A DNA stretch of 64,000 nucleotides from Polyangiaceae bacterium (GTDB lineage: Bacteria; Myxococcota_A; Polyangia; Polyangiales; Polyangiaceae). A model generated the notes under the pieces. It saw only the letters and a program-made list of their open reading frames with translations. It did not search any database and had not been told where the DNA came from. Location: positions 62,001 through 126,000 of the forward strand of contig JAHBVX010000006.1 of NCBI GenBank assembly GCA_019637295.1, read 5' to 3'. The position numbers and the translations under genes are program-made. Positions 1 to 64,000 of the stretch are shown in pieces; the stretch's first letter is position 1; each line of letters opens with the position of its first letter.

Positions 1-530
1 CCGGTGACCGCGTAGCCATCCGCCACGCGCTTCCAATCGGCGGTATGCACCACGCGGCGCGTCTTCGCCTGCAGGTCCCAGGTCACCGCGGCGGTGCCGT
101 CGAGGGTGACGCGGCCGTTCGACAGTCCGGTCCAGGTGTGCTGCACCTCGAGCTGCCCGCCGCCAGCGGACGCGATGGTGATCGAGTGAGTGCCCGAGAA
201 GGTGTGCCCGCGGTAGGTGCAGCTGCCCGCCTTGGCGCCGTACTGCACCGTGAGGGTGGCGCCGTCGAGCCCGACCTCGGCGCAGGGCAGCTGACTCTCG
301 ATGAACGCCCGGACCTCCGCCGCGGCGTTCTCCACCGCCTGGCCAATGGTGAAGCTGGTGCTGATCTCCACCGTGACGCTGGTCAGGTTCTCGGCCTGGG
401 AGGCGAGCGCCGCCTCCTTCACCGCCTCCTGGGCTTCAGCCCAGGTGAGCCGCTTGGTGTCGTCCTTGGGCGGCGGGCAACCGCCGAGCACGATCGCCAA
501 GAGCAGCCCAGAACCGATGGTGTTTCGCAT
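1..530 (-). CDS. Partial lipoprotein of unknown function
   Basis: The ATG at 530-528 opens a frame that stays open to the left edge, so the C-terminus is missing (176 codons visible). The N-terminus is a short hydrophobic signal ending in a lipobox (VLGGC, Cys18), so the product should be exported and lipidated. After a charged linker (PPKDDTKR) comes a soluble domain with alternating beta-like stretches and a few Cys. It contains phrases such as GTHSITIASAGGGQLEVQ that look like a beta-rich fold. I do not recognise the family. It is followed by a 153-bp gap before the stop of the PrkA gene on the same strand, so co-transcription is possible. Confidence 0.7.
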   Translation of the reverse strand, partial: MRNTIGSGLLLAIVLGGCPPPKDDTKRLTWAEAQEAVKEAALASQAENLTSVTVEISTSFTIGQAVENAAAEVRAFIESQLPCAEVGLDGATLTVQYGAKAGSCTYRGHTFSGTHSITIASAGGGQLEVQHTWTGLSNGRVTLDGTAAVTWDLQAKTRRVVHTADWKRVADGYAVT

Positions 531-683
531 GGCAGAGTCCTCCGACGCTACCCGTCATTGCACCAGGCGTGCCCGCCGGCCGTCAAGGCTCCCACCGGCT
601 TTTCGCCGAGAAGACGCGCCGCGGCCGTGGACCCGGGTTCGCACCTGCCCCGTCTCCGGGGCTCTACACCCGCTCCGGCGGGC

Positions 684-2789
<2,106 letters not shown>

Positions 2790-2847
2790 GGTGGTCCTTG
2801 TCCGACGAGGTTGACGCGAGGATAGCAGAACCGGTGAGCCCAGTTCC

Positions 2848-4047
2848 TCAAGGCGCGGAGAAGCTCGCGAGCGCCGAAAAAACGCTGACCTGGACCGCAC
2901 GGGGGGCCCCGTCCACTTGACGGATGCCGAGCGAGCAGAGCGCGCCGGCTGCGGCAGCCGTGCTGCCCGACCCGAGTCCGGCCGCACACTGTGGGCTTGG
3001 CCCGTCGTGCAGGGGCGCCGCTACGACGAACGGAAAGCGCTGCCGTCGACCGGCCAGTGCTGGAAAGAATGCGTCATAGAACGTCTTCTGCTTGCTCTCG
3101 CTGCCGCTCGCGCCGTCGTCCGTCGGGTAGCCGACCTCGTGCAGTACGATCGGGCGGTGCTCCGTGGCCGTGTTGGCGACGGCGATCAGCGCGTCCAGGG
3201 ACTGCGCGGGCTCGGAGGCGGGGCTGGCCCGAAAGGACGCGTCGAAGGCGAGGTAGCTCGCCATGACCACGTCGCTCTTCGCGAGCAGCGCGGTCAGCTC
3301 GGGGCCCGGATTCTGTGTCAGCGCCCGCAGCGACGCGGTGACACCGAGCTGCAGCTCGGAGGGCAACGCGGGGTGCGCACGCGCGTGATCGAGCGCGTGC
3401 TGCAGGAGCGCCCGCGCGCCGCTCCGATCCGCGGAGCTCGCGCCAGCGAAGTAGCGATCCACCTCGAGCCCGAACGACAGGTAGCTCAGGTGCTGACCCG
3501 ACTCCGCGAGCAGGCGATCGACGAGCAACTCCGCTGCCTGCAGCGCGGCCGGTGAGGTCCAGGACGTGAGCCCGCTCGGTCGGGTGTCCAGCCCACGGTC
3601 GAGGATCTTCGCGCCCAGGAGCACGCGCACGCCGCTCTTGGCGTACAGCTCGGCGCGCGCCCCGAGCCGCGCGAAGCTCGTCTCGTTCGGCTCCGAAGGT
3701 CCGTCGAACAACTCGTCCCAGCGCACGTCGAGCGCGACGGCGCGGACACCCGACGAGATCAGCTCCAGGTCGGTCTGCAGTTGGTCCGCCAGGCTCGGGG
3801 GGCCGAGGCTCGATCGCGGTACCGGACCGAGCCCGAGGAAGAGCGGCACCACCGGCGTGACCGGAGCGTCGGTGGCGGCGTCGCCGGGCAGCGCGCCGTC
3901 ACTGGCGGGCGCGTCGCTGGCCGCGTCTTTGCTCGACGCGCCGCCGGTCGCGGTTCCCCCATCCCCCGGGATGACCACTTCGGGGCGGGAGGCCTCGGTA
4001 CATCCGCCTGCGAGCCCAATGACCAGCCACAGCCACGACAGTCGCAC
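2848..4047 (-). CDS. Lipoprotein with TIM-barrel (glycoside hydrolase-like) domain
   Basis: 399 aa. A signal peptide ends in the lipobox LAGGC (Cys16), followed by a low-complexity Ala/Asp/Ser/Gly linker (about residues 25-65) typical of surface-anchored proteins. The remaining 330 residues read like an alternating alpha/beta barrel: [28 protein letters not shown], and a late strand [16 protein letters not shown] whose Glu could be a catalytic acid as in retaining glycosidases. The exact family and substrate cannot be assigned. Same strand as prkA, 58 bp upstream of its start, so the two could be co-transcribed. Alternative: a non-catalytic barrel. Confidence 0.6.
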
Positions 4048-4223
4048 GAGCCCGAGCCTACGACGGCTCGTGGCGCGCCGGGGCGGGTATCCCAGCTCGG
4101 CGCCAAAACGCCATGCTTATTCGCGGGTTCGCCCGGTACTTCGTGACAACTGCGTGACCTTCGGCGGACAGGAATGGGCGAACAGGTGCGGTTTGCTAGG
4201 CTGGCGGTCCCGTTCTTCTGACC

Positions 4224-6467
4224 ATGACCACCGTCGCCCCGGATCGTCCACCCCCCAGCATCACCGGCGCGTCCAAGCCAGCCGCGCGCAGCCTGCTCGA
4301 GCCGTCGTTGTTCATCAACCGTGAGCTGTCGTGGCTCGAGTTCAACGCGCGGGTCCTCGCCGAAGCTGCGGATGAGCGGACCGCCCTGTACGAGCGCCTC
4401 AAGTTCCTGGGCATCTTCGCCGGCAACCTGGACGAGTTCTTCATGGTGCGCGTCGCGGGGCTGCAGGCCCAGCTGTCCAACGACGTGGCCGAGCTGGCCG
4501 CAGACGGCCTCGCGCCGGAGGAGCAGCTGATCGCCATCTCCGCGCGCGCCCACGAGCTGGTCGACGAGAGCTACCGGATTTGGAACGAGCGCGTCCGGCC
4601 GGAGCTGCGCGAAGCGGGCATCGCGTTGGTCAGCCCGGACGAGTTAGCGCCGGACGACCTGGCGGCGCTCGACGAGCACTTCCGCCGCGACATCTTCCCA
4701 GTGCTCACACCAATCGCCATCGATCCGGTTCATCCGTTCCCACACGTGCGCAACAAGAGCATCAACGTCGGGTTCCTGTTCGAGCGCACGGAGCACACCA
4801 ACGACCCCTCCTTCGGCGTGGTGCAGGTGCCCACCACCCTGCCGCGACTGATCCGGGTTCCGTTCGAGAACCTGCGGCGCGCCCACGTCGCGCTCGAGGA
4901 CCTGATCATCCGGCACAAGACCATGATCTTCCCGCAGATGCGGATCACCGGCAGCTACGCGTTTCGGGTGACCCGCAACTTCGACATCGAGGTGGACGAG
5001 GACGAGGCGGAGGACCTGCTCTTGACCCTTCAAGCCGAGCTGCGGCGGCGCGAGCGCGGCCACGCGGTGCGGCTGGGGGTGAGCGGGACGGCGCCCGACG
5101 ACTCCATCGAGTGGCTGTGCCGCGAGTTCGACATCGACCCCGATCGCGACGTGTTCAAGGTGAACGGCCCGCTGTTCCTCGGCGACATGGCGGACCTGAC
5201 CGCGGGCGACGACAAACGCAAGTACCGCGACGAGGCCTACTCACCCGTGTACGTGCCGCCGCTGCGCGACTCGGACGACTTCTTCGAGACCATCCGCGAG
5301 CGGGACATCCTGCTGCACCATCCCTACGAGTCCTTCGAGGCCGTGATCGACTTCTTGTCCCAGGCAGCGGCGGATCCAGACGTGCTCGCCATCAAGCAGA
5401 CCTTGTACCGCACTGGAGGCGAGTCTCCGCTGGTGCGCGCGCTGCAACGCGCCGCCGAGCTCGGCAAGCAAGTGACCGCGGTGGTGGAGCTGAAGGCTCG
5501 CTTCGACGAGGCGAGCAACATCCAGTGGGCCCGCACCCTCGAGCGCTCCGGCGTGAACGTGATGTACGGCTTGCTCGGCCTCAAGACGCACGCCAAGGTG
5601 CTGCTCGTCGTACGCAAGGAGCGCGGCGGCCTGCGCCGCTACGTTCACCTGGCCACGGGCAACTACAACCAACAGACGGCGCGCCTGTACACGGACGTTT
5701 CGCTGTTCACGGCCCGTGAAGAGGTCGGCGAAGACGCGACGGCGCTGTTCAACCTGCTCACCGGCTACAGCGCGCCGAACAAGTGGAACCGGCTGATCGC
5801 GGCGCCGCTCGGGCTGCACGAGTCGATCCTCGGGTTGATCAAGCGCGAGACGGAGCACGCCCGCGAGGGCAGGCCAGCCCGCATCATCGCCAAGATGAAC
5901 GCCATCGTGGACGCCGACGTGATCGCCGCACTATACGGCGCGTCGCAGGCGGGGGTGCGAATCCAGCTCCTGGTGCGCGGCATCTGTTGCCTGCGGCCCG
6001 GCGTCCCGGGGGTGAGCGACAACATCGAGGTGCTGGCCGTGGTGGATCGCTTCCTCGAGCACGCCCGCATCTTCTACTTCGAGAACGGCGGCGAGGACGA
6101 GGTCTTCTTCTCCAGCGCCGACTGGATGCCCCGTAACTTCCGGCGACGAGTGGAGGTCATGTTCCCGGTGCTGGACGACGGGCTCAAGCGCCGCGTTCGG
6201 GACGAAATCTTGGGCACCATGCTGGCGGACAACGTCAAGAGTTGGCGCCTGGACGAGCGCGCCCGCTACAAGCGCGTCCCCGCCGGCGAGCCCGAGCTGC
6301 GCAGCCAGGTGATCTTCATGGAGCTCGCGCGTGAGCGCGCCCGCGACGCCGATCGTGTGATCGCGCGTCCGCTCACCGCCGCTCCGAGCCCGATGGCCAC
6401 GATGGAGAAGCTGCGCCGCAAGAGCCGTAAGAAGCGCAAGGGGCGGCGCAAGTCCGACGACGACTGA
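4224..6467 (+). CDS. ppk1: Polyphosphate kinase 1
   Basis: 747 aa, normal for PPK1, which reversibly transfers the ATP gamma-phosphate to inorganic polyphosphate. The N-terminal domain has INRELSWLEFNARVL and GNLDEFFMVRVAGL. The phospholipase-D-like catalytic halves contain LKTHAK with His456 (the position of the autophosphorylated His of E. coli PPK, by family knowledge), RYVHLATGNYN, and FLEHARIFYFENGG with His613. The Lys/Arg-rich C-terminal tail (about the last 20 residues) is an extension of unknown role. It diverges from the lipoprotein gene at 2848-4047 across a 176-bp gap. Confidence 0.97.
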   Translation: MTTVAPDRPPPSITGASKPAARSLLEPSLFINRELSWLEFNARVLAEAADERTALYERLKFLGIFAGNLDEFFMVRVAGLQAQLSNDVAELAADGLAPEEQLIAISARAHELVDESYRIWNERVRPELREAGIALVSPDELAPDDLAALDEHFRRDIFPVLTPIAIDPVHPFPHVRNKSINVGFLFERTEHTNDPSFGVVQVPTTLPRLIRVPFENLRRAHVALEDLIIRHKTMIFPQMRITGSYAFRVTRNFDIEVDEDEAEDLLLTLQAELRRRERGHAVRLGVSGTAPDDSIEWLCREFDIDPDRDVFKVNGPLFLGDMADLTAGDDKRKYRDEAYSPVYVPPLRDSDDFFETIRERDILLHHPYESFEAVIDFLSQAAADPDVLAIKQTLYRTGGESPLVRALQRAAELGKQVTAVVELKARFDEASNIQWARTLERSGVNVMYGLLGLKTHAKVLLVVRKERGGLRRYVHLATGNYNQQTARLYTDVSLFTAREEVGEDATALFNLLTGYSAPNKWNRLIAAPLGLHESILGLIKRETEHAREGRPARIIAKMNAIVDADVIAALYGASQAGVRIQLLVRGICCLRPGVPGVSDNIEVLAVVDRFLEHARIFYFENGGEDEVFFSSADWMPRNFRRRVEVMFPVLDDGLKRRVRDEILGTMLADNVKSWRLDERARYKRVPAGEPELRSQVIFMELARERARDADRVIARPLTAAPSPMATMEKLRRKSRKKRKGRRKSDDD

Positions 6468-6470
6468 CCC

Positions 6471-7025
6471 TCAGGGCGCCGAGGGAACGAGCTCGATGGG
6501 GTTCGTGGGCGAGCCCTGGTGCAGGCCGCCGTCCCCAACCCAGTAGATGTAGCGTGGCTCGGGGCGACCATCGAGATACACGTCCAAGAGCATGGGCGCG
6601 CCGGGCTGGGCCTCGACGAAGAAGCCATCGAAGTCCGTGGTGGTGCGTGTCACCATGCGCACGCTGCGGTCGTCTTCCCAGTCCAGGTAGTCCGATGACT
6701 CGAGGCGATCCGGCGCGAAGTCGAAGATCTCATCTGCCGACGCCGCCGAGAGGATGATGTCCCAGCGACAGGAGAGCTTGGAGATCGCCGTGTCGCACGT
6801 CGTGTAGATGTGCCAGGTCCCGCCTGCCTGGTACTCGGCGAACGCGCCGACGCCCTCGCCGGGCACCATGTCCGCCAGAGACGCGCCCGTATCGATGGTG
6901 GAGACGGCTGGGTCCGGCGCCGTCGACGAGCCGCCCCCGGAGCCCTGATGGTGGTGTCCGCGACCATCCTCGTAGGTGCAACCGAGCAGGGAGGAGGTGA
7001 GTGCGATCAGAACGAGGGTACGCAT
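6471..7025 (-). CDS. Small lipoprotein, unknown function
   Basis: 184 aa. Signal peptide with lipobox SLLGC (Cys16), then a His/Gly/Ser-rich linker (GRGHHHQGSGGGSST). The soluble domain has several aromatic beta-like strands (GGTWHIYTTCDTAISKLSC, PRYIYWVGDGGLHQG) and two Cys that could form a disulfide in the periplasm. Convergent with ppk1, only 3 bp between stops. No family recognised. The His-rich stretch could bind metal, but that is a guess. Confidence 0.6.
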   Translation of the reverse strand: MRTLVLIALTSSLLGCTYEDGRGHHHQGSGGGSSTAPDPAVSTIDTGASLADMVPGEGVGAFAEYQAGGTWHIYTTCDTAISKLSCRWDIILSAASADEIFDFAPDRLESSDYLDWEDDRSVRMVTRTTTDFDGFFVEAQPGAPMLLDVYLDGRPEPRYIYWVGDGGLHQGSPTNPIELVPSAP

Positions 7026-7050
7026 GACGAGACCTCCGGATTACTTTACA

Positions 7051-8289
7051 TCAACGTCGGCGGCTGGGGGCCGCGCCGCGGCTGGGCGCCGGTGAGCGGA
7101 CGGGCGGGGGAGCGGGAGCCGCCCGTGGCGGCGGCGAGCTGGCGCGAGGAGGGGACGAAGGCTGGGAGGGCTGCACGCGGCTGGGCGCCGCCTGACGCGG
7201 AGCAGGAGCCGGGCGGGAGTAGGACGGCGCCGGACGGCTCGGTGGCGGCGTGTAGCCGCGGCTGGGCTGGGGCGGCGCAGCGCGGGAGGGTGCCGGACCC
7301 ACTGGACGCGCGACGGGCGCGGGCCTCGCGGAGGGCGTGGTCGTGGCGCCGAGGCTCTTGGACTGGCCTGGCGGCAGAGGCCGAGCACCCGCCGGCGGTC
7401 GAGTGAAGCCGCTGCGGCTCACCGGGGGCGAGCGCATCGCAGCGCTGCCTGGCGTGGGCCGCGACGCAGCTACGGCCTTCGGGTTGGCGGCCGTGCGCTT
7501 CACCGGCACGGCCTTGGCGGGGATGCGCGCGACCTTGGGGGACGGACCCGAATACGCCGCCTTGCCGTGAGGGGGCCGGTAGCGATGGGTGTGCGTGCCC
7601 AGATAGTGCACGTGGTGGTGGTCTCGCACGATGTAGTGGTGCATGTGGTGGGAGTACACGTAGGCGCTCGGGCAGAACACCCAGGTCGTGTACAGGCCGA
7701 ACCCGACCCCGACGGCGTAGCCGTTCACCCAAATGTAGTCCGGAGGCATCGGCGCCCAGCCGACGTAGTACACACCGGGCCCCGGCGTGCGCCACACCAC
7801 CCAGGCGTGCGCGTACTCCCGGCCCGGGATCCACGACCAACCCACGCCGCGGATCCAGACCCAGCGCCCGTAGTGAAACACCACCCAGCCGAACGGGTAG
7901 TTGCTGACCCACATCCACTCGCCGTCGTCCGCCAGCGCCCAGTGGCCGTTCGTGACATACGGCGCGAAATCCGGCCCCACCGCCTTGGGGTGCGGGACCC
8001 ACACACGCCCATAGGTCGGGTCGTCGCGCCAGCGGCCGTAGGGCGCCAGCGTGGTGTTGAAGTCGCTGAGCGCTCGGGGATCCGTGTCCTCGTAGGACTG
8101 AGGGGCTGCGGGGGCGCTCTGGGGCGCGTAGGTCTGCAGCTCCGCAGGAGCGTCCGCTTCCGGTTCGGCTCCTCCCTCCAGGGGAGCGTCCTCCCAGGTC
8201 GCCTGCGCCGCCGCCGGGCTGGTGGCCAGACCGGCCACGAGCAGGGCGACGAGTGCGACGGTACGGGGGGCGGACATTGGGTAAAGCAT
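7051..8289 (-). CDS. Secreted Trp-rich DUF6600-like protein with Pro-rich tail
   Basis: 412 aa from ATG 8289 (a second ATG at 8277 is equally possible; neither has a clear ribosome site). Signal peptide ending near SPAAAQA. Residues about 60-220 hold repeated Trp/Tyr/Gly motifs: LAPYGRWRDDPTYGRVWVP, DDGEWMWVSNYPFGWVVFHYGRWVW, GWSWIPG, GWAPMPPDYIW. This pattern matches the DUF6600 type of exported proteins. A His-rich patch (YSHHMHHYIVRDHHHVHY) follows, and then about 180 residues of Pro/Ser/Ala/Arg-rich disordered tail. Family function is unknown; envelope or cell-wall association is inferred from composition. 25 bp upstream of the lipoprotein gene at 6471-7025. Confidence 0.7.
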   Translation of the reverse strand: MLYPMSAPRTVALVALLVAGLATSPAAAQATWEDAPLEGGAEPEADAPAELQTYAPQSAPAAPQSYEDTDPRALSDFNTTLAPYGRWRDDPTYGRVWVPHPKAVGPDFAPYVTNGHWALADDGEWMWVSNYPFGWVVFHYGRWVWIRGVGWSWIPGREYAHAWVVWRTPGPGVYYVGWAPMPPDYIWVNGYAVGVGFGLYTTWVFCPSAYVYSHHMHHYIVRDHHHVHYLGTHTHRYRPPHGKAAYSGPSPKVARIPAKAVPVKRTAANPKAVAASRPTPGSAAMRSPPVSRSGFTRPPAGARPLPPGQSKSLGATTTPSARPAPVARPVGPAPSRAAPPQPSRGYTPPPSRPAPSYSRPAPAPRQAAPSRVQPSQPSSPPRASSPPPRAAPAPPPVRSPAPSRGAAPSRRR

Positions 8290-8478
8290 GCGATCCAGAT
8301 GGCTCAGAAGCAACCGCCGTGCCTCGACCCGCGGCCCGCGTTGCTCGGGAATATCGGGCGAGAATGGGGCCAAGTTGCGTGATTTTGTCGTGTACGGCCG
8401 AAACGGCACCCACGGCTGCGTGAACTTGCGGGCGTAGTCGGGCGCGCACAGCACGGGTCGGGGTACTCTCGCGGCGCG

Positions 8479-9666
8479 ATGCTGAGCTTCGACGAGGCCC
8501 GAGACCGAGTGCTGGAGGCAGCGCGCCTCCTGGACAGCGAGGAGGTTCTTCTCGACGACGCCCTGGGGCGAGTGCTGCGCGAGGCGCTCGTCGCGCGCGA
8601 GCCGCTGCCACCGTTCGACACCAGCGCGATGGATGGCTATGCGGTGCGCACGGCGGATCTCGGTGCCGGCGCGTGGACCTTGCCCGTCGTGGGCGAGAGT
8701 CGCACCGGGCACGTGACCGGCCCGCTCGCGCCCGCCACCGCCATGCGCATCTTCACCGGCGCACAGCTCCCGAGCGGCGCGGACGCCGTCGTGATGCAAG
8801 AAGACGTGGAGCGGGACGGCGATCGCGCGCACGGCTCCACGGTCCCGGCGCCGGGCGCTCACGTGCGCCGCGCGGGTGGCGATCTGCTCGCGGGGGCCCA
8901 AGCTCTGCCGGCCGGCGCGCGCCTTGGACCCGGCGCTCTGGCGCTGTGCGCGTCGGTGGACGTGGCCCGCGTGCGGGTGAGCCGCCAGCCACGGGTGGCC
9001 ATCGTGTGCACCGGCGACGAGCTGCGCCCCGCCGGCAGCGCCCCGCGCCCCGGCAGCATTCCCGAGTCCAACGGCGTGGCGCTGGCAGCGTTCGTGCGGC
9101 AGGTGGGCGGGCAACCCCGGCGACTACCCCTCGTGGGCGATGATCGCGAGCAGACGACCCGCGCGATCGCCGACGCGCTGCAGGGCTCGGACCTGCTGTT
9201 GACCGTGGGCGGAGTGAGCGTGGGCGATCACGATCTGGTGCGCCCCGCCCTCGATGCCGCCGGTGCGACCCTGGACTTCTACAAGGTGCGCATCAAGCCA
9301 GGCAAACCGCTGACCTTCGGACACGCGGGCAGCACGCTCGTGTTCGGACTGCCGGGCAACCCGGTCTCCGCCCTGGTCACCTTCGCCCTCTTCGCCGCGC
9401 CGCTGCTGCGCGCGATGCAAGGCGACTCGCAGCTGCTGCCGCGCGTTCGGCGACTACCGCTGCTCGGAAGCGTGGAGCGCAAGCCCGGGCGGCGCACGTT
9501 CATGCCCGCGCGCACCAGCGACGACGGCGTCACACCGCTGACCAACCAGTCTTCCGGCGCGCCCACCAGCATCGCTTGGGCGGATGCGTTGATCGACGTG
9601 GACGAAGACAGCGAGTCCCTCTCCGCCGGTGCGCTGGTGCGCGTGATCGATCTGAGCAGCGTGTGA
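8479..9666 (+). CDS. moeA: Molybdopterin molybdenumtransferase MoeA
   Basis: 395 aa, full length. MoeA inserts molybdate into adenylylated molybdopterin. Seen motifs: PPFDTSAMDGYAV near residue 50, GAQLPSGADAVVMQED, an MPT-binding-like domain with VGGVSVGDHD (about 238-247), VRIKPGKPLTFG, GLPGNPVSALVTF, and the C-terminal beta domain. First gene of a tightly overlapping operon: its TGA overlaps the ATG of mobA by one base. Diverges from the gene ending at 8289 over a 189-bp gap where I see no clear promoter. Confidence 0.97.
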   Translation: MLSFDEARDRVLEAARLLDSEEVLLDDALGRVLREALVAREPLPPFDTSAMDGYAVRTADLGAGAWTLPVVGESRTGHVTGPLAPATAMRIFTGAQLPSGADAVVMQEDVERDGDRAHGSTVPAPGAHVRRAGGDLLAGAQALPAGARLGPGALALCASVDVARVRVSRQPRVAIVCTGDELRPAGSAPRPGSIPESNGVALAAFVRQVGGQPRRLPLVGDDREQTTRAIADALQGSDLLLTVGGVSVGDHDLVRPALDAAGATLDFYKVRIKPGKPLTFGHAGSTLVFGLPGNPVSALVTFALFAAPLLRAMQGDSQLLPRVRRLPLLGSVERKPGRRTFMPARTSDDGVTPLTNQSSGAPTSIAWADALIDVDEDSESLSAGALVRVIDLSSV

Positions 9667-10232
9667 TGAAGCTCGTGGCGGGCATCTTCATCGGCGGCCG
9701 CGGCTCACGCATGGGCGGCAAGGCCAAGGGGCTGCTGCGAGAGCCCGACGGCGAGCGAACGCTGATCGAGCGCAGCACGGACCTGCTGCAACGAGCCTGC
9801 CCCGCCGCCGAGACGCTCCTGGTCGGACAGCACGAAGCGTACGCTCACCTCCCGCTCGAGGTGTTGCCCGACGCCACGAGCGGCGACGGTCCGCTGGCGG
9901 GCCTGGTGGCGCTCTTGCGACGTGCCCGCGCTGCACAGGCCCAGGCCTTGGCCATCGCCTGCGACCTGCCCTACCTCACCGCACCCACGTTGAAGCGCCT
10001 GTGCACCGTCGCACCCGACGCGGACGCCGTCGCGCCACGACCAGACGGCGTGTGGCAGCCGCTGCTTGCCCGCTATCGTCCAGCCGCATGTCTGTCCATC
10101 GCGGAAGCGCAGCTGCGCGCTGGGCAGCTCGCGGTGTGGCGCGTGCTCGAGGCGCTGGGCGAACGCGCCATCGCCATCGAGCTCGACGCGGGCGAGGTGC
10201 GGGATTGGGACACGCCGGAGGACATGGCGTGA
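9666..10232 (+). CDS. mobA: Molybdenum cofactor guanylyltransferase MobA
   Basis: 188 aa. Transfers GMP from GTP to Mo-molybdopterin to give MGD, the form needed by DMSO-reductase-family enzymes such as the NapA encoded at 58130-60532. The N-terminal nucleotide loop is GGRGSRMGGKAKGLL; GDGPLAGLVALL and the metal-site stretch IACDLPYL follow; the C-terminal WDTPEDM is typical of the family. The ATG at 9666 shares one base with the moeA stop. The usual GGxDK variant of the loop is GGKAK here, a mild divergence. Confidence 0.93.
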   Translation: MKLVAGIFIGGRGSRMGGKAKGLLREPDGERTLIERSTDLLQRACPAAETLLVGQHEAYAHLPLEVLPDATSGDGPLAGLVALLRRARAAQAQALAIACDLPYLTAPTLKRLCTVAPDADAVAPRPDGVWQPLLARYRPAACLSIAEAQLRAGQLAVWRVLEALGERAIAIELDAGEVRDWDTPEDMA

Positions 10233-11422
10233 CGCGGCGTTGGTGGCCACTGCTCGTCGCCCTCGCCGCGTGCGCGCGACCGGCAGCGCGCCCTACCCCG
10301 CCGCCGCCGCCCACTGGAGTCGCCAGCGCCCCCGCCCCGCCCGACGCCGAGGCTCCCTCGCCCATCATCGTCGACGAGGGCGCAGCCGAGGCAGGCCCGG
10401 CGTTGGTCCCGGCCGACGGCAAGGGCGTCCGCTTGTCGCGCTACGCGGTCGCGGCGTCGAGCGCGCTCACGGCACCGAACGGCGCTGCCGTCGCGATCTT
10501 TCGGCGCGAGCAGGTCGAGCTGCGCGTGGGCACGACGCTACAGCTCGAAGCCCGGGCTACCTCCGCCGCCGAGTTCACCTCGGACTCGCGCTTCCTGCTG
10601 GTCCGGGACGAGTCCGCGACCTTGCGTGCCTTCTCGATCCCCGATGGCCAGCTGGCTGCTGAGGTCCGGAAGGTGGAGCGCCTGGCTTGGGCGCACACCG
10701 GCAGCTTGCTCTTGTACCGACGCCATGGCACCTGCGAGCTGTTCGTGTTCGATCTCGCTCGGCGCACCGAGCGTGCCGTCGGCGCGCGCGCGTGCGGGCA
10801 TCTGCTGGGCATTCGGGCCGAGCCCGCCACGGTCCTGCGCGCTGAGCCCGGACAGTTCCTGGGACACTTCAGCGCGTTCTTCCGGCTACAGCTCGAGCCC
10901 GAACGCCAGACGGAGCTGCTTCGTATCGATGACGCCATGCGCACTGCGCATCACCCCACCGCGTCGCGCTCTCTCGACCGACTGTGCTTCCACGTCGAGC
11001 GCTCGACGCTGCGGTGCCTGGACACGAGGACCGGCAAGCAAGTGGAGCTCGCGTCGAGCGGCGCTGGCCAATGGCCAACCCTCGACGAGGCCGGACGGCG
11101 CATCCTGTTCCTGGTCCAAGAGCAGCGCGAAGGGCCCGAGGACCTGTACCTGGGCGACGCCGCCACCGGCAAGAGCCGCCGGCTGCTCGAGAGCAAGCAC
11201 GAGTGGTGGGCCTTCTTGCCGGGCAATCAGCGCATCGTTGGGCACGGCGGCCAGCAGCGCTTCGTCGTCGCCGACCTAGCCGAGGGTTGGGTCATGGAGC
11301 TGGGTGAGCGCGGGCAGGAGTACGAAGGCGTGCGGATCGTGCCCGGAGATCCCTCGCGCTTCTACATCGGCCGCGAGCGCCACGCGACCCGCGACATCTA
11401 CTTCGTGGAGCTGGGCAGGTGA
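10229..11422 (+). CDS. Beta-propeller-like lipoprotein
   Basis: 397 aa from GTG 10229, which overlaps the mobA stop by four bases. Arg-Arg-Trp-Trp signal with lipobox LAAC (Cys15), a Pro/Ala linker, then a series of WD40/TolB-like blades: repeated patterns of the type SDSRFLLVRDESATLRAFS, GSLLLYRRHGTCELFVFD, RRILFLVQEQREGPEDLYL, NQRIVGHGGQQRFVVADL, SRFYIGRERHATRDIYFVEL. Likely a periplasmic or surface binding scaffold. Translational coupling to moeA-mobA is clear, but a role in cofactor synthesis is not implied by the fold. Confidence 0.7.
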   Translation: MTRRWWPLLVALAACARPAARPTPPPPPTGVASAPAPPDAEAPSPIIVDEGAAEAGPALVPADGKGVRLSRYAVAASSALTAPNGAAVAIFRREQVELRVGTTLQLEARATSAAEFTSDSRFLLVRDESATLRAFSIPDGQLAAEVRKVERLAWAHTGSLLLYRRHGTCELFVFDLARRTERAVGARACGHLLGIRAEPATVLRAEPGQFLGHFSAFFRLQLEPERQTELLRIDDAMRTAHHPTASRSLDRLCFHVERSTLRCLDTRTGKQVELASSGAGQWPTLDEAGRRILFLVQEQREGPEDLYLGDAATGKSRRLLESKHEWWAFLPGNQRIVGHGGQQRFVVADLAEGWVMELGERGQEYEGVRIVPGDPSRFYIGRERHATRDIYFVELGR

Positions 11423-11973
11423 GCTCGCGGTACGTCGCGCTCTTGCGGGGCATCAACGTGGGCGGCAAGAACGTCATCACGATGGCGGCGCTGCGGGCGT
11501 GCTTCGAGGATCATGGCTTCGAAGACGTGATGACGTTGATCCAGAGCGGCAACGTCGTGTTCTCGTCGCGTGGGTCCGCGCGAGGCGAGCTCACGCTTCG
11601 GCTCGAGGCCATGTTGAGTGAAGCCTTCGACTATCACGCGAGCGTGATGGTCCGCTCGAGCGCCCAAGTGCGCGACATCGTCGCGCGCGCCCCCGAGGGC
11701 TTCGGCTCCACGCCTACACGGTACCGCTACGACGTGCTCTTCCTGAAGGACTCGCTGACCTCGGCGACGGCGCTGGAGGACGTCACGACCAAGGCCGGAG
11801 TCGATCGGGTCTGGCCCGGCAAGACGGTGCTCTACTTCTCACGCCTGATCGCCAAGGCCACCCAGAGCCAGCTGAGCAAGCTGGTGTCCCGCCCGATTTA
11901 CCAGAGCATCACCATCCGCAACTGGAACACGACGACGAAGCTGCTAGCCCTGATGAGTGCCGCCAAGGCCTAG
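11419..11973 (+). CDS. DUF1697 family protein
   Basis: 184 aa. GTG 11419 overlaps the preceding stop by four bases. The N-terminus YVALLRGINVGGKNVITMAAL and the block VMTLIQSGNVVFSS are the hallmark of DUF1697. The middle stretch TRYRYDVLFLKD and the end VSRPIYQSITIRNWNTTTKLLALM also fit the family over its full length. Cytoplasmic, no signal peptide. The biochemical role of the family is unknown. Last gene of the moeA-mobA operon. Confidence 0.93.
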   Translation: MSSRYVALLRGINVGGKNVITMAALRACFEDHGFEDVMTLIQSGNVVFSSRGSARGELTLRLEAMLSEAFDYHASVMVRSSAQVRDIVARAPEGFGSTPTRYRYDVLFLKDSLTSATALEDVTTKAGVDRVWPGKTVLYFSRLIAKATQSQLSKLVSRPIYQSITIRNWNTTTKLLALMSAAKA

Positions 11974-12018
11974 CCTAGCCGTGGACAGCGCACGGAACGC
12001 CCGGACGACGAGACGACC

Positions 12019-12993
12019 ATGGCCACCAGCGCAGCCTCGAAGACCGCGCACGCCCTTCGCGACGAGCTGACGCGGCAGCTGTTGTTGGAGAAGCGCTACG
12101 ACTACCTGGCTGGCGTAGACGCCGAGGGCGTGCCCAAGATCGGCAAGGGGATGGCGCGCGCGCTAGCGGGTTTCGAGTTCCGCGTGATCGTCGAGGGGCG
12201 GCTCGAACCCCTGCGGCTCGAGGCGGACCGGGTGCTGGTTCGAGCAGACGGCATGTCCTTCAACGTGGCGCTCATCGACGTGGTCGACGAGGAGCCGCTG
12301 ACCGCGCGCGTGCAACTCTCGGAGCTCGTCGCGATTGGCGAGCAGTTCCTGGACATGACTGGGACAGTGGCGGGCAACGTATTGCCAGTCACGTTCCAGG
12401 TGTTCGAGATCTTTGCCGACGGCATCCCTGAGGGGTACGCCCCACGCACCGGCGACTACAAGCGACGCGGGGTGCGGGCTCCGAAGGTCGGCGTCGGAGT
12501 CGTCGCCATCGACGCCACGAGCGGCGCCACCTGGAGCAACTATCCCGGACTGGTGCGCTGGGTCCATGTGTGGCTCGCCAAGCGCGCCCACCGGGAGCGC
12601 GACATGAGCCCCGCCGAGCGCGCGAGCTTGCTCGAAGACAGCGGCTTTCAGGCCGGCAAGGCGGCGCTGGCGACCGGGGTCGGCACGGGGGTCGGCGCCC
12701 TCGTGCTCGGGAGCATGATCGCGACCGGCGTGCACAGCGGCCAGCTGTACGGCGCAGCATTGGTCATCGTCTCCGTGGGCGCGGCGGTGGGCTCCCTGAA
12801 GCTCTGCCGCGTGGTGCACTCGACGACCGTGCAAGCCGGCGTCGCAGGCACCGCAACGGCGCTGCTGCTGGTGATCGCTCTGCACCACCTCGGCCTTGGC
12901 ATCGGGTTGGGTACGCTCCTGACCGTCGCGACCGCCGCGCTGGTGTCCTTTGGGATCGGCGCCGTCGACAATCCGCAGGGACGAACTCGCTAG
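12019..12993 (+). CDS. Uncharacterised protein with C-terminal membrane segments
   Basis: 324 aa. The first 200 residues are soluble, acidic/basic mixed, and lack a signal peptide (KRYDYLAGVDAEGVPKIGKGMA, EFRVIVEGRLEPLRLEADRVLV). The last 110 residues contain about four hydrophobic helices (GVGTGVGALVLGSMIATG, GAALVIVSVGAAVGSL, GTATALLLVIALHHLGLG, LLTVATAALVSFGIGAV), so it is probably an inner-membrane protein with a cytoplasmic N-terminal domain. No family recognised. Stands alone: 45 bp after DUF1697 and 50 bp before the DinB-like gene, all on the same strand. Confidence 0.7.
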   Translation: MATSAASKTAHALRDELTRQLLLEKRYDYLAGVDAEGVPKIGKGMARALAGFEFRVIVEGRLEPLRLEADRVLVRADGMSFNVALIDVVDEEPLTARVQLSELVAIGEQFLDMTGTVAGNVLPVTFQVFEIFADGIPEGYAPRTGDYKRRGVRAPKVGVGVVAIDATSGATWSNYPGLVRWVHVWLAKRAHRERDMSPAERASLLEDSGFQAGKAALATGVGTGVGALVLGSMIATGVHSGQLYGAALVIVSVGAAVGSLKLCRVVHSTTVQAGVAGTATALLLVIALHHLGLGIGLGTLLTVATAALVSFGIGAVDNPQGRTR

Positions 12994-13043
12994 GGGAAGC
13001 CTCGTCGGTTGGCTGAGCCGACTGCTCGTACTACCTTCGACCA

Positions 13044-13601
13044 ATGAGTCCCGAATGGCTGAGCGCCCTCGCGCGCTACAACCGCTGGATGAACGACAAG
13101 CTGTACGGCCGTGCAGCCACGTTGAGCGACGAAGCACGCAAGCGCGACGGCGGCGCGTTCTTCAAGTCGATCCACGGCACGTTCAACCACATCTTGCTAG
13201 CCGACAGGATCTGGCTCTCACGCTTCACGGGCGTGACCGTCCCCGACGGACTCATGGGCCCTGGCGGCATCCGCTCCCTCGACCAGGAGCTCTTCGTCGA
13301 CTTCGAGGAGCTGCGCCGGGAGCGAGCGACCACCGACGACGAGCTCTCGGCCTGGGTGGCCGAGCTCACCCACGAGCGGCTCGCCGCACCGCTCGTGTTC
13401 GTACGGCGCGGCCAGCGGAGCGAGTCTCCGCTCTGGTGGGCGGTCGCCCATGTCTTCAACCATCAAACCCATCATCGTGGCCAGATCACGACCCTGCTCA
13501 CGCAGCTGGGCTGCGATCCTGGCGTGACCGACCTGGTCGCGATGCTCCGCGAGGAGGCGACGCGGGCGCCCGTCGCATCGGGAGACCAGCAGCATGTGTG
13601 A
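13044..13601 (+). CDS. DinB-family four-helix protein
   Basis: 185 aa. Starts with YNRWMNDKLYG, then SIHGTFNHILLADRIWLSRF and the C-terminal motif HVFNHQTHHRGQITTLL. The His in FNHI and the two in NHQTHH are the expected metal ligands of the DinB/YfiT fold. Members are often thiol (bacillithiol or mycothiol) dependent transferases or stress proteins; the substrate is not predictable here. Cytoplasmic. Its last eight bases overlap the next gene, suggesting coupled translation with the dienelactone hydrolase. Confidence 0.9.
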   Translation: MSPEWLSALARYNRWMNDKLYGRAATLSDEARKRDGGAFFKSIHGTFNHILLADRIWLSRFTGVTVPDGLMGPGGIRSLDQELFVDFEELRRERATTDDELSAWVAELTHERLAAPLVFVRRGQRSESPLWWAVAHVFNHQTHHRGQITTLLTQLGCDPGVTDLVAMLREEATRAPVASGDQQHV

Positions 13602-14568
13602 CGACACGACGGAAGCGGAGAACGAGAGGCACCTGACGAGCCTGCTGCTCGGGCGCCGCCAGTTCGGCATGGGCGCCGGGGCCGCGGCGGCCGTGCTCCT
13701 GACCGGTTGTGGTCCCTCGTCGCCGCCCGCTGCAGCTCCAGGGCAGGGGCCGCCCGTCCCGGTTCCCGAGGAGCCCGCGCCCGAGCGCCAGGGGACTGAC
13801 GAGACCACGGGGCGGCGGGTGACGATCTCGACGCCGGACGGGGCGGCGGAGGCGTTCTTCGTCGCGCCCAAGAGCGGCCGACACCCGGGCGTGCTGATGT
13901 GGCCGGATGTAGCCGGCCTCCGCGACGCGTACGAGAAGATGGCCACGCGCCTCGCGGGCGACGGGCATGCCGTGGTCGTCGTCAATCAGTACTATCGCTC
14001 GACCAAGCTGCCGGTCCTCGAGAGCTTCGCCGAGTGGAGGACGGAGGCAGGCAAGCAGCGCGTCGCCCCCATGCGCGAAGCATTGACGCCCGAGAGCATC
14101 GCGCGGGACGGCGCGGCCTTCGTCGCTTGGCTCGACCAGCAGCCCGAGGTCGACACCGGCCGACGGCTCGCTGCAGTGGGCTACTGCATGGGCGGGCCCT
14201 TCGCCGTTCGGACGGCGGCGGCTGCGCCCAGCCGCGTGGGCGCCATCGCTTCGTTCCACGGCGGTGGCCTCGCCACCCAGGAGCCCACCAGCCCGCACCT
14301 GTTGTTCGCCAAGCTGCAGGCGGCGGCGCTGATCTGCATCGCCCAGAATGACGACGAGCGCGAGCCCGAGGCCAAGGCGACCCTGAGAGCGGCAGCAGAC
14401 GCCGCCAAGATGTTCGCCGAGATCGAGGTGTATCCCGCCCAGCACGGCTGGTGCACGCTCGACTCCCCCGTCTACGACGCGGCGCAGGCGGAGCGCGCGT
14501 GGGCGCGAATGCTCGCCCTCTTCCGCGCCCACCTCGCGGTCGCGCCCTCGGCGCCTCTGGCGCCATAG
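13594..14568 (+). CDS. Tat-exported lipoprotein, dienelactone hydrolase family
   Basis: 324 aa. The N-terminus has a twin-arginine pair in GRRQFGMGAG (21-22), a hydrophobic stretch and a lipobox LLTGC (Cys39), followed by a Pro/Ala linker: a Tat lipoprotein, so it is folded before export. The alpha/beta-hydrolase core has GYCMGG with nucleophile Cys198, an Asp in AQNDDERE and a His in AQHGWC, the Cys-Asp-His triad of dienelactone hydrolases. An N-terminal PGVLMWPDVAGL strand fits the family. The substrate is unknown. Export of this usually cytoplasmic family is notable. Confidence 0.88.
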   Translation: MCDDTTEAENERHLTSLLLGRRQFGMGAGAAAAVLLTGCGPSSPPAAAPGQGPPVPVPEEPAPERQGTDETTGRRVTISTPDGAAEAFFVAPKSGRHPGVLMWPDVAGLRDAYEKMATRLAGDGHAVVVVNQYYRSTKLPVLESFAEWRTEAGKQRVAPMREALTPESIARDGAAFVAWLDQQPEVDTGRRLAAVGYCMGGPFAVRTAAAAPSRVGAIASFHGGGLATQEPTSPHLLFAKLQAAALICIAQNDDEREPEAKATLRAAADAAKMFAEIEVYPAQHGWCTLDSPVYDAAQAERAWARMLALFRAHLAVAPSAPLAP

Positions 14569-14586
14569 CACCCGCAGGAGGCTCGA

Positions 14587-15168
14587 ATGGGCGCAGGCTA
14601 CATCACACCGTACTTCGCCGAGCTGCCCGGCGGGCGCTACTTGGTTCGGCCCGCCGAGGGGGACGAAGCGGGGACGTGGACGCTAGTCTGCGGGACAGAA
14701 CACTTTCCCATCGACACCCCGGCGGACCTGCTCGCGGCGGCGCCACCCGGCACGGCGGTCACCGCCGACTTCGGCTCCTTCAGGCTGACCCTGTGGAGCG
14801 CCGAGGATGGGAGTCCCCGCTACCGAGCCGGCGTGCGGGCGAGGGACGGAGCCGAGATCACCGGACCGGTGGAGACGGATGACGAGCGCGCGTGCTGGTC
14901 CTTGCTCGCGATCCTGGGGGATGAAAGCGCCCCGCGAGCCTGCTTCTTCTGCCGCTGGTCGGACGTGGAGCCGTCCACCGGCTGGGGTCACCTGGGCTGC
15001 GCCATCGAGCACGCCGAGGCTTACCACCGCGTCGCGACGGAAGCGGAACCACGGAAGCGCAAGTGGGGTACTCAGGGCCTGCTCGCCTGGGTGGACGAGT
15101 GGCACGCGTGCGAGCGCTTCGAGGTGCGTCCCCACGACTACGGCTACCGCGGCCGCCCCAGACGCTGA
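14587..15168 (+). CDS. Hypothetical protein with paired Cys motif
   Basis: 193 aa, no signal peptide or membrane helix. A ribosome site (GGAGG) lies seven bases before ATG 14587. Residues about 118-140 read ACFFCRWSDVEPSTGWGHLGC: a CxxC plus a later Cys, possibly a zinc site or redox pair. The rest is rich in aromatic and acidic residues. No family recognised. Sits 18 bp after the hydrolase gene, so probably in the same transcript as the DinB-like and hydrolase genes. Confidence 0.65.
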   Translation: MGAGYITPYFAELPGGRYLVRPAEGDEAGTWTLVCGTEHFPIDTPADLLAAAPPGTAVTADFGSFRLTLWSAEDGSPRYRAGVRARDGAEITGPVETDDERACWSLLAILGDESAPRACFFCRWSDVEPSTGWGHLGCAIEHAEAYHRVATEAEPRKRKWGTQGLLAWVDEWHACERFEVRPHDYGYRGRPRR

Positions 15169-15209
15169 GCCTTCGATTCTGCGACAGATCTTGCCAAGCC
15201 AAGTCGAGG

Positions 15210-15707
15210 CTAGTCGAGAGCGCTCTCGCCGCCCGCCACGAAGACGCGGGAGATCTGCGAGTGGTGCACCTGATACGAGAGCTTGCCGTGCCAGCCGTCC
15301 AGCTGCACGTACCCGCCTGCGCTCTTCTTCTTCTGCGCGAGCTTCCCATTGAGCAGGTGGCCGTTCGCGAGCACGATTTGATCGAAGGACGTCAGGTTCG
15401 CCGGCTCCTTGCCAGCGCCCCACTTGATGCTCTCCACCGCGCTGATCTCGACGGCCTCCACCGTCTGCTTCGCGGTCATGGGCTCGAACACGTAGAACGC
15501 TTCGTTCTTGGCCACGACCCGGCCGGTCCGCTCCGGACCCGACGTCATGACCAGGGTGTCGACCAAACGCGTCGCAGCGCTGCCCGACGCAATCGTGCCC
15601 TGACTCTGCCCCTCCCCCGTCGCGCCCTCGCCGCCCGTGGCGACGTTGAGCGACGCGCTGCAGGCTGCCAGAGACAACACGAGTCCGCCGATGAACGCTC
15701 TGTGCAC
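15210..15707 (-). CDS. Small lipoprotein, unknown function
   Basis: 165 aa from GTG 15707, chosen because GGAGG lies five bases upstream on the minus strand and a clean lipoprotein signal starts here (LSLAAC, Cys16). After a Gly/Ser linker the domain contains short beta strands (RTGRVVAKNEAFYVFE, ESIKWGAGKEPANLTSFDQIVLANGHLLNGKL), resembling periplasmic proteins with an SH3-like or beta-barrel fold. No family recognised. Convergent with the gene ending at 15168. Confidence 0.65.
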   Translation of the reverse strand: MHRAFIGGLVLSLAACSASLNVATGGEGATGEGQSQGTIASGSAATRLVDTLVMTSGPERTGRVVAKNEAFYVFEPMTAKQTVEAVEISAVESIKWGAGKEPANLTSFDQIVLANGHLLNGKLAQKKKSAGGYVQLDGWHGKLSYQVHHSQISRVFVAGGESALD

Positions 15708-15832
15708 GATGACCTCCAGAAATACCCACGCAGCGTAGCGCGCGGGAAAGGCCAGGCACAAGGGGCGGGCCGCCGCGCCATCCCGAGGCGGCAGAACGGC
15801 GCCATGCGCGAGCCGCGCGACCGTCGCGTCGC

Positions 15833-17215
15833 TCAAGCGGCAGCGGACGGCACCTCCACCGGAACAGCGCCATGCCTGGCCAGCAGGGCACGCGCGCACG
15901 GGAGCACCACGCTGCGGACGGCTTCGCTCCGGAGCGCGAGGCGCTCGGCCTCACTGGGCACGCCGCTGGCAGCGAGCTCCCGCAGCTCCAGAGCACGAGA
16001 TGCTTCGGCTCCTAGCGCGTCGAGCTCGACCGCGATCGCGTCGGCAGCCGCCCCACCGAAGCGAGTCAGCGCCCAGGCCACGAACTTCCAGGCCGTCAGC
16101 GCGTGGCGCTCCTCGTCCGCCGCTATGGTCTCGAGCACGCGGCGGACGACCGGGTCCGGGGAGAGCTCGGCCATGCGCCTCGCCTCGTGCGCGGCTGCCG
16201 TCTCGCCGACGCAGCCTTCGCGGAACGTCAAGCGCACCACGTCGCTCACGTCGGCGGTCACGAGCGCGTCCGTGAGCTCGAGCGGACCCGGGCCGACGCC
16301 GCGACCGGCATAGGCAGACGCGAGCGCGAAACAAGCCTGCGCGTGGCGCGTCTCGTCCGCCATCGCCGCGCTCGTCTCCAGCAGCAACTCCGGAGGCGCG
16401 CCCAGGCCCGAGAGCTGCAGCGCGAAGCGCGCGAACGCCGCGATGGACGCGTGCTCCATCTGGCCGGCGCGCTGCCAGTAGTCGGCGAGCGCGGCGCGCT
16501 GTTGGGGCGAGAGGTCGCAGAGACTAGGCTCGAGCGGCGCGCGCCAATCCATGCGCTCGACCACTGGCGCGACGCGCGCGGCCTCGGCCACCAAGAAGGG
16601 GCGCCCGGGTACCGGGCAGTCGTTCTGGAAGCAGCGGCGCCCCGCGTCCGTGAGCGCACACAGCTCGCCCGAGCCGCAGTCGGCGTCCACCGTGCACTGG
16701 TCGCTCGCCCTCTGACAGGCGAAGCCTCCGCCCCAGTCGCACTTCTCGAAGCGAGTCGCCACACAGAGCCCCGGCCCGCAGTCCGCGTTGGTGGCGCACG
16801 TCGCCTGGATACAGCGGCCCACCGGCGCGCCGCAGGAGCACACCTGACCCGCACCGCAGTCCGAGTCGGAGACGCAGCCGTACTGGCAGCGGCAGTCGAC
16901 GATCTGGTCGTACACGCCGCAGTGCCCGTGGGGTGAGTCGGTACACTCGCTGTCGAGCGTGCACTGAGCTGCGGGCTCCGTGATCGTGGGCTGGCACGCC
17001 TCCGGTCGTGGCAGCGTGCTGCTGCACGACGCCGGAGCCACACGGTGCACGATGCCTTCGGCGCACTGCTCGAGCCCCGAGTCTCCGCTCACCGGCGTCG
17101 AGCCGGTGCAGGGACGGAACTTGGCATCTTCGGACGTGTCCGCCCCGCAGGCCGGGCCGACCAGACCGAGGGCCAACAAGATACTGACTCGAAAGGTTCC
17201 CAGGGAGCTTCGCAT
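15833..17215 (-). CDS. Exported Cys-rich protein with C-terminal ferritin-like domain
   Basis: 460 aa. Signal peptide (about residues 1-23, weak lipobox ending at Cys23). Residues 30-215 hold many Cys in short repeats of the type CTxDxDCGxGxxC (DSECTDSPHGHC, SDSDCGAGQVC, TNADCGPGLC, DADCGSGELC), a pattern common in myxobacterial surface proteins. Residues about 240-400 look like a ferritin-like four-helix bundle: QMEHASIAAFARFAL, AMADETRHAQACF, GETAAAHEARRMAEL, AADEERHALTAW, giving the Glu and ExxH pairs of a di-iron site. Role unknown; an extracytoplasmic iron or oxidation function is inferred. Confidence 0.8.
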   Translation of the reverse strand: MRSSLGTFRVSILLALGLVGPACGADTSEDAKFRPCTGSTPVSGDSGLEQCAEGIVHRVAPASCSSTLPRPEACQPTITEPAAQCTLDSECTDSPHGHCGVYDQIVDCRCQYGCVSDSDCGAGQVCSCGAPVGRCIQATCATNADCGPGLCVATRFEKCDWGGGFACQRASDQCTVDADCGSGELCALTDAGRRCFQNDCPVPGRPFLVAEAARVAPVVERMDWRAPLEPSLCDLSPQQRAALADYWQRAGQMEHASIAAFARFALQLSGLGAPPELLLETSAAMADETRHAQACFALASAYAGRGVGPGPLELTDALVTADVSDVVRLTFREGCVGETAAAHEARRMAELSPDPVVRRVLETIAADEERHALTAWKFVAWALTRFGGAAADAIAVELDALGAEASRALELRELAASGVPSEAERLALRSEAVRSVVLPCARALLARHGAVPVEVPSAAA

Positions 17216-17262
17216 CGCGCGAATTTAGCACCGCCCGCGGCCCTCGTGGGTATTCTGACGAG

Positions 17263-18261
17263 ATGGAGGCAGCGGGCAGACTACTGCGCCGTGCAACGAG
17301 GAGCCTCGTCGCCGGCGGCGCGCCCAATCCGCTGCTGGCGCTGCTCGGCCCAACGCGCAGGCGCGCCTGCCGCGAGGTACTCTTGGAGGTCGAGCCCCGC
17401 GCACGGGCGCTGCATCCCGACTTGGCGCGCGGGGATGCCGGCGCGAGAGCCTCGCTGGCGCAGCTCGCCGACGCCGCCTTGGCCGAGATGCGCCGACGCG
17501 TGACCCGTGACGCATCGATCAGCGGCCAGTCGGCCCGCTGGGCCGCCAGCGCAGACGACTGGTGGCGGCGCACGGACGAGCTCGAGCACCTCGACGACCC
17601 CACGCTCGACCCCGCGGTTCGCGTGCGCATCGTCACGCACCTGGACGCCATGAACGAGCTGCTGGGCAGCTACCGACACTTCTTCGAGCGACTGCGCCCG
17701 ATGCTCGAACCGGGTCGACCCACACGGGTGCTCGATCTCGCGTCCGGGCACGGCGGCTTCGCCCTCGCCCTGGCGCGAGCGTCACGCGACCAGAGCATCC
17801 CCCTGGAGGTCGTGGCCAGCGACATCAAGCCCGAGTACCTCGCGCTCGGCGCCGCCCGGGCGCGCGAGGAGGGCCTCGCGCTGCGGACCTCCGTGCAAGA
17901 CGCGCTGGATCTGTCGAACCTGAGGCGAGGGGACTTCGACGTGGTCACCTGCACCCAGGCGCTGCACCACTTCAATCCCGGGCGCATCGCGGTGATGTTC
18001 GCGGAGGCTTCGCGCATCGCGTCTCGGGGGGTGCTGTTCATCGATGGAACGCGCAACGCGCTCACCGCGGCGACCACTTGGATGATCGGCCGGCTCGGCT
18101 TTCGGGATCGGGAGTTCGCGCATGACTCACTGGTCTCCTTTCGTCGCTTCTTCGTGCCGGAGGAGCTCGAGCTGCTCGGACGACTGACCCCCAGCGGGGA
18201 ACGAGCCCGTGCAGCTACGGTCGCGCCGGGACACTGCGTGCTGGAACTGCCCGCGGGCTGA
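17263..18261 (+). CDS. Class I SAM-dependent methyltransferase
   Basis: 332 aa. The methyltransferase core lies in the C-terminal two-thirds: motif I LDLASGHGGFALALA (near residue 158), an acidic loop VVASDIKPEYL, and motif IV DVVTCTQALHHF, followed by RGVLFIDGTRN. The first 150 residues are an Arg/Ala-rich helical region that I do not recognise. The acceptor substrate is unknown; the overall plan resembles small-molecule methyltransferases. The genes on either side do not point to a pathway. No signal peptide. Confidence 0.85.
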   Translation: MEAAGRLLRRATRSLVAGGAPNPLLALLGPTRRRACREVLLEVEPRARALHPDLARGDAGARASLAQLADAALAEMRRRVTRDASISGQSARWAASADDWWRRTDELEHLDDPTLDPAVRVRIVTHLDAMNELLGSYRHFFERLRPMLEPGRPTRVLDLASGHGGFALALARASRDQSIPLEVVASDIKPEYLALGAARAREEGLALRTSVQDALDLSNLRRGDFDVVTCTQALHHFNPGRIAVMFAEASRIASRGVLFIDGTRNALTAATTWMIGRLGFRDREFAHDSLVSFRRFFVPEELELLGRLTPSGERARAATVAPGHCVLELPAG

Positions 18262-18369
18262 CTGAGCGAACCCACATCCCCGCCTCGGACGAACGCGCTC
18301 GTGACCCGGCTTCCCGGACGGGTTGCCCTCCCACGGCGGGCTCGCGCTTCGGTGGTCAAGCACTAGGCT

Positions 18370-19560
18370 GTGCCTGCCGTGCCCAACGCCGCCTCGCCGC
18401 TGTTGACCCGCGCGTTCGCGCTGGCCTGGCTCGCGAGCTTCGCGCAGGGGCTCGCGCTGCACAGCTACGTCCACCTGTCGGGCTTCCTGGACGCGCTCGG
18501 CGCCAACGCCGTGCTCATTGGTTGGACCTTCTCCACCCTGGCCATCGCCGCCCTGGTCACGCGCCCGTTCATCGGACGAGCGATGGATCGCCACGGCCGC
18601 CGAGGCGTCATCCTGACGGGCGCGGTGCTCCACATCGTGGCCTGCGCCGCGTACCTGACCATCGAGCGGCTCGGACCTTGGCTATTCGTAGTGCGCGCGC
18701 TGCACGGCATCGCGGAGGCGATGATCTTCTCGTCGCTGTTCACCTACGCGGCAGACATCATCCCCGAGTCTCGCCGCACGGAGGGCATGGCGCTGTTCGG
18801 AGTCTCGGGGCTGCTGCCCGTCGCGATCGCCGGAGTGCTCGGCGACCTGGTCATCGCCCCGCACGGCTATCGCGCGTTCTTCGCGTTGGCCGTCACCTTC
18901 TCCGTGTTCGGGCTGCTCGCATCGCTGCCCCTGCGTGACGCGCCACGCGAGTCGGGCGGCGCTCCAGCACGAGGTTACTGGGTGACCCTGCTCGAGCCTC
19001 GGCTACGGCCCATCTGGTGGATGGGTGCGGCGTTCGCCACCAGCGTCTCGACGCTGTTCATCTTTCTGAAGGCCTACGTGTTGCAGACGGGCAACGGTTC
19101 GGTCGGCTCGTTCTTCGCCGCGTACACCGCGGCGGCCATCGTCCTGCGCCTGGGCTTCGGCTGGATCCCGGATCGCGTCGGGCCGATTCGCGCGCTGTAT
19201 CCATCCATCTTGCTGTTGTCTGCGGGTCTCGCTCTGCTCGGCGTCACCACCAGCGTGGCGGGGCTGGTGACCGCGGGCGTGCTCGCGGGCTTTGGGCACG
19301 GCTTCGGCTTTCCCATCCTCGCGGGTCTGGTCATCTCGCGCGCTCGCGCGTCGGAGCGCGGTGCTGCGGTGTCGCTGTTCACCGCGTTGTTTCACGCGGG
19401 CATGCTCGTGGGCGGCCCGCTGTTCGGGGTCATCGCGCGCGAGTTCGGCTACGCCACCACGTTCTGGTGCGCTGGCGCGGGCCTGCTGCTCTCTACTCTG
19501 GGCTTCATCGCGCTCGAGCGCAGCCCGCGCCTCGAACGCGAGCGCGCGCTGGAGAGCTGA
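18370..19560 (+). CDS. MFS transporter
   Basis: 396 aa with about 12 hydrophobic helices. The loop between helices 2 and 3 contains GRAMDRHGRRGVIL, the MFS signature. A matching loop in the second half (GWIPDRVGPIRALYP) marks the internal repeat. GTG 18370 is used as start; a second GTG at 18379 is possible. Inner-membrane efflux or uptake permease, substrate not predictable. Convergent with moaE, 11 bp between stops. The 108-bp region upstream contains a GC-rich inverted repeat without a T-tract. Confidence 0.88.
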   Translation: MPAVPNAASPLLTRAFALAWLASFAQGLALHSYVHLSGFLDALGANAVLIGWTFSTLAIAALVTRPFIGRAMDRHGRRGVILTGAVLHIVACAAYLTIERLGPWLFVVRALHGIAEAMIFSSLFTYAADIIPESRRTEGMALFGVSGLLPVAIAGVLGDLVIAPHGYRAFFALAVTFSVFGLLASLPLRDAPRESGGAPARGYWVTLLEPRLRPIWWMGAAFATSVSTLFIFLKAYVLQTGNGSVGSFFAAYTAAAIVLRLGFGWIPDRVGPIRALYPSILLLSAGLALLGVTTSVAGLVTAGVLAGFGHGFGFPILAGLVISRARASERGAAVSLFTALFHAGMLVGGPLFGVIAREFGYATTFWCAGAGLLLSTLGFIALERSPRLERERALES

Positions 19561-19571
19561 GGCTTCAGTCT

Positions 19572-20021
19572 TCAGTGCCCGTGGGAGTGCCCCGGGCTGC
19601 AGCGGGCGTCCTCCCAGCCCACCCAGTAGGGCCCATCCGGGCCGTGCTCGCGCTTCCACACTGGGACGCGCTCTTTGATGCGGTCGATGAGCGCGCGGCA
19701 CGCGCGAAACGCCTCGTCGCGGTGGGGAGCGCTGGCGGCGCACAGCACGGCGACGTCACCCACCTCGAGACTGCCCACCCGATGGATGGCCGCGAGGCGA
19801 GTGTCGGGGATCTCGCGCGCGATCTCGTCGGCGATGCGCTGCATCTCTTTGATGGCCATGCTGGCGTATGCCTCGTACTCGAGCCGTACCACCGCGCGGC
19901 CGTCGTTCTCGCATCTGACCTGCCCCACGAACAGCGCCAACCCGCCGGCCTCTGGCCGTGACACGGCGGCGAGGACTTCTTCTGCTTTCACGACGCGGTC
20001 ACGAACATCGAACAGCGTCAT
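19572..20021 (-). CDS. moaE: Molybdopterin synthase catalytic subunit MoaE
   Basis: 149 aa. MoaE, with thiocarboxylated MoaD, converts precursor Z (cPMP) to molybdopterin. Seen: GGLALFVGQVR, YEAYASMAIKEM, AIHRVGSLEVGDVAVLCAASAPHRDEAF and the active-site stretch VPVWKREHGPDGPYWVGW with the conserved Lys. Short His/Gly tail. ATG 20021 overlaps the moaC stop by four bases, so the two are translationally coupled. No moaD gene is visible in the window. Confidence 0.96.
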   Translation of the reverse strand: MTLFDVRDRVVKAEEVLAAVSRPEAGGLALFVGQVRCENDGRAVVRLEYEAYASMAIKEMQRIADEIAREIPDTRLAAIHRVGSLEVGDVAVLCAASAPHRDEAFRACRALIDRIKERVPVWKREHGPDGPYWVGWEDARCSPGHSHGH

Positions 20022-20926
20022 CGCGAGTACTCTCCCGTGCGTCCCCCGCTCTTCTCCAGCAAGCGCGTGGGTCCGATCACCATACCGCGGTCCGAAGACT
20101 TCAGCATGTCGTAGACCGTCAGCGCGGCTACCGACGCGGCGACGAGCGCCTCCATCTCGACACCCGTGCGGTCGATGGCCTCCGCCGTCGCCCGAATCTC
20201 GACGGCGCTCCGCTCCGGCCTCACCTCGAGCTCGACGGCGACTCGGGTGAGCGCCACCAGGTGACAGAGCGGGATCAGCTCGGAGGTACGCTTGGCCGCC
20301 TGGATCCCGGCCAGGCGCGCCGCGGCCAGGACGTCGCCCTTCTTGGCGTCGAACTGCGTCAGCCGTTCGAGCGCGACGGGGCCGAGGGTGACCGAGGACT
20401 CGGCGACCGCGCGCCGCAACGCGATCGGCTTGTCACCGACGCCGACCATGCGTGCCTCACCCTTGGCGGACAGGTGCGTGGACAACCCCGTCGCCGCCAC
20501 GAGCTCATCGTAGGCCATGGGCGTGCGCTCCGGGCGACGCGACGCCGCCACCTTGTGGAGCGCGTAGCGCGCCAGCGGGGAGAGCGCGAGCCACTGCGCG
20601 TGACCCAGGGGACGGGACCCATCGAGCGCCGCCGGGATCTCCTGCGGCACTCGCTCGAGGCTGGGTTCGGGGAGCTGGGGCTGAGGCTCCGGCGCCGGAG
20701 TGGCCACCGCGACGGCAGCCCTCACCGCGCTCGCGTCGAGCGAGTCTGCCGCCCCCAATTCCACGACCGTCCGGCGCGCGTCTAGGGGCAGGCTCTGCCA
20801 CCCTGCCCGGGACAACCGCAGCCCCGCGTGGTCGAGCGCCCGGCGCGCCGCGAGGGGGATCAGCTCGAGATCGGCTCCGGCCTCGTCGAAATCGAACAGC
20901 ACTCCCGAAAGCTCGGCGGCAGACAC
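20018..20926 (-). CDS. moaC: MoaC fused to an N-terminal nitrate-reductase-associated-like domain
   Basis: 302 aa from GTG 20926 (start chosen by domain extent; the ribosome site is weak). Residues about 151-302 are a complete MoaC (cyclic pyranopterin monophosphate synthase): GEARMVGVGDKP, KKGDVLAAARLAGIQAAKRT, ELIPLCH, TGVEMEALVAASVAALTVYDMLK with the catalytic Asp/Lys (D273, K276), and LLEKSGGRTG. Ordinary MoaC is about 160 aa. The extra residues 1-75 read LFDFDEAGADLELIPLAARR, ALDHAGLRLSRAGWQSLP, matching by eye the FxF...IPxxxRxxLDxxGxxLxxxxWxxL pattern of the nitrate-reductase-associated (NarM-type) family. A Pro/Glu linker and a WLALSPLARYAL segment (111-122) connect them. Confidence 0.9.
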   Translation of the reverse strand: MSAAELSGVLFDFDEAGADLELIPLAARRALDHAGLRLSRAGWQSLPLDARRTVVELGAADSLDASAVRAAVAVATPAPEPQPQLPEPSLERVPQEIPAALDGSRPLGHAQWLALSPLARYALHKVAASRRPERTPMAYDELVAATGLSTHLSAKGEARMVGVGDKPIALRRAVAESSVTLGPVALERLTQFDAKKGDVLAAARLAGIQAAKRTSELIPLCHLVALTRVAVELEVRPERSAVEIRATAEAIDRTGVEMEALVAASVAALTVYDMLKSSDRGMVIGPTRLLEKSGGRTGEYSR

Positions 20927-20982
20927 GGCCCGGGACTCTACGACGTGACCGGGGCGCCTCGCCAGTGCATGGTACTGGACAC

Positions 20983-22371
20983 ATGATCGCCCCGAGCGCC
21001 TCGGCGGGAGCCCGGCTCCGAGCTCTGCTGGCGACGAGCGGAGCCTGCGGGGTCGCCCTGGGTGCTGCGTGCGGGCCCGCGCCCTTGGGTCCCGAGCACG
21101 GCGCGGGCGGCGCGTGCGTGCTGACGCTCTCGCGACCACCTCTGCTGGCAGACACCCCCGAAGCGCTCGAGCCGCCGCTCTCCCGCGTCGTGGTCGACGC
21201 ACGAGCGACGGTGCGTTCCTTGTCGCAGCAGCTCGAGAAGCAGGTACCGGTCCTGCTCGGCTCCGCGAGTCGGCAGGACATTGGCGCCGCCGGTGAGGTC
21301 AGCTACACGGTGACCCGGGGCAAGGTCACCATCGACTTGGAGGGCGAGCACTTGCGCGCGCGGGTGCCCGTCGACACCAAGGTCGAGATCTGCAAGTCCC
21401 TCGGGCCAGTCTGCATCCGCTACGGCTCGTGCAACCCGCAGCTGCTGGCGGTCACCCGCGTGCCGCTCGTCCTCGCCGAGGACTACGCCATACTGCCCAG
21501 TCGGGTCAGCGTGGCGCTGACGCGCGGCTGCGTCATCGCCGGCTACGACGCGGGCCCCGAGATCCGACGTCAGGCGGCGCGACAGATCGGCACGGTGGAG
21601 CAGCGCATCAACGCGAGTGTCCCGGATGTGCGCCCAGCCGTCGCGGCAGGCTGGCGGCAGCTGCACGTGCCCGTCGCGCTCAGCCGCGACTCGTGCATTC
21701 GCGTCGAGCCGACCCGACTGGCTCAGTCACCCCCCACCCTCGCCGAGGGCCAGCTGGGGTTGCGCCTAGCGGCGTTCGGTCGCGCTTCGCTCGAGGGGCC
21801 CTGTTCGGACCAGAGCACGCCGGGGCCGCTGCCTGCGCGGGCCCTCGATGCGAGCTTGCCAGAACACAGCGAGCTCGTCGTACCCGTTCGCACGAGTCGT
21901 GCCGCGCTCTCCGGCGCGCTCACCCTCTCCTTGTCCAAGCCCGAAGGAGCCACCCGCGTGCTCAAGGTCGACGCTCGCCCGGTGCGTCACGACGGACAGT
22001 CGCGTCTGGCCCTCGACCTCACGCTCAGCGGCCGACTCTGCGGCGAGACTACGGTGCTGGCGAGCCTGCGCTACGACCCGAAGCGTGCTCGCCTGGTCCT
22101 GCATCGGCTGACGGCCCTTGACCCGTCGCCGGAGCTGACCCCCGTCATACAGGAGCTGGAGCGCCGCGCCGACGTCCCGCTGCCGATCGACGTCGGCGTC
22201 GTGGCGGGCTCGCTGCGCGCGCTGATCCAGGCCTCGACCTCCGAGGTCGCCGAGCCCGTGCGCGTGACGGTGTCGGTGCCGCCCGCTCGCATCGACCGGG
22301 TGGAGGTCGATGCCGAGGGCAGCGTGGCCTTGCTGCTCGTCACCGGCACCGCTCGCGTCGAGCTGCCGTGA
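20983..22371 (+). CDS. DUF4403-like lipoprotein
   Basis: 462 aa. Signal peptide with lipobox LGAAC (Cys30). The body has long amphipathic beta stretches and the phrases SRVVVDARATVRSLSQQLEKQVPVLLG, VSYTVTRGKVTIDLEGEHLRARVPV and, near the end, VPLPIDVGVVAGSLRALIQ, which resemble the DUF4403 family of outer-membrane-linked lipid-binding-like proteins. Function unknown. Divergent from moaC across 56 bp; its stop overlaps the moaA GTG by four bases, so moaA probably depends on this transcript. Confidence 0.75.
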   Translation: MIAPSASAGARLRALLATSGACGVALGAACGPAPLGPEHGAGGACVLTLSRPPLLADTPEALEPPLSRVVVDARATVRSLSQQLEKQVPVLLGSASRQDIGAAGEVSYTVTRGKVTIDLEGEHLRARVPVDTKVEICKSLGPVCIRYGSCNPQLLAVTRVPLVLAEDYAILPSRVSVALTRGCVIAGYDAGPEIRRQAARQIGTVEQRINASVPDVRPAVAAGWRQLHVPVALSRDSCIRVEPTRLAQSPPTLAEGQLGLRLAAFGRASLEGPCSDQSTPGPLPARALDASLPEHSELVVPVRTSRAALSGALTLSLSKPEGATRVLKVDARPVRHDGQSRLALDLTLSGRLCGETTVLASLRYDPKRARLVLHRLTALDPSPELTPVIQELERRADVPLPIDVGVVAGSLRALIQASTSEVAEPVRVTVSVPPARIDRVEVDAEGSVALLLVTGTARVELP

Positions 22372-23423
22372 GCCCGCGGGCGATCCCTGCTATAGCAGAG
22401 CGCGTGAGTGCTCCCGGTCTCCCCACCGCCGATCGCCTCGGTCGCCCTCTGAGCGAGCTGCGTATCAGCGTGACGGACCGCTGCAACCTGCGCTGCCGCT
22501 ACTGCATGCCCCGAGAACACTTCGACAGTACGTTTCGCTTCCTTCCGCGGGCAGAGCTGCTCAGCTTCGAGGAGCTCGGCACCATCACGCGAGTGCTCGC
22601 GTCCATGGGCGTGCAGAAGGCCCGACTCACGGGTGGGGAGCCGTTGTTGCGCCACGAGCTGCCCGTCCTGGTGGCCACCTTGGCTCGGGTTCCTGGCCTC
22701 GAGCTGGCGCTCACGACCAACGGTATCCTGCTGCCCAAGCTGGCAGCTCCGCTGAAGCGCGCCGGGCTCGGCCGCGTCACCGTCAGCCTGGACGCCCTGG
22801 ACGACGAGACCTTCGGCCGAATGTCCGACTCGCGGCACACCCCGGCGGAGGTGCTGGCAGGCATCGCCGCCGCCACCGAGGCGGGGCTGGCGCCGGTCAA
22901 GATCAACTGCGTGGTCAAGCGCGGCGTCAACGAGCACGCGATCGTACCGCTGGTCGAGAGGTTTCGTCACTCGGGGCACGTCGTGCGCTTCATCGAGTAC
23001 ATGGACGTGGGCACTACGAACGCCTGGCGCATGCAGGACGTGGTGTCAGGCGACGAGATCGTCGCCCGTATCGCCGCGCGCTTTCCCCTGGAGCCCATAG
23101 ACGAGCCGGGGCCGGCGCGGGTCGCGCGGCGCTTCACGCTCTCGGACGGCTCCGGGGAGATCGGCGTGATCACCAGCGTGACGCGCCCGTTCTGCAGCGG
23201 CTGCACTCGGCTACGGTTGTCGTCCGAGGGCAAGCTCTACACCTGCCTGTATGCGCAGCAGGGCCACGACCTGCGAGAAGTGCTGCGCGGTGGCGCTGGA
23301 CCTGCACGGCTCGAGGCCTACCTGGCCGAGATCTGGCGCGCGCGCGGCGATCGCTACTCGGAGCTTCGCACCTCCGCCACGGCCGAGCTCCGCCGACCCG
23401 AGATGTCGTACATCGGCGGTTGA
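22368..23423 (+). CDS. moaA: GTP 3',8-cyclase MoaA
   Basis: 351 aa. Radical SAM enzyme for the first step of molybdopterin synthesis from GTP. N-terminal cluster Cys39-x3-Cys43-x2-Cys46 in CNLRCRYC, the SAM motif TGGEPLL, and a C-terminal cluster Cys276, Cys279, Cys293 (CSGC...YTC). The last two residues are Gly-Gly, the conserved tail needed for activity in this family. GTG 22368 overlaps the upstream stop; a further GTG at codon 13 (ERVSAP) is possible. Gene order moaA/moaC/moaE is split over two strands here. Confidence 0.97.
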   Translation: MSPRAIPAIAERVSAPGLPTADRLGRPLSELRISVTDRCNLRCRYCMPREHFDSTFRFLPRAELLSFEELGTITRVLASMGVQKARLTGGEPLLRHELPVLVATLARVPGLELALTTNGILLPKLAAPLKRAGLGRVTVSLDALDDETFGRMSDSRHTPAEVLAGIAAATEAGLAPVKINCVVKRGVNEHAIVPLVERFRHSGHVVRFIEYMDVGTTNAWRMQDVVSGDEIVARIAARFPLEPIDEPGPARVARRFTLSDGSGEIGVITSVTRPFCSGCTRLRLSSEGKLYTCLYAQQGHDLREVLRGGAGPARLEAYLAEIWRARGDRYSELRTSATAELRRPEMSYIGG

Positions 23424-23437
23424 CGCGCACGACGGGC

Positions 23438-23475
23438 AAAAAAATGCCCCCCGATGGCGGACCATCGAGGGGCAT
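23438..23475 (-). terminator. Strong intrinsic terminator, minus strand
   Basis: A 14-bp stem (arms 23444-23457 and 23462-23475, one mismatch) with a 4-base loop, followed on the minus strand by seven T. On the plus strand the hairpin is followed by a mixed sequence without T, so it does not serve moaA. No minus-strand protein gene lies immediately upstream of it. Confidence 0.8.
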
Positions 23476-23693
23476 GGAGTGCTCGCTCAGCACGGGAAGC
23501 GCACGGCAGTGCTCAGTCACCTCTCGACCCCATCCCGGATATGCGGGGACTGGGATGAGATCATTGGGCGGCTCGGGAGGGAGGTGAAGAACACGCGGTA
23601 TCGACGTGCGGACCCGATGAATCACGAGCTAGAGACGGTCTTTCTTGGGCGGGACCTCCTGTTGAGTTCACTCGGTACAACCCACCCCGCGCG

Positions 23694-23723
23694 GGGGGTA
23701 TTCCGAGCACCCCCGACTTTTTT
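23694..23723 (+). terminator. Intrinsic terminator, plus strand
   Basis: Stem GGGGGT/ACCCCC (23694-23699 with 23709-23714), 9-base loop, then GAC and six T (23718-23723). It would end the DUF4403-moaA transcript about 270 bases after the moaA stop, or an independent plus-strand RNA. A GC palindrome overlaps its left arm (23685-23696). Confidence 0.75.
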
Positions 23724-23779
23724 CTCCTCCAGCGTTGACCCGGCCGTCGGGCCTGGTCGACGCTCCGCGCCGAGGCTTC

Positions 23780-24706
23780 ATGGAGGACGGCCGTCGTTCG
23801 CGAGTCACCCGCACGCTCTGCTTGACGTGGACGGCCGCCGCCTGCGCGGCGACGGTGACCTGCGCCGATCCGTTGGACCTCTGTACGCCCAAGCAGGCCC
23901 GCTTCGACTTCTTCTCGAAGGGCGACTGCATGCTCACCCGCGCCAGCTTCTTCCAGGGCCACGAGTGGCTCAGCTACTTCGCGAACGAAGATCTGCCGGC
24001 GGGTGAGCGCTTCGGCTCCAAGGAGACGCTGCTCATCGCCGAGGGCAACCGACGCGTGGACTGGCCCAAGGAGCTGCTCTACCACATGAACGGCAGCATC
24101 TTTGCGTACGCGGAGGCCGTGGAGGAGCACGCTGAACGTCCAGAGAACCAGAAGAGCCACTTCTTGCTGACAGACCGCAACACGAGCGCGGAAGCGGCCG
24201 CGGAGGCGCGAGCCGAGGTCCGTCGCCTGACCCGCCAGGCGACCGAGCTGTGGCTGGGCAATCGGGTCCGCGCCTTGACGCTGGTGGGTCAGGCGAGCCA
24301 CATCGTGCAGGACGCCCACAGCACGGCCCACGCCGTACGCGACCCGCTGCACCCGGAGCACCCCTGGTGCGTGACCAAGGTGAAGGCGTACATCGAGCGA
24401 GCAGAGGGCTTCGACACGCCGGACATCGAGTATCACAGCGACCGAGACGACGACACGGTGGGGCACACGACGACCCAGGACTCCATCTACCGCGAGGGTC
24501 GGGACTGCCATCAGCCCGTGGGACGCGCCGCGGTCGAGGCGTGTCTGTCCGACTCGGCGCGCCAGGCGCGGCGCGCCACGGCGGACTATCTCCTCGCGGT
24601 GCGCGCCGTGGTTCGAGCCTGGGCAGCGGCTCCGGATGCTCTCGATACCGCGCTCGACGAGCACCTCGAGCCATTCATGAAGACCTACCTGGAGTTGTGT
24701 CCGTGA
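23780..24706 (+). CDS. Secreted phospholipase C/P1-nuclease-like protein
   Basis: 308 aa from ATG 23780 (an upstream TTG start is possible but would bury the signal peptide). Signal peptide about residues 1-33. The mature part is mostly helical with many His and Asp: FQGHEWLSYFANEDLP, LVGQASHIVQDAHSTAHAVRD, EYHSDRDDD and CHQPVG. The pattern ASHxxQDxHSTxH resembles the zinc-site helices of the zinc-dependent phospholipase C/P1 nuclease fold, but the similarity is by eye and partial. Four or more Cys may form disulfides. First gene of five overlapping genes; the stop overlaps the next GTG by four bases. Confidence 0.65.
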   Translation: MEDGRRSRVTRTLCLTWTAAACAATVTCADPLDLCTPKQARFDFFSKGDCMLTRASFFQGHEWLSYFANEDLPAGERFGSKETLLIAEGNRRVDWPKELLYHMNGSIFAYAEAVEEHAERPENQKSHFLLTDRNTSAEAAAEARAEVRRLTRQATELWLGNRVRALTLVGQASHIVQDAHSTAHAVRDPLHPEHPWCVTKVKAYIERAEGFDTPDIEYHSDRDDDTVGHTTTQDSIYREGRDCHQPVGRAAVEACLSDSARQARRATADYLLAVRAVVRAWAAAPDALDTALDEHLEPFMKTYLELCP

Positions 24707-25515
24707 GGGTCCTCGTCGGGCTCTTTCTGCTCGCCACCGCGTGCGACGGTCGGGGAGACTGCGAGCGAGCGAGTCGCGACCTCGTGTTTCGCGGCGGCTC
24801 CCTGCTCGACGGAGCTCACTTGACCGCGGGCGAGCCGCTGACCTGCGACGATGGGCGTGTCCGTCGCGCCGCGCCGAGGCTGTCCGAAGCGCTCGCGCAC
24901 GTCGACCCACGCTTCCTGCCGCGCCCCGTGGTGGTGCATCTCGATCCGCGCGCGACGGGTGGCGCACCGGTGCGCGAGATCGAGGCCCACGCGAGCGGAC
25001 AGCTCCTGGTCTCGAGCAGCACGCCGGCGGTAGACGACCCCAGCGTCGTGCTGCACGAGCTATTCCACCTCGGGGCGCGGGGGCGTCGGCCCGAGGGTGC
25101 CCGCCAGCGGCGCGCCTTCGTGGCCTTGGAGGAGGGCGCGGCGGACTACTTCGCCGCCAGCGTCCTGCGAGTACCCGAGGTCGGTACACGGGATGGGCGC
25201 GAGCGACGCCGGCTCGACGGACCCGAGCGCCCGACGGTCGGGGAGTGGCTCGACGTGATCAGCGGCAGCGCTCCGCCGCACGCCCTGGGGCAGAAGCTGG
25301 GCTCGGCGCTGTGGTCCGTCTTTGGGGCGGACGGGTCGCGCGCCGTCGCCCTCGGCGGCTGCCTCGCTACGGTCAGCAGCGAACCCGTCACGCTCGCCGG
25401 CTTCGTGGACGAGTGCGCTCGCGTGACCCCCGACCTCCGCGAGCCCTTGACTCGCTGGATGGTCGGCGAGCCTGGGTACCAGCCACCGGCCTTTGCCCTC
25501 TCGAGCCCTCCATGA
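24703..25515 (+). CDS. Lipoprotein with HExxH metalloprotease-like motif
   Basis: 270 aa from GTG 24703, overlapping the preceding stop. Lipobox LATAC (Cys14). The core has VVLHELFHLG with His118, Glu119 and His122, and 21 residues later LEEGAADYFAAS (Glu143/144), the spacing of a gluzincin-type third zinc ligand. The rest includes EPLTCDDGRVRRAAPRLSEAL and a C-terminal helical region with two Cys. Likely a lipid-anchored zinc peptidase facing the periplasm or the outside. No named family assigned; substrate unknown. Its last bases overlap the next start. Confidence 0.75.
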   Translation: MRVLVGLFLLATACDGRGDCERASRDLVFRGGSLLDGAHLTAGEPLTCDDGRVRRAAPRLSEALAHVDPRFLPRPVVVHLDPRATGGAPVREIEAHASGQLLVSSSTPAVDDPSVVLHELFHLGARGRRPEGARQRRAFVALEEGAADYFAASVLRVPEVGTRDGRERRRLDGPERPTVGEWLDVISGSAPPHALGQKLGSALWSVFGADGSRAVALGGCLATVSSEPVTLAGFVDECARVTPDLREPLTRWMVGEPGYQPPAFALSSPP

Positions 25516-25856
25516 TGCGTCTACTACTGCTCTCGGCCTGCGTCGCGATCCTGTCGGGGTGCACCGTTCCGCACAGCCGTCAGGCGCTGTGGACCTCCCA
25601 CGCCGCGATGCCCTCGGACGAGGCGACCTTCGTCGCGGAAGAGGACAGCGGCCTGATGCTCCTCGGCCTGATTCAGCTCACCGAGCCGGACCACTACGCG
25701 GTGCTCACCGAGCGACTTCGGCGCCGACACCGCTGCGCCAAGGTGCACCACGCACAGCTGGACTACTTCACGGATCACTGGCTGATCGTCGCTTTCCCCG
25801 TGAGCCGCGTCACCGCCGTGTGCGAGCCGGCAGCGAGCGAGAAGCCCAAGCCGTGA
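25512..25856 (+). CDS. Small lipoprotein, unknown function
   Basis: 114 aa. Starts at ATG 25512, overlapping the previous stop by four bases (a second ATG follows at once). Lipobox ILSGC (Cys17). The mature part is short: an acidic stretch (SDEATFVAEEDSGLMLLGLIQL), a basic helix (LTERLRRRHRCAKVHH) and an end with QLDYFTDHWLIVAFPVSRV. No family recognised. Probably a partner of the envelope proteins encoded on either side, judged by position only. Confidence 0.7.
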   Translation: MMRLLLLSACVAILSGCTVPHSRQALWTSHAAMPSDEATFVAEEDSGLMLLGLIQLTEPDHYAVLTERLRRRHRCAKVHHAQLDYFTDHWLIVAFPVSRVTAVCEPAASEKPKP

Positions 25857-26500
25857 TGCCGCTGGCGCTCGCCGCGGCCGCGGCGCTGGCCGCCGCTCCC
25901 GCCCCGCCCGAGGACGCGGCTGAGGACGTGCTGACCTCGTCGGCCGAGGCGCCGCTCCTGCCGCGGCGCCTCTCGGCTCGACCGACGACCTACGGCGTGG
26001 TCGGCGTCGGCGTCGAGCGCTTCGGCAGCAACTTCACGGGCAGCGACCAGTTCGACAACCAGCTGGTCGGGCTGACCGGGATGTGGCGGATCTCGGCCTT
26101 CGGTCCGCACGCGTTGCTGATGACCAAGCCCGCGGTCGAGCACTTCCGGGACTCACGCTTCCTGGTCGGGCTGGGACTGCGCGGGTTCTATCGCGTTCGC
26201 GGGTTCACGGAGCTGTCCTACGGCGTGGGCTCACACTTCGAGGCGCGCCTCGAAGATCACTACTGGCTCGCCTACGTCACTCCCCTCGAGCTGGGCGCGA
26301 CGATCTGGGACAAGGGCTCGTGGAACATCGAGCTGTTCGTGGGCGCCAGGCGCGCCGTCGGGGGGAGCCTCATCAATCACTACTTGATCGATCCCAACGG
26401 TTTCAACGACGCCGAGGCTCGCGAGGAGCTCGACCGCGCGCGGCACGAGCGGCCCTGGAAGGGCTTCGTGCGCGTCGTCTTCGCGCGGAGGATCGACTGA
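25856..26500 (+). CDS. Predicted outer-membrane beta-barrel protein
   Basis: 214 aa; ATG 25856 shares one base with the previous stop. A short Ala-rich signal (to about residue 16) is followed by a Pro/Glu linker. From residue 40 on there are alternating strands of barrel type: TYGVVGVGVERFGSNF, FLVGLGLRGFYRVRGFTELSYGVGSHFEARL, YVTPLELGATIWDKGSWNIELFVGARRAVGG, with the chain ending WKGFVRVVFARRID. I read it as a small 8-12 strand barrel, but no named family fits. Confidence 0.65.
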   Translation: MPLALAAAAALAAAPAPPEDAAEDVLTSSAEAPLLPRRLSARPTTYGVVGVGVERFGSNFTGSDQFDNQLVGLTGMWRISAFGPHALLMTKPAVEHFRDSRFLVGLGLRGFYRVRGFTELSYGVGSHFEARLEDHYWLAYVTPLELGATIWDKGSWNIELFVGARRAVGGSLINHYLIDPNGFNDAEAREELDRARHERPWKGFVRVVFARRID

Positions 26501-27105
26501 TGCCCCGGCTCCTCGCCTGGGCCGCGGGAGCGCTCGTCGTGCTCTCCTCCGCGTGGAGCGCCGCGAAGAACCACGCCGTGGCGTCGCCGCGGGGCAAGCG
26601 CATCTACGAAGCCGACGAGCGCTTCGGCACCGTACTCGATCAGGACCAACGCGACTTCGTGATGGAGGCCGCGGTGGGCTTGGGGCCGGAGGGAAATCTG
26701 GGGCTGCTCCTCGGCTGGCTCAACAAGCCCATCCGGGGGCTCGAGTACTACGCGGGCATCGGCTTCGAGAGCAACCCGGCGCGTCACTACACGGGCGCGG
26801 TGCGTTACATGTTCAACATCGAGGGTTACCGCCCCTACATCGGCGTCGGCTATTTGTTCAAAGACCTCTACGTGCTTCAGACCTACTCGCACAACGCGTT
26901 CGCGGAGATCGGCTATAGCTTCAAGCTGCACCAGACGCATCGACTGACCGTGGGCGCCGGCGTCCGCTACGTTGCTCACGTGGGTATCCGCGACAGCTCG
27001 CCGCTGCGCGACGACGACGTCGATCCCGTGCTGCTCGCCGAACAGGACGACGACCTGGTCCGCTTCATCCCGACCATCGCGCTCCGCTTTAGCCGGGCAT
27101 TCTGA
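26500..27105 (+). CDS. Predicted outer-membrane beta-barrel protein
   Basis: 201 aa; ATG 26500 shares one base with the previous stop. Signal peptide about residues 1-21. Strand-like repeats: MEAAVGLGPEGNLGLLLGWL, EYYAGIGFESNPARHYTGAVRYMF, YRPYIGVGYLFKDLY, FAEIGYSFKLHQTHRLTVGAGVRYVAH, FIPTIALRFSRAF. The last residue is Phe, the usual C-terminal signal of barrels recognised by BAM. Different in sequence from the barrel encoded just before it. Last gene of the overlapping group. Confidence 0.7.
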   Translation: MPRLLAWAAGALVVLSSAWSAAKNHAVASPRGKRIYEADERFGTVLDQDQRDFVMEAAVGLGPEGNLGLLLGWLNKPIRGLEYYAGIGFESNPARHYTGAVRYMFNIEGYRPYIGVGYLFKDLYVLQTYSHNAFAEIGYSFKLHQTHRLTVGAGVRYVAHVGIRDSSPLRDDDVDPVLLAEQDDDLVRFIPTIALRFSRAF

Positions 27106-27136
27106 GCCCGACCACGCAACCCACGAAGATCGCAAG

Positions 27137-27172
27137 GAGAGTTGCCGAGCCCTTGGGCGCGATTGAACTCTC
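27137..27172. repeat. Inverted repeat between operon end and VOC gene
   Basis: GAGAGTT (27137-27143) pairs with AACTCTC (27166-27172), enclosing a second stem GCCC/GGGC. There is no T-tract on either side, so it is a weak terminator candidate for the operon ending at 27105, or an operator for the gene at 27236. Confidence 0.4.
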
Positions 27173-27235
27173 GACGCTGCTGGGCATGACTCCGTACCTC
27201 CCGCGGAGGCCCCGCGGGGCGAGGAGAGTGACGAC

Positions 27236-27988
27236 ATGAGCGTGAGGCGAACACCGGGTCTGGCGGTATGGCGTGAGCTGTTGACCGCCGACGTGGAGAA
27301 GGCGAAGGGGTTCTACGGCGAGCTGTTCGGCTGGAGGTTCCAGGACATGCCGATGCCCGACGGTACCTACACCGTCATCAGCGGCGCCAAGCGTGAGATC
27401 GCCGGCGTCATGCAGCTCCCCATGCCGGAGCTCCCGACTCACTGGAACACGTACATCTCGGTCGAGGATGTGGCCGCGACGGCCAAGGCCGTGACGAGCG
27501 GTGGTGGCACGCTCTTCTATGGACCCGCCGAGATCCCCGAGGTCGGCACCTTGCTCACCTTCGCGGATGACTCGGGCGCGGTGATGAGCGCGATGTGCGC
27601 ACTGAGCGGCGACCCCGAGGTCGCTGCCCAGCCGAGCCCCGGGGACTTCTGTTGGGAAACCCTCTCGACCCAGGACAAGGCTCGCGCGCTGGCGTTCTAC
27701 GGCAAGGTCTTCGGCTGGAAGCCGCAGCCTGGGCCCGGCGGCGAGGGCAGCGTCTTCGCGACGGACTCCGGCACGATGGTCGCCGACCTCCAGGTGATGG
27801 AAGGCGTTGCGCCGCACTGGCTGACCTACGTGCTGGTGGAGAGCCTGGATGCCAGCCGCACCCGCGCCGAAAAGCTCGGCGGCAGCGTCACCGTCCCGCG
27901 CATCGAGGTCCCCACCGTAGGCAGCATCTCCGTCATCCAGGATCCGGCCGGGGCGTACCTCGGTCTGTTCCAGCCCTTGCCAGGCTGA
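27236..27988 (+). CDS. Two-domain VOC (glyoxalase-like) protein
   Basis: 250 aa, with AGGAGAG 7-13 bases before the ATG. Two tandem vicinal-oxygen-chelate repeats: residues about 8-118 (WRELLTADVEKAKGFYGELFGWRF ... ) and 128-248 (WETLSTQDKARALAFYGKVFGWKP ... ). The pattern of paired FYGxxFGW is typical of the Cfp30B/PhnB-like group of proteins, often annotated as glyoxalase or antibiotic-resistance-like. Catalytic metal ligands are not obvious, so the substrate is unknown. Cytoplasmic. Confidence 0.88.
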   Translation: MSVRRTPGLAVWRELLTADVEKAKGFYGELFGWRFQDMPMPDGTYTVISGAKREIAGVMQLPMPELPTHWNTYISVEDVAATAKAVTSGGGTLFYGPAEIPEVGTLLTFADDSGAVMSAMCALSGDPEVAAQPSPGDFCWETLSTQDKARALAFYGKVFGWKPQPGPGGEGSVFATDSGTMVADLQVMEGVAPHWLTYVLVESLDASRTRAEKLGGSVTVPRIEVPTVGSISVIQDPAGAYLGLFQPLPG

Positions 27989-27991
27989 GGC

Positions 27992-29353
27992 TCATCCGGC
28001 GCCTTCGTGCAGGCGAGCGTTCTCTCGCAGGATGGCGGCCGCCGTCCACAGCCAAACCGCCACCAGAGCGACGTTCGTCAGCGCGAAGGCGCGCACGCCC
28101 AAGCCCAGGGTCTGAGCAAGGGTGAAGACCAACAGCGCGGAGCTGACGTCGCCCATGCGCACGAAGAAGCTGTCCACTGCTTGCTTCGCCTTGTACTTCA
28201 TCTCCTGGGTGGTGGGCAGCCACAGCACGTTGCGCACCGTGTTGTTGACCGAGTAGTCCACCGAGTTCTCGGCCACCTTGCCCACGAAGCAGATCGCGAG
28301 CAAGGGCAGCGCGGCGATCAGCGCAGCGTCGGCCAGCGCGATGGCCGGAAACACGAAGAACGCGACGCGCAGGCCCGCGTGCTTGATCACCCGGGAGACC
28401 ACGAAGGTCTGTAGCAGCACCGTCCCTATCCCAACGTACAGGTACAGCCGGTTGTACGCGGCGCCCAGGTGCTCCTTCGCTGCTGACTCCGCCAGCACGC
28501 CCGCCGCGACGCGCAGCGCGACGTCCTCCTTGAGCAGCTTGCCCAGCATGTACTCGCCGTTGGAGTTCACGAAGGTGAACAGCAGGGAGAACACCGCCAG
28601 GAGCGTCAGGTAGCGGTGCCTGAGCACCAGCTCGAACGCGCCGCGGCGGCCGCTGCGCTCGGCGATGGGTCTCTGCAGGCTGACCGGCGGCTCGCTCGGG
28701 CGAGCTAGCCCGCGCTCACGCGCGTGGGCGATCCACGTCAGCGCCGCGGAGAGGCACAACAGCAAGGCGCCCACGATCAGGAGCTGGAACAGCCCCAGGC
28801 CCAGCGTCTCGAGTAGCAGGGCCGCCACGACGCTACCCGAGAGCGCGCCGACGGTCTGTCCCACGCCCAGGAGAGGAAACAGCCGCTTGCCCTGCTCCTC
28901 GGTGTAAACGTCGTTGGCGAAGGCCCAGAACTGCGCCACCACCATCATGTTGAACACGCCGATCCACAAGTAGAACACGAGCCCGAGCCGGGTGCGCACC
29001 GCCTCGACCTCGCTCGCCGCCAGAAAGACCACCAAGTTCGCGGCGAAGAACAGCGTCACCCCGACCACCAGTCGATGCTTCTGGGTGCGGTCCGCGAGGC
29101 GCGCGTAGAGCGGGACGGCGAAGAGCAGCGCCACCGCGATCGCGCCGCCCATGTACGCCTTGTACTCGGCGCCGGACTTCATCGCCAAGATCAAGCCCTC
29201 GCGCACGGGCTTGATGGTCAGGTACGCCGTCATGAGGATGAACACGTTGAGCACCAGCAAGAGCGCCGTGACACCCTCCCCCGGGCGCACGTCCGTCACC
29301 AGCGAGAGCGCTCGCTCGAGCCCGCTCCGATCGTCCTGCTCGTCCTCTCGCAT
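27992..29353 (-). CDS. Npt1/Npt2-family (ATP/ADP translocase-like) carrier
   Basis: 453 aa with about 12 membrane helices. The N-terminus is charged and cytoplasmic; helix 1 starts at VTALLLVLNVFILMTAYL. The family signature is near the end: NTVRNVLWLPTTQEMKYKAKQAVDSFFVRMGD. Known family members include the nucleotide transporters of intracellular parasites and plastids, but diverged homologues occur in free-living bacteria with unknown substrates. Located 7 bp downstream of the kinase-like lipoprotein gene and probably in the same transcript. Confidence 0.85.
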   Translation of the reverse strand: MREDEQDDRSGLERALSLVTDVRPGEGVTALLLVLNVFILMTAYLTIKPVREGLILAMKSGAEYKAYMGGAIAVALLFAVPLYARLADRTQKHRLVVGVTLFFAANLVVFLAASEVEAVRTRLGLVFYLWIGVFNMMVVAQFWAFANDVYTEEQGKRLFPLLGVGQTVGALSGSVVAALLLETLGLGLFQLLIVGALLLCLSAALTWIAHARERGLARPSEPPVSLQRPIAERSGRRGAFELVLRHRYLTLLAVFSLLFTFVNSNGEYMLGKLLKEDVALRVAAGVLAESAAKEHLGAAYNRLYLYVGIGTVLLQTFVVSRVIKHAGLRVAFFVFPAIALADAALIAALPLLAICFVGKVAENSVDYSVNNTVRNVLWLPTTQEMKYKAKQAVDSFFVRMGDVSSALLVFTLAQTLGLGVRAFALTNVALVAVWLWTAAAILRENARLHEGAG

Positions 29354-29360
29354 GGCCCGC

Positions 29361-31064
29361 TCAGCCCGGTGGGCCGTGACCGTTCGGTCTCTCGAGCCCC
29401 ACCACGCGGAGCCCGTCCTTCGGCAGACCGTAGTACAGGTGCACCCGCAGCGGACCCGGCGCGTGATCCGGCGACCGGGCGGCCACGTCGAGCACCATGT
29501 AGCGCGGCGTCGTCACGGAGCCGCGCGGGTCCGTCGGCAGGTCGAAGCAGGGCCGAGCATCCCCCCCGACGCGCACTTGCAGCGGCAGCCCGCGGGCGAG
29601 CTCGTCCCCCAGATACGCGGTGGCTCGATAGCTCCGCTCGCGCGCGAGCGCGACTCCGGCTGTGAGCGCGAGGTCCTCCAGACACAGGCGAGGCGCGGCC
29701 CCACCCGAGACGGTGGGCCACGCCAGCGGGGAGAGCCGCGTCAGGTAGCGGCGCAGGAGCTTGTCCCGACGCCCCACCAGGATGCGGGTCAGCTCGGCGC
29801 TCAGTCGCGGTCCCATCTCGGCCGCGTCCACAGCAGCCCGCACGTGCTCGTCCGACATGCGCGCGAGGATCCTGGCCATCCACGCCGCGTCGCTCTCCTG
29901 CTTGCGGACGAACGCGGGGTTCGGGTAGCCCGGCTTGTATTCGTCGGGCACGAAGGTCTCGACGTCGAAGTAGCCGAACACCGCGCCAGACGCCCCGAAG
30001 CGAACGCCGTCCCAGCGGCGCCGGATCAGACCAAAGCTGATGAAATCCTCCACCACGTCACCCACGTCGAGATAGTACGCGTGACCGATGCGGCGGCCGA
30101 GTTGCGGTGGCTCCCAGATGCTGCCGAAGGAGTCCCCGAAGTCGATCATGTAGTGTCGGACGTAGCCTCCCTTGCCCGCGGCGACGAAGCTGGCCAGCGT
30201 GTTCTGCTCGCGCGAGTCGAAGTGATTGATCCACGCCGCCAAGACCTCCATACCGCGTAGCTCTCGGCGGTCTTCGTGGGGGATGACGTCATTCGGATCG
30301 TCCTTGCGGGTGCCCTCGTAGGTCCATGGACCGATGGGCTTGCCCTCTACGAACAAGCTCAGGTTCGCCCGATAGCGACCGTCCGGCAGGTGCAACGCCT
30401 TGTCGAACACCGCGTCGAGATGCGCGTCCGAGAGCGGCTCCTTCTCGCCCTTGGCGTTCTCGCCCTTGGCTTTCGGATCGTAGACCAGGATGCTGCGCTC
30501 GAAGTTCACGATGGTGTTGCAGGGCACGTAGTAACCAGCGGCGTGGTAGAGGTTCGCTCCGATCACGTCCGCCGCGCTCGCGCGGGGCCCCTGCACCACC
30601 CCGTCGAACTTCACCAGGTAGCGCCGGCCTTCGCTGGACTTGATCAGGAACCCGGGGTTGGCGCCGTTGGGCTTGGCGCCCGTCACGGTCCACGGGCCAG
30701 CCGGGTCGGGTGGCGGCGTGCGGCACGCGCCGCGCGCGACCTGCGCCGCGGACAAGCGGAATCGGCCCATGCGATTTCGGAACCAGCTCGAGTCGGGCAC
30801 CTCGTCGAAGGCGTTGACATTGACCGCGCGCCCCGCCGGATCCACCGCGAAGAAGCGACTGATCGGCCGGAACACGAGCTGATTGGCGCCGTCCCACGCG
30901 AAGGGCGAGTAGTACTCCTCGGGCTCGCCCGCGAACGGCCGCCGGTCCGGGTCGACCCACAGCGGATCTTGCAGCGGGAACTGGCGCAACCCGCCGCCGC
31001 AAGCGCCGAGCACGCTCAGCGAGAGCGCCGCGACCGCCCCCAGGAGCGCGCGCTCAGAAGCCAC
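29361..31064 (-). CDS. Lipoprotein with kinase-like catalytic pattern
   Basis: 567 aa from GTG 31064, chosen because GGGAG lies six bases upstream and a lipoprotein signal begins here (SVLGAC, Cys22). The frame overlaps the end of the upstream gene by 11 bp. Residues 138-170 read GFLIKSSEGRRYLVKFDG, then DVIGANLYHAAGYYVP; residues 279-310 have NHFDSREQNT, then HYMIDFGDSFG. A Lys (152), an HxD...N loop (281-288) and a DFG (308-310) in this order are the core of protein-kinase-like folds such as HipA, CotH or FAM20. Whether the enzyme is active is unknown. The C-terminal 200 residues are not recognised. Confidence 0.7.
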   Translation of the reverse strand: MASERALLGAVAALSLSVLGACGGGLRQFPLQDPLWVDPDRRPFAGEPEEYYSPFAWDGANQLVFRPISRFFAVDPAGRAVNVNAFDEVPDSSWFRNRMGRFRLSAAQVARGACRTPPPDPAGPWTVTGAKPNGANPGFLIKSSEGRRYLVKFDGVVQGPRASAADVIGANLYHAAGYYVPCNTIVNFERSILVYDPKAKGENAKGEKEPLSDAHLDAVFDKALHLPDGRYRANLSLFVEGKPIGPWTYEGTRKDDPNDVIPHEDRRELRGMEVLAAWINHFDSREQNTLASFVAAGKGGYVRHYMIDFGDSFGSIWEPPQLGRRIGHAYYLDVGDVVEDFISFGLIRRRWDGVRFGASGAVFGYFDVETFVPDEYKPGYPNPAFVRKQESDAAWMARILARMSDEHVRAAVDAAEMGPRLSAELTRILVGRRDKLLRRYLTRLSPLAWPTVSGGAAPRLCLEDLALTAGVALARERSYRATAYLGDELARGLPLQVRVGGDARPCFDLPTDPRGSVTTPRYMVLDVAARSPDHAPGPLRVHLYYGLPKDGLRVVGLERPNGHGPPG

Positions 31065-32526
31065 TGGTGGCTCCCACGGCGAAACGCACGTGCTCGATGC
31101 CGCCCCCGTCGTCGAACGTCCGCGTCCCGAAGGCGAGCAGGATCTCCAACACATGATCCCGCGACGCCGTGCTCCGGAGCGCGAGCCCGAAGGACTGACG
31201 CAGGAGTTTGGCCTCGAAGCCCTCGAGCCGCTCTGAGAACACGTTGCCCACCGCATAGTGAAAAGCGCCGTCGACGTACATCCACAAGGGCCATTGATAG
31301 TCGAGCTGCGCGACCGCAGAGCTTCTGCCCAGCAGGCGGCCTTGCAGGTAGCCGCGCAGAGGTCGCTCGCCGCCGAGACTCACCAGCTCCGTGAACGGGA
31401 TGCCCGTATCCGACGCGATGGGGTCGGCGAAGTCGGCGAGCAGCGACACCCCCACGACTCGCTCGGCGTACAGATCGAGGTAGCCCCCGAGGCTCGCGCC
31501 GTATCGCAGCCAGTGACTCCGGCGGCTCGCGCTCCCGAAGGGTTGCTCCTTGTCGCTCAGCGCGCCGGCCTGCTCGCCTCGGAGCTGGACGCGCACTCCG
31601 CTGGCGTTCGGGGACACGTAGTCGCTGCCCTCGGGCAGCCAGCGTGGAAGCCTCAGACGCCGGGTGTCGAGGGTGGCCTGCGCTCCCTGAACGAAGATAG
31701 TGTAGCCGTCCGCACCGAAGGGCTCTGCGTATCGCCCCCGCGCGATCTCCTGGGCCACGGTCGGCTCGTCGCAGCAGCCTTCGTCGAGCTCGAAGCGCAC
31801 GCTGCGCACGGTGGCGTAGGACGAGAAGCTGCTTGACCGCCAGAGGTCGCGCGCTTCGTAGAGCAGCCCCGTCTGCACCTGAGTCGACTGAAAGCGCGCG
31901 TCGTCCTCGCCGCTGTCGGGTCCGACGCCGTGAAACACCCAGTCCGAGCGGCGCAGGAACTCCGCCCGCGCCGTCAGCTCGTGACCACCCCCCAGCTGCA
32001 CCCGATCTTTGACGGAGAAGCGCAGCCAGTCTGGACCCCAGGTCGCGGCGCGCGCTCGCAGATCATTGTCCTTCGCGAGGAAGTCGTTCCAGAAGAAGTA
32101 GATGCCCACGCTCGGACGAAACCCGAAGTCGACGTAGCCGGTGGGAGCGAACCCGATGTTGTTGTCCGGTCCGAAGGTGAAGAAGTCGAACACCTTCGGC
32201 AGCACCTTCCCCTTCTCGATGGCGGTGGTCAGCGCCCCAAGCGGTCGCCGCACCACGTACTCGCTGAGGAAATACAGCGGAGAGAGCAGCACCCGCGGCA
32301 CCCAGAGTGCGACGTCTCCCGCCGTGGTCGGCTCCTCGCCGCGCCCGTCGTAGTCTGGGCGCTCACGCTGCTCGCCCGGGGCGAGGGGCTCGTCGGCGGG
32401 CAGCTCGCGCTCGCTCTCCTGATCGTCGGGCACCGGCGGCGACGGCTGCGCCAGCGCGGGACTCGCCGTCCCGAGCCCGAGCAGTGAAGCCAGCAGCAGG
32501 GCACGCCTCTTCAAGACCTCGGGCAT
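31054..32526 (-). CDS. Predicted outer-membrane barrel, BamA/TamA-like surface antigen type
   Basis: 490 aa from ATG 32526 (an in-frame ATG at 32553 gives nine more residues). Signal peptide ends at SPALAQ. An acidic/Pro linker is followed by amphipathic strands over the rest of the chain: VDFGFRPSVGIYFFW, LRFSVKDRVQLGGGHELTARAEFL, and late motifs FTELVSLGGERPLRGYLQGRL and AVAQLDYQWPLW of the bacterial surface antigen (D15-like) type. It ends GATSGF with a C-terminal Phe. Probably an Omp85-like barrel without visible POTRA domains. Overlaps the next gene by 11 bp. Confidence 0.8.
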   Translation of the reverse strand: MPEVLKRRALLLASLLGLGTASPALAQPSPPVPDDQESERELPADEPLAPGEQRERPDYDGRGEEPTTAGDVALWVPRVLLSPLYFLSEYVVRRPLGALTTAIEKGKVLPKVFDFFTFGPDNNIGFAPTGYVDFGFRPSVGIYFFWNDFLAKDNDLRARAATWGPDWLRFSVKDRVQLGGGHELTARAEFLRRSDWVFHGVGPDSGEDDARFQSTQVQTGLLYEARDLWRSSSFSSYATVRSVRFELDEGCCDEPTVAQEIARGRYAEPFGADGYTIFVQGAQATLDTRRLRLPRWLPEGSDYVSPNASGVRVQLRGEQAGALSDKEQPFGSASRRSHWLRYGASLGGYLDLYAERVVGVSLLADFADPIASDTGIPFTELVSLGGERPLRGYLQGRLLGRSSAVAQLDYQWPLWMYVDGAFHYAVGNVFSERLEGFEAKLLRQSFGLALRSTASRDHVLEILLAFGTRTFDDGGGIEHVRFAVGATSGF

Positions 32527-32568
32527 GTAACTCCACGTCCGCTGCCGTCGCAAGGTGCACCAGCCACG

Positions 32569-33408
32569 TCAACGCGCTAGCGGGCTGCCATCCTCGGCGT
32601 TCAGCGTCGTCTTGCCGCCGGCATGCGCGATCACGACCCGGCCCTTGGTCTCGGCGGGGAGCGCGTCGCACTCGAAGCGCAGCGGCCCACTCTGGGCCGT
32701 GCCCACGGGCGCCGGCAGGGTGGCCGACCACAGCGGCTGTCCGTCTTCGATCGACCACGCGCTGACCCGCTGCTCGTACGCGAGCACCATGCGATCCGAC
32801 AGACAGGCCATGAGCATCCGGACGTCGCCCCCTTCCACCTTCGCCGGCGGGACGGAGTGGGGGCCGACGCGCAACGGGATGTCCAGGGGCGCGGCCCGAT
32901 CGCTCGCCAGACCCAGGACGCGCAAGGCCAGACTCGGCATGTGCGTCGCGTGACCACCCAGGCTCATCACCGCGCCTGCTCGATACGCCAGCGCAGCGGT
33001 CACCCCGGAGCCGCTCACGCAGCGGCAGGTCTCCGACACGGTGAGCTCGATCGGCTTGGTGCTCGGTGCGCGCTTGGGAGTGCTCGCCGGCTTCGGATCG
33101 GCGGTCGCTCGCGCTGTCACCTGCGGCGCCGGACCGCTGGCCTCCCTCGAACGGAACACCAGAGTCCAGCCGACGGCGAACACCACCGCGACGCCAGTCA
33201 CGACGAAGGGCACCGGGAAGGTCCGGCGTCTCCCGTGTCGCAGCGCGCTCAACTGCGCCTGCAGCTCGTTCACTTGCCGCTCGAGCTCCTCCGCGCGCGC
33301 CGCGTCCCGCTCCGCGCTGGCAGCGCGCGCTCTGGCCTGCTCGAGCTCTCGAGCCAGCTCCTCGGCGCGCTGCCGCAGCACCTGACGGTCGTCACGGTAG
33401 TCGTTCAT
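32569..33408 (-). CDS. Membrane-anchored coiled-coil protein
   Basis: 279 aa. Residues 1-58 are a charged coiled coil (RQRAEELARELEQARARAASAE..). A single hydrophobic helix follows (TFPVPFVVTGVAVVFAVGWTLVF, about 62-85), then a linker rich in Pro/Thr/Lys. The 180-residue periplasmic part resembles a partial beta-propeller: VMLACL-type blades, VLAYEQRVSAWSIEDGQPLWSATL and GRVVIAHAGGKTTLNAEDG, as in PQQ-like repeat proteins. Function unknown. Upstream gene of the minus-strand envelope group, 42 bp before the barrel gene. Confidence 0.75.
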   Translation of the reverse strand: MNDYRDDRQVLRQRAEELARELEQARARAASAERDAARAEELERQVNELQAQLSALRHGRRRTFPVPFVVTGVAVVFAVGWTLVFRSREASGPAPQVTARATADPKPASTPKRAPSTKPIELTVSETCRCVSGSGVTAALAYRAGAVMSLGGHATHMPSLALRVLGLASDRAAPLDIPLRVGPHSVPPAKVEGGDVRMLMACLSDRMVLAYEQRVSAWSIEDGQPLWSATLPAPVGTAQSGPLRFECDALPAETKGRVVIAHAGGKTTLNAEDGSPLAR

Positions 33409-33519
33409 CGCCGGAGGGGATGGTGGCTCGACTCGGACGCGAGAACAACTCGCCCGCCGAGCGCGCTTTGCTCGGGCAGCGGGATTTTGTTGGTCCGGCG
33501 CGGTGACGCCACGATCTAC

Positions 33520-33545
33520 TTGACGCCTCCGACCACCGTGATAAG
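33520..33545 (+). promoter_or_regulatory. Possible promoter of tRNA-Lys
   Basis: TTGACG at 33520-33525 is a good -35 element; the best -10-like hexamer, GATAAG at 33540-33545, is only 14 bases away, shorter than usual. The tRNA starts 38 bases further on. Low-confidence reading. Confidence 0.35.
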
Positions 33546-33583
33546 AGCGGCGCTCCGTTTCGCCGTGTTTGTACGGCGAACCC

Positions 33584-33656
33584 GGGTCATTAGCTCAATT
33601 GGTAGAGCAGCGGACTCTTAATCCGTTGGCTGAAGGTTCAAGTCCTTCATGACCCA
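33584..33656 (+). tRNA. tRNA-Lys (anticodon CTT)
   Basis: 73 nt cloverleaf. Acceptor arms GGGTCAT (33584-33590) and ATGACCC (33649-33655) pair fully, discriminator A at 33656. D arm AGCTC...GAGC, anticodon stem GCGGA/TCCGT with the seven-base loop CTCTTAA (anticodon CTT at positions 34-36), T arm GAAGGTTCAAGTCCTTC. The gene is followed by CCC, so the 3' CCA is not encoded and must be added. No neighbouring tRNA or integrase gene. Confidence 0.97.
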
Positions 33657-33844
33657 CCCCGCACGACGCAGCTCGTTACGAGCATGTTGCCGGGCGACTC
33701 GTGCCCGCCCTCATCCTGGCACGACCATCGTCAGTCGAGTGAGGCGACGACAGATCGTGTCCCTGCGGCGCGTGCCGCCGCCGTATACCAGCCCCTCGCC
33801 AGCTGCCGGGGAACCCGTAGCCATTTTGGTGCTATGGTCCGACC

Positions 33845-34633
33845 GTGCGCAGGCGAGCCTGCATCGTGCTGTGTGCTCTCGTCGCGGGGGCGTGTCGTGG
33901 CGAGCGCGCCTCGCTGCCGCCCGGAGCGAGCGCCGGCGATGGCGCATCCGTCGCCGCGGGCCCGCCCCTCGACCGCGCGCCCCTCGGCCAGCTCGATCTG
34001 CGGGTCACCCTCGAGACCGCGGGCGTCGTCGTGCGTGCGAGGGGCCGAGTCTTGGATGCGAGCTGTACCCGCGCCGCACCGACAGCAGCGGAGGTCACGA
34101 TCCCCGCGCGTCCGGACGGCGCCGTGGACGCGGCTCGGGTGGCTCACTGCGCCCGCGCGGTCGCACGGTCCTTGGCTGCTCCCGGCGAGACGCAGGTCAC
34201 CGTGACGGCGCGTCACCAGACGCCCCATCGCGATCTGAGCAGCACACTCGAGGCCATCGTCGGTGACGATCGCGGCGGCCCCTTTCCGGATCTCAGCTTG
34301 CTTCCCCCGGTCGACCGTCAGCCTCCGAAGCTCGCGGCCGACGCCTCCTGGACCCCGGCGACTGGCAAGTTCGATCCCGACGACGCGCTGGTCGTGCTGG
34401 TGACGAAGGTGCAGATCGTGCTCGCCGGGGAGCGGGTGGTCGAGTTCGACGGCTTCGAGCGTGCCGAGCTCTCCGAGCTACCGGCGGCCTTTGCACGACA
34501 GAAGCGCTCGCCCGAGGTCGTGGTGGTCGCGGACGAGAGCGTGCCTTACGGCCTGATTTTTCAAGTCTTGTTGGCCTCGAGCCACGCCGGCGCCAGCAGG
34601 TTCCAGCTGCAGACGCTGCAGCGAGCACCGTGA
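33845..34633 (+). CDS. Lipoprotein with ExbD/TolR-like domain
   Basis: 262 aa from GTG 33845. Lipobox VAGAC (Cys17). The last 100 residues fit the periplasmic domain of ExbD/TolR: ALVVLVTKVQIVLAGERVVEF, then PEVVVVADESVPYGLIFQVLLASSHAGASRFQLQ. Ordinary ExbD/TolR are anchored by an N-terminal helix that carries the proton-channel Asp; here a lipid anchor replaces it and no exbB/tolQ lies nearby. It is therefore unlikely to be an energy-coupling unit; perhaps it is a peptidoglycan-binding or scaffold protein. It precedes pbpC. Confidence 0.75.
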   Translation: MRRRACIVLCALVAGACRGERASLPPGASAGDGASVAAGPPLDRAPLGQLDLRVTLETAGVVVRARGRVLDASCTRAAPTAAEVTIPARPDGAVDAARVAHCARAVARSLAAPGETQVTVTARHQTPHRDLSSTLEAIVGDDRGGPFPDLSLLPPVDRQPPKLAADASWTPATGKFDPDDALVVLVTKVQIVLAGERVVEFDGFERAELSELPAAFARQKRSPEVVVVADESVPYGLIFQVLLASSHAGASRFQLQTLQRAP

Positions 34634-34759
34634 CCCGAGCGCGCGCGGCGTGTGGCTCCGCTCCCACGCCGCGCGGCCTGGCCACCACGCACCGCGCGGC
34701 GAAGTGCGGCGCTTTGGCCGGCCCACGCCTGGCACGAGTCTTGTTCTGTGCCGCTCCGG

Positions 34760-37009
34760 ATGTGGAACGCTCCCTTCAGGATCGTGGGCTGGCGAGCTCG
34801 AGCGCTGCTCGCGCTCGCCCTGGGCCTGGCAGTGACCTTGCTGCAGCCTTATCCCGCCGCCCGTCTCGACCCGAAGGACGTCGTCTCCACGCGCATCGTC
34901 GACCGACACGGCAACCTGCTGTACGAAGCGCGCTCGGCTCGCGGAGGGTATACGCGCTGGGTCTCTCTGGAGGACGTCTCGCCCGCGCTGGTGGCGGCGA
35001 CGCTCTCGGCCGAGGACGCACACTTCCGCTGGCACCCCGGCGTCGATCCCGCCGGCGTCACGCGCGCCTTGTGGCTGAACGCTCGCGAAGGTCGCTTCGC
35101 CTATGGCGGTTCGACCGTCACTCAGCAACTCGCGAAGCTCCTCGCTCCCGAGCCACGCACCCTGAGCGGCAAGCTGCGTGAAGCGCGCGACGCCTTTCGC
35201 TTGGAGCTGTCCCTGTCCAAGGACGAGATCCTCGAGCAGTACCTGAACCGCGCGTATTACGGACGGCAGGCGTACGGCGTGCAGGCCGCCGCGGAGCGCT
35301 TCTTCGGCAAGTCGGCGAACCAACTCGAGCTCGACGAGGCCGCGCTCCTAGCCATCCTGCCGCGTGGCCCCACGGCCTACGATCCAGCGCGGTTCCCCGA
35401 ACGCGCCCAGCGCCGCCGCGCGCGAGTACTCACACGCTTGGCCGACCGAGGTTGGCTCGACGCGGAAGCGGCGCGACGCGCCGCCGCTCGACCCATTCAG
35501 CTCGTCGCTCCCAGGAGCGCTCCAAAGGCGCGACACGTGCTCGACACCATCACTCCGCAAGAGCGCTGGGGCGAACCGCAGCTCCGCACGACGGTGGATC
35601 TCGGGCTGCAACAGCAGCTCGAGGTCCGATTGCAGGAGCACCTGCGCGCGCTGGTCGGCAAGAACGCGGACCAAGCCGCTATCGTCGTGATCGAGAACGT
35701 GAGCGGCGAGGTGCTCGCGATGGTCGGCTCTCGCGACTATACGGAGAGCGAGGTTCTGGGAGCGAACAACGGCGCCCTGGCTCTGCGCCCACCGGGCTCC
35801 ACGCTCAAGCCCTTCGTGTACGCGCTGGCGCTGGAGCAGGGCGCGCACCCCTCGAGCCCCGTGTTCGACGTGCCGACGTCGTGGCCGGACTTTCAGCCGC
35901 GCAACCTCGAGCAGCGGCACCTCGGCCTGGTCACTCTGCGCGACGCGCTGGGCAGCTCGCTCAACATCCCCGCAGTGCGCAGCGCCGACGCCATCGGGAT
36001 CCACCGCGTCGCTGCGCTCCTCGGTGAGCTCGGGCTGGGCGCAGCGGCGGCTGCCTCCGCGGACCTGTCGCTGGCGCTCGGGGGGGCGCCCGTACGGCTC
36101 GTCGATCTGAGCAACGCTTACGCGACGCTCGCCCGCGGCGGCGCTCACTTGCCCTGGCACGTCCTCGAGTCCGATCGCGCGCCCGCAGGCGCCAGGCGGG
36201 TCCTGGACCCTGCGGCCGCCTATCTCGTCACCAGCGTGCTCGCCGACGCTGGCGCGCGGCGTCGACAGTTCGGCGTCGAGACGCCCCTCGAGCTGCCCTT
36301 CCCCGCCGCCGTGAAGACCGGGACCTCGAAGAGCTTCTGTGACAACGTGGTCGTGGGTTACACGCCCGAGCTCACCGTCGGCGTCTGGGTCGGCAACTTC
36401 GACGGCCGCCCGATGCAGGGCGTCCTGGCGATGCACGGGGCCGCGCCGCTGTGGCGCGACGCGATGCTCCTGGCGATGGCGGGGCGCGAGCGGAGGGACT
36501 TCGCAGCGCCCGCGAGCGTCACGCGCACCGAGGTCTGCCCGCTGTCCGGGATGCGCCGCGGGCAGCACTGTCCGAGCGGGCAGCTGGAATCCGTAGCTCG
36601 AGCGCACGCGCCGAGCGCGGCCTGCGACTGGCACCAACCCGAGGGCGAGCTGGCGGTGCCGGCCGAACTGGCGCAGCTCGGCAGACCGGGGCTGAGCACG
36701 CTCGGCACACCGGGCCTGACCATCGAGATCAGAAGTCCGCTGCCCAACGCGGCCATGACCATCGACCCGCTGCTGCCGCGCTCGCGGCAAGCGCTCGAAC
36801 TGCGTGCGTTGGTGCGCAGCTCCCACGCCACGCACGTGCGCTGGGCGCTCGACGGGCGCGCCTTGGGTGACGTGGCTCGGCCCTTCGCGACGCACTGGCC
36901 GATCGTTCCCGGAAGACACCGATTGCGGGCAACGGCGCTCGCTCACGGCCGTGAGCTCGGCAGCCACGAGGTTCAGTTCGACGTGAAGGGAGAGAGACAT
37001 GACCTGTAG
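34760..37009 (+). CDS. pbpC: Penicillin-binding protein 1C
   Basis: 749 aa from ATG 34760 (GTG 34748 is also possible). One N-terminal membrane anchor (ALLALALGLAVTLL). Transglycosylase domain: LSAEDAHFRWHPGVDP with catalytic Glu, YGGSTVTQQLAKLL, NRAYYGRQAYGVQAAAERFF. Transpeptidase domain: PPGSTLKPF with nucleophile Ser347, SSLN, KTGTS from Lys519. The C-terminal 90 residues match the BiPBP_C domain of PbpC (IEIRSPLPNAAMTIDPLLP). Bifunctional peptidoglycan synthase in the inner membrane. Its last 11 bases overlap the alpha-2-macroglobulin gene, the classic pair. Confidence 0.96.
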   Translation: MWNAPFRIVGWRARALLALALGLAVTLLQPYPAARLDPKDVVSTRIVDRHGNLLYEARSARGGYTRWVSLEDVSPALVAATLSAEDAHFRWHPGVDPAGVTRALWLNAREGRFAYGGSTVTQQLAKLLAPEPRTLSGKLREARDAFRLELSLSKDEILEQYLNRAYYGRQAYGVQAAAERFFGKSANQLELDEAALLAILPRGPTAYDPARFPERAQRRRARVLTRLADRGWLDAEAARRAAARPIQLVAPRSAPKARHVLDTITPQERWGEPQLRTTVDLGLQQQLEVRLQEHLRALVGKNADQAAIVVIENVSGEVLAMVGSRDYTESEVLGANNGALALRPPGSTLKPFVYALALEQGAHPSSPVFDVPTSWPDFQPRNLEQRHLGLVTLRDALGSSLNIPAVRSADAIGIHRVAALLGELGLGAAAAASADLSLALGGAPVRLVDLSNAYATLARGGAHLPWHVLESDRAPAGARRVLDPAAAYLVTSVLADAGARRRQFGVETPLELPFPAAVKTGTSKSFCDNVVVGYTPELTVGVWVGNFDGRPMQGVLAMHGAAPLWRDAMLLAMAGRERRDFAAPASVTRTEVCPLSGMRRGQHCPSGQLESVARAHAPSAACDWHQPEGELAVPAELAQLGRPGLSTLGTPGLTIEIRSPLPNAAMTIDPLLPRSRQALELRALVRSSHATHVRWALDGRALGDVARPFATHWPIVPGRHRLRATALAHGRELGSHEVQFDVKGERHDL

Positions 37010-40000
37010 CAAGACGTCTTGGTCGTTGATTGTCGCGCTGGCGGTAGGCGCGTGCAGCGTGAGCGAGCCTCCCGCGCTCGAGGCCGAGCCCCGCGAGCCC
37101 TGGTCGAGCCCGCAAGCGACCGCTTCCGCCGGACCCGCACCCGAGCCGAGCCTCGCCATGCCCGCGGGGCACGTCGTGATCGGACCGGATCGCGAGGTCC
37201 CAGTCCGAGTCGAGCACACCCGGCTCGCACGCCTCAGGCTCGCTCCACTCACGGTCGCGGAGCTGAGGCACGCACAGCGCGTGGTTGGCACCCACCCGGG
37301 GGGCAGCGACGCGCTGAGGACCTTGCCCAAGGCGCTGCTCGCGAGGGTGAAGGCGTACCCGCAGAGAGCGACCGGCGCAGAGCCCGACGCGGTCGACGTG
37401 TTCTCGCGCACCAAGAGCGAGCTGGTGCTCGCGGTGCTCGAGGCTCCGGGCGCGAACACGCTGGTCGCCATCTTCCAGCGCGGCGAGCTCAACGTGCTGA
37501 TGAAGACCGGCGGCCAGGCCGGCCTGGTCTGGGTCACTTCGACGCGCACGGGAAAGCCCGTCGTCGGCGCCGACGTCGTGCTCCAGCAGGGGCAGACCCC
37601 GCGCTTCCGAGCCAAGACGGACGGCCAGGGAGTCGCGCGGCTGCCGGCGGACGGACAGCTGCGCGCGCGCGTGCCGATGGTCGGTCGCGATGACCTGAAC
37701 CAACCGTTGCTCGCCGTGGTTCGCTCGGGCAAGCACCTCGCCGTCACGAGCGAACACTGGACCACGGGCGTCGAGCCCTGGCAGTTTCAGCTCCCCGAGG
37801 TCTACTACACCGGGCAAGACGCGATTCGCGGCACGATCACGGCCGAGCGTGGCATGTACCGTCCCGGCGACGGCGTACACCTGCTCGGCGTGCTGCGGGA
37901 GCGGCGCGGGAGCGGCAAGCTCGTGCCTCCAACGGGAGCAGCCAAGGTGCGCGTCACCGATCCGGACGGCAACGAGGTCTTCTCGGATGACGTCGCGTTG
38001 AGTCAGTTCGGTACCTTCCGCTCACGCGTCGAGCTGCCGCGGACGACGAGGCTCGGCCGCTACTCCATCGTGGCCGTCAAGGGCGCGAGCGAGCTACGCG
38101 GTGGTTTCGAGGTCGGCGAGTATCGACCGGTGCGGTTCGAGGTGACGGTGCCCTCTGGGTCCCTCGAGCCCGCCGCGACCCTGCGGTTGCCCGTCAGCGC
38201 GCGCTACCTGTACGGCGCGCCCGTCGCCGCCGGAGAGCTCAGCTGGCAGGTCTCGGCGCGGGAGAAGCGCCGCTTTGGCAGCTGGTCGGACGGGTTCACG
38301 TTCGCGAGCAGCGCCGACGGCAGCGAGCTCGTCTCCCTCGCGACGGGCGACGCCAAGCTCGATGGCAACGGCGCGACCACGATCGAGCTCGGCAGCGCGA
38401 GCCTCCAGACCATCGACAGCGACCTCCAGGCCGTCGAGCTAGTCGTGGAAGCGACCGTCAAGGACGCCGGGGGCGACACCGTGTCGGGGCACGGAGTGCA
38501 GTCCCTCGTGCGCACGCCGGCGCTGCTCGGGCTGAGGAGCGACGCCTGGGTGGTCGACTCGAGCCAGGGGTGGAGCTTGAAGCTCGCCGTCGTGGGCGGC
38601 GATGGTGCACCCAAGCCGGGTCAGAAGGTGAAGCTGGACTTGGTTCGCAAGAAGTGGGTCGCCGTCGCGGGCCAGCACGGCACCGAGGCCCGCTACCAGG
38701 GGAGCTGGCAGGACGAGATCGTCGAGAGCAAGCGGCTGACGAGCACCGGCCGGGCGAGTGACGTGCACTTCGCGCTGCCTGCCGGCGGCGAGTATCGCGC
38801 CGTCGCCAGCATCGAGGGACACGATTCCGTAGTCAGCGAGTCGGTCTGGGCCTACGGCTCGGACGCTTACGGCGGCTGGGACCACCACGCACGGATGAAG
38901 GTGCACGCGGACAAGACCAGCTATCGGCCCGGGGAGCGTGCGAAGCTCTACGCCGAGGTGCCCTACGAGAAGGCGCATGCGCTGCTGACGCTGGAGCGCG
39001 ACGGGGTGCTCGAGCACCGTACCCTGCAGCTCGAGGGCTCCAGCGCTCCGATCGAGATCGCAATCACGGACTCGATGGCGCCCAACGTGTTCGCGTCCAT
39101 CGCCGTCGTGCCCGCCGGGCTCGGCAAAGAAGCGCCTCTCGCGGGGCCGCCCTTGAAGCTAGGCTACCGCGAGCTGGCCGTCAGCGCGGAGCAACGACGG
39201 TTGACCGTGAGCGTGCGCCCCGCGACGACCCGCGCGCGTCCGGGAGACACGACGGACGTCGAAGTGCAGGTCTCGGACGCGGCGGGGCGTCCGGCACGGG
39301 CGGAGGTGACGCTGTGGGCCGCCGACGAGGGCGTGCTGCAGCTCACCGGCTACGCCACGCCGGATCCGTTCATCGCTGCTTACGAGCGACACGCGCACCA
39401 GGTGCGCACGGCCGCCAACCTCCTGCGCTTCTCGAGCGACGTCGAGACCCGCTGGGACGAGTACGGAGGCGATGACGCCCCCGGGGACGACGCCGGCGCC
39501 GCGTTCCGCTCGCGATTCCTGGGTACCGCATTCTTCTCCAAGGGCGTGGTCACCGACCAGCGTGGTCAGGCGCGCGTCCAGGTACCGCTGCCGGACAACC
39601 TCACGCGATGGCGCGTGATGGCCGCCGTGGCCGACAGCGGCGATCGTTTCGGCTCTGGCCAGGCGAGCATCGAGACCGCCAAGCCGCTGCAGATCGAGCC
39701 CGCGCTACCGCGCTTCCTGACCCGCGGCGATAGACTCGACGCCACGGTCCTGGTGCACAATCAGACGAGCGCCAAGGGTAGCGCGAAGGTCCGGCTCGAC
39801 GTGACCGGCGCCGTGATCGAGGGTAGCGCGACGCAGGCCCTCGAGCTCGCGGCCGGCGCGCAGGCGCCCGTTCGCTTCTCCTTGCGCGCACAGCAGCTCG
39901 GCACGGTGCGAGTGCGCGCGACCGCCGAGCTCGGCAGCGAGCGCGACGCGTTCCAGATCGAGCTGCCGGTGCACTCCCCCACCCTCTGGCAGACCAAGCT

Positions 40001-41573
40001 GCTTGCAGAGGGCCAACTCGACGAGACCCGCAAGGTGGCCCTGGATGTGCCGAAGACCGCCGAGCGCGGTCAGACCGAGCTGGTGGTGAACGTTGCGCCT
40101 GGGGTGCTCGCGTCTCTCGGCGGCAGCGTGGATGCGCTGATGGAGTATCCCCACGGCTGCGTGGAGCAGACGACCTCGCGCTTGATCCCCATGGTGCTCC
40201 TGGAAGAGGTGCTGCGCTCCAGCGGCGATCCGCGGCTCGCGGGCGGCCAGCACCGGAAGAAGATGGAGCACGCGGTGGCTCACGTGCTGAGGCACCAGAA
40301 CCCGAACGGCGGCTTCGGTCTCTGGCCCGGCTCCGAGTCGGAGGGCTTCCTGACGGCCTACGCGCTGTGGGGCTTGCTCACTGCAAAGGACGGCGGCTAC
40401 TCGGTTCCCGCCGGCTCGCTGCGACGGGGCCTCGCCTACCTCGAGCGCAACGCGCGCGACGGTGACGACATGCACGGTCAGTTCGCGGCCCAAGAGACGC
40501 CGCCCTTCTCGGCCTTCGTGCTGGCCGCCGCCAAGCACTCGGACGGTGGACTGAGCGAGCAGCTGACTCGAACCGGCAAGCTCACACCCTTCGGGACCGG
40601 TCTGCTCGGCGCCGCCTTGGCCGAGCGCGAGCAGAAGCCGGATGCGCTGCTCGCGCGGCTCGCGAGCTCCCGCAAGAAGAACGGCGGCGGAGCCCTGATT
40701 GCCGACGGAAGCGCCTCCACGTCGGATCTGTTCGACTATGGTCGCGACCTGCGCACCACGGCGGCCCTGGTGCGAGCTCTGACGCTGGCCGGCAGGGCTC
40801 GAGACGCGGATGACCTCGTCGCCGGGATCTTGGCGGAGCGACGCAGCGACGGAAGCTGGGGCACCACGTACAACAACCTGTGGGCGCTCCACGCCATCGT
40901 CGACCACGGCAAGCGCGGCGGCGCGGGCGCAGCGTCCGGTCGCGTCCGACTCGGCCTCGACGACAAGTCGCTCGCGACCCTGGAGCTCGACCGAAAGTCG
41001 CGCTTCAAGACCGCCGTCGTCGGCTCGGCTCAGCTCCCGGAGCCCGGGAAAGGCTCGAACCTCGTGCTCACCGGCCCGGCGGGCTCTTCCCTTCGTTACT
41101 CGGCGCGGCTTCGCTGGGCGAGCACCGTGGCGGCGCAGGCGCCCGTCGACCGCGGCTTCTCGGTCAAGCGCGAGCTGCTCGACGCCAAGAGCGGGGCTCC
41201 GGTCACCACGCCGGCGCAGGGTCAGCTCTTGCGCGTACGCCTGATCTTGACCGCCAGCGAGAGTCAGGAGCAGGTGGCCCTGATCGATCGCCTGCCAGCG
41301 GGCTTCGAGGCCGTGGACACCGCGCTGGCGACGAGCCAGAAGGACCCCCAGGCGAGCACCACCCCAGCTGGCGACTGGGTCTGGCGCGAGCTTCACGACG
41401 AACGGGTCACGCACTTCGCCGACTACCTGCCCGCGGGCACACACACGGCCGAGTATCTGGTGCGCGCCACGCGCACCGGCACCTTCCTCCGGCCCGCCCC
41501 GTCCGCCGAGGCCATGTACTCGCCGGACGTGTTCGGTCACGGCGCGATCGACACAATCTCCGTCAAGCCCTGA
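36999..41573 (+). CDS. Bacterial alpha-2-macroglobulin lipoprotein
   Basis: 1524 aa. A ribosome site (GGGAGAG) precedes ATG 36999. Lipobox AVGAC (Cys19). Macroglobulin repeats (VYYTGQDAIRGTITAERGMYRPGD, AQVRVPLPDNLTRWRVMAAV) lead to the thioester region YPHGCVEQTTSRL with Cys1054 in CVEQ, then the alpha-alpha toroid of the thioester domain (HQNPNGGFGLWPGS, TTYNNLWALHAI) and a C-terminal receptor-like domain. Family role: periplasmic trap for foreign proteases, working with PbpC to repair or protect the cell wall. The thioester Cys is intact, so it should be able to link covalently to proteases. Coupled to pbpC. Confidence 0.95.
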   Translation: MTCSKTSWSLIVALAVGACSVSEPPALEAEPREPWSSPQATASAGPAPEPSLAMPAGHVVIGPDREVPVRVEHTRLARLRLAPLTVAELRHAQRVVGTHPGGSDALRTLPKALLARVKAYPQRATGAEPDAVDVFSRTKSELVLAVLEAPGANTLVAIFQRGELNVLMKTGGQAGLVWVTSTRTGKPVVGADVVLQQGQTPRFRAKTDGQGVARLPADGQLRARVPMVGRDDLNQPLLAVVRSGKHLAVTSEHWTTGVEPWQFQLPEVYYTGQDAIRGTITAERGMYRPGDGVHLLGVLRERRGSGKLVPPTGAAKVRVTDPDGNEVFSDDVALSQFGTFRSRVELPRTTRLGRYSIVAVKGASELRGGFEVGEYRPVRFEVTVPSGSLEPAATLRLPVSARYLYGAPVAAGELSWQVSAREKRRFGSWSDGFTFASSADGSELVSLATGDAKLDGNGATTIELGSASLQTIDSDLQAVELVVEATVKDAGGDTVSGHGVQSLVRTPALLGLRSDAWVVDSSQGWSLKLAVVGGDGAPKPGQKVKLDLVRKKWVAVAGQHGTEARYQGSWQDEIVESKRLTSTGRASDVHFALPAGGEYRAVASIEGHDSVVSESVWAYGSDAYGGWDHHARMKVHADKTSYRPGERAKLYAEVPYEKAHALLTLERDGVLEHRTLQLEGSSAPIEIAITDSMAPNVFASIAVVPAGLGKEAPLAGPPLKLGYRELAVSAEQRRLTVSVRPATTRARPGDTTDVEVQVSDAAGRPARAEVTLWAADEGVLQLTGYATPDPFIAAYERHAHQVRTAANLLRFSSDVETRWDEYGGDDAPGDDAGAAFRSRFLGTAFFSKGVVTDQRGQARVQVPLPDNLTRWRVMAAVADSGDRFGSGQASIETAKPLQIEPALPRFLTRGDRLDATVLVHNQTSAKGSAKVRLDVTGAVIEGSATQALELAAGAQAPVRFSLRAQQLGTVRVRATAELGSERDAFQIELPVHSPTLWQTKLLAEGQLDETRKVALDVPKTAERGQTELVVNVAPGVLASLGGSVDALMEYPHGCVEQTTSRLIPMVLLEEVLRSSGDPRLAGGQHRKKMEHAVAHVLRHQNPNGGFGLWPGSESEGFLTAYALWGLLTAKDGGYSVPAGSLRRGLAYLERNARDGDDMHGQFAAQETPPFSAFVLAAAKHSDGGLSEQLTRTGKLTPFGTGLLGAALAEREQKPDALLARLASSRKKNGGGALIADGSASTSDLFDYGRDLRTTAALVRALTLAGRARDADDLVAGILAERRSDGSWGTTYNNLWALHAIVDHGKRGGAGAASGRVRLGLDDKSLATLELDRKSRFKTAVVGSAQLPEPGKGSNLVLTGPAGSSLRYSARLRWASTVAAQAPVDRGFSVKRELLDAKSGAPVTTPAQGQLLRVRLILTASESQEQVALIDRLPAGFEAVDTALATSQKDPQASTTPAGDWVWRELHDERVTHFADYLPAGTHTAEYLVRATRTGTFLRPAPSAEAMYSPDVFGHGAIDTISVKP

Positions 41574-41649
41574 GCGGAGTCTGACCCTCGGGCCACCGAT
41601 CCACACCCAGACACTGGCGCCCGTCGCGCCGACGAGGTGGAGTGCGTCG

Positions 41650-43548
41650 ATGAGACCCTCTCGGGACGCAGACCCGTCGCACGAGCGCTACTTGTCCGCA
41701 CGACCCGCCCGCTACGGCGGCTTCGAGCGCCGTTCGCAGTACCTGACCATGCGCGATGGCGTGCGCATCGCCATCGACGTGTGTCTGCCGCGCGGACACG
41801 GCAGCAAGCGCCTGCCCACCATCCTGCGTCAGACCCGATACTTCAGACGATTCCTGGTGCATCCAGCGCTGCGCTCGCTGCTCGGGGAGAGCACCCTCGA
41901 CCCAATGAACGGACCCATGCGCACGTTGCTGACCAGCCGCGGCTACGCCTGGGTGGACGTGGACGCGCGCGGCTCCGGGGCGTCCTTCGGCGAGCGACCC
42001 TGCCCCTGGTACCTCGAGGGCGAGGTGGCCGATGGTCGGGAGATCGTCGAGTGGATCACGCGACAACCCTGGAGCAACGGGCGCGTGGGCTCCACCGGAG
42101 TCTCCTACGATGGCACCACGGCGGAGTTCTTGGCCACGACCGGGCACCCGGCGATCCGGGCCGTTGCACCGCGGTTCTCGCTCTTCGACGTGTACGCGGA
42201 CGTCGCGTTTCCGGGCGGCCTGCACCACAGCTACTTCACCGCGGCCTGGGAGAAGGCCAACGCGGCGCTCGACCGCAATGTCCCAGGCGAGATGATCGCG
42301 CTCATCTACCTGCTAAGAGCGCACGGAGCAGTGCCCGGGTTGGCCCGCGCCATCGACAAACCCGCGACACACGCATTGCTCTCGCGGGTGCTCACCTTGG
42401 GCTTGGGCGGGGTGGCCCCGGTGGACTCGGACCGTCGCGGTCGCGAGCTCCGCGCTGCGCTGTCGTCTCATCACGAGAACTACAGCGTGCACGACGGCGC
42501 GGTCCACGTGACCTACCGCGACGACTCGCCACCCAACTCGCCAATCCCAGGTCAGACCTCGGACTACTTCAGCCCCCACCGCTACGTCGAGCGCATGAAG
42601 GGCGTGGCCGTGCTGAGCTATGGGGGTTGGTTCGACGCGGGCTACGCCGGCTCCGCCGTGAAGCGTCACTGCGCGCTCACGGAGCTCGGCGCGGACAGCA
42701 ACCTGCTGGTCGGTCCCTGGGTGCACGGCGGGCAGCTCGACCTCGACCCGGACGCACCAGGCCGCCGCGCGTGCTTCGACCACGCGGTGGAGCTCTTGCG
42801 CTTCTTCGACCAGCACCTGCTGGACGAGCCCGCAGTTCCCATGGAAGCACCAGCCCGCGTGCGCTACTACCTGATGGGCGAAGGGCAGTGGTGTGAGACA
42901 CACTCCTGGCCGCCGCCGGGCTGCGGCGAGGTGGAGCTGTACTTCTCCGAGGGCCGGCGCTTGGCGCCCGCGCCGGTGCGCGCAGGCGTCGACACGCTAG
43001 ACGTGGCACTGGACGTCGGCTCGGGCAAGCGCTCGCGTTGGCGCACGCTGCTGTGCCCGTTCTTGCAGGCCGACGGCCAGGGGCGCTCGCACACCGGTAC
43101 GGTCAGTTACCAGAGCGACGAGCTCGCCCGGGAGCTCGATCTCACGGGCCAGCCGGTGTTGGTGCTCGAGCTCGCCGCGTCCCTGTCGGACTTCGCGATC
43201 ATCGCGTACCTCGAGGACGTGACCACGGCCGGCGAGACTCGGCTCTTGACCGAGGGTGAGCTGCGCAGCGTGCACCAGAGTCGGCTGTGCTCGGGGACGT
43301 CGACGCCATCGCACGCTCGCGTCTCCTTCCTTCGTGCGGACGCGCTGCGCCTCGCTCCCGGGCAGAAGGCAACCCACGTGCTCGAGATGCTGCCGCTCGC
43401 GATGCGCATCCGGCGGGGCCACCGCCTGCGCCTGACCCTCGCCGGGGCGGACGTCGATCACTTCACGACGCCGACCGGGGGGCCGCTGCGCTGGGAGATC
43501 GAGCTGGCCGGCTCACGCCTGCTCTTGCCGGTGGCTGGTCGAGCGTGA
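41650..43548 (+). CDS. CocE/NonD-family serine hydrolase
   Basis: 632 aa. The N-terminal alpha/beta-hydrolase domain has YLTMRDGVRIAIDV, WVDVDARGSGASFG and the nucleophile motif GVSYDG (Ser152). The C-terminal half is a jelly-roll like that of X-Pro dipeptidyl peptidases and cocaine esterase (VELYFSEGRRL, HVLEMLPLAMRIRRGHRLRLTLAGAD). No signal peptide, so probably cytoplasmic. Substrate unknown: acyl ester or amide. Stands 76 bp after the macroglobulin gene and convergent, 2 bp apart, with the lipoprotein gene at 43551. Confidence 0.93.
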   Translation: MRPSRDADPSHERYLSARPARYGGFERRSQYLTMRDGVRIAIDVCLPRGHGSKRLPTILRQTRYFRRFLVHPALRSLLGESTLDPMNGPMRTLLTSRGYAWVDVDARGSGASFGERPCPWYLEGEVADGREIVEWITRQPWSNGRVGSTGVSYDGTTAEFLATTGHPAIRAVAPRFSLFDVYADVAFPGGLHHSYFTAAWEKANAALDRNVPGEMIALIYLLRAHGAVPGLARAIDKPATHALLSRVLTLGLGGVAPVDSDRRGRELRAALSSHHENYSVHDGAVHVTYRDDSPPNSPIPGQTSDYFSPHRYVERMKGVAVLSYGGWFDAGYAGSAVKRHCALTELGADSNLLVGPWVHGGQLDLDPDAPGRRACFDHAVELLRFFDQHLLDEPAVPMEAPARVRYYLMGEGQWCETHSWPPPGCGEVELYFSEGRRLAPAPVRAGVDTLDVALDVGSGKRSRWRTLLCPFLQADGQGRSHTGTVSYQSDELARELDLTGQPVLVLELAASLSDFAIIAYLEDVTTAGETRLLTEGELRSVHQSRLCSGTSTPSHARVSFLRADALRLAPGQKATHVLEMLPLAMRIRRGHRLRLTLAGADVDHFTTPTGGPLRWEIELAGSRLLLPVAGRA

Positions 43549-43550
43549 GG

Positions 43551-45542
43551 TCAGTCCGGATCGCACGCGCCGCTGCACGACATCTGCGCCTTGCCGGTAC
43601 GCAGGAACCCGTCCAGCATCACCCCAGCGGCGGGGACCTCTCGGATACGCGAGTGGGGATCTTGCCCGACGCGCATGGGCTCGTTGGTGATGGGCTCGGG
43701 CGGCAGCCCGAAGTCGAACTCGATCAGGGCCGAGCCTTGATGCGGCGACGCCACCTCGTCGATGCCGTAGAGCGAGCGATTCACCGGCAACAGGTTCTTC
43801 GCGCCGACGGCACGCGCCATCACGTGTCCGCCCAGAGTGGAGACCTGGTGATCGCCGATGGAAACCAGCAGCAGCACCGCGTGCGACGGCGTGTTCGGCA
43901 GCGGGTCGTTCTCGATGGTGTGGGAGTACCCGCTGGGCTCCGCGCGGTCCCAGAGCATCTGCGCGAGCGAGAGTGCCATCTGGATGTCGAGCGCGCTGGG
44001 GTAGGTGATCTTCATCAGCGCGAAGAACTGATCGAAGTTCACGCTGCGCTGCAGCAAGAGGTTGTAGGGCTGCCCCGGCACCGCGAGCACGCCCCGGGTG
44101 ACGTCCGTGCTCACGGCCATGTAGGTCGCGCCGAAGATCCCGCCCTGGCTGCCGCCGAAGTACACCTTCTCGGTGGTGCTGATCACGCCCTGACCGTTCA
44201 CCTCGAGCGCGTCGTCTTTGGCGAGCCCGCCACCCGCCATCCGCGTTGCCAGGAGTGCGTTCAAGATGCCTTGCTGCAGTCGATCCGCCACGCTGCCGAA
44301 CTTGCCGATGTCTCCGCCGGTGATGATGCCGACGATGTTCTGCACGTCGTCCGACGCCATGCCAGACCAGTCCGTGGCGATGATCGCGTAGTTGAAGAGA
44401 TTGGCCAGGTCGTCGAAGGAGTCGGCCTCGTAGCGTTCCCCGAGCAGGCCGTGGCCGTACCACATGACCGTCGCGGGGTTCTGACTCGTCGCGCTCTTGG
44501 GCACGAGCATCACGAACGGGAACTCGGCGCTGCCGTTCTTCGCTGGCTTTCCCGCGGCGTCCAGCTGCAGCACGCCTCCCGTGCTCGCCTTGTCGAGGAA
44601 CAAGGGGACCGTCATCCTGCCCTCGACGCGAACCGCGATGTTGGCGTTCACGTCCGTCTGCACGTCATCGAGCACGTAGCTCGGGCCGTCAGCCCCGACC
44701 TCGGCCAGCGCCTGATCCCGCATGTGGAGCAGTCGTCCCGTGTTGTTCTCCAGGCTCGCGGTGGTGAAGTCCCAAGCGAGCTGCAGCGAGCTCTGCTCCA
44801 CGCCGGCGGCGGACAGCTTGCTGAAGATGTCGGCGTACAGTGCGCGCCGCAGTCCCACGCTGGCCTCGTCGCTCTCCGTACCGTCACGCAGGGCCGCGAA
44901 CGCCGGGGAGACGGGCAGCGTCGTGCCCGCGCCGTCCACGACATTCCGGATCGCGATGAGGTACCGGTGCCCATCCTTCAGCCGCACCACCGGTCGGATC
45001 ATGAAGGCGCGGTCATCGTCGCTGCTGGCCGTGACGTCGAGCTCCGAGAAGTGTGGCACCCGCTCGCCCGTCTCCGCGTCGACGATCAGCGTGGGGCTGT
45101 CGTCCGTGAGCGACCGAGCGATGTCGAGCGGAGTTGCAAGCCCCGTGACGCTCGCACCGGGCAGGTGCACGAGCAGCGCGGCGCTCGCCGAGAAGCCGTC
45201 GGCCTGGTTGAACGCTTCGACGCTGGTGGCCACGCCACCCAGACCCGTCGGCAGCGACGCCGCGCCGAGGGCGACGCGCTTGCCGGTGGGTGTGGTGGCG
45301 TCGGACGTCAGCCACACGTTGGACGGAAAGGGGAACCCGCAGTAGGTGGGCACCAGCGGATCGCAGTCTCCGTCCAGCAGCGGTCCACCTCCGCTCGCGC
45401 CGCCGGTGCTCGAGTCCGCGCCCGCGCTGCCGCCGGACGCCGGCGCCGCGACGCCGCCGTCGTCGCTGCACCCCGCCGCCGTCAGCCCCGCGCCGGTCGT
45501 GAACGACGAAACGATGACTGCTACCCAGAGTGCGCGCCGCAT
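43551..45542 (-). CDS. Large lipoprotein with lipase/alpha-beta-hydrolase domain
   Basis: 663 aa. Signal peptide with lipobox TAAGC (Cys25), a Gly/Ser-rich linker (ASGGSAGADSSTGGASGGG). The N-terminal half (FPSNVWLTSDATTPTGKRVAL, DFTTASLENNTGRLLHMRDQAL) is like the N-terminal region of bacterial virulence-factor lipases. The C-terminal half has an alpha/beta fold with ATVMWYGHGLLGE, a GGSQGGIFGA nucleophile elbow, and late SIGDHQVSTLGGHVMA supplying Asp and His. Likely surface-exposed esterase or lipase. Substrate unknown. Confidence 0.8.
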   Translation of the reverse strand: MRRALWVAVIVSSFTTGAGLTAAGCSDDGGVAAPASGGSAGADSSTGGASGGGPLLDGDCDPLVPTYCGFPFPSNVWLTSDATTPTGKRVALGAASLPTGLGGVATSVEAFNQADGFSASAALLVHLPGASVTGLATPLDIARSLTDDSPTLIVDAETGERVPHFSELDVTASSDDDRAFMIRPVVRLKDGHRYLIAIRNVVDGAGTTLPVSPAFAALRDGTESDEASVGLRRALYADIFSKLSAAGVEQSSLQLAWDFTTASLENNTGRLLHMRDQALAEVGADGPSYVLDDVQTDVNANIAVRVEGRMTVPLFLDKASTGGVLQLDAAGKPAKNGSAEFPFVMLVPKSATSQNPATVMWYGHGLLGERYEADSFDDLANLFNYAIIATDWSGMASDDVQNIVGIITGGDIGKFGSVADRLQQGILNALLATRMAGGGLAKDDALEVNGQGVISTTEKVYFGGSQGGIFGATYMAVSTDVTRGVLAVPGQPYNLLLQRSVNFDQFFALMKITYPSALDIQMALSLAQMLWDRAEPSGYSHTIENDPLPNTPSHAVLLLVSIGDHQVSTLGGHVMARAVGAKNLLPVNRSLYGIDEVASPHQGSALIEFDFGLPPEPITNEPMRVGQDPHSRIREVPAAGVMLDGFLRTGKAQMSCSGACDPD

Positions 45543-45574
45543 GGGCGAAACTATGGCATGAAGGGACGGCTGTC

Positions 45575-46228
45575 ATGAGCGCCAATCTGACGATTGAGGT
45601 CTGGTCCGACGTCGCCTGCCCCTGGTGTTTCGTCGGCAAGCGACAGCTCGAGGCGGCGTTGGCAGAGTTCCCCCAGGCTGGGTCGGTTCAGGTGCGGTGG
45701 CGTGCTTTCGAGCTCGACCCTGGCGCCCCGGCCGAGCGGGAGGGTGACTACGCCGAGCACTTGGGGAAGAAGTACGGCGTGTCGACGGTCCAAGCCCGAG
45801 CCATGCTCGAGCGGATGACGAGGGTTGCTCGCGACGCCGGCCTCGATTTCCATTTCGAGCGCATTCGACCCGGGAGCACCTTCGACGCGCACCGACTGCT
45901 GCGCCTCGCACGAGAGCGCGGAGTGCAAGACGCAGTGAAGGAGAGGTTCTTGCGGGGCTACTTCGCCGAAGGCGAGGCCATCGGCACCGCAGAGTCGCTG
46001 ACCCGCCTCGCCACCCAAGCCGGTCTCGCCGAGGACGAGGTCGCGTCGGTGCTCGCGAGCGATGCTTACGCCCGCGAGGTGCGCGAGGACGAGGCGCGAG
46101 CCCGCGAGCTCGGCATCTCTGGCGTCCCGTTCTTCGTGATCGGTCGCCACGGTGTGTCGGGCGCGCAGCCGCCCGCGGCGCTCCGCAGCGTGCTCGACAA
46201 GGCCTGGGACGAGGCCTCGACCGAGTGA
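45575..46228 (+). CDS. DsbA-family oxidoreductase (FrnE-like)
   Basis: 217 aa from ATG 45575, which has AAGGGA eight bases upstream. No signal peptide, so the protein is cytoplasmic, as in the FrnE group. The redox motif CPWC is at residues 12-15 within VWSDVACPWCFVGKRQLE. The helical insertion (DFHFERIRPGSTFDAHRLLR) and the cis-Pro loop GISGVPFFVIG follow the family plan. Likely a thiol-disulfide oxidoreductase or isomerase used in stress or secondary metabolism. The frame extends upstream, but nothing else supports it. Confidence 0.93.
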   Translation: MSANLTIEVWSDVACPWCFVGKRQLEAALAEFPQAGSVQVRWRAFELDPGAPAEREGDYAEHLGKKYGVSTVQARAMLERMTRVARDAGLDFHFERIRPGSTFDAHRLLRLARERGVQDAVKERFLRGYFAEGEAIGTAESLTRLATQAGLAEDEVASVLASDAYAREVREDEARARELGISGVPFFVIGRHGVSGAQPPAALRSVLDKAWDEASTE

Positions 46229-46283
46229 CGGGTCAGCGACTGACGTTGACGACAGGTAGGCAGATGGCGCATCCTATGAGTTG

Positions 46284-46670
46284 ATGCCTGCCCAGCGCCC
46301 GACGCTGCCAGACGGAATAGCCGCGCAGCATGGTCACATCGCGGCGCAGATCCGGGTGCTACGGCTCGCGGTCGACGACCAGGCCGGCGACGTCCGGCTC
46401 CGTTCGCTCCTCGCCGACCTGTTCGAGGACGTGCGCAGCCATTTCGCCTACGAAGAAGCGGCGATGGAGATCGGGGGCTATCCGCGCCTGAAGGCCCACA
46501 GGTCCGAGCACGCGGCGTTCATGCACCGGCTCGAGACGCTCCGGGAGGAGAGCCTGATGAGCGACACGGAGCTGATGCCCGTGCTGGCGGCGCTGCTCGA
46601 GACGTGGTTCCGCAACCACGAGGGCTCCTGGGACAAGGAAGCAGCAGAATTCCTGCGAATTGCAGGATGA
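46284..46670 (+). CDS. Bacteriohemerythrin-like protein
   Basis: 128 aa from ATG 46284. Four-helix hemerythrin with the ligand series QHGHI, HFAYEE (HxxxE), HRSEHAAF (HxxxH) and a final HEGSWD (HxxxxD). All di-iron ligands of the family appear to be present. Binds oxygen reversibly or senses it; cytoplasmic, single domain. No signalling partner next to it. Placed 55 bp after the oxidoreductase gene. Confidence 0.9.
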   Translation: MPAQRPTLPDGIAAQHGHIAAQIRVLRLAVDDQAGDVRLRSLLADLFEDVRSHFAYEEAAMEIGGYPRLKAHRSEHAAFMHRLETLREESLMSDTELMPVLAALLETWFRNHEGSWDKEAAEFLRIAG

Positions 46671-46725
46671 AGCCACGGATGGCCGTCGGCGGTGCGCCAT
46701 GCTACGCCTCGACAAGGAGCGGCGA

Positions 46726-47796
46726 GTGGGACGGACGATGCGTTTCGCGGGAATTTTGCTCGTGGTCGCGGCGGCGATCAGCGCGGCGGCGGGCTGTGCG
46801 ACGAGCGACGGCATTGGCGGCGAAGGTGGCGCCGGAAGCGGCGGCTTCGGCGCCCTGGGCACGGGCGGCCAAGGTGCGCTCGGCGGGTTCGGCGCCAGCG
46901 ACTCGGGCACCGGCGGGCTGGGCGGCAGCGGAGCGACCGGGGGCTTCGGCGCGACCGGCGGCGGCGGCGGCAGCGGCGGCGTCCCGCCGGGCAACGGGCA
47001 GCTCGGCAGCTCCTGCGGCTCCTGTAGCTCGGGTCTGACTTGCATCGCTCCGAACTCGGGCGCCTGGAACGGGCAGGGCCCCGCGAACGGCTACTGTACG
47101 CTGGAGTGTGCGTCCTCCACGGACTGCGCCGGGGTCGACCCCACCGCGGAGTGCGTGAGTTTCGACGGAACCAAGGGCTACTGCCTCAAGGGCTGCACCG
47201 TGGGCAGCGCGTTCGGCCCAGGCAAGTGTCACGGTCGGACGGACGTGGGCTGCAACATCTTCTTGCGCAACGAGACCACGGGCGCGTGCGGCGCGAACAA
47301 CACCTGTCCGAGCGGCCAGCTGTGCGGCAGCGACTCACAATGCCACCCCGTGTTCAACGCCTGTTCGCCGCTGTGCGCGATCAACGCCGACTGCCCCTCG
47401 GGCTTCACCTGCAATCCTGGCACTGGTCTGTGCAGCGCCGCGTCGCCAACCGGCAAAGACATGGGTCAGTCGTGTACGGCGCAAACCGGAGAGTGCAAGG
47501 GCCTGTGCATCTCGATTTCGGGCGGCACCAACCGCTTCTGCAGCCAGACCTGCGTGGTTGGCGTGCCGAACGCTTGCGGCTGGGCCGGCCCCGGCACCAA
47601 GGGTGACTTCTTGTGCTCGCTGATCTTCGACGCCGCGTCGGTCGCCGGCGACGTCGGGGCGTGCGGAATGCTCTGCGACTGCAACGCCCAGTGCCCGACG
47701 GGCTTCATCTGCCAGGCGGACGCCGCCATCGAGTCGAACGCGCTGCGCAAGGGCTCGTGCTCGCCCGGTACCTCGGGCGGGCTCACGAGCTGCTGA
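46726..47796 (+). CDS. Cys-rich lipoprotein with Gly-rich linker
   Basis: 356 aa. GTG 46726 is chosen because AAGGAG lies six bases before it; ATG 46738 is the alternative. Lipobox SAAAGC (Cys24). Residues 30-90 are a repetitive Gly-rich linker (GGFGALGTGGQGALGGFGAS and so on), with the GGFGA unit repeated several times. The remaining 250 residues carry about 36 Cys in short loops of the type CPSGQLCGSDSQC, CAINADCPSGFTC and CDCNAQCPTGFIC, resembling the Cys-rich region of the protein at 15833-17215. Function unknown; surface exposure inferred. Confidence 0.8.
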   Translation: MGRTMRFAGILLVVAAAISAAAGCATSDGIGGEGGAGSGGFGALGTGGQGALGGFGASDSGTGGLGGSGATGGFGATGGGGGSGGVPPGNGQLGSSCGSCSSGLTCIAPNSGAWNGQGPANGYCTLECASSTDCAGVDPTAECVSFDGTKGYCLKGCTVGSAFGPGKCHGRTDVGCNIFLRNETTGACGANNTCPSGQLCGSDSQCHPVFNACSPLCAINADCPSGFTCNPGTGLCSAASPTGKDMGQSCTAQTGECKGLCISISGGTNRFCSQTCVVGVPNACGWAGPGTKGDFLCSLIFDAASVAGDVGACGMLCDCNAQCPTGFICQADAAIESNALRKGSCSPGTSGGLTSC

Positions 47797-47853
47797 GACC
47801 GACTCGGCTCACCTCGTCTCCGTACCCGGGCAGGCTCGGTGTAAGCTCCGGCA

Positions 47854-48963
47854 ATGTCCTCACTCACGCCCGGCCACCGGGTCGTCGTCCACGAGCTCGC
47901 GGAGTCACCGGACCAGGCCATCGACGCGCTGACGCTACAGCCAATGGCGGCGCCGGAGCCCGCGACCTTGCGCTCCGGCGACGTGATCGTCGCGGTCAAG
48001 AGCGCGGCAGTGGGCTGGGTAGATCTGCTCATGGCGAGCGGCCAGTACCAGCACATGGCCGAGCCTCCCTACACCCCGGGGCTCGAGTGCGCGGGCGAGG
48101 TGGTGTGGGCCGGGGACGACGCGAAGCAAACCGTCGCTCTGGGCGAGCGGGTGGTCGTCGACGGCTTCCTCGCGGGGCCCCGATCCCTCGGCGAGTACCG
48201 CGCCTATGGCGGCTTCGCATCCTACGTGGTCGCCCCCGCGGCTGCGGTGCACGCCATCACCCCAGCGCTGTCCTTCGATCAAGCCGCCGCGCTGCTCGGC
48301 AGCTACGAGACAGCCTACCACTGCTTGCTGGCGCGGGGTCACCTGGCAGCAGGTGAGACGGTGCTGATTCACGGCGCGTCGGGGGCCACGGGGCTCGCTG
48401 CGGTGCAGGTCGCCAAGCTCGTCGGCGCGACGGTCATCGCCACCGGGCGCCACGACGACAAGCTCGCGCTGGTCAAGCAGCATGGCGCCGACCACGTCAT
48501 CAACGTACGCGCCGAAGACGGCAGCACGCGCAGGTTCCGTGACGACGTGAAGGCGCTCACGAAGGGCCACGGCGTCGACGTGGTCTACGACGGCGTCGGC
48601 GGTGACATCTCGCTGGAGAGCCTGCGGTGTGTGCGCTTCGGGGCCCGATTTCTGATCGTCGGCTGGGCTTCCACTCCGCTGGTCGCTCGAGGCAAGGGCC
48701 AGCGGGGGGCGCCGAACGCGAACGTGCTGCCCACCAACCTGATCATGATGAAGGGGCTGGATGTCTTGGGTTGCCCAGCCGTCATCTCCACGGTCAAAGA
48801 CCCTTCGCTCCGGCCGCCGCGCTTGAGCGCCGTGCTCGACTGGGCCCGCTCAGGACGCATCCAGCCGTATGTGTCGCACACCTTCCCGTTGACGGAGTTC
48901 AAGGCGGCGATGCGCGCCAAGTGGAGCGGCGAGGTGACGGGCGGCTGCGTGCTGCACCCCTAG
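47854..48963 (+). CDS. Zinc-free quinone-oxidoreductase-like MDR protein
   Basis: 369 aa medium-chain dehydrogenase/reductase. The catalytic N-terminal domain has SAAVGWVDLLMASGQYQ and PYTPGLECAGEVVWAG; the Rossmann fold has ETVLIHGASGATGLAAVQVAKLVGATVIATG, then HGADHVIN. The zinc ligands of alcohol dehydrogenases are absent, as in NADPH:quinone oxidoreductases. C-terminal PLTEFKAAMRAKWSGEVTGGCVL closes the chain. Substrate: a quinone or enone, using NADPH. Stands alone between a Cys-rich lipoprotein gene and the convergent SUMF1-like gene. Confidence 0.9.
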   Translation: MSSLTPGHRVVVHELAESPDQAIDALTLQPMAAPEPATLRSGDVIVAVKSAAVGWVDLLMASGQYQHMAEPPYTPGLECAGEVVWAGDDAKQTVALGERVVVDGFLAGPRSLGEYRAYGGFASYVVAPAAAVHAITPALSFDQAAALLGSYETAYHCLLARGHLAAGETVLIHGASGATGLAAVQVAKLVGATVIATGRHDDKLALVKQHGADHVINVRAEDGSTRRFRDDVKALTKGHGVDVVYDGVGGDISLESLRCVRFGARFLIVGWASTPLVARGKGQRGAPNANVLPTNLIMMKGLDVLGCPAVISTVKDPSLRPPRLSAVLDWARSGRIQPYVSHTFPLTEFKAAMRAKWSGEVTGGCVLHP

Positions 48964-49002
48964 TCGGCTTCGACTCGATTCACGCCAAGACGGCACGCAG
49001 CC

Positions 49003-50133
49003 TCACTTCTTCTGCTCGTGCGCCTTGCGTCCGCGCAACGCCGCCAGGTCGGCGTCCTTGGCTTCAGGGCCGAGCAAGGTGCCGCACATGGTGTTGCAGC
49101 GAACGTCGCGCGGCGCGCAGGAACACTTCCCTTGCGCCTTGAGCTCGAGCTTCTCCTTCATTTCGGCGCGGGTAAAGCCCGCCAGGCGCTCGACTCGGTC
49201 CATGTTCCAACGGCTGTGCTGCTGCTTTGCGGTGCGCGGCTCGGTCTCGGCGTTGTCCGGCTCGGCGCAGCAACGGAAGCCGAGGAAGTAGTAGTAGAAG
49301 CCCTCGTCGTGGGTGTAGATCTTGGGGCGACACTGGTTGCGCACGCCCTCGTACCAGGGGCCACCGGTGTGGATGCTGTCGTACTTGCGGTGCTGCCCAC
49401 CTGGGGCTGGCTCGCTGGCCACCACTTCGTCGTTGTTGCCCGGCAGATCGTGGACACCGAAGTCGCTCACACACTCGGGTTGGCTACCGCTGCGCACGCC
49501 CTTCCACAGACGAGCGAGCTCCTTGGGGTCACGACGCGCGACGAGGTTCATCTTGGGGTGATCCCAGGCGTGATCGCCGTTGCACTTGTTCGTATCGCGC
49601 TCGTAGCCGTAGGGGTAGGGCTTCATCTCGGGGCCCTCGCACGCGAAGGTCCACTCGGACTCGGTGCACATGCGCTTGCCGATCGTCGCGCACTTGACCT
49701 GAGCTTGGTAGAAGGTGTTCATCACCTCGGGTCGCTCGCCCTTGACGTTCGGCCACGAGTAGGTGTCGATGCAAAAGCGCTTCTTCACGCGCTCGCCGAT
49801 GCACTTGCTGGGTTCCTCGAACAGCTCGCACACCGTCTTCTTGTTCCAGGGCGCGTACCAGCTTCGCTTGCAGTTCTGCTCCACCTTGGTGCAGTACTCG
49901 CCCTCCACCAGCTTCATGCCTGTGGGGCAGGCGCTCGGGCCCTCTTCCTTGACGCTGGCGGTGGCGGCCGGGTCGGCCTGACCGGGCTCGGTCGGCCCCG
50001 ACGGGGAGGGACCGATCGTGCTCGTGGCCGCAGGTGTGGGCTCGCTCACCGGGGCTGGGGTCTCCGAGTCCGGGGGTGGCGCGGCCGCGCAGGCCACGAT
50101 CACGAGCGCGGGGAAGGAACGAAGCAAACGCAT
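49003..50133 (-). CDS. Lipoprotein with SUMF1 (formylglycine-generating enzyme-like) domain
   Basis: 376 aa. Lipobox VIVAC (Cys15), then a Pro/Ser/Thr linker to about residue 60. The SUMF1-type C-lectin-like fold: FCIDTYSWPNVKGERPEVMNT, YQAQVKCATIGKRMCTESEWTFAC, FGVHDLPGNNDEVVAS, and the end FYYYFLGFRCC. Many myxobacterial SUMF1 proteins are not sulfatase activators; only one Cys (VRNQC) sits near the active-site pair region, so formylglycine synthesis is unlikely. Acidic/Cys-rich tail. Likely surface lipoprotein. The 90-bp upstream gap separates it from the phosphoesterase gene. Confidence 0.8.
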   Translation of the reverse strand: MRLLRSFPALVIVACAAAPPPDSETPAPVSEPTPAATSTIGPSPSGPTEPGQADPAATASVKEEGPSACPTGMKLVEGEYCTKVEQNCKRSWYAPWNKKTVCELFEEPSKCIGERVKKRFCIDTYSWPNVKGERPEVMNTFYQAQVKCATIGKRMCTESEWTFACEGPEMKPYPYGYERDTNKCNGDHAWDHPKMNLVARRDPKELARLWKGVRSGSQPECVSDFGVHDLPGNNDEVVASEPAPGGQHRKYDSIHTGGPWYEGVRNQCRPKIYTHDEGFYYYFLGFRCCAEPDNAETEPRTAKQQHSRWNMDRVERLAGFTRAEMKEKLELKAQGKCSCAPRDVRCNTMCGTLLGPEAKDADLAALRGRKAHEQKK

Positions 50134-50223
50134 GGTCTGCCCCTGTACTGCATCCTCGTCCGATGTCAGGTACTTTCGCTCAGAGTGAAACCCGACGTCG
50201 CCGCAAAGCCCCAGAAACGGCGG

Positions 50224-50958
50224 TCAGCGTCGCTTGGGGACCGTCCACTTCTTCAGCGTGGCTCGGCCGTGATCCAGCTCCACGTAGGTGCCGCCATGCA
50301 TCCAATTGCCGGAGTTGAGGTACTGCTTCTCCGGTCCGAGCTCGATGCTCTCCGCGCGGTGCGTGTGACCGAACACGACCGCGTCGAAGCCGCGACGTAA
50401 GAGCATCTCCGCAGCCCCGTGGTACACGGATGGCTCGGCCTGCGTGCTCCTGCCCGCTCGGCGGTCCTTGTAACGCTCGTACGCCGACCAGAGCCGGTAC
50501 ACGTCCGGGTAGATGTGCAGGAGCGGTCCCGCGGCGCGGGTCAGCGCGTCGTACAGCCGTGGGTAGTTCACGAAGAACGGATCGTAGAGGTGGCCGTGCT
50601 CGACGCGGATACGTCGGTCCCCGGAGTGCACGTTCAAGAACGGCGATATGTGCAGCTCCGCCCAGCTCTCCAGGTAGTGCTCGAGCACGATGTCGTGGTT
50701 TCCGACGACGTAGTACACGTGCTGGCCACGGGCGAGCAGACGCTGAATGCGGTTGAGGATGCGGACCGTGTCGTTGGCGAGGTTCGCGAAGCTGGTTTGA
50801 AGGATCTCGAGACCATCCCCGTTGATGATCACGTGATAGCGCTCCCGCTCGGCGTACTCCAGGAAGCTGCCCAGAGACTCGCTGGCTTCGGAGAAGGGGT
50901 TGCCGATGTGCAGATCCGAGACCACGAGCGCTCGCTCCAGGCGAACGTCGACGATCAC
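50224..50958 (-). CDS. Metallophosphoesterase (LpxH-like)
   Basis: 244 aa. Calcineurin-like motifs in order: SDLH at 14-17, NGDGLE, VGNHDIV, VEHGHLYD and FGHTHRAES, giving the two-metal site. Family members nearest in plan are UDP-2,3-diacylglucosamine hydrolases (LpxH), but the protein is also similar to other small phosphoesterases, and no lpx gene is nearby. Cytoplasmic, no signal. ATG 50958 overlaps the end of the cNMP-binding protein gene by four bases, so the two are coupled. Confidence 0.85.
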   Translation of the reverse strand: MIVDVRLERALVVSDLHIGNPFSEASESLGSFLEYAERERYHVIINGDGLEILQTSFANLANDTVRILNRIQRLLARGQHVYYVVGNHDIVLEHYLESWAELHISPFLNVHSGDRRIRVEHGHLYDPFFVNYPRLYDALTRAAGPLLHIYPDVYRLWSAYERYKDRRAGRSTQAEPSVYHGAAEMLLRRGFDAVVFGHTHRAESIELGPEKQYLNSGNWMHGGTYVELDHGRATLKKWTVPKRR

Positions 50959-51410
50959 CTGTCGCCCTCGTCTACGCTGGCGGGAGCGTACATCATCGTC
51001 GCCGGCTCCGCGCTCCCGTCCCCGGCGCTCTCGATCAGCTGGACCACGCGCGCGTTGAGCTTGCGGACGCGGCCGCTCAAGCGCTGGAGCATCTCGAAGG
51101 CGAAGGTCGGATCGCGTCGCATGCGCACGAGCAGCGCACCGGCGCTGATCACGAGCAAGTGGGTCTCCCCGATAGCGTGGGCGCTGGCGTCCCGCGGCAG
51201 CGACTCGAGCAGGCTCATCTCCCCGAAGAAATCTCCGCGGCGGAGCGTCGCGAGCTCCACCACGCGCTCGGCGATGCGTTTGGTGATGCGCACGCTCCCG
51301 GACTGGATCACGAACATGTCCCGCGACCCGTCCCCCTCCTCGACGATCACCTCCCCGTCCTGGTAGCTGCGCTCGAGCTCCTCGGCGTGGGACTGCTTGC
51401 GGGCGGACAT
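50955..51410 (-). CDS. Cyclic-nucleotide-binding domain protein
   Basis: 151 aa from ATG 51410 (a strong GGGAGG lies just upstream, at close spacing). The frame is open further, but the cNMP fold starts here. Seen: GEVIVEEGDGSRDMFVIQSGSVRI, LRRGDFFGEMSLLESLPRDASAHA (phosphate-binding cassette), and SAGALLVRM. No DNA-binding domain follows, so it is a stand-alone sensor rather than a CRP-type regulator. It may control the coupled phosphoesterase; that link is inferred from the overlap only. Confidence 0.9.
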   Translation of the reverse strand: MSARKQSHAEELERSYQDGEVIVEEGDGSRDMFVIQSGSVRITKRIAERVVELATLRRGDFFGEMSLLESLPRDASAHAIGETHLLVISAGALLVRMRRDPTFAFEMLQRLSGRVRKLNARVVQLIESAGDGSAEPATMMYAPASVDEGDR

Positions 51411-51526
51411 GACCTCCCTACGCTTATCGATTCCGAGCGCGGCGTCGAGCCCGACGGTCGGCCAATCGTACCCGATCCACCACATTGGGCACGCGGAGGA
51501 GGCGCTCACAGGCTACTGTCGAGCGC

Positions 51527-51850
51527 ATGACCGCGGCCGTCATCCTGTGCACCGCGCCGGCCGAAGGCGACGCGGCCGAGCGCCTCGCCCGAGGTTTGAT
51601 CGAGGCGCGGCTGGCGGCTTGCGTGAACCTGGTTCCGTCCGTGCGCTCGTTCTACGTGTGGCAGGGCGAGCTGCAGGATGATCGCGAAGTACAGCTGGTG
51701 ATCAAGACGCGCAGCGCGCTCAGCGCCCGAGTCGAGCAGTGGCTCGCGGACAATCATCCCTACGAGGTGCCCGAGTTCGTAGTGCTGGACGCTTCCCGTG
51801 TGGCGCCCTCCTACCTCGCCTGGCTCCTGGCGCAGACGGAAGAGCCTTGA
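51527..51850 (+). CDS. cutA: CutA1 divalent-ion tolerance protein
   Basis: 107 aa from ATG 51527. The whole chain matches CutA: AVILCTAPAEGDAAERLARGLIEARLAACVNLVPSVRSFYVWQGELQ (trimeric ferredoxin-like fold), VQLVIKTRSAL, NHPYEVPEFVVLD and SYLAWLL. Small trimeric proteins linked with copper tolerance in E. coli; the true function is debated. Cytoplasmic. Its stop overlaps the TTG start of the HD protein gene, so the two are coupled. Confidence 0.96.
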   Translation: MTAAVILCTAPAEGDAAERLARGLIEARLAACVNLVPSVRSFYVWQGELQDDREVQLVIKTRSALSARVEQWLADNHPYEVPEFVVLDASRVAPSYLAWLLAQTEEP

Positions 51851-52527
51851 ACCTCCAGTCCTTGCGGCTGCAGATCGAACAGGACGCCCCGCTGGCGGCG
51901 ATCGCCCGCCGCGTCGCGGAGCTGGCGCAGCACGACCCCGCGCACGATCTCGCTCACAGCCTGCGCGTGGCGCTCTGGACCCTCAGACTCTGCGGCGCGG
52001 CGGCGGATCCTCGAGAGTGTATCGCCGCAGCGCTGCTGCACGACGTCGTCAACCTGCCCAAGAACGCTCCCGACCGCGCACGAGCGAGCGAGCGTTCGGC
52101 CGCCGTCGCGCGCGAGGCGCTGGCCGCTCTGGACTTTCGACCCGAGGCGATCGAGCGCATCTGCGACGCGATCGCCACCCACTCCTACTCCCGCGGGGCG
52201 ACGCCGCGCTCCGCGCTGGGGCGCGCGCTGCAGGACGCCGACCGCCTCGAGGCGCTGGGCGCGCTGGGCGCTGCCCGCTGCTTCGCCACCGGTGCCCAGC
52301 TCGGCGCCAGGCTCGTGCATGAGGACGACCCCTGGGGCAGCTCGCGCCTGCTCGATGATCGCGCCTACAGCGTGGACCACTTCTTCACCAAGCTCCTCGA
52401 GCTACCCGAGACGCTGTGTACCGAGGCGGGGCGCGCCGAGGCCAGGCGCCGCGCCGACTTTCTCCGAGTCTATCTGGAGCAGCTGGCCAGCGAGTTGGAC
52501 TGCCCCGCCCCTCCGGCACCCAAGTAG
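51847..52527 (+). CDS. HD-domain phosphohydrolase
   Basis: 226 aa from TTG 51847, overlapping the cutA stop by four bases. HD motif: HDLAHSLRVALWTLRL, then AALLHDVVNLPK and, later, ALQDADRLEALGALGAARCF, giving the H...HD...D metal ligands. YedJ-like single-domain HD proteins are metal-dependent phosphohydrolases of unknown substrate. The insertion THSYSRGATPRSAL with His fits the extra metal ligand of this subgroup. No signal peptide. Confidence 0.9.
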   Translation: MNLQSLRLQIEQDAPLAAIARRVAELAQHDPAHDLAHSLRVALWTLRLCGAAADPRECIAAALLHDVVNLPKNAPDRARASERSAAVAREALAALDFRPEAIERICDAIATHSYSRGATPRSALGRALQDADRLEALGALGAARCFATGAQLGARLVHEDDPWGSSRLLDDRAYSVDHFFTKLLELPETLCTEAGRAEARRRADFLRVYLEQLASELDCPAPPAPK

Positions 52528-52578
52528 CGGCAGGTCCCTGGTTCCGGCGTGGCCGCTGCAGCTGGTATCCTCGCGCGC

Positions 52579-54033
52579 ATGCAGACCGAGCTGGAGGCGA
52601 GCTTTCTCCGTCACTGCCCGGCTCCGAGCGTCGGGTTCTTCTCGCTGCGCTGGGTCCACGAGCGGAGCGAGCGACTCAGCCTGCAGAACGGCGTACTGCT
52701 CCCGGTCGAGCAGGGGGACGACGTGGGCATGATGGTGACGGCATACGTCGGCGGCGCCGTGGGCTACGCCGCCAGCCAGACGCTGACCGAGCAGGGAGTC
52801 GTGCGCGCCATCGAGCGCGCGCGCCAATGGGCGGAGCAGACCAGCCGCCTGAGCGTGCTGGCGGGCGCGTCCCTCGAGATGAGCCACCCACAGGGCGAGT
52901 ATCGAGCGCCCGTGCGCCGGCGCTGGGACGACGAGCCCCTATCCGCGAAGCTCGAGCTGCTGCGCGAGGCCAGCGAGAGGCTGCACAGCCACGACGAGAT
53001 CGTGAGCTGGGACGCCGAGCTCTGGTTCCTGCGCTGGCACTGCCGCTACGTCACCAACGGCGGGGGCAGGAGCGAGCAGCTCGTCGATCTGTTGTGCCCG
53101 AACCTGGTCGCCACCGCGCACAAGGACGGCGAGACGCAGACGCGCTCGCTACGCGACGGTTGGGCCCGACAAGGCGGGCTCGAGGTGCTCGATGACGTTG
53201 GCTTCCTCGCCAGTGCCCGCGAGCTCGCGGAGCAGTGTCGCGAGCTGGTCGCTGCCCCCAACTGCCCTTCGGATCGGATGGACTTGGTGCTCGCCTCGGA
53301 CCAGATGGTGCTGCAGATCCACGAGTCCATCGGCCACCCCCTCGAGCTCGACCGCATCCTCGGCGATGAGCGAAACTACGCCGGCGGGAGCTTCGTGACC
53401 CTCGACATGTTCGGCACGTACCAGTACGGCAGCGAGCTGCTCGAGGTGAGCTTCGATCCGAGCGAACCAGGCGAGCTCGCGAGCCTCGGGTTCGACGACG
53501 ACGGTCAGCCTGCCACGCGGGTGCGCCTGATCGAGCGAGGGCTGCTGGTGGCTCCGCTCGGCGGCACGGTCTCGCAGGCGCGCGCGGCCGCCTGCCACCC
53601 TCGGCCGCTGCCCTCGAACGCGTCCGCGCGTGCCTCGAGCTGGAACCGACCGCCGATCGATCGCATGGCGAACCTGAACCTGGAGCCCGGCGCGAGTTCG
53701 CTCCAGGAGCTCGTGGCCGGCATCGAGCGCGGTGTGTACATGGAGACCAACCGCAGCTGGTCCATCGACGACTCGCGTAACAAGTTCCAGTTCGGGTGCG
53801 AACGCGCTCGCTTGATCGAGCATGGCCGCTTGACCACCGTCGTCAAGAACCCGAGCTACCGGGGTGTCAGCGCGACGTTCTGGCGCTCGCTGGACGGTGT
53901 AGGCAACGCTGCCACTCGCGGCGTCCACGGTACGCCCTATTGCGGCAAGGGCGAACCCAATCAGGTCATCCGCGTCGGGCATGCGACCCCGGCGTGTCGC
54001 TTCCGTGACGTCGAAGTCTTCGGAGGCGAGTGA
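52579..54033 (+). CDS. tldD: TldD-family metalloprotease subunit
   Basis: 484 aa from ATG 52579 (GTG 52549 is possible). TldD and TldE/PmbA form a zinc-dependent protease active on unfolded or ribosomal-peptide substrates. Here the signature HESIGHPLELDR carries HExxxH with His248 and His253, so this is the catalytic subunit. N-terminal FFSLRWVHERSERLSLQNG and C-terminal SIDDSRNKFQFGCERARLIEHG agree with the family over its length. Followed after 1 bp by its partner gene; a RiPP precursor is not seen in the window. Confidence 0.93.
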   Translation: MQTELEASFLRHCPAPSVGFFSLRWVHERSERLSLQNGVLLPVEQGDDVGMMVTAYVGGAVGYAASQTLTEQGVVRAIERARQWAEQTSRLSVLAGASLEMSHPQGEYRAPVRRRWDDEPLSAKLELLREASERLHSHDEIVSWDAELWFLRWHCRYVTNGGGRSEQLVDLLCPNLVATAHKDGETQTRSLRDGWARQGGLEVLDDVGFLASARELAEQCRELVAAPNCPSDRMDLVLASDQMVLQIHESIGHPLELDRILGDERNYAGGSFVTLDMFGTYQYGSELLEVSFDPSEPGELASLGFDDDGQPATRVRLIERGLLVAPLGGTVSQARAAACHPRPLPSNASARASSWNRPPIDRMANLNLEPGASSLQELVAGIERGVYMETNRSWSIDDSRNKFQFGCERARLIEHGRLTTVVKNPSYRGVSATFWRSLDGVGNAATRGVHGTPYCGKGEPNQVIRVGHATPACRFRDVEVFGGE

Positions 54034-54034
54034 G

Positions 54035-55354
54035 ATGCGTGAGGTGTTCTCCGCCCTGTCGCAGGCTGCTTTTTCGCAGCTGTCGAGCGCCGAGCAACTC
54101 TCGCTCTGGCTGAGCGGCGAGGAGTCGAACTTCGTGCGGCTGAACCGCGGACTGGTGCGACAGCCCAGCACGGTCAGCCAGGCCTTCCTGCAAGTCTCGC
54201 TGGTGACGCGCGGCCGGCAGGCGCGCGCCCGGCTGCCCATGACCGGCGAGCTTGCCGCGGACGCGAGCGCCGTCTCCGCCGCGCTGTACCGCCTACGGGA
54301 GGTCGTCGCGCAGGTGCCCGAGGATCCGTTCCTGCTGGTTCCCGCGCTGGCGGAGCAGAGCGAGGACCTGCGCACGGGTGAGCTGCCCGAGGCTGTGAGC
54401 ACCTGCGAGCACATCACCGAGCTGGCCCAGGGTTGCGACCTCGTGGGGCTCTTCAGCCAGGGGAGGATGCTCCGCGGACTTCAGAGCTCACTCGGCCACC
54501 GCCACTGGCACCAGAGCGAGAGCTTTCACTTCGACTTCAGCGTGTATGCACGCGGGGACAAGGCCGCCAAGCAGTCCTACTCGGGCACGCACTTCGAGCC
54601 GAGCGAGCTCGCGCGCCGCATCGACCAGGCGCGCGCAGCATCCGAGTTGCTGCACGAGCCGGAGCATCGACCAGAGCCCGGCAAGTATCGCGCATACCTG
54701 GCGCCGGCCGCGCTGGCCGAGCTCGTGGGCTTGATCGCCTGGGACAGCCTGTCGTCTCGTGCGCTGCGCACCAAGCGGTCGGCGCTCGTTCGCATGCTTG
54801 ACGGAGGCTCCCGCCTCGACCCACGCGTCTCGCTGGTGGAGCACGCCGCGGGCGGCGTCGCCGCGCGCTTTCTCCCATCCGGATTCAGCGTCCCGGACCG
54901 CGTCTCGCTCGTCGACCAGGGGAGGCTCGTCGGTGAGCTCGTCTCCCCGCGCTCCGCGCGCGAGTACGGCGTCGAGGTCAACAGCACGGACGCCGAGCGC
55001 CCCACCTCACTCGAGCTCGCAGGCGGTGAGCTCGCCGAGTCCGACGTCCTGGACGCGCTCGGCACGGGCCTCTACGTAACGAACCTCTGGTACACGAACT
55101 TCTCCGACCCGCTCTCGTGCCGTATCACGGGCATGACGCGCTTCGCCACGACTTGGGTGCGACGGGGCAAGCCAGTGGCGCCGCTGTCGGTGATGCGCTT
55201 CGACGACTCGCTGTATCGCATCCTCGGCGACCAGCTCGAGTCGCTCACCCGAGAGTGCGAGTGGCTGTTCGACGGTGGAACGTACGGCGAGCGCTCGACG
55301 GACAGCTACCGCTTGCCCGGCGCGCTGCTGCGGGAGCTGACGTTGACGCTCTAG
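54035..55354 (+). CDS. TldE/PmbA-family partner subunit
   Basis: 439 aa. GGAGG lies eight bases before ATG 54035. It has the TldD/PmbA fold (SGEESNFVRLNRGLVRQPSTVSQAFLQVSLVTRG, ERPTSLELAGGE, DVLDALGTGLYVTNLWYTNFSDPLSCRITGMTRFATTWVRRGKPV) but no HExxxH, as expected for the non-catalytic TldE (PmbA) member. The partner should form a heterodimer with TldD. Slightly shorter than most PmbA (about 450 aa). Adjacent to the Ser/Thr kinase gene by 6 bp, so probably part of the same transcript. Confidence 0.88.
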   Translation: MREVFSALSQAAFSQLSSAEQLSLWLSGEESNFVRLNRGLVRQPSTVSQAFLQVSLVTRGRQARARLPMTGELAADASAVSAALYRLREVVAQVPEDPFLLVPALAEQSEDLRTGELPEAVSTCEHITELAQGCDLVGLFSQGRMLRGLQSSLGHRHWHQSESFHFDFSVYARGDKAAKQSYSGTHFEPSELARRIDQARAASELLHEPEHRPEPGKYRAYLAPAALAELVGLIAWDSLSSRALRTKRSALVRMLDGGSRLDPRVSLVEHAAGGVAARFLPSGFSVPDRVSLVDQGRLVGELVSPRSAREYGVEVNSTDAERPTSLELAGGELAESDVLDALGTGLYVTNLWYTNFSDPLSCRITGMTRFATTWVRRGKPVAPLSVMRFDDSLYRILGDQLESLTRECEWLFDGGTYGERSTDSYRLPGALLRELTLTL

Positions 55355-55360
55355 GCTGGT

Positions 55361-56860
55361 ATGATCCGCGGCTCCATGGCCGTGGACCCATTCAAGATCC
55401 TGGGCAGCACCCAGTCGGGCGCCTATCAGGTGGAGGAGGTCGTGGGGGAGGGTGGCTTCGCGGTGGTCTACCGCGCCCACCACATCGCGTTCCGCGCCAA
55501 GGTCGCGCTGAAGTGCCTCAAGGTTCCCGACGGCATGAGCGAAGAGCAGAAACAGCACTTCCTGGAGCGCTTTCGGGCCGAGGGCGAGCTCCTCTTCCGC
55601 CTGTCCTCCGCCGTCCCCGCGGTGGTGCGCCCACTGCACGTGGGCGTGCTCGAGACCTCGGACCAGCGCTTCGTCCCGTTCATCGCGCTCGAGTGGCTCG
55701 AGGGTGAGACCCTCGCCGAGTTGCTCGAGGCCAGGGTCGAGCAGGGCGCCCCGCCGCTCGGGCTCAAGGAGTGCCTGCGACTGCTCGCGCCCGTCGCGCT
55801 GGCCCTCGAGCGGGCACACCGGTTCCCTGACGCTGCGGGTGAGATCTGCATCCTGCACCGGGACATCAAGCCCGACAATGTGTTCGTCTGCCGCGTTCAC
55901 GGCCAGACGACGTGCAAGATCCTCGACTTTGGCATCGGTACTGCCAAGAGCACCGCCACGAAGATGGTGGGGCAGCAGTCGGCGAGCGCGAGCGGTCTGC
56001 AGGCATTCACTCCCGCGTACGCCGCGCCGGAGCAGTGGCTCCCGAAGCGGTTTGGCCAGACCGGTCCCTGGACGGACGTGTTCGGGTTCGCGCTCACGCT
56101 GGTGGAGGTGCTGTGTGGGCACGCGCCCCTCGACGGCGATCCGGCAGCCTTGCTCGGCTCCGCCATCGATCCGGAGCGCCGGCCAACCCCGCGGAACGAA
56201 GGTGCGACCGTCTCCGACTCCGTCGAGAGAGTGTTCCAGAAGGCGCTGGCCGTGGACCCCCAGGATCGCTATCGCGACGTCGGTGCATTCTGGGCGGAGC
56301 TGGCGCGTGCCGCCGGGCTGGACACGACAGGTCTCTCGCTGCCCCCCCCGGCCCACGATCCTCGCCTCGAGGGCAACGTCAAAGTCCCGACGCTGCCGCC
56401 GGCTCCCGGCCCCGGGCTCGCCGTCAACCGCGGCTCGCCGACGGTCGCCAGTGTGCCCGACCTCGATCTTCCCGCTCCCGCGCCCCGGCGCGCCAGCCCC
56501 CGGGCAGCGACTCCGCGCTCACTGACACTGGACGCGGACGACGTGGCGCCGCTGCTGACGCCCATCGCCACGAACGAGCTGGACGGCGTGGGCCTGACAC
56601 CACGCTCGGTGCCGTTGCGGCCGCGAGTTGCGCGAGCGGCGCCGCTGGATTCACACGTTGGGACGCAGGAGCTGGGCCGTCAACTCGGCGGTCCGGTCAA
56701 GCTGGTGCTCTTCGGCGTCGCGATCATGGCGGCGGATCTCGTGTACTCGAGTCAGATGGGGGGGCAGCTCGCGCTCGGCCCCATCCGGCCTTTCTTCATC
56801 GCGGGCCCGCTCGTACTCTTCGGCGTCGCCTTGGGCGTCACGCGACTCATCCGAGACTGA
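55361..56860 (+). CDS. Hanks-type serine/threonine protein kinase
   Basis: 499 aa. All kinase motifs are present: glycine loop VGEGGFAVVYRA (28-39), VALKCLK with Lys51, HRDIKPDN (166-173), and DFG (189-191). Residues 330-440 are a Pro/Arg/Ala-rich disordered linker. Two C-terminal hydrophobic segments (VKLVLFGVAIMAADLVY, FFIAGPLVLFGVALGVT) anchor it in the inner membrane with the kinase domain in the cytoplasm. ATG 55361 used; ATG 55376 is possible. No sensor domain outside the membrane. Confidence 0.95.
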   Translation: MIRGSMAVDPFKILGSTQSGAYQVEEVVGEGGFAVVYRAHHIAFRAKVALKCLKVPDGMSEEQKQHFLERFRAEGELLFRLSSAVPAVVRPLHVGVLETSDQRFVPFIALEWLEGETLAELLEARVEQGAPPLGLKECLRLLAPVALALERAHRFPDAAGEICILHRDIKPDNVFVCRVHGQTTCKILDFGIGTAKSTATKMVGQQSASASGLQAFTPAYAAPEQWLPKRFGQTGPWTDVFGFALTLVEVLCGHAPLDGDPAALLGSAIDPERRPTPRNEGATVSDSVERVFQKALAVDPQDRYRDVGAFWAELARAAGLDTTGLSLPPPAHDPRLEGNVKVPTLPPAPGPGLAVNRGSPTVASVPDLDLPAPAPRRASPRAATPRSLTLDADDVAPLLTPIATNELDGVGLTPRSVPLRPRVARAAPLDSHVGTQELGRQLGGPVKLVLFGVAIMAADLVYSSQMGGQLALGPIRPFFIAGPLVLFGVALGVTRLIRD

Positions 56861-56875
56861 GGCGGGGCGTCTCGG

Positions 56876-57166
56876 TCAAGCGAGCTGAGGCCGCACACGG
56901 ATCAGGCGATAACCCTCGCCGGCTCGCAACACCGTGTCCCACCACTCGGCGCCGCGGTGGACATAGCGCACCTGGAGCCCCAGGGCACCTCCCTCGAGCA
57001 GCACCCGCATCGCGTCCCGGAGCGAGAGCGTCTCATCGTCCGCTCGCTCGCTCGCCGCGCGCTTGAGCCGCACGTCGAGCACCTCGGCGCACAGCTCGAT
57101 GTCCCGGATGACCTCGCCCAGGCGGTCGGCGCTCAGATCGTCTGCGAACACTTCGGGTAGCTCCAT
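56876..57166 (-). CDS. Small unknown protein at the end of the nap operon
   Basis: 96 aa. ATG 57166 shares one base with the stop of the preceding small gene (GTG 57169 is the alternative). Charged, soluble, no signal peptide or Cys-rich motif: LPEVFADDLSADRLGEVIRDIELCAEVLDVRLKRA, then VLLEGGALGLQVRYVHRGAEWWDTVLRAGEGYRLIRVRP. No family recognised. Translational coupling to the preceding genes suggests a nitrate-reductase-related role, perhaps assembly, but there is no direct evidence. Confidence 0.6.
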   Translation of the reverse strand: MELPEVFADDLSADRLGEVIRDIELCAEVLDVRLKRAASERADDETLSLRDAMRVLLEGGALGLQVRYVHRGAEWWDTVLRAGEGYRLIRVRPQLA

Positions 57167-57354
57167 CACCGCTTCTTTCGCCGCACTCGCCCGCTACCGA
57201 CGTCCACCGTCTCGGCCAAGCCAACCAGCTCGGGCCGCACCCGCACTTCGACCCGCTCCGTGCTGGGTGCTGGGCGCTTCGCGTAGAAGCGATCGAGGAA
57301 GCCTTCGCGCGGTGCGCGCAGGCCGAACAGGTTGCGTCGACTGAGCGGCTTCAT
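57166..57354 (-). CDS. 62-residue unknown protein in the nap operon
   Basis: 62 aa. The ATG overlaps the stop of the NapB-like gene by four bases and the stop overlaps the next start. The N-terminus SRRNLFGLRAP resembles the first residues of NapF-type or other nap accessory proteins (Ser-Arg-Arg, then a hydrophobic stretch), but no ferredoxin Cys follows. The rest is Arg-rich and ends RRKKR. It may be a remnant or a real short peptide; the tight overlap favours a real gene. Confidence 0.55.
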   Translation of the reverse strand: MKPLSRRNLFGLRAPREGFLDRFYAKRPAPSTERVEVRVRPELVGLAETVDVGSGRVRRKKR

Positions 57355-58133
57355 GGCTTGTTGACCTCCCAAGGTGGCGGCGCCTCGTTCAAGGCGCGTT
57401 GATCCTTCGTGGCAGACGAGGCGTGGCATTGGTTGCAGCTCTGTCGATACGGGTGTGACGTACGAATGCCGTGGGCACCTCCCGGACCGTGACAGCTCGC
57501 GCAGTTCTCGCGCATGAACGTCGTGTGCGGGATCTGCGGTGGCGCGCCCGCCCACGCTCGCGGTCCGCTGCCCGAGGTCTCGAGGCCGACGAAGTCGTTC
57601 GGGGGCGGCGCGTCGAGCGCGAGCGGCTTCGGCGCCTCCGCGACGACGTGACATTGCACGCAGTTGTCCATGCGCTGGTGGCTCATCACCGGCGCGCGTC
57701 GCCCCGCGAGCAGCGCTCCGGACTCGTGGCAGGTGAGGCAAGACGGGAAGCGCTGTTGGTCAATGGCGTGCGGGATCTGCGGCGGAGCCCCGTCAAACGC
57801 CCGGCGCGCACGCCGCGCCTCGATGGTCGCGCGCCGCTCGTCCTCGGTCGCGGGCCGCTCCGGCGCAGGCAGAAGCCCCGGAGCGAGCTTGTCGAAGGCC
57901 GCGACGTACATTCCCTCGTTCGGCCCGCGGCGGCTGCCTGCCAGGTCCCCATAGCTCGGTACTGGTGCGTTGGCGGCAGACGCGCTGGCCACGGGCTCGA
58001 TGCCTGGCGCCGGCGGGGGCCTGTAGGGGTGTGCGCCGCCCATGAAGCCCGCGGCCGCGACGGTGACCACCGCGGCTCCGATCACGAGCCACGCGCGCCG
58101 ATCGATCCCGAAGGAGCGGTCGGGCTCGGTCAT
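57351..58133 (-). CDS. napB: Tetraheme NapB-like cytochrome c
   Basis: 260 aa; GGAGG lies just before ATG 58133. One N-terminal membrane anchor (AWLVIGAAVVTVAAAG, about 15-30). Four CxxCH motifs at 132-136, 158-162, 211-215 and 233-237. The segment GAPPQIPH occurs twice (116-123 and 197-203), each time before a pair of hemes, so the protein is an internal duplication of the diheme NapB unit. The middle FVGLE resembles NapB too. It should pass electrons to NapA in the periplasm. Overlaps napA by four bases. Confidence 0.85.
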   Translation of the reverse strand: MTEPDRSFGIDRRAWLVIGAAVVTVAAAGFMGGAHPYRPPPAPGIEPVASASAANAPVPSYGDLAGSRRGPNEGMYVAAFDKLAPGLLPAPERPATEDERRATIEARRARRAFDGAPPQIPHAIDQQRFPSCLTCHESGALLAGRRAPVMSHQRMDNCVQCHVVAEAPKPLALDAPPPNDFVGLETSGSGPRAWAGAPPQIPHTTFMRENCASCHGPGGAHGIRTSHPYRQSCNQCHASSATKDQRALNEAPPPWEVNKP

Positions 58134-60532
58134 GCTCCTCCGCTGCCGAGCCGGCGCACGCGCGCGGCGCACTTCTTGTAGTCCGGCTCCTTCGAGATGG
58201 GGCAGTGGGCCTGCAGCGTCAGCTCGTTGATCAGGCGCTTCTCGTCGAAGAAGGGCACGAACAACGAGCCGGGGGGCGGGGACCCGCGGCCGTCGATCCA
58301 GACCGGCAGCTCCAACGTCCCTCGCCTAGTCTCCAGAGCCACTCGCTCACCGTTCTGGATACCCAGCCGGCGAGCGTCGTCGCGGTTCATCTCGACGTAG
58401 GCCTCGGGCATGGCGCTGCGCAGCTGCGGAATGCGCATGGTCATCGTTCCCGTGTGCCAGTGCTCGAGCACCCGCCCAGTACAGAGCCAGAACGGGAACT
58501 TGTCGTCCGGAACCTCCGGCGGCAGCACGTAGGGGCTGAACCAGATCTGAGCGCGGCCATCATTCGTGGGCGAGTGGTAGAACTCGACGTTCTCGCCCTT
58601 CTTCACGTACGGGTCGTCGAAGCCAGCGAAGCGCCAGCGCGTCTCCTTCCAAGAACCGTCCGGTTGCTTGACGACCGGCCAGCGCAGGCCACGAGCCTTG
58701 ACGTACTCGCTGTAGGGCGCCAGGTCCTTGTGCTTGTAGGTGGAGAATTTGCGGTACTCCTCGAACAGGTGCTCGTCCACGTTGACGTCGTAGTAGCGAG
58801 CGAAGTCCCAGATCGGGACCTCCTTCCCTGCCTTCTCCGTGTGGAACAAGAAGCGACCGTCCTTGTCCTTCATGCCCTCGAACCCGCGCTCGAACAGGCG
58901 GCGGGCTGCGGCGATGATCTGCCAGCAATCGTCGCGCGCCTCGCCCGGGGGCTTCACCATCCGATACCACTGCTGCGTGCGGCGCTCGGAGTTGCCGAAC
59001 ATGCCGTTCTTCTCGACCCACAGAGCGCTGGGCAACACCAGGTCGGCGATCTCCGTCGTGGCCGTCGGATACACGTCACTGACGATCAAGAAACGCCCCG
59101 GGATCTTGCGGCTGGGGTCCACCAGCGCGTGGCGGTTGGGCAAGGAGTGCGCGGGGTTGGTGACTTGCACCCAGATGGTGTGAATGTCCCCGCCCTGTTC
59201 GGGTGGCGTGGAGAACTTCTCCCACATCAGCACCGTGTGGTGACCGGGCTTGGGGTTGATGCGCCCCTCGGGCACGTTCCAGATTTGCTCCGACTCGGCG
59301 CGATGCGCCGCGTTGGGCACGACCCGCCCGCCCGGCAACGCATGGGCAAGAGTGCCCACCTCGCGCGCGGTGCCACAGGCCGAGGGCTGCCCGGTCAGGC
59401 TCGTGGGTGCGTCGCCGGGGCGACCGAAGTGACCGCTCAGCAGGTGGACCGAGTGCACGAGCGCGTTGATGGCGGTGCCGCGCGTGTGCTGGTTCATCCC
59501 CATGCACCAGAGGCTGGTGATGCGCACGTCTCGCTTGCCGAACAGGTCGGCCATCATGCGGATGGCGTCGGCGCTGACGCCAGAAATCTCCTGCACCTTC
59601 TCGGGGGTGTACTCGGCGAGGCGCCGCTTGAACTCGGCGAAGTCGATGGGCTTGCCGGCCAGATCCATGGGCTCGTTGTCGCCACGGAAGGCACAGTGCC
59701 GCTGCACGAACTCGCGGTCGAAGGTGCCGCGCTCCACGAGCAGGTGCATGATGCCATTGGCGATCGCGAGATCCGTGTGTGGCTTGAACAGCAGGACGTG
59801 ATCCGCGTGCTGGCTCGAGCGCGTGTGCCGAGTACAGAGGTCGATGATCGTGACCTTCTCTCCGCGCACCCGGCGGTCGATGATCCGAGAGAACAGCACA
59901 GGGTGCATCTCCGCCGGGTTGTTCCCCCACAGGATCACGACGTCTGCGCGGTCGAGGTCGTCGTACACCCCCGCCGGCTCGTCCACGCCGTAGACCGCCA
60001 AGAAGCCCGTGACCGCGCTCGCCATGCACAGCCGCGCGTTCGGATCGATGTGATTGCAGGACAGGCCACCCTTCATGAACTTCTGCGCGGCATAGCCCTC
60101 GGGAATCGTCCACTGGCCGCTGCCGTAGAAGGCGAAGCCCTTTGGGTCGAGCATCACGCGATCGGCGATCACGTCCAGCGCTTCGTTCCACGAGATCGGC
60201 ACGAGCTTGCCGTTCTTGCGCAGGAGCGGCCGAGTGAGCCGATCCTTGCCGTAGAGCGCGAGCGCGACGTGGTAGCCCTTGACGCAGAGCAGCCCGCGAT
60301 TGACCTCGGCTTGCTGGTCGCCCGCGATGGCGACGACCTTGCCCCCTTTGACGCCAACCTGCACGTGGCAGCCCGTACCGCAGAACCGACAGGGCGCCTT
60401 CTGCCAGCGCACGTCACCCGCGTGACGAGCGCTCACGCTCGGCTCGACCCCGTCCTGTGCGACCGCGAGGCGTGAGGCGGCTGCGGTCGCCGCCGTCATC
60501 GCGCTGGCCTTGATGAAGTCTCTTCGTTCCAT
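58130..60532 (-). CDS. napA: Periplasmic nitrate reductase catalytic subunit NapA
   Basis: 800 aa. Tat signal with RRDFIK at 3-8. [4Fe-4S] ligands Cys48, Cys51, Cys55 and Cys83 (CRFCGTGC ... CVKGYH), Lys85 near the cluster, and the Mo ligand Cys169 in NARLCMASAV. Mo-bisMGD binding motifs follow along the chain (LWGNNPAEMHPVLF, GMNQHTRGTAINAL, FWLCTGRVLEHWHTGTMTMRIPQL, ending with a domain of the NapA type). Reduces nitrate to nitrite in the periplasm, with electrons from NapB. napD lies 5 bp upstream. Confidence 0.96.
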   Translation of the reverse strand: MERRDFIKASAMTAATAAASRLAVAQDGVEPSVSARHAGDVRWQKAPCRFCGTGCHVQVGVKGGKVVAIAGDQQAEVNRGLLCVKGYHVALALYGKDRLTRPLLRKNGKLVPISWNEALDVIADRVMLDPKGFAFYGSGQWTIPEGYAAQKFMKGGLSCNHIDPNARLCMASAVTGFLAVYGVDEPAGVYDDLDRADVVILWGNNPAEMHPVLFSRIIDRRVRGEKVTIIDLCTRHTRSSQHADHVLLFKPHTDLAIANGIMHLLVERGTFDREFVQRHCAFRGDNEPMDLAGKPIDFAEFKRRLAEYTPEKVQEISGVSADAIRMMADLFGKRDVRITSLWCMGMNQHTRGTAINALVHSVHLLSGHFGRPGDAPTSLTGQPSACGTAREVGTLAHALPGGRVVPNAAHRAESEQIWNVPEGRINPKPGHHTVLMWEKFSTPPEQGGDIHTIWVQVTNPAHSLPNRHALVDPSRKIPGRFLIVSDVYPTATTEIADLVLPSALWVEKNGMFGNSERRTQQWYRMVKPPGEARDDCWQIIAAARRLFERGFEGMKDKDGRFLFHTEKAGKEVPIWDFARYYDVNVDEHLFEEYRKFSTYKHKDLAPYSEYVKARGLRWPVVKQPDGSWKETRWRFAGFDDPYVKKGENVEFYHSPTNDGRAQIWFSPYVLPPEVPDDKFPFWLCTGRVLEHWHTGTMTMRIPQLRSAMPEAYVEMNRDDARRLGIQNGERVALETRRGTLELPVWIDGRGSPPPGSLFVPFFDEKRLINELTLQAHCPISKEPDYKKCAARVRRLGSGGA

Positions 60533-60537
60533 GTTCC

Positions 60538-60810
60538 TCAGCTCCCGGGGGCAGGTTCGGGCGACAGCTCGCTAGCCTCGGAGAAGTCGACGCTCACCAC
60601 GTCGACGAACGACACGCCGGGCAGATCCCAGATCTCGCGCAGCGCTCGCTCCGCCTCGACGGCGTCCCCGGTGTCGAGCACCGCGGGGATGCGCGCGCCG
60701 ATGGTCTCGCCGAGCTCGAGATCCCCTCTGGCCCGGAGCACGGCGCGCAGCGCCTGGTCCTGGCTGGGGTCGATGGTCACGAGGATCGCTGCGATGGCCA
60801 CGGGGCCCAT
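60538..60810 (-). CDS. napD: NapD chaperone
   Basis: 90 aa from ATG 60810. Fold and length match NapD, which binds the Tat signal of NapA and prevents early export: AIAAILVTIDPSQDQALRAVL (ferredoxin-like beta-alpha-beta), then ELGETIGARIPAVLDTGD and SFVDVVSVDF. Ends with an acidic/Pro tail. Cytoplasmic. First gene of the nap group (napD-napA-napB-two small genes). Confidence 0.88.
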   Translation of the reverse strand: MGPVAIAAILVTIDPSQDQALRAVLRARGDLELGETIGARIPAVLDTGDAVEAERALREIWDLPGVSFVDVVSVDFSEASELSPEPAPGS

Positions 60811-60955
60811 CCGTCTGCAACAGCCGAGCCAACTTGCGATCGGCGCGAGTCTCGGGTTCGCCGGGGTTCTTCGCAGGCGAGATCGCGCAGCAATTGCGGC
60901 CACTGAACGCGTCTGCGGCGCGAGTCGAGGCTCGCGCCGCAGGATTCGCTGGACT

Positions 60956-61417
60956 TCAACCCTTCTTCACCGTCACCTGCTTGGGTACTGCACCGGGCTT
61001 CCGCGGGACGAGCAGCGTCAGGACGCCGTCCTTGAGCTCGGCCTGCACACCGTCGTCCGCTACCCCCTCGGGCAGGGTGAACGACCGCGTGAACGAGCCA
61101 TGGGAGCGCTCGTAGGTGTAGTAGGTGTCGGTCTTGTGCTCCTTCTCGCCCTCGCGCTTTCCGCTGACGCTGAGACGATTCTGCGAGATCTTCACGTCCA
61201 GGTCCTCGGGCTTGACCCCGGGCATGTCCGCGCGGAAGAGGTAGCCCTCGGCGGTCTCCTTGACGTCGAACGCAGGCGTGAACTGCTGCGCCTGCAGCGG
61301 TGCGAAGCCAGCTTCGGTGAAGGGATCCCAGCGCATGAACTCCCGCATGACGCGGAAGGGATCCCAGGCTCGCACGGGCGCGGGCTGCTCGGACTTCTTG
61401 ACTTCGATGTCGGCCAT
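60956..61417 (-). CDS. Hsp20/alpha-crystallin small heat-shock protein
   Basis: 153 aa from ATG 61417, preceded by AAGGGG. N-terminus with AWDPFRVMREFMRWDPF; alpha-crystallin domain: FDVKETAEGYLFRADMPGVKPEDLDVKIS, RLSVSGKREGE, GSFTRSFTLPEGVADDGVQAELKDGVLTLLVPR. The C-terminal end GAVPKQVTVKKG follows the family. Cytoplasmic holdase. The gene is placed between the nap operon and the divergent cytochrome module, on the nap strand, 145 bp from napD. Confidence 0.95.
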   Translation of the reverse strand: MADIEVKKSEQPAPVRAWDPFRVMREFMRWDPFTEAGFAPLQAQQFTPAFDVKETAEGYLFRADMPGVKPEDLDVKISQNRLSVSGKREGEKEHKTDTYYTYERSHGSFTRSFTLPEGVADDGVQAELKDGVLTLLVPRKPGAVPKQVTVKKG

Positions 61418-61734
61418 CTTGAATTTCCCCTTGTTCGGGCCAGCACCTCGCTGGCCTCGGGGAGGTCGCAGCAAGGCGCATTCCAGGTTGGTTCAACATA
61501 GATTCCAACTAGTTACGCGCCCGCGACCGGCAACAACTGCGCGCTGGCGGATGCGGGCACGATCGAGTTTCGTGCTCCATCGAGGCTCGCCACCCGGTGG
61601 TGACCGCCGTCCTTTCGCATGGGGTTCGCACCGACAGCCCTGCCACGCATATTTTTCGCGAATGTCGGGTTCCGCGGGATCCATCAGGACCGGAAACGCG
61701 GCCGCAGGTCCCGACGGCGGCGCTGGCACAAGGA
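61418..61734. other. Divergent intergenic region upstream of hsp20 and the cytochrome module
   Basis: 317 bp without a protein gene. It contains a possible minus-strand promoter (61480-61508), the palindrome AACTAGTT (61507-61514) and a GTTG/CAAC inverted repeat (61487-61497). I see no FNR-type TTGAT-N4-ATCAA box and no CIRCE element. A promoter for the plus-strand module was not found by eye. Confidence 0.4.
61480..61508 (-). promoter_or_regulatory. Possible sigma-70-like promoter for hsp20
   Basis: On the minus strand TTGGAA (61508-61503), a 17-base spacer, then TGGAAT (61485-61480), 4 of 6 matches each to the -35 and -10 consensus. It lies 63 bases upstream of the hsp20 start. Confidence 0.35.
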
Positions 61735-62349
61735 GTGCAACTGCGCCCCGCCGTGCTCCGAGCGTGTACCGTCCTCCTGGTTGTCTTCGTCGGCGCGTGC
61801 TCGTCCGGATCAGCCGAGCCCGCGCCCTCCTCGTCAGGAGCGAAGCTCGAGGGCGATGCGGTGAGCTACCCGCCCGTCATCAATCGTCCCGAGAAGCTCA
61901 CTAGCGTAGAGACGCCGAAGAAGGACGCCCTCGGACGCCCCATCCGCGTGGCCTGCGTCACCTGTCACTCGCTGAGGCCAGACGCGCCCTTGCCCCAGTC
62001 CGCCGGGGAGCTGCGCGAGTTCCATGAGGGCCTTCGCTTCACGCACGGCACCCTCACCTGCGCATCGTGCCACGTACCCGGGCGAGTGGATCAGCTGAGT
62101 ATGGCCGACGGTCGCACCATCGAGATGCTCGATGTGATCGAGCTGTGCTCACAGTGTCACGGACAGAAGCGCAGAGCCTTCGACCGCGGCGCGCACGGCG
62201 GGATGATGGGCTACTGGGACTCCTCTCGCGGTCCCAAATTGCGACACAACTGCGTGGACTGCCACGACCCCCACACCCCCGCCTTCGCCGGCGGCCAGCC
62301 GGTCCTGAGACCCAACGACCGCGGCCTACGACAGGGAGGAGGGCACTGA
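61735..62349 (+). CDS. Tetraheme cytochrome c lipoprotein
   Basis: 204 aa from GTG 61735 (the start is uncertain; AAGGAG overlaps it, so a later start is possible). Lipobox VGAC (Cys22). Four CxxCH motifs at 74-78, 109-113, 138-142 and 173-177. Other His residues (EFHEGLRFTHGTL, RGAHGGMM, DCHDPH) can serve as distal ligands. Of the NrfH/NapC-like or doubled-CXXCH cytochrome type but without a membrane helix; it is anchored by lipid. It overlaps the FeS protein gene by one base and so forms a module with it and the NrfD-like protein. Confidence 0.8.
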   Translation: MQLRPAVLRACTVLLVVFVGACSSGSAEPAPSSSGAKLEGDAVSYPPVINRPEKLTSVETPKKDALGRPIRVACVTCHSLRPDAPLPQSAGELREFHEGLRFTHGTLTCASCHVPGRVDQLSMADGRTIEMLDVIELCSQCHGQKRRAFDRGAHGGMMGYWDSSRGPKLRHNCVDCHDPHTPAFAGGQPVLRPNDRGLRQGGGH

Positions 62350-63248
62350 TGGACCCCAAGCGACGAGTCACCCTCAAGGTCCTCGGTGCGACGCTCGGCG
62401 CTGGCGCGTTCGCGCGCGCCTTGGCACCCATCTGGGACTGGGGCAAGGAGCAGTCCCTCGACGAGTTCCTGCAGAAGCACTACCAGGAGCTGTCCAAGGC
62501 GGACCTGGAGCAGATCCTGCGGCGTCTCGAGGCCAAAACCGAGAAGGAGTACGGCAAGAAGGTCTCCATCCGCGACGTGCGCCCACAGGAAGGGGTGGAG
62601 TTCGGGTACGCCCTCAACTTGAGCGTGTGCATCGGCTGCCGCCGCTGCGCCGAGGCCTGTCACATCGAGAACAACCACGACCGCAGCACCAACAACTCCT
62701 ACATTCGGGTGCTCGAGATGAAGCAGGGCAGCCTGGACCTCGAGCACGGAAACGCGGACTACGATCACGCGGTGCCCGCCGAGGGCAAGTTCTACCTGCC
62801 GGTGCAGTGCCAACAGTGCGACAACGCCCCCTGCGTCGATGTCTGCCCCGTGCAAGCGACCTGGAAGGAGTCGGACGGCATCGTCGTCGTGGACTACAAC
62901 TGGTGCATCGGCTGCCGCTACTGCGAAGCGGCTTGTCCCTACCACGCGCGCCGATTCAACTGGAAGAAGCCCGAGATCCCGGCCGACGAAGTCAACCCGG
63001 ATCAGGCCTACCTGTCCAACCGCATCCGCCCCCAGGGCGTGGTGGAGAAGTGCACGTTCTGTCTGCACCGCACGCGCGAGGGCAAGCTCCCGGCGTGTCT
63101 CGAGGCGTGTCCGACCGGGGCGCGAGTGTTCGGCAACTTGCTCGATCCAGACAGCGACATCCGCTGGGTGCTGGAGAACAAGCGGGTGTTCATCTTGAAG
63201 GAGGAGCTCGGCACGAGGCCACGCTTCTTCTACTTCTTCGACGGCTGA
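62349..63248 (+). CDS. Four-cluster [4Fe-4S] protein (NrfC/HybA-like)
   Basis: 299 aa; ATG 62349 shares one base with the previous stop. N-terminus KRRVTLKVLGATLGAGAFA is a Tat-type signal (RRxxLK). Sixteen Cys in four groups (94-104, 154-166, 186-196, 235-254) give four [4Fe-4S] clusters. A charged helix (residues 36-70) precedes them. In DmsB/PsrB/NrfC-type complexes this subunit carries electrons between a periplasmic partner and the membrane quinone subunit. A twin-arginine signal implies export on the periplasmic side. Confidence 0.9.
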   Translation: MDPKRRVTLKVLGATLGAGAFARALAPIWDWGKEQSLDEFLQKHYQELSKADLEQILRRLEAKTEKEYGKKVSIRDVRPQEGVEFGYALNLSVCIGCRRCAEACHIENNHDRSTNNSYIRVLEMKQGSLDLEHGNADYDHAVPAEGKFYLPVQCQQCDNAPCVDVCPVQATWKESDGIVVVDYNWCIGCRYCEAACPYHARRFNWKKPEIPADEVNPDQAYLSNRIRPQGVVEKCTFCLHRTREGKLPACLEACPTGARVFGNLLDPDSDIRWVLENKRVFILKEELGTRPRFFYFFDG

Positions 63249-63259
63249 GAGCACGACCA

Positions 63260-64000
63260 TGAACCGCCACACGCAGAGCTATCCCCGGTTTCTCTGGACT
63301 GCCCTACGGCTCTCCACGGACGGCAGTGCGCGCTTCTACGTCTGGATGTTCCTGCTCACCGCCGTCGCGTTGGTCGGTGTCAACGCCTGGGCGCATCAGG
63401 TCGCCCAAGGCATGGAGTTGACCGGCATGACGGACCACGTCAGCTGGGGCCTGTACATCGCCAACTTCACCTTCATCGTGGGTCTGGCGGCGGGCGCCGT
63501 GATGATGGTCATCCCGGCCTATCTGTACGACGACCGCGAGATGCACGACGTGGTGATCGTGGGCGAACTGCTCGCGATTGCGTCCATCATCATGTGCCTC
63601 TTGTTCGTGACGGTGGACATGGGCCGTCCGGATCGCTTCTGGCACATCATGCCAGGCATCGGCCGCTTCAACTGGCCCATCTCCATGCTGACCTGGGACG
63701 TGCTGGTGCTCAACGGCTACCTGCTCATCAACCTGCACGTCGTTGGCTATCTGATCTACATGCGCTTCCTGGGCCGCACCCCGGACAAACGCTGGTACCT
63801 GCCGTTCGTGTTTCTCTCCATCGTGTGGGCCGTGTCGATCCACACCGTGACGGCATTCCTGTACAGCGGCTTGGGCGGGCGGCCGTTCTGGAACTCCGCG
63901 CTGCTCGCGCCGCGCTTCATCGTGTCGGCCTTCATCGCTGGCCCAGCCTTCGTGATCGTCCTCTTGCAGCTGGTGAGTCGGCTGATGCGCTTGCCCGCGA
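63260..64000 (+). CDS. NrfD/PsrC-family quinol subunit (partial)
   Basis: 247 codons visible, open at the right edge. Integral membrane protein with helices such as FYVWMFLLTAVALVGVNAWAH, GLYIANFTFIVGLAAGAVMMVI, VIVGELLAIASIIMCLLFV, PISMLTWDVLVLNGYLLINL, LPFVFLSIVWAVSIHTV, IVSAFIAGPAFVIVLLQL. The pattern GLYIANF and the helix spacing match NrfD/PsrC, the subunit that oxidises or reduces menaquinone. Third gene of the cytochrome-FeS module, 11 bp after the FeS gene. Confidence 0.9.

Follow-up and report, generated by a model that had tools for sequence, protein, structure and literature searches.

The narM-moaC locus

The window, a stretch of 64,000 nucleotides from a Polyangiaceae bacterium, encodes a 302-residue protein in which a NarM-type domain precedes MoaC, the cyclic pyranopterin monophosphate (cPMP) synthase of the molybdenum cofactor (Moco) pathway (Table 1). 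The original prediction of this gene was correct in coordinates, strand and frame, and its reading of the product as a MoaC with a NarM-like N-terminal domain is borne out by PF09655 and MoaC matches that both exceed the Pfam cut-offs; the ~150 extra residues that it described correspond to about 149 residues ahead of MoaC, which form a separate domain. The GC content by codon position is coding-like to about 20950. The exact start of the fusion is uncertain, being either the GTG at 20926 or the GTG at codon 9, and the latter aligns better with relatives beginning with VKLYAF.

The stop codon of the fusion and the start codon of moaE share an ATGA at 20018-20021, and this overlap suggests that moaE is translationally coupled to the fusion. 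The moaA gene is divergent from the fusion and lies behind the gene for the DUF4403 lipoprotein. The arrangement of the DUF4403 gene, which points away from narM-moaC and immediately precedes moaA, recurs in several relatives (L041, L046, L048, L054, and L059). The moeA and mobA genes are situated 10 kb from the fusion, and the true start of the mobA-like gene is probably internal to its open reading frame. With MoaA, MoaE, MoeA, and MobA all found, the window holds most of the bis-MGD/Moco pathway, as had been predicted. The predicted napA is also present, about 37 kb from the fusion and not in the same operon. The NapA of the window scores slightly under the NCBI curated cut-offs, and the region 57351-62349 contains, besides NapA and the NapB-like multihaem cytochrome, a further multihaem cytochrome gene.

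Table 1. Features of the narM-moaC locus and of its degenerate relatives (positions are those of the window, or of the locus named)
Feature	Position	Strand	Remarks
NarM-MoaC fusion gene	20018-20926	-	302 aa; GTG start; GTG at codon 9 is an alternative start
NarM-type N-domain (PF09655 Nitr_red_assoc)	20534-20896	-	Residues 11-131; placed by Pfam, model, internal repeat and alignments
Last N-domain helix and junction to MoaC	20480-20533	-	Residues 132-149
MoaC domain	20021-20479	-	Residues 150-302
moaE (molybdopterin synthase large subunit)	19572-20021	-	ATG overlaps TGA of the fusion
DUF4403 putative lipoprotein	20986-22371	+	Divergent from the fusion
moaA (GTP 3',8-cyclase)	22368-23423	+	Acts just ahead of MoaC in the pathway
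moeA	8479-9666	+	
mobA-like guanylyltransferase	9576-10232	+	Open reading frame overlaps moeA
napA-type nitrate reductase catalytic subunit	58130-60532	-	E=2e-270; PRK13532 899.5 bits, cut-off 904
NapB-like multihaem cytochrome adjoining napA	57351-58172	-	PF03892, E=2.5e-7
NarM and degenerate MoaC without catalytic residues	L034:6718-7866	-	
NarM and degenerate MoaC without catalytic residues	L037:2979-4187	+	
NarM and degenerate MoaC without catalytic residues	L105:5825-6778	+	
NarM and degenerate MoaC without catalytic residues	L035:2077-2952	-	
NarM and degenerate MoaC without catalytic residues	L085:1003-1890	+	

Coding status of the fusion

NarM-MoaC is a genuine fusion, and it is both the sole MoaC and the sole PF09655 copy of the genome. 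In codon comparisons, dN is lower than dS in both halves, with a dN/dS of about 0.14-0.5 in the N-domain and a lower value in MoaC; purifying selection acts on both halves and is stronger in MoaC, and the N-domain evolves faster. A chance open frame or other artefact was rejected on the coding signature, the selection, and the recurrence in many genomes, since a fusion that recurs across independent genomes is neither due to chance nor a sequencing artefact. Internal initiation that would yield a separate MoaC was also rejected, because the codon comparisons of the fusions revealed no conserved start codon between the N-domain and MoaC, and the invariant M160 belongs to the motif of MoaC itself. 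No description of a NarM-MoaC fusion was found in the open-access literature.

Structure of the NarM-type domain

The PF09655 profile matches the N-domain with 43.7 bits (E=4.7e-11; gathering cut-off 25) over profile positions 2-132, covering 131 of its 144 positions. On the NCBIfam model of NarM, TIGR02664, the score of 49.8 bits is significant but below the subfamily cut-off of 110 bits; the other Polyangiales copies tested score 18-86 bits, all below this cut-off, and loci L086 and L087 reach 163.5-163.7 bits. By these profile scores, the N-domain is within the NarM superfamily and outside its curated core. F13, L20, P24, R28, L31, W43, L115, and R120 are invariant when the domain is aligned with four canonical-type members encoded on plasmids; two of the four score 163.5-163.7 bits on TIGR02664. 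The domain has in common with the canonical NarM of cyanobacteria and Pseudomonadota (PF09655, TIGR02664) the motif F-x-F...P-x3-R-x2-L-D...W...R and a second W...R half. However, the canonical members tested stand alone, whereas the domain described here is joined to MoaC, and most fused members occur in the absence of NapA or NarG.

The N-domain modeled alone is all-helical, with a pLDDT of 92.7 and a pTM of 0.86. In the AlphaFold model of the whole fusion, built as a monomer, the mean pLDDT is 90.7 and the pTM is 0.56, and the pLDDT is about 64-79 across residues 141-170 in the junction region. With a pTM of 0.56, compared with 0.86 for the N-domain alone, the model does not define how the two domains are positioned with respect to each other. 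The structure prediction is confident for the fold of the domain, and no solved-structure relative was found for it by sequence, Foldseek or VIA-align (best E 5.1, Z 3.1); because no solved structure resembles it, neither a ligand- nor a partner-binding site can be deduced. The domain contains two W-x2-L-x4-R half-repeats, W43...R51 and W112...R120. A profile comparison of one half with the other gives 23.6, exceeding the best of 60 column shuffles (16.5), which indicates that the domain probably arose by internal duplication.

Structure of the MoaC domain

The Pfam match to MoaC spans residues 160-295 (E=1.4e-49), and the equivalog model TIGR00581 of NCBIfam scores 181.6 bits against a cut-off of 141.5. 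In alignment to 4PYD/1EKR, residues R171, K196, H222, E257, E259, D273, and K276 correspond to R26, K51, H77, E112, E114, D128, and K131 of the E. coli enzyme. The catalytic residues are invariant over 27 aligned fusions, and the modeled MoaC part superposes on the cPMP-bound 4PYD at 1.1 Å. Judged from these alignments, the MoaC domain is complete and retains every catalytic residue, as in the known cPMP synthases (TIGR00581; PDB 1EKR, 4PYD, 2IDE), from which the fusion differs in its extra N-terminal domain. Other MoaC fusions are represented in NCBIfam, such as MoaC/MoaB (PRK03604), MoaC/MOSC (PRK14499), and MoaC/MobA (PRK14500), which likewise place MoaC and a Moco-related domain in one chain. 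However, their partners are C-terminal to MoaC, unlike the N-terminal NarM domain, and none of the NCBIfam MoaC-fusion models that matched includes a NarM domain.

Distribution of the fusion

PF09655 is carried by 37 of the 379 genomes of the phylum Myxococcota. A count of carriers in the window's own Polyangiaceae-type family, whose members are soil myxobacteria, gave the canonical NarM-MoaC fusion in 19 of the 35 sampled genomes, and the fusion is also found in the isolate Polyangium fumosum DSM 14668 and in Polyangium sp. A scan of named genomes yielded 39 loci with the N-domain, 34 of which are NarM-MoaC; all 39 come from Myxococcota or from MAG records labeled "Deltaproteobacteria" or "Proteobacteria", a restriction that does not equal absence elsewhere, as the scan used one peptide pattern from the Polyangia version. 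In the MoaC tree, which holds 43 distinct NarM-fused MoaC sequences, we counted eight label changes, but many branches are weak, and the fusion may have arisen once or several times. Seven sampled family members bearing MoaC lack the domain (G033, G057, G062, G116, G274, G318, and G347), and hence the N-domain is dispensable for Moco synthesis as such.

Other fusion partners of the domain

Beyond what had been predicted, we found in-frame fusions of the domain to MoaC, to MoaC-MoaE, to MoaE alone, and to MobA in both orders. The NarM domain, MoaC, and MoaE are situated in one chain at L019, L052, and L059, and the domain is fused in frame to MoaE alone at L065:7848-8915(+). The MAG with this NarM-MoaE gene also holds a NarM-MoaC gene (L067). 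MobA is located downstream of the domain in L004, L005, L098, and L106 and upstream of it in L031 and L036, and these fusions, in either arrangement, come from two other families of the same taxonomic order. All clear partners identified are enzymes of Moco biosynthesis, from early to late steps, and the stand-alone NarM-type genes of the same order often adjoin MobA or MoaC (L071, L074, L097, and L102). The recurrent fusion to Moco enzymes, as read from the genes, provides the best evidence of a functional link, and the additional fusions to MoaE and MobA point to a role across Moco assembly.

It is unlikely, in our judgment, that the N-domain has no role in assembly and instead regulates MoaC allosterically or stabilizes it, or is the neutral outcome of an operon fusion between co-expressed neighbors. 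Stand-alone NarM-type genes that overlap or adjoin Moco genes, as at L097 (genome G155), where the NarM open reading frame overlaps that of mobA, would be a natural step before such a fusion; the existence of family members without the domain and its faster evolution relative to MoaC are in line with the same explanation. However, three or more different enzymes carry the domain, in both orders, and P24, R28, W43, R51, W112, and R120 are invariant across these fusions, which argues for a retained common function. The purifying selection on the domain also speaks against this explanation.

A catalytic or cofactor-binding function of the domain itself in the Moco pathway, for example in holding molybdopterin or bis-MGD intermediates, is rather improbable. 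The conserved R28, R29, R51, R120, W43, and W112 could hold the pterin pyrophosphate, and the extension of the fusions to MoaC/MoaE and MobA is consistent with such a function, but neither a recognized active-site motif nor a ligand-binding fold was found in the domain, and the seven MoaC-bearing relatives do without it. To our knowledge, Moco pathways elsewhere are likewise complete without a NarM-type domain.

Relation to nitrate reductase and other molybdoenzymes

The original prediction proposed that the fusion could tie Moco synthesis to delivery into nitrate reductase. NapA does occur in the window, but the link is not strict among the carriers, 12 of the 19 having neither NapA nor NarG. 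NapA (counted at ≥73% identity to that of the window) or a full NarG is present in 7 of the 19 genomes with the canonical fusion and in 1 of the 10 family members whose MoaC is separate (Fisher p=0.20). Only three of the other family members sampled, each a carrier of the fusion, have close counterparts of the window's NapA (73-82% identity); four carriers and two non-carriers encode a full NarG, and some other genomes contain NasC- or formate-dehydrogenase-like enzymes whose substrate is uncertain. At least four carriers (G160, G288, G313, and G357) contain none of NapA, NarG, and NasC-like enzymes, and their Mo enzymes are FdhF/YdeP-, PhsA- or QrcB-like only. A DMSO-reductase-family enzyme is encoded in 18 of the 19 canonical-fusion genomes, compared with 6 of the 10 with a separate MoaC (p=0.036, a value that ignores phylogeny).

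A plasmid search for PF09655 outside Myxococcota gave seven stand-alone matches. On the Acetobacteraceae plasmids (L086, L134, L135, and L136), canonical NarM genes lie directly upstream of FdhF/YdeP oxidoreductases, with no nitrate reductase nearby, and some of these loci also contain fdhD, moaA/moaD/moaE or a MobA-like gene. Insertion sequences commonly surround these plasmid genes. One Agrobacterium NarM copy has no Mo gene near it.

It is therefore very doubtful that the NarM domain targets cofactor synthesis to nitrate reductase alone, which here would be NapA. In favor of it are the NapA and NapB-like genes of the window, a stand-alone NarM gene that adjoins napA in G236, and the somewhat commoner occurrence of NapA or NarG in carriers. 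Cyanobacterial narM, according to work by Maeda and Omata in 2004, is reportedly required for nitrate reductase to be active. Cyanobacterial members of the family are found together with moaA, moaC, moeA, and moaE as well as with nitrate reductase (PMC5862535). Against such specificity, in addition to the carriers without these reductases and the FdhF/YdeP neighbors in Acetobacteraceae, stand the distance between napA and the fusion and the fact that the fusion, being the only MoaC, must serve other Mo enzymes too. Moreover, MoaC makes the first intermediate of the cofactor, long before cofactor insertion. A nitrate-specific role does not fit the distribution, but a broader role in Moco assembly does.

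Proposed role of the domain in Moco assembly

The simplest function for a domain that is fused to MoaC, MoaE or MobA in either order is that of an adaptor. We infer that the NarM-type domain acts as a helical adaptor of Moco assembly for DMSO-reductase-family clients generally and not for nitrate reductase alone, a reading to which we give about an even chance. As the cell's only cPMP synthase, the fusion would perform through MoaC the normal second half of the first Moco step, and the NarM-type domain would link the Moco-making enzymes to one another, to the recipient apo-enzymes, or to both, the clients being mainly bis-MGD enzymes in general. E. coli MoaC is a hexamer; a hexamer of the fusion would display six NarM-type domains beside the translationally coupled MoaE. 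As a counterpoint to the adaptor, the fusion partners may reflect operon neighborhood rather than physical need. FdhD and the NarJ/TorD-type maturation factors would likewise act between Moco synthesis and DMSO-reductase-family apo-enzymes, but they have no sequence match to the N-domain and are comparable by proposed role only.

A more tentative possibility is that PF09655 is a transferable docking module by which MoaC, MoaE, and MobA are recruited, an organizer of the Moco assembly line that was covalently joined to different enzymes according to the myxobacterial lineage. If true, the "nitrate-reductase-associated" family would really be a pathway-wide Moco scaffold serving many molybdoenzymes. 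NarM is among the least understood molybdoenzyme maturation factors and takes its name from one client; as no strict nitrate reductase link emerged, both the family name and the assumed role seem too narrow. The natural fusions to three Moco enzymes are direct clues to the partners of NarM, and the covalent link between the first Moco step and a maturation factor makes substrate channelling testable in a culturable host, Polyangium.

Degenerate NarM-MoaC paralogues

In G007, G349, and the second copy of G246, the NarM domain is followed by a highly diverged MoaC-like domain. At their C-terminal end, the chains of L034 and L037, the two that were read closely, carry a hydrophobic stretch resembling a typical membrane helix. 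A milder degenerate version, in which the equivalents of K51 and H77 are lost, is present in G042 and G140. These paralogues are possibly a pseudoenzyme or regulatory offshoot, and the retention of the NarM and MoaC-like pair after the loss of the catalytic residues would suit a structural role. In G140, L084:1360-2502(+) encodes a stand-alone MoaC followed by an in-frame MoaB/MogA-like domain, alongside the degenerate NarM-MoaC copy of that genome.
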